Below are positions 1-10,358 of a stretch of DNA of 10,358 nt, piece by piece. Numbering within the stretch: the stretch's first letter is position 1; each line of letters begins with the position of its first letter. Under the pieces are notes generated by a model. It was given only the letters and a program-made list of their open reading frames with translations. It had not been told where the DNA came from and ran no database searches. Source of the DNA: Streptomyces roseochromogenus subsp. oscitans DS 12.976 (lineage in GTDB: Bacteria; Actinomycetota; Actinomycetes; Streptomycetales; Streptomycetaceae); the NCBI RefSeq assembly GCF_000497445.1, contig NZ_CM002285.1, forward strand, positions 5,987,744 to 5,998,101, in the 5' to 3' direction. The position numbers and the translations under genes are program-made.

Positions 1-894
1 GCTGTCGACCAGGGCGTCCGCGGGCTTGTGGGCGCGGAACATCGTCGCCGTACGCCGGAAGAACTCGGCCTTGTCGGCGGGCGGCAGCCGGTCCGGCTTG
101 GCCAGGATGTCCAGGCAGTGCTCGCCCATCTTGCGGTGCAGATACGGCCGCCAGTGCGCCAGTTCGGGGCGCTGCTCGACGAACGCGAAGACCCGCTCGT
201 ACTGGTCGAGGATGTCGAAGTGCTTGCGGCTGGTGGTGGACAGGATGCTGCCCTGCCGGCGCTGCCGGTAGTTCAGGCAGATCCGGTCCAGCGCGGCGAT
301 CCGCCGGGCGCTGAGCAGGACCGGGAAGGTCCAGGGGGTGTCCTCGTAGTAGCCGGGCGGGAAGGCGAAGCCCTCCGACTCCACGAACTCCCGCCGGTAG
401 ACCTTGTTCCACACCACCATCAGCAGGTCCAGGATCCGCGGGTAGGTGTCGACGGTGAACGTGTCCGGGCCGGCCTCGGCGAGCACCTCGGCCAGGACGT
501 TGCGCCGGGTGCCGCCCCACCAGTAGGTGCGCGCGTAGTCGAAGACCAGCACGTCCGGGTCCGCGGCCTCCGTCAGCCGGTCGGCTACGGCCCGCAGCGC
601 GCCCGGGGTGAGGGTGTCGTCGCTGTCCAGGAAGAACAGGTAGTCGCCGGTGGCGTGCGGCATACCCGCGTTACGGGCCCGGCCGAGGCCCACGTTCTCC
701 GGCAGGTGCAGCGCCCGCACGCGCGGGTCACGGGCGGCGTACTCGTCGAGGATCGCGCCGCAGCCGTCCGGGGAGCGGTCGTCCACGGCGATCAGCTCGA
801 AGTCGCCGAAGGACTGCGACAGCACCGAGTCGAGGCACTCGCGCAGAAAGCCCTGCACCTGGAAACAGGGCACGATCAGACTGAAGCGGGGCAC
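1..894 (-). CDS. GT2 glycosyltransferase, probable fused CDP-glycerol glycerophosphotransferase (3' end cut by window)
   Basis: The first 298 codons are visible; the reading frame is open to base 1 and the C-terminus lies outside the window. The N-terminus MPRFSLIVPC begins a family 2 GT-A glycosyltransferase domain (about residues 1-220). It has the nucleotide-sugar/metal DxD motif at D90-S91-D92 in FFLDSDD, the GLGRARNAGM segment, a WNK motif, the ED motif in GYYEDTPW and the YRQRRQGS segment. It is much closer to the glycosyltransferase half of the gene at 3243-5480 than to its direct upstream neighbour. By that similarity a CDP-glycerol glycerophosphotransferase half probably follows, but this is inference because it cannot be seen. 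The start is GTG at 894, supported by a GAGGAG ribosome site and by alignment with the paralogues. The gap to the upstream stop codon is only 6 bases, so it is almost certainly co-transcribed and translationally close-coupled. The likely role is cell-wall glycopolymer synthesis on the cytoplasmic face of the membrane; the sugar donor cannot be told from sequence. Confidence 0.85.
   Translation of the reverse strand, partial: MPRFSLIVPCFQVQGFLRECLDSVLSQSFGDFELIAVDDRSPDGCGAILDEYAARDPRVRALHLPENVGLGRARNAGMPHATGDYLFFLDSDDTLTPGALRAVADRLTEAADPDVLVFDYARTYWWGGTRRNVLAEVLAEAGPDTFTVDTYPRILDLLMVVWNKVYRREFVESEGFAFPPGYYEDTPWTFPVLLSARRIAALDRICLNYRQRRQGSILSTTSRKHFDILDQYERVFAFVEQRPELAHWRPYLHRKMGEHCLDILAKPDRLPPADKAEFFRRTATMFRAHKPADALVDS
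320..372. repeat. Near-identical 53-base patch shared with 4906-4958
   Basis: This segment of the truncated paralogue matches 4906-4958 of the first paralogue at 52 of 53 bases; the only difference is at base 355 (g versus c). It encodes the PPGYYEDTPWTFPV region holding the ED motif of the glycosyltransferase domain. Identity at silent positions goes beyond what protein conservation requires, although strong GC3 bias reduces the number of free choices. It could mark recent duplication or gene conversion. Confidence 0.75.
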
Positions 895-900
895 GGCGGG

Positions 901-3105
901 TCAACTCCTCACGAGGGTCGCGGGCGCGGGGACGCGGTCCGCGAGCGGGATCACCGGCGGCAGCGCCTGAGCCGGCTCGCCGAGCAGCACGCGCCGTACG
1001 ACCCGCTCGGCGGCCCGCCCGTCGTCGAACTCGCAGAACCGCTCCCGGAACGCGGCCCGCAGCGCCGTGGCCTCCGCGCCCGCGTACGAGCCGTCGCGGA
1101 AGACGGCCGCCAGCTCCTGAGGGGTGCGCGCCACCAGGCCGGGCGGCTCGGCCATCAGATCGAAGTAGACGCCCCGCGTCTCCCGGTAGACGTCCCAGTC
1201 GTCGGCGTACACGACGATCGGCCGGTCCAGGTTGGCGTAGTCGAACATGATCGACGAGTAGTCGGTGACCAGCGCGTCGGCGGCCAGGCACACGTCCTCC
1301 GAGGAGCGGTGCGCGGTCACATCGATGATTCGGTTGACGCGGCCGTCGCTGCGGCCGGGCCCCCGGTCGTAGAAGTAATGGGCACGCAGCAGGACCACGA
1401 CGTCCTCGCCCGCCGCGTCGCAGAACGCCTCCAGGTCCAGGCCGGGTTCGAAGCCGGTGTGGTGGTCGCGGTGGGTCGGCGCGTACAGCACGGCTGTCGT
1501 GCCCTCCGGGACGCCCAGCTCCCGCCGGATGCGCGCCACGTCCTCGCCGGTCGCCGTGTAGTAGACGTCGTTGCGCGGATAGCCGTACTCCAGGTGCTCG
1601 TAGGAGCCGGGGAAGGCGCGCTCCCACATCTGGGTGGAGTGCCGGTTGGCGGAGAGGTTGAAGTCCCAGCGGTCCACCCGGCCCAGCAGCCTGGTGTAGC
1701 TGCCCGACTGGGCGGCCACCACCGGATATGTCGACTGGTCCACGCCCATCGTCTTCAGCGGGGTGCCGTGCTGGGTCTGCAGGTGGATGCTGCCGGGCCG
1801 CTTGACGACTCCCTCGGCGAAGTTGGCGTTGTTGATCAGGTACGTGGCGCGGGCCAGCACCTCCCAGGAGCGGCGGGAGCCGATCACCGCGTAGTCCACG
1901 TCCTTCGGCATCGCGTGCGCCTGGTCGGCCTCGACCAGGAACACCGAGCGCAGGTGCGGGGCGAGTTCGCGGGCCTTGGCGTGGATCGCGGCCGGGTTGC
2001 AGGCATAGCCCCGGCCCCAGTAGGCGCAGTACACGGCCAGCTCGGGGTCGAGCGGGCGGCGCAGGCCGACGGTGTAGCGCAGCCGGTTGCGCACCGCGTG
2101 CGGGCGGGGCAGCCGCTCGGTGGCCCTGGCGGTCACCTGGTTGGCGCCGCGCAGCCCGCGGAAGGCGGTGTACGCGCCGGTCGCCAGCAGCCGGTGCTGC
2201 ACGCCCAGGCTGCCGCCCGGCGCCCGGTAGCCCTGCGGCCGGTGGCGCCGGTAGAGGCGGGCCGCGCGGCGGAAGAACGCCCGGTGCCCGGACGGCAGCC
2301 GCTCCGGCCGGGACGCCGTCTTCAGCACGGCGGTGAACAGCTGCTCGAACAGCGGCCTGACCCGGTCGGCGGGCAGCGCGCGCTCGGCGGCCCGGGTCAG
2401 CACCAGGTCCACCTGGTCGAGCACGGCGTGCTGGTGTGGCCCCGGCAGATGGAGCCGGCTGCCCTGCCGGCGCAGCCGGTGCCGTACGACGACCCGGCGC
2501 AGCACCGCGATCCGGCCGGCCGCGACGGTGGTCAGCCCGCCCCAGCCGAGGTCGGTGAAGTGGCTGTCGGGGAAGGTGAGTTCGTGTTCGGTGAGGAAGC
2601 CGCGGCGGTAGACCGCGCTCCACGCCGGGAGCTGGACGCCGGTCAGCTCCGGCAGCTCGGCCGGGGCGAAGGCGCCCTCGGGGGCCTTCGCCAGCAGGGG
2701 CGCGGCCGGGTTGCTGGGCTCGCCCTCCCACCACGGGGCGCGTTCGTGCTCGGCATAGAGCACGTCCACGCAGGCGGTCTCGGTCAGCCGGGCGTCCAGC
2801 GCGGCGAGCGCGCCCGGCAGCAGCAGGTCGTCGCCGTCGAGGAACAGCACATACGCTCCGGTCGCCGCCCGCATCCCGGCGTTGCGCGCCCCGCTCAGAC
2901 CGGCGGACGGCGGCGAGTCGACCGGGGTCACGCGGCAGTCCCGCTCCATGAATCCGGCGGCCACCTCGGCGGCCGGGGAGTCGGGGGCGTCGCAGACCGG
3001 GATCAGCTGCAGATCGCCGAAGGACTGGCCGAGAACCGAGTCCAGTGCCAGGGACAGCCGGGCGGTCACCCCATGGCAGGGGACGATGATGCTGAAGCGG
3101 GGCAT
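901..3105 (-). CDS. Bifunctional GT2 glycosyltransferase / CDP-glycerol glycerophosphotransferase (TagF-like), divergent GT2 half
   Basis: A 734-residue two-domain protein starting at ATG 3105 (MPRFSIIVPC), with a modest purine-rich ribosome site (GAGAG) 6 bases upstream. Residues 1 to about 220 are a GT-A family 2 domain with DGDD at 90-93 and RRQGS at 212-216. The ED motif of its paralogues is replaced by TD (T184, D185) and WNK by WSA (162-164), so its donor, acceptor or activity may differ. A basic helical linker (about 265-350) leads to a CDP-glycerol glycerophosphotransferase domain (about 355-705). That domain has HGTPLK with H446, GYPRND (508-513), APTHRD (542-547), RAH with H576 and DYSS (615-618). 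These are the hallmark motifs of TagF/TagB enzymes, which move glycerol-phosphate from CDP-glycerol onto a wall-polymer precursor. From memory, the two histidines correspond to the catalytic pair of Staphylococcus epidermidis TagF. The domain therefore looks catalytically complete. The gene sits second in a three-paralogue run, 137 bases after the preceding one. The exact polymer is unknown. Confidence 0.92.
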   Translation of the reverse strand: MPRFSIIVPCHGVTARLSLALDSVLGQSFGDLQLIPVCDAPDSPAAEVAAGFMERDCRVTPVDSPPSAGLSGARNAGMRAATGAYVLFLDGDDLLLPGALAALDARLTETACVDVLYAEHERAPWWEGEPSNPAAPLLAKAPEGAFAPAELPELTGVQLPAWSAVYRRGFLTEHELTFPDSHFTDLGWGGLTTVAAGRIAVLRRVVVRHRLRRQGSRLHLPGPHQHAVLDQVDLVLTRAAERALPADRVRPLFEQLFTAVLKTASRPERLPSGHRAFFRRAARLYRRHRPQGYRAPGGSLGVQHRLLATGAYTAFRGLRGANQVTARATERLPRPHAVRNRLRYTVGLRRPLDPELAVYCAYWGRGYACNPAAIHAKARELAPHLRSVFLVEADQAHAMPKDVDYAVIGSRRSWEVLARATYLINNANFAEGVVKRPGSIHLQTQHGTPLKTMGVDQSTYPVVAAQSGSYTRLLGRVDRWDFNLSANRHSTQMWERAFPGSYEHLEYGYPRNDVYYTATGEDVARIRRELGVPEGTTAVLYAPTHRDHHTGFEPGLDLEAFCDAAGEDVVVLLRAHYFYDRGPGRSDGRVNRIIDVTAHRSSEDVCLAADALVTDYSSIMFDYANLDRPIVVYADDWDVYRETRGVYFDLMAEPPGLVARTPQELAAVFRDGSYAGAEATALRAAFRERFCEFDDGRAAERVVRRVLLGEPAQALPPVIPLADRVPAPATLVRS
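905..910 (-). promoter_or_regulatory. Ribosome binding site fixing the GTG start at 894
   Basis: The minus strand reads GAGGAG here, 10 bases before the GTG at 894 and just inside the last codons of the upstream gene, whose TGA is at 901-903. No other start with a comparable site lies near the conserved PRFS N-terminus, so this site decides the non-ATG start. Confidence 0.6.
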
Positions 3106-3129
3106 TCTGTTCTCTCTGTCGTCTTGCGC

Positions 3130-3153
3130 GCCCGGCCGGGCACGCGGCCGGGC
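3130..3153. repeat. Inverted repeat in the gap between the first two paralogues
   Basis: An 8-base perfect stem (3130-3137 with 3146-3153, gcccggcc/ggccgggc) encloses an 8-base loop. Bases 3130-3141 are also a 12-base perfect palindrome by themselves, so two folds compete. It ends about 25 bases before the ATG at 3105. No T-run follows on the minus strand, so it is more likely an intercistronic stabiliser or attenuator-like hairpin than a simple terminator. Part of the symmetry may be chance in such GC-rich sequence. Confidence 0.45.
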
Positions 3154-3180
3154 CGTCCCGCCGGACGCCAGGTGGACGGC

Positions 3181-3207
3181 CGGCTCGGGGTGGGCCGCGT
3201 CGAGCCG
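3181..3207. repeat. Second inverted repeat in the same gap
   Basis: Bases 3181-3187 (cggctcg) pair perfectly with 3201-3207 (cgagccg) around a 13-base loop. It lies about 35 bases after the stop of the upstream paralogue (3243). Without a T-run it may be a weak terminator or an mRNA 3' stabiliser. Together with the hairpin at 3130-3153 it fills most of the 137-base gap, in which I see no convincing gene or promoter. Confidence 0.35.
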
Positions 3208-3242
3208 AGGCGCAGGGGGACTTCCGGAGAGATCAACGGTGT

Positions 3243-5480
3243 TCACCGCATCTCGGTGACGGGGAAGGAACCGGAAGGTTGCGGCACGGTGGCCAGCGGG
3301 GAGCGCGCGCAGGCCGACGGCACCGGGTTGCGCTCCACGAGCGGCACCACCGGCGGCAGACCGTGCTCGCCCCGCACCACATGCCGTACGACCCGCTCGG
3401 CGGCGCGTCCGTCGTCGTACGGGCAGAACCGTTCGCGGAACGCCGCCCGCAGCTGCGCCGAGCGCGAGCCGCGCCAGTGGCCGGTCGCGAAGATGTCGAT
3501 CAGCTCGTCCTCGGTGCGCGCGACCGCGCCCGGCGGGAAGGCGCGCAGGTCGAAGTAGGTCCCGCGGGCCGCACGGTAGGCCTGCCAGTCGCCGGTGTGC
3601 ACCACGATCGGCCGGTCCAGGCCGGCGTAGTCGAACATGAGCGACGAGTAGTCGGTGAGGAGGGCGTCCGAGGCCAGGCAGAGGGATGCCACGCTCGGGT
3701 GGCCGCCGACGTCGATGACCCGGTTGCCCGTGCCGAGGGGGCCGCCGCGGGTGGGGTGGGGGCGGGCCAGGATCACGAAGCCCGGGCCGAGCCGGCGCGC
3801 GATCCGCTCCAGGTCCAGCGGCGGGTGCTGGGTGCGCAGATGGTCGCGGAAGGTCGGCGCGTACAGGATCGCCACCGCGCCCTGAGGGATGCCCAGCAAC
3901 CCGCGTAGCCGGGTCACGTCCGCCGAGGTCGCCCGCTGGAAGACGTCGTTGCGCGGGGCGCCGTACTCCAGCGTCGTGTAGCGGCCCGGGAAGACCCGCT
4001 CCCAGGTCAGGGTCGAGTGCCGGTTGCCGGACAGGACGAGGTCCCACTGGTCGACCCCGCGCAGCAGCTCCGCGAAGTCGGTGCCGTGGGCCGCCGCCGG
4101 GTGTTCCCGCAGGTCCAGACCCATGTGCTTGAGCGGGGTGCCCTGCCGGGTCTGGATCACGATCTGCTCGCGCCGCTTGCGCAGCCGCCGGTCCAGCATG
4201 TCGTCGGTGACCAGGTACTTGGAGCGGGCCAGCGCCGTCCAGTAGGCGGCGGTGCCGGGCCGCAGCCGGCGTGGGCCGGGCGGGACCGTGTGCTGGTGCT
4301 CGGGCCGGGCGATCCACGCGGTCCGCACCTGCGGGGCATGGGTGCGGAACGCCTCCTCCAGGGCGCCCGGATCGCCGCCGTGGCCGCGGCCCGCACCGGC
4401 GGTGAACACCGCCCGGTCGGCGCGGACGGGCAGCCGCAGCTGGATCCGGTAGTGCAGCCGCAGCGTGCCGGAGCGCACGGCGCGGGCCAGCTTCACCACC
4501 GCCTTCAGCGTGCGCCGGTGCACGGCCGAGGTCAGCTGGAGCGCCCGGAAGGTGCGGTGCAGGCCGAAGCGGACCAGGATGTTCCGCCGCCGCATCCGGA
4601 TTCCCGGGACGCGGTAGCGGCGGTAGTGGGCGCGCGCCCGGCGCAGGAACTCGCCGTGACTCCCGCGCGGCAGCCGGCCCCGGTTGGTGAACACCGTCGC
4701 ACAGTGGTCGACCATGACGCGGAACAACTCCGGCCGCCACCGTGCCAGTTCGGGGTGCTGCTCGACATACGCGAACACCCGGTCGTACTGCTTGAACAGA
4801 TCGAAGTGCTGCGGGCTGGTGCTGCCGAGGATGCTGCCCTGCCGGCGCTGCCGGTAGTGCACGCACACCCGGTCCAGGGTGGCGATCGACCCCGCCGTCA
4901 TCAGCACCGGGAAGGTCCAGGGGGTGTCCTCGTAGTAGCCCGGCGGGAAGGCGAAGCCGTGCTCCTCGACGAACTCCCGCCGGTAGGCCTTGTTCCACGC
5001 GACCATCAGCACCCTGAGCATCTCCGGCCGGTCCTCCAGCCGGAACGGCGCCGGGCCCTGCTCGGTCAGCTGTGCGGCGAGATGGTTGCGCTCCTCCCGG
5101 CCGTCCCAGTACGTGCGCGCGTAGTCGTACATCAGGACATCCGGCTCGCCGGACTCCTTGATCCGGTCGGCGATCGCGTGCAGCGCGCCCGGGGTGAGCG
5201 TGTCGTCGCCGTCCAGGAAGACCAGATAGTCGCCGCTCGCCTCGGCCATCCCCGCGTTCCTGGCCCGGCCGAGCCCCTGGTTCGTGGCCAGGTGCACGGC
5301 CCGCACACGCGCGTCACGGGCCGCGTACTCGTCGATGATCTCGCCGCATGCATCCGGGGAGCAGTCGTCCACGGCGATCAGTTCCAGATCGGGATACGAC
5401 TGCCCGAGCACCGAGTCCAGGCACGCGGAGAGATACGCCTGGACCTTGTACGCGGGGACAATGACACTGAACCTGGGCAA
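3243..5480 (-). CDS. GT2 glycosyltransferase / CDP-glycerol glycerophosphotransferase fusion with His-to-Gln change in the catalytic motif
   Basis: A 745-residue protein from TTG 5480. This start aligns exactly with the MPRFS N-termini of both paralogues; the in-frame ATG at 5564 would add 28 unconserved residues and run through the intergenic hairpin. Residues 1 to about 220 form an intact-looking GT-A family 2 domain: DGDD (90-93), WNK (162-164), ED (184-185) in GYYEDTPW, and RRQGS (212-216). A strongly basic linker (about 290-350) may hold the protein at the membrane, as in TagF-like enzymes. The C-terminal glycerophosphotransferase domain (about 355-700) keeps APTFRD (541-546), RPH with H575 and DYSS (610-613). 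The HGTP motif, however, reads RQGTPLKHMG, with Q446 in place of the catalytic His; H452 lies six residues on. That half may be inactive, use a different substrate or play a non-catalytic role. It is first of three tandem paralogues. The C-terminal tail is longer than in its neighbour but shares an LPPVxPL motif. Confidence 0.9.
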   Translation of the reverse strand: MPRFSVIVPAYKVQAYLSACLDSVLGQSYPDLELIAVDDCSPDACGEIIDEYAARDARVRAVHLATNQGLGRARNAGMAEASGDYLVFLDGDDTLTPGALHAIADRIKESGEPDVLMYDYARTYWDGREERNHLAAQLTEQGPAPFRLEDRPEMLRVLMVAWNKAYRREFVEEHGFAFPPGYYEDTPWTFPVLMTAGSIATLDRVCVHYRQRRQGSILGSTSPQHFDLFKQYDRVFAYVEQHPELARWRPELFRVMVDHCATVFTNRGRLPRGSHGEFLRRARAHYRRYRVPGIRMRRRNILVRFGLHRTFRALQLTSAVHRRTLKAVVKLARAVRSGTLRLHYRIQLRLPVRADRAVFTAGAGRGHGGDPGALEEAFRTHAPQVRTAWIARPEHQHTVPPGPRRLRPGTAAYWTALARSKYLVTDDMLDRRLRKRREQIVIQTRQGTPLKHMGLDLREHPAAAHGTDFAELLRGVDQWDLVLSGNRHSTLTWERVFPGRYTTLEYGAPRNDVFQRATSADVTRLRGLLGIPQGAVAILYAPTFRDHLRTQHPPLDLERIARRLGPGFVILARPHPTRGGPLGTGNRVIDVGGHPSVASLCLASDALLTDYSSLMFDYAGLDRPIVVHTGDWQAYRAARGTYFDLRAFPPGAVARTEDELIDIFATGHWRGSRSAQLRAAFRERFCPYDDGRAAERVVRHVVRGEHGLPPVVPLVERNPVPSACARSPLATVPQPSGSFPVTEMR
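4906..4958. repeat. Near-identical 53-base patch shared with 320-372
   Basis: Counterpart of the segment at 320-372, matching at 52 of 53 bases in the same orientation and the same protein position (the ED motif region of the glycosyltransferase domain). Confidence 0.75.
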
Positions 5481-5546
5481 GGGACATCCATGGGTCGTCG
5501 GTCGGCGCGGGGACTTTGACCGGAACGGCCGATGGAGTGAATGGGT

Positions 5547-5581
5547 TACGGCCCGTAGGGCCATACGGGCTACGGGCCGTA
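5547..5581 (-). terminator. Strong hairpin downstream of the sugar importer operon
   Basis: A perfect 12-base stem (5547-5558 with 5570-5581, tacggcccgtag/ctacgggccgta) closes an 11-base loop, 30 bases after the stop of the MalG-type permease. A smaller alternative stem (5552-5557 with 5564-5569, cccgta/tacggg) overlaps it, so the two folds exclude each other. No T-tract follows on the minus strand, as is common for streptomycete terminators. It most likely ends or attenuates importer transcription before the wall-polymer genes. I see no convincing -35/-10 pair between it and the TTG at 5480. Confidence 0.6.
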
Positions 5582-5585
5582 CCGC

Positions 5586-5610
5586 ACACGGGTGACACGG
5601 GATACACGGG
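5586..5610. repeat. Three direct repeats with 9-base period after the importer stop codon
   Basis: The 7-mer acacggg starts at 5586, 5595 and 5604, exactly 9 bases apart, ending against the TAG stop of the permease (5611-5613). Two further tacggg copies (5564 and 5571) belong to the adjacent hairpin. Function unknown; it could be slippage-derived sequence or a protein-binding array. Confidence 0.65.
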
Positions 5611-6519
5611 CTACTTGACCGCGCCCGCCATCACCCCGGACACGAACTGCCGCTGGAACGCGAAGAACACGGCCAGCGGGATCACCATGGAGATGAACGC
5701 GCCGGGCGCCAGCACGTCGATGTTGTTGCCGAACTGCCGTACCTGCGTCTGCAGCGCGACCGTGATCGGCTGGGTGCCCGACTTGGTGAACACCAGCGCG
5801 ACCAGCATGTCGTTCCACACCCACAGGAACTGGAAGATGCCGAGGCTCGCGATCGCCGGCCCGCCGAGCGGCATCACCACCCGTGCGAACAGCCGCAGTT
5901 CACCGGCGCCGTCGAGCCGGGCCGCCTCCAGCAGCTCACGCGGGATCTCCGCGAAGAAGTTCCGCAGCAGGAACACCGCGAACGGCAGACCGAAGCCGGT
6001 GTGGAACAGGATCACCCCGAGGATCGTCCCGAACAGGCCGATCTTGCCGAACAGTTCGGCGATCGGGATCAGCGCCACCTGCACCGGCACCACCAGCAGA
6101 CTCACCACGCCCAGGAACCACCAGTCCCGGCCCGGGAACTCCATCCACGCGAACGCGTAGCCCGCGAGCGAGCCGACCACGACGACCAGCACCGTCGCCG
6201 GGACCGTGATCAGCACGGTGTTCCAGAGGGAGTGGGTGATGTCGCCGTTCTCCAGGAGCTTCTGATAGCTGTCGAACGTCAGCTGGGACGGCTTGGTGAA
6301 CACCTTCCACCAGCCGCTGGTGCTCATGTCCTGCGGCGAGCGCAGCGAGGAGATGAGCAGACCGGCCGTCGGCACCAGCCAGAACAGGCCCACGACGATC
6401 AGGAACACCCGGACCAGACCGCCGCTCAGCCTCTCGGCGATCTTCGCACCGAGCGACTGCCGCGCCTTCACCGCCTGGACGGGGCCGGCTTCCCTGACAC
6501 TCCCGGCGGTCGCCGTCAT
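5611..6519 (-). CDS. Carbohydrate ABC transporter permease, MalG type
   Basis: A 302-residue inner-membrane protein of normal length for the binding-protein-dependent sugar permease family. About six hydrophobic segments are visible (near residues 35-58, 100-124, 133-155, 163-186, 222-243 and 272-290). The cytoplasmic EAA loop, which docks the ATPase, reads ELLEAARLDGAG (195-206), with E198-A199-A200 and the conserved G204, followed by VVMPLGGP. The C-terminal SGVMAGAVK is the usual MalG-like ending. The ATG at 6519 overlaps the TGA of the upstream permease (ATGA), and a GGGAGGT ribosome site (6526-6532) lies 7 bases before it, so the pair is translationally coupled. It should form the heterodimeric pore with the permease at 6516-7862. 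The longer open frame reaching 7401 is only a shadow of that gene. The substrate is probably an oligosaccharide, but its identity is unknown. Confidence 0.95.
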   Translation of the reverse strand: MTATAGSVREAGPVQAVKARQSLGAKIAERLSGGLVRVFLIVVGLFWLVPTAGLLISSLRSPQDMSTSGWWKVFTKPSQLTFDSYQKLLENGDITHSLWNTVLITVPATVLVVVVGSLAGYAFAWMEFPGRDWWFLGVVSLLVVPVQVALIPIAELFGKIGLFGTILGVILFHTGFGLPFAVFLLRNFFAEIPRELLEAARLDGAGELRLFARVVMPLGGPAIASLGIFQFLWVWNDMLVALVFTKSGTQPITVALQTQVRQFGNNIDVLAPGAFISMVIPLAVFFAFQRQFVSGVMAGAVK

Positions 6520-7862
6520 CGCCGCACCTCCCGCCTCAGCCGACGAACGTTGAACAGCACCACGGGAATCACCAGCACCAGCAACAGCACCGCGATCGCG
6601 CTCGCGACGCCCGGCTGGCCCTCCGCGAAGCCCTTGCGGTACAGCTCCAGGGCGAGCACGTTGGCGTCGGCCTGGGAGGAGCCCGGCGCGATGATGTAGA
6701 CGAGGTCGAACACCTTCAGCACGTTGATCATCAATGTGACGGTGACCACCGCGAGAACCGGCGCGAGCAGCGGCACGGTGACCTTGCGGAACACCTGCCA
6801 CTCGGTCGCGCCGTCCACCCGCGCCGCCTCCAGCAGCTCCCGGGGCACGCCCGCGAGCCCGGCCGCGATCAGCACCATCGCGAAGCCGGCCCACATCCAC
6901 ACATACGCCCCGATGACCGCCGGGGTGACCAGCGACGGGCCGAGCCACTCGACACCGTTGTACGGCTCCCTGAAGTTGCCTGCCGGAAGCCGCAGTCGAG
7001 CCCCGTCGGCGGACGCGGGCAGCGTGAAGGTGCCGTCGCCGGCCGCCTTGGTGGCGGCGACCACCTTGCCGTCCTTCACCGCCTCGATCCGCATCCCGGC
7101 ATAGCCCAGCTCGGACGGATCGGGCGCGCCGAGCCGCCCCACGCCCTTGCCGCGCGTGAAGTCCTGCCAGGTGGTGCCGGTGATCTTCCCCGGCTCCGGC
7201 TTGGCCGCCACGGCCTTCTTCGCACTGCCCGGCATCTGGTCCGGGGCGACGCCGACGAGGGGAAGGAGGACGGACTGACCGGCGTGCACGGTGGCCCTGG
7301 TGACGAAGCCGCCGTTCTGCGCGACGAGGGGCGACTCGCGGCCCGGGTGGGCCTTCGGGAACGCCGACGACTGCGCGAAGGTGTCGTGGACGCCCACCCA
7401 CACCGCGTTCGCGACGCCCTTGTGCGGATCCTGGTCGTACACCAGCCGGAAGATGATCCCGGCCGCCAGCATCGAGATCGCCATCGGCATGAAGACGACC
7501 AGCTTGAACGCCGTTCCCCAGCGCACCCGTTCGGTCAGCACCGCGAAGACCAGACCGAGCGCGGTGGAGACCGTGGGTGCGAACACCACCCAGATGACAT
7601 TGTTCTTCAGGGCGGTGCGGATCCCGTCGTCCGTGAAGAGGGTCTTGTAGTTGTCGACGCCGACGAAACCGTCGCCGGAGGCGTTGGAGAAGCTGCGGAT
7701 GACCGAGTACCCGATCGGGTAGACCACGAGCGCGCCGAGCAGCACCAGGGCGGGCAGCAGGAACAGCACTGCCACGGTCTTCCGGGTGCCGGTCACGCTC
7801 CTGCGACTGCGGGGTGCGGCGGGACCCGGTGGGGCCCCGGCCGCCGTTGCCGCCGACGCCAT
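6516..7862 (-). CDS. Carbohydrate ABC transporter permease, MalF type, with large extracellular insertion
   Basis: A 448-residue permease, roughly 140-150 residues longer than usual for the family. After a cytoplasmic Ala/Pro-rich N-terminus, transmembrane segments lie near 30-53, 85-110 and 118-141. A long hydrophilic region (about 142-310) follows, then segments near 311-338, 364-390 and 418-437. The EAA loop is intact: ELLEAARVDGAT (342-353) with E345-A346-A347, then VPLLAP. By the usual topology the 142-310 region lies outside the membrane between TM3 and TM4, the same place as the P2 loop of E. coli MalF, which contacts the binding protein. Part of it (about 253-296) alternates like a small beta-sandwich: RIEAVKDGKVV, then GDGTFTLP, then ARLRLPAG. 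ATG 7862 follows the binding-protein stop by 7 bases; a GGGAG lies 11 bases upstream of it. It should be co-expressed with the binding protein and pair with the MalG-type permease. Confidence 0.94.
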   Translation of the reverse strand: MASAATAAGAPPGPAAPRSRRSVTGTRKTVAVLFLLPALVLLGALVVYPIGYSVIRSFSNASGDGFVGVDNYKTLFTDDGIRTALKNNVIWVVFAPTVSTALGLVFAVLTERVRWGTAFKLVVFMPMAISMLAAGIIFRLVYDQDPHKGVANAVWVGVHDTFAQSSAFPKAHPGRESPLVAQNGGFVTRATVHAGQSVLLPLVGVAPDQMPGSAKKAVAAKPEPGKITGTTWQDFTRGKGVGRLGAPDPSELGYAGMRIEAVKDGKVVAATKAAGDGTFTLPASADGARLRLPAGNFREPYNGVEWLGPSLVTPAVIGAYVWMWAGFAMVLIAAGLAGVPRELLEAARVDGATEWQVFRKVTVPLLAPVLAVVTVTLMINVLKVFDLVYIIAPGSSQADANVLALELYRKGFAEGQPGVASAIAVLLLVLVIPVVLFNVRRLRREVRR

Positions 7863-7869
7863 GGCCGGC

Positions 7870-9255
7870 TCAGCTCCCGCTTCCGTATGCGGCCGCCGCG
7901 TCCTTCTCCAGCTTCGCCTGCGCGCCCGCCACGTCCGCCGGGTTCTTCAGGAAGTCCTGCAGGTCCTTCCACTCGCCCTTGCCCGGGGTGCCGCCGAAGG
8001 CCTGCGGAGCCTGGTCGGACATGTCGAAGCGGAAGTCGTCACCGGAGGCGATCAGCGCCTTGGCGATCTTCTGCTGCACCGCGTTCGGGTACGCCGAGAC
8101 CGGCACGTTCTTGTTCGGCGAGAGATAGCCGCCGAGCTTCGCCTGGATCGTCGCCGCGTCCGGGGAGGCGAGGAAGGTGGCCAGGGCCTGTGCGGCCTGG
8201 GAGTCCTTGAGGATCACCGCCGCGTCGCCGCCGGAGACCACCGGCGCCGTGGAGCCGACCGCCGGGAACGGGAACACCTTCGCGTCCGTGCCCACCTTCG
8301 CCTTGGTCTCAGCGATGTTGACCTGCACGAAGTCGCCCTCGTAGACCATCGCGGCCTTCGGCTGGTCGCCGCCGGTGAAGGTCTGGGTGACCGAGGCAGG
8401 GAACTCGGTCTGCAGCGCGCCGTCCTGACCGCCCGCCAGATAGTCCTTCCTGCCCCAGATCTGGGCGAGCGTCGTGAGCGCCTGCCGGACCGAGGGATCC
8501 GTCCACTTGATCTTGTGCTGGGCCAGCTGGTCGTACTTCTCGGGCCCCGCCTGGGACAGATACACGTTCTCGAACCAGTCCGTCAGCGGCCAGCCGTCCG
8601 CGCCCGCCACCGAGAACGGTGTGACCCCGGAGTCGTACACCGCCTGCGCCGCCGTCAGCAGGTCCTTCCAGGTCTTCGGCTCCTTGGCGCCCGCGTTCGC
8701 GAACACCTTGGCGTTGTACCAGATCAGCGACTTGTTGGCGGCCTTGTAGTAGACGCCGTACTGCTTGCCGTCGACCTTGCCGATGTCCTGCCAGCCCTGC
8801 GAGTAGTTCTGCCGCAGCTCCTTCAGGGCCTGCGGGCCGAGCGGCTTGGCCCACTTGTTCCGCACGGCCTGCTTGATGGCGCCGGGCTGCGGCAGCATCG
8901 CCACGTCCGGCGGCTGGCCGCCCGCGATCTTCGAACCGAGGAAGTTGACGATCGGGTCCTGGGCGGGCACGAAGGTGACCGATGCGCCCGTGCGCTTCTC
9001 GAACTCGGCGAGGACCTTCTTGAAGTTGTCCTGCTCGGCGCCGGTCCAGACGGCGGCCACCTCCAGATGGGCGCCGTTCAGCTTCGGCAGGGTGACGGTG
9101 GAGCCGGCCGGGGTCTGCCCCCCGCCGCTCTTCTCCTTGGTGCCGCTTTTGCTGCCGCCGCTGGAGCAGGCGCTGAGCGCGAGGGCTCCGGCCAGCAGTG
9201 CGGCGAGTGTGGTGACGGCCCTGTGTGTCCGGATGGTGCTGCTCTTGCTGCGCAT
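7870..9255 (-). CDS. Carbohydrate ABC transporter substrate-binding lipoprotein (family 1 SBP)
   Basis: A 461-residue extracellular binding protein. It has a basic N-terminus, a hydrophobic stretch and the lipobox LSAC with Cys30 as the predicted lipidation site, then a Gly/Ser-rich tether (SSGGSKSG). It is thus a signal-peptidase-II lipoprotein held on the outer face of the membrane. The mature part begins with the EVAAVWTGAEQDNFKKVL lobe typical of sugar-binding family 1 proteins and includes the WPLTDWFENVY and AAMVYEGDFVQVN segments. I chose ATG 9255 because GGGGA (9260-9264) is 4 bases upstream; GTG 9258 directly abuts it and would leave no spacing. It is the first gene of the importer operon, with both permeases following. 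No ATPase or sugar hydrolase accompanies it. Its length suits oligosaccharide binders such as those for maltodextrins, alpha-glucosides or cellobiose, but the ligand cannot be assigned. Confidence 0.93.
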   Translation of the reverse strand: MRSKSSTIRTHRAVTTLAALLAGALALSACSSGGSKSGTKEKSGGGQTPAGSTVTLPKLNGAHLEVAAVWTGAEQDNFKKVLAEFEKRTGASVTFVPAQDPIVNFLGSKIAGGQPPDVAMLPQPGAIKQAVRNKWAKPLGPQALKELRQNYSQGWQDIGKVDGKQYGVYYKAANKSLIWYNAKVFANAGAKEPKTWKDLLTAAQAVYDSGVTPFSVAGADGWPLTDWFENVYLSQAGPEKYDQLAQHKIKWTDPSVRQALTTLAQIWGRKDYLAGGQDGALQTEFPASVTQTFTGGDQPKAAMVYEGDFVQVNIAETKAKVGTDAKVFPFPAVGSTAPVVSGGDAAVILKDSQAAQALATFLASPDAATIQAKLGGYLSPNKNVPVSAYPNAVQQKIAKALIASGDDFRFDMSDQAPQAFGGTPGKGEWKDLQDFLKNPADVAGAQAKLEKDAAAAYGSGS

Positions 9256-9277
9256 CACTTCCCCGTTCGTCGTTCTC

Positions 9278-9323
9278 CGTTGAACGTCGCTTGACCAACG
9301 TCGCTTGAACGCCGCTGAACGTC
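9278..9323. promoter_or_regulatory. Cluster of CGTT-centred repeats in the importer leader (operator candidate)
   Basis: The minus strand carries an exact 12-base direct repeat, TCAAGCGACGTT, at 9297-9308 and 9283-9294. It is flanked by related CGTTCAGCGG and CGTTCAACG units; the last is an almost perfect small palindrome (CGTT/AACG, 9278-9286). The cluster lies 23-68 bases upstream of the ATG at 9255. The position suits a repressor site for a sugar-responsive regulator or a feature of the mRNA leader. No known streptomycete operator consensus was recognised, and no regulator gene is in the window. Confidence 0.5.
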
Positions 9324-9367
9324 AGGAGACTGTCCCGTGCGGTCCGGTGTACGCCGGGCCGCTGAGG

Positions 9368-9393
9368 GCGGGCAAGAGCGCCCGCGATGTCAA
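9368..9393 (-). promoter_or_regulatory. Candidate -35 (TTGACA) with overlapping inverted repeat upstream of the importer operon
   Basis: The minus strand has a perfect TTGACA at 9388-9393. At 17-base spacing the -10 would be CGCCCT, a poor match, so this is a weak promoter call. A 6-base inverted repeat (gcgggc 9368-9373, gcccgc 9380-9385, 6-base loop) sits just downstream of the hexamer. It could be an operator within the promoter or a weak terminator for the FtsK-like gene ending at 9445. Confidence 0.35.
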
Positions 9394-9401
9394 CCCGCGC
9401 A

Positions 9402-9422
9402 TCGTGACCGGCTCGTGACCGG
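9402..9422. repeat. Direct repeat with 11-base period next to the candidate -35
   Basis: The minus strand reads CCGGTCACGA twice (9413-9422 and 9402-9411), exactly one helical turn apart, 8 bases upstream of the TTGACA hexamer. The geometry suits two monomers of an activator or response regulator binding the same face of DNA beside RNA polymerase. No matching regulator is known to me. Confidence 0.5.
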
Positions 9423-9444
9423 GAGTGTATGCGTCTCGCTTCGG

Positions 9445-10358
9445 CTACAGCAGGGACGGCACGCGAGCCGCCGACACCTCCCGGGCCGCCCGCTCCACAG
9501 CGCTCGCCAACAGGGCCAGGTCGGTGGGGCCGTTGCCCAGCTCCCGCACGGGCCGGCGAGCCGGTGGGTCGCCCATGCGCTGCCAGTCCAGCGGGACGAC
9601 GGTGGGCCGCTGGGTCGCGGTACGCGGGATACGGCCCGTCACCCGGCCGCCCTGGAAACCGACGGCCCGCCCGTCCGTGTACGCCAGCAGCCCACGACCC
9701 GGCGCCGGTTCCTCCGGTCCCTGCTGGGGCGCGTCGAGCACGACCCGCAGGGTGGCCCGTCGCGCGGGCTCGGTCTCCGCCGTACGACCGCCGGTCCCGG
9801 CCGCCGTCACCAGATGCACCCCGAGCCGCTCGCCGTCCCGGGCCACCGCCTCCAGCGCACGCATCACCGACCCGGCGGCCGGCCGGCCCGGCGAGCCGAG
9901 CGAGGGCGAGGCCAGCGCGTCCAGATCGTCGACGACGACCACGAGCCGCGCCAACGGCGGCGCCGTCTCTGCCTGGTGCCGCCCCGCCGCCCCCGGCCGC
10001 AGCCGCAGGGTGGAGCTGGGCGGCACCTCTATGTCACCGGAGGCGGACGTGCGCTGCGCGACCACACGGCCCGACCCCGCACGCCCCGCGTGCCACTGGG
10101 CGAAGTCCGTCCGGCCCAGCAGCTCCGCCCGCCGCTTCAGCTCGGCGGTCAGCGACTGGGCGAACTCCCGCATACGCACCGGGTCATTGGCGACGAGATG
10201 CGTGGTGACATGCGGTATGTCGGTGCACACCCGCAGGCCCTCGCCGCGCGCCGCGCCCGTCCCGATGCCGTCCCGGCCGTCGACCAGCACCACGCCCAGC
10301 CGGTCCGGCCGCTCGGCGGCGGCCAGCGAGGCCACCACAGCCCGCAGCAACTCCGTAC
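9445..10358 (-). CDS. FtsK/SpoIIIE-type ATPase, C-terminal part (5' end cut by window)
   Basis: The frame is open to the right edge; 304 complete codons including the stop are visible. The segment LRAVVASLAAAERPDRLGVVLVD, the HVTTHLVANDPVRMREFAQSL stretch with its AELKRRAELL continuation, and the Walker-B-like LVVVVDDLDAL (about 9915-9955) followed by GERLGVHLVTAAG match the FtsK/SpoIIIE ATPase domain. This is the form seen in actinobacterial FHA-FtsK and EccC-like proteins. Such ATPases pump DNA or, in EccC, drive type VII secretion; which applies here cannot be told without the N-terminus. The TELLR at the window edge fits the end of a P-loop, but the codon before it is NGT and cannot encode Lys (see findings). 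The TTG at 10350 is internal, not a start. The stop TAG at 9445 precedes the importer regulatory region. A functional link to the importer is unlikely. Confidence 0.75.
   Translation of the reverse strand, partial: TELLRAVVASLAAAERPDRLGVVLVDGRDGIGTGAARGEGLRVCTDIPHVTTHLVANDPVRMREFAQSLTAELKRRAELLGRTDFAQWHAGRAGSGRVVAQRTSASGDIEVPPSSTLRLRPGAAGRHQAETAPPLARLVVVVDDLDALASPSLGSPGRPAAGSVMRALEAVARDGERLGVHLVTAAGTGGRTAETEPARRATLRVVLDAPQQGPEEPAPGRGLLAYTDGRAVGFQGGRVTGRIPRTATQRPTVVPLDWQRMGDPPARRPVRELGNGPTDLALLASAVERAAREVSAARVPSLL

Follow-up and report, generated by a model that had tools for sequence, protein, structure and literature searches.

The question raised by this locus is what became of a TagF-like phosphotransferase domain in which glutamine stands in place of the catalytic histidine, and what the protein that carries it does beside two tandem relatives. 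The window, that is the whole stretch of 10,358 nucleotides that was analysed, corresponds to C1:5987744-5998101 in a Streptomyces genome of 9.78 Mb. Five PF04464 domains were found in this genome, three of them in the tandem genes A, B and C. Gene A (3243..5480, minus strand) encodes a fusion of 745 aa between a GT2 (GT-A) half and a TagF-like PF04464 domain (3375..4454, minus strand), the latter matching positions 2-366 of the 367-position profile with 377.5 bits at a cut-off of 22.1. Translation probably begins at the TTG at 5480, which gives the 745 aa that close homologues also have; from an in-frame ATG at 5564 the protein would be 28 residues longer. The GT2 part alignable to TarS (4803..5474, minus strand) has intact motifs, with D90, D92, D93, E184 and D185 of the DxD and ED motifs all aligned and E184-D185 (4926..4931, minus strand) opposite E177 and D178 of TarS. 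Gene B (901..3105, minus strand, 734 aa) joins a diverged GT2 to an intact TagF-like domain. Gene C starts at 894 and extends past the left window edge, so that the window holds its first 298 codons (1..894, minus strand), a GT2 with VDD, DSDD and ED motifs. A run of 736 N bases (L007:3509-4244) lies inside C, between its GT2 and TagF-like halves, and the window begins immediately after it; past this run, outside the window, the TagF-like half with its HQGTPLK motif reads HIHTHQGTPLKYMG, with Gln at the His444 position (L005).

From gene order, this is probably the same locus as the SCO2981-SCO2983 and SCO2997 region of S. coelicolor, whose map presumably has matching neighbours, an NAD-glutamate dehydrogenase and a Ser/Thr kinase. 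A fourth GT2-TagF copy lies about 15 kb off (L006:7416-9644, domain at C1:5973499-5974593) and has His446 and an intact TagF site; its GT2 carries HAKD instead of DxD, a loss similar to that in three relatives (L148, L149, L150), and it adjoins two ABC-transporter genes, an epimerase and further GT2 genes. The fifth copy, located at 9.06 Mb, has every catalytic residue that was checked at either site. The window also contains a 448-aa ABC permease (6516-7862, minus strand) with a Pfam match only to residues 305-436 and a long unusual stretch between the first helices and the core.

Direct reading of the minus strand confirmed that Gln446 of A is encoded by CAG (4143..4145, read as bases 4145-4143), in the context acc cgg CAG ggc acc ccg ctc aag cac atg ggt, and the translation agrees. 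At residue 446 the 745-aa product of 3243-5480 has Q, whereas the 734-aa product of 901-3105 has H; the His446 codon of B occupies 1768..1770 on the minus strand. In a gap-free phmmer alignment against the PDB, Q446 of A lies opposite residue 444 of the S. epidermidis teichoic acid polymerase TagF (3l7i-3l7m), where 3l7i has H and the entries titled H444N, 3l7j-l, have N. H575 of A (3756..3758, minus strand) lies opposite residue 584, at which the 3l7m sequence shows A; the title of that entry gives H548A. The W-H-G of TagF, with His444, thus reads R-Q-G in A, H-Q-G in C and Q-H-G in B: the His444 equivalent is missing from A and C, both with Gln, and present in B. Since C also has Gln, two of the five PF04464 domains found in the genome are without the His. 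In A, the His584 equivalent, Lys451 of GTPLK (4128..4130, minus strand), PRND (509-512), RPH (573-575) and DYSS (610-613; 3642..3653, minus strand) are retained. On each of these points, the codon, the His of the neighbouring product, the match to TagF His444 and the intact PRND, RPH and DYSS motifs, the initial annotation was right.

Gln446 is a real, inherited active-site change. All 15 next-closest proteins after the query's own entry (P0004-P0018) carry Gln as well, so that it is not a sequencing error, and Gln is also found in the related loci L009, L010 and L011. In the lineage of the window, A has changed from His to Gln, a change common to its nearest relatives, and the comparison of orthologues gave no sign of an error or a strain-specific change.

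The orthologue set consisted of the window genome and the best 80 of 584 A-related loci, of which 79 are titled Streptomyces and one is titled Kitasatospora. It yielded 81 A, 75 B and 72 C genes, with all three in 72 of the 81 loci; the B of L088 is truncated, with gaps in the GT2 columns, and C of the window genome, interrupted by the N run, was excluded from the GT2 counts, leaving 71 of 72 assessable. At the His444 position B has His in 75/75 and C in 0/72 (Q 60, R 9, L 2, E 1), and A is mixed (H 46, Q 21, R 5, A 4, E 2, D 2, T 1; n = 81). The Lys of GTPLK is kept in 75/75 B and 71/72 C, and the same position in A has K 51, G 28 and A 2 (n = 81). His at the His584 position is retained in 72/81 A, 75/75 B and 71/72 C. 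C retains most other TagF motif residues despite the loss of its His; a further frequent active-site change in C is the second Ser of DYSS (residue 613), which is Ala in 58/72. Of six TagF motif residues, A (n = 81) has lost none in 35 cases, one in 24, two in nine, three in three, four in seven and five in three.

These counts alter the picture drawn by the initial annotation, which had proposed a domain conserved without its base. For A this does not stand: orthologues with His446 are found in 46 of the 81 loci, with the rest mixed, and make up 76 among the best 120 of 2977 protein matches. A conserved and specialised Gln in A was accordingly rejected, the site being variable among orthologues. 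The description of a fixed, specialised His-less domain appears, from the residue counts, to apply better to C than to A. The suggestion that H452 takes over as a substitute base was rejected as well, as H452 occurs whether or not His446 is present (41/46 His446 orthologues, 34/35 non-His). The claim that the domain shows no decay stood for A of the window, whose other motifs and predicted fold are intact; it did not for A orthologues, which are progressively losing motifs.

In the GT2 halves residue retention is opposite to that in the TagF-like halves. The Glu of the ED motif is retained in 79/81 A and in all 71 assessable C, whereas B has Thr in 73/75 (Thr184 in the window, 2554..2556, minus strand, in place of the Glu equivalent to TarS E177). 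DxD is retained in 81/81 A, 71/71 assessable C and 72-73/75 B, and D185 of B in 74/75. When the two sites are read together, B gives 75 proteins with the ED motif not intact and TagF His present (one of them a gap), C gives 71 with intact ED and no His, and A gives 44 intact with His, 35 intact without His and two changed with His; none of these 227 proteins is without both an intact ED motif and the TagF His.

Three wider protein lists share genomes with the 81-locus survey. Among the best 120 of 2977 matches to the TagF domain of A, the non-His residues were Q 30, R 8, D 3, T 2 and P 1; the best 120 of 5270 matches to that of C comprised Q 104, R 16 and no His; and the best 120 of 924 matches to the GT2 domain of B had His in 119/119 alignable, Thr184 in 119/120 and DxD in 120/120. 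A genus sample was drawn from 101 Streptomyces genomes across the genus and from the same-genus genomes of a class-wide search, its loci being chosen, among the matches listed, for a good C match or for neighbouring GT2-TagF genes and not ranked by similarity to A. The 39 loci are 31 triads, two with B and C only, four two-gene loci, the single gene L145 and the L186 hybrid; the last three kinds were kept apart from the triad counts, and 8 of the 31 triads are identical to genomes already counted. In the triads A has His in 15 (others Q 7, G 2, P 2, R 2 and one each of E, D and A), B has His in 31/31 and C in none (Q 25, R 6). In L178 and L181, A was not found, B has His twice and C has Gln and Leu, so that over the genus loci with B and C, B has His in 33/33 and C in 0/33, with A not found in 2/33. 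The two-gene loci L144, L184, L185 and L187, chosen by gene pair and not by chromosomal place, have His and GT2 motifs in 8/8 genes. The single gene of L145 is an A that has Tyr446 and an altered ED motif. In L186 an A with Asn446 lies beside a hybrid of a B-type GT2 half and a C-type TagF half (Gln446, Arg575), a natural locus with both sites altered. Finally, L170 has an A frame without the GT2 part.

The history of the site was read from a tree of TagF domains and an independent tree of B and C alone, the latter from the 67 of 81 loci in which all three genes were complete enough. On the B and C tree the His/non-His state of A changes nine times by parsimony, seven of these changes being forced by well-supported branches, and all residue states of A together require 18 changes. 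In the TagF-domain tree C is a clade without any His (100/100 support). Of the eight two-gene proteins, three attach at the base of A (100/100); the remaining five, likewise His-bearing, branch in the unresolved part that gives rise to B and C. A class-wide sample of 83 domains, a subset of the class-wide matches taken from retrieved stretches, has His at the 446 position in 45/45 alignable domains from other genera (46 examined), and two non-His domains outside any triad in one Streptomyces genome (L147). From the two trees, the His444 equivalent is therefore most likely the ancestral state, lost early in C and repeatedly in A.

Rates of evolution, taken from the same 67 genomes, mirror the complementary motif states of the three genes. 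For A, the mean amino-acid distance ratio of TagF to GT2 is 1.35 (bootstrap 1.29-1.43), against 0.78 for B (0.74-0.82) and 0.90 for C (0.84-0.96). Relative dN/dS, a first-order measure only because dS is close to saturation, gives GT2 against TagF values of 0.28 and 0.40 in A, 0.41 and 0.34 in B, and 0.43 and 0.36 in C. Within A, comparisons among His genes give a relative dN/dS of 0.35 for the TagF half and those among non-His genes give 0.44; the value for the GT2 half is also higher in the latter (0.25 to 0.31). With the motif sites excluded, the distance of the A TagF half to the outgroup is 0.410 in non-His and 0.378 in His genes, and that of the GT2 half is 0.324 in both. A rank test, which ignores descent, gave p of about 7e-10 for TagF and 0.60 for GT2; when descent is taken into account, the rate difference between A genes with and without His is not significant, as seven independent pairs, of which about two agree with the reading, none is against it and five are tied, cannot reach significance. 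The TagF-like domain of A is still constrained, and no A shorter than 700 aa occurs among the 81. The predicted fold of A with Gln446 is TagF-like throughout; the model is weak after the catalytic loop (pLDDT below 50 at 452-466), too weak to place Gln446 or H452 in the pocket. A is best read as a working glycosyltransferase whose phosphotransferase half is eroding, a pseudo-TagF with its predicted fold retained.

The three proteins resemble the capsule polymerases CslB, Cps1B, Cps12B and Ccs2, in which a GT-A half is followed by a TagF-like half on one chain with two active sites; those proteins each keep both sites, whereas here natural losses are spread across tandem paralogues (available text of PMC5974469). 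In the Gram-negative TagF-like polymerases Ala at either of the two catalytic His residues or at the glycosyltransferase site halts synthesis, and mixing complementary single-domain mutants restores wild-type levels in both Cps1B (GT-A/TagF) and Cps7D (TagF/GT-B), according to the same text (PMC5974469). For TarS, E177A is described as abolishing activity, with D178 as the proposed base (accessible part of PMC5156392). The transition transferase Cps7A has a TagF-like fold without the His444 equivalent; it differs in being a single domain with 15% identity to TagF and an active priming enzyme (available text of PMC11666461). Because of the Cps1B and Cps7D mutants, the TarS residues and the Cps7A precedent, we infer phosphotransfer by B and glycosyl transfer by A and C.

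We therefore favour, with slightly better than even confidence, a complementary loss of sites in tandem bifunctional polymerases, in which residue patterns assign the phosphotransferase function to B and the glycosyltransferase function to A and C. The ancestors of A, B and C would have been bifunctional polymerases, each combining a GT-A (GT2) half with a TagF-like phosphotransferase half, and the tandem set would now divide the work among its copies. B would have retained the phosphotransferase site while its GT2 half drifted and lost the ED Glu; C would have lost the phosphotransferase His early and retained the GT2 site; and A would retain the GT2 site while its phosphotransferase half is lost again and again in different Streptomyces. 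A and C would then add the sugar or sugars and B the phospho-unit to the same chain, with the proteins probably still cooperating. The residues, the recurrent change, the complementary rates and motif states and the retained predicted fold of A were observed directly; loss of activity at the altered sites, complementation in trans and presumably physical association would follow from this reading. The spent TagF-like halves of A and C may serve in docking or chain handling, persisting as folded acceptor-binding or docking modules. A stricter form, a split polymerase of three proteins working only in trans as a complex, with the dead TagF-like domains of A and C as modules for chain handling or assembly, is conceivable, though we would sooner expect it to be wrong. 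If it were right, the dead domain of C would be old and fixed and that of A repeatedly being lost, and the transition could therefore be watched across living species.

Several observations weigh against a clean division of labour. Many A genes still have His (46/81), so that the division is incomplete in some lineages. In the GT2 of B, D39, DxD and D185 are retained and Thr184 is nearly invariant, and this half may thus have a new donor rather than being dead. C keeps Lys451 and His575 (71/72 each), which is more than a dead domain needs, and as its TagF-like half keeps most of the pocket it may bind, or even act on, something. Cps7A is active with Tyr at the His444 position, so that a non-His residue need not mean inactivity. 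Also counting against the rule are L145 and the L186 hybrid with both sites altered, L178 and L181 in which A was not found, the A frame without GT2 in L170 and the two non-His domains outside triads in L147.

The strongest competing account is plain relaxed decay, in which a redundant TagF half of A is lost neutrally, without any partnership of three proteins, and is kept only by its fusion to a useful GT2. The recurrent change to many residues, the further motif loss in A and the faster evolution of TagF in non-His A genes are what it would predict; against it, none of the 81 A proteins has shrunk below 700 aa, dN/dS of the non-His A TagF half is, as a relative measure, still about 0.44, and the Gln446 protein is predicted to fold like TagF throughout. 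We regard this account as rather unlikely. Less probable still is that the domains without His retain activity on a different substrate or by a different chemistry, Gln or Arg serving for the base as, for example, in priming transferases. C, with Lys451 and His575 retained in 71/72 and with Gln or Arg in 69/72 and in all 120 among the best 120 of 5270 matches, would suit such a role, and Cps7A, whose residue at that position is Tyr, is a working glycerol-phosphate transferase (available text of PMC11666461); however, the position varies among A proteins (H, Q, R, A, E, D, T, P, G), which lose other active-site residues too, and Ala at the equivalent His gave no polymer in Cps1B and Cps7D (available text of PMC5974469). 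A His-less domain may instead act as a scaffold, by analogy with a precedent in which catalytically inactive Cps7A still lets its polymerase make long chains (available text of PMC11666461). A sequencing error or strain-specific change is practically negligible, as P0004-P0018, L009, L010 and L011 share the Gln and nothing in its favour was found.

Under the preferred division of labour, the donor of the phospho-unit transferred by B, CDP-glycerol or other, is uncertain. No match to TIGR01518, the TagD-type glycerol-phosphate cytidylyltransferase, was found in the genome of the window; in 61 Streptomyces genomes none scored over the cut-off and 41 of the 61 had weaker matches, with a cut-off that is strict (2/14 control genomes). 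TIGR01518 is not found although CDP-glycerol-type transferases are annotated, and other synthases are possible. W-H-G is reported for glycerol-phosphate polymerases and Q-H-G for hexose-phosphate transferases (available text of PMC11666461), and B carries Q-H-G. A minor component of the S. coelicolor wall is a polymer of galactosyl-GlcNAc phosphate (accessible part of PMC7831098). Taken with the missing TagD match and the Q-H-G of B, a hexose-phosphate product is thus possible, as a lead and not as a result.

SCO2981, SCO2982, SCO2983 and SCO2997 are listed as wall teichoic acid glycosyltransferases of S. coelicolor (available text of PMC3937824). A search of the open-access literature found, among the papers listed, no description of the His-less TagF pattern or of the function of SCO2981-SCO2983, which does not establish absence from print. 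In the three protein lists, triad proteins are mostly named, by homology, 'bifunctional glycosyltransferase/CDP-glycerol glycerophosphotransferase'. If the division of labour is true, the bifunctional name would be wrong for at least two of the three proteins, one half of each being a pseudo-enzyme. The locus would then be a natural counterpart of the trans-complementation seen in engineered capsule polymerase mutants (available text of PMC5974469), in which relatives with both sites intact exist today alongside partial and full losers, and the reading would predict which gene makes the phosphodiester bond of the wall polymer in an industrially important genus.
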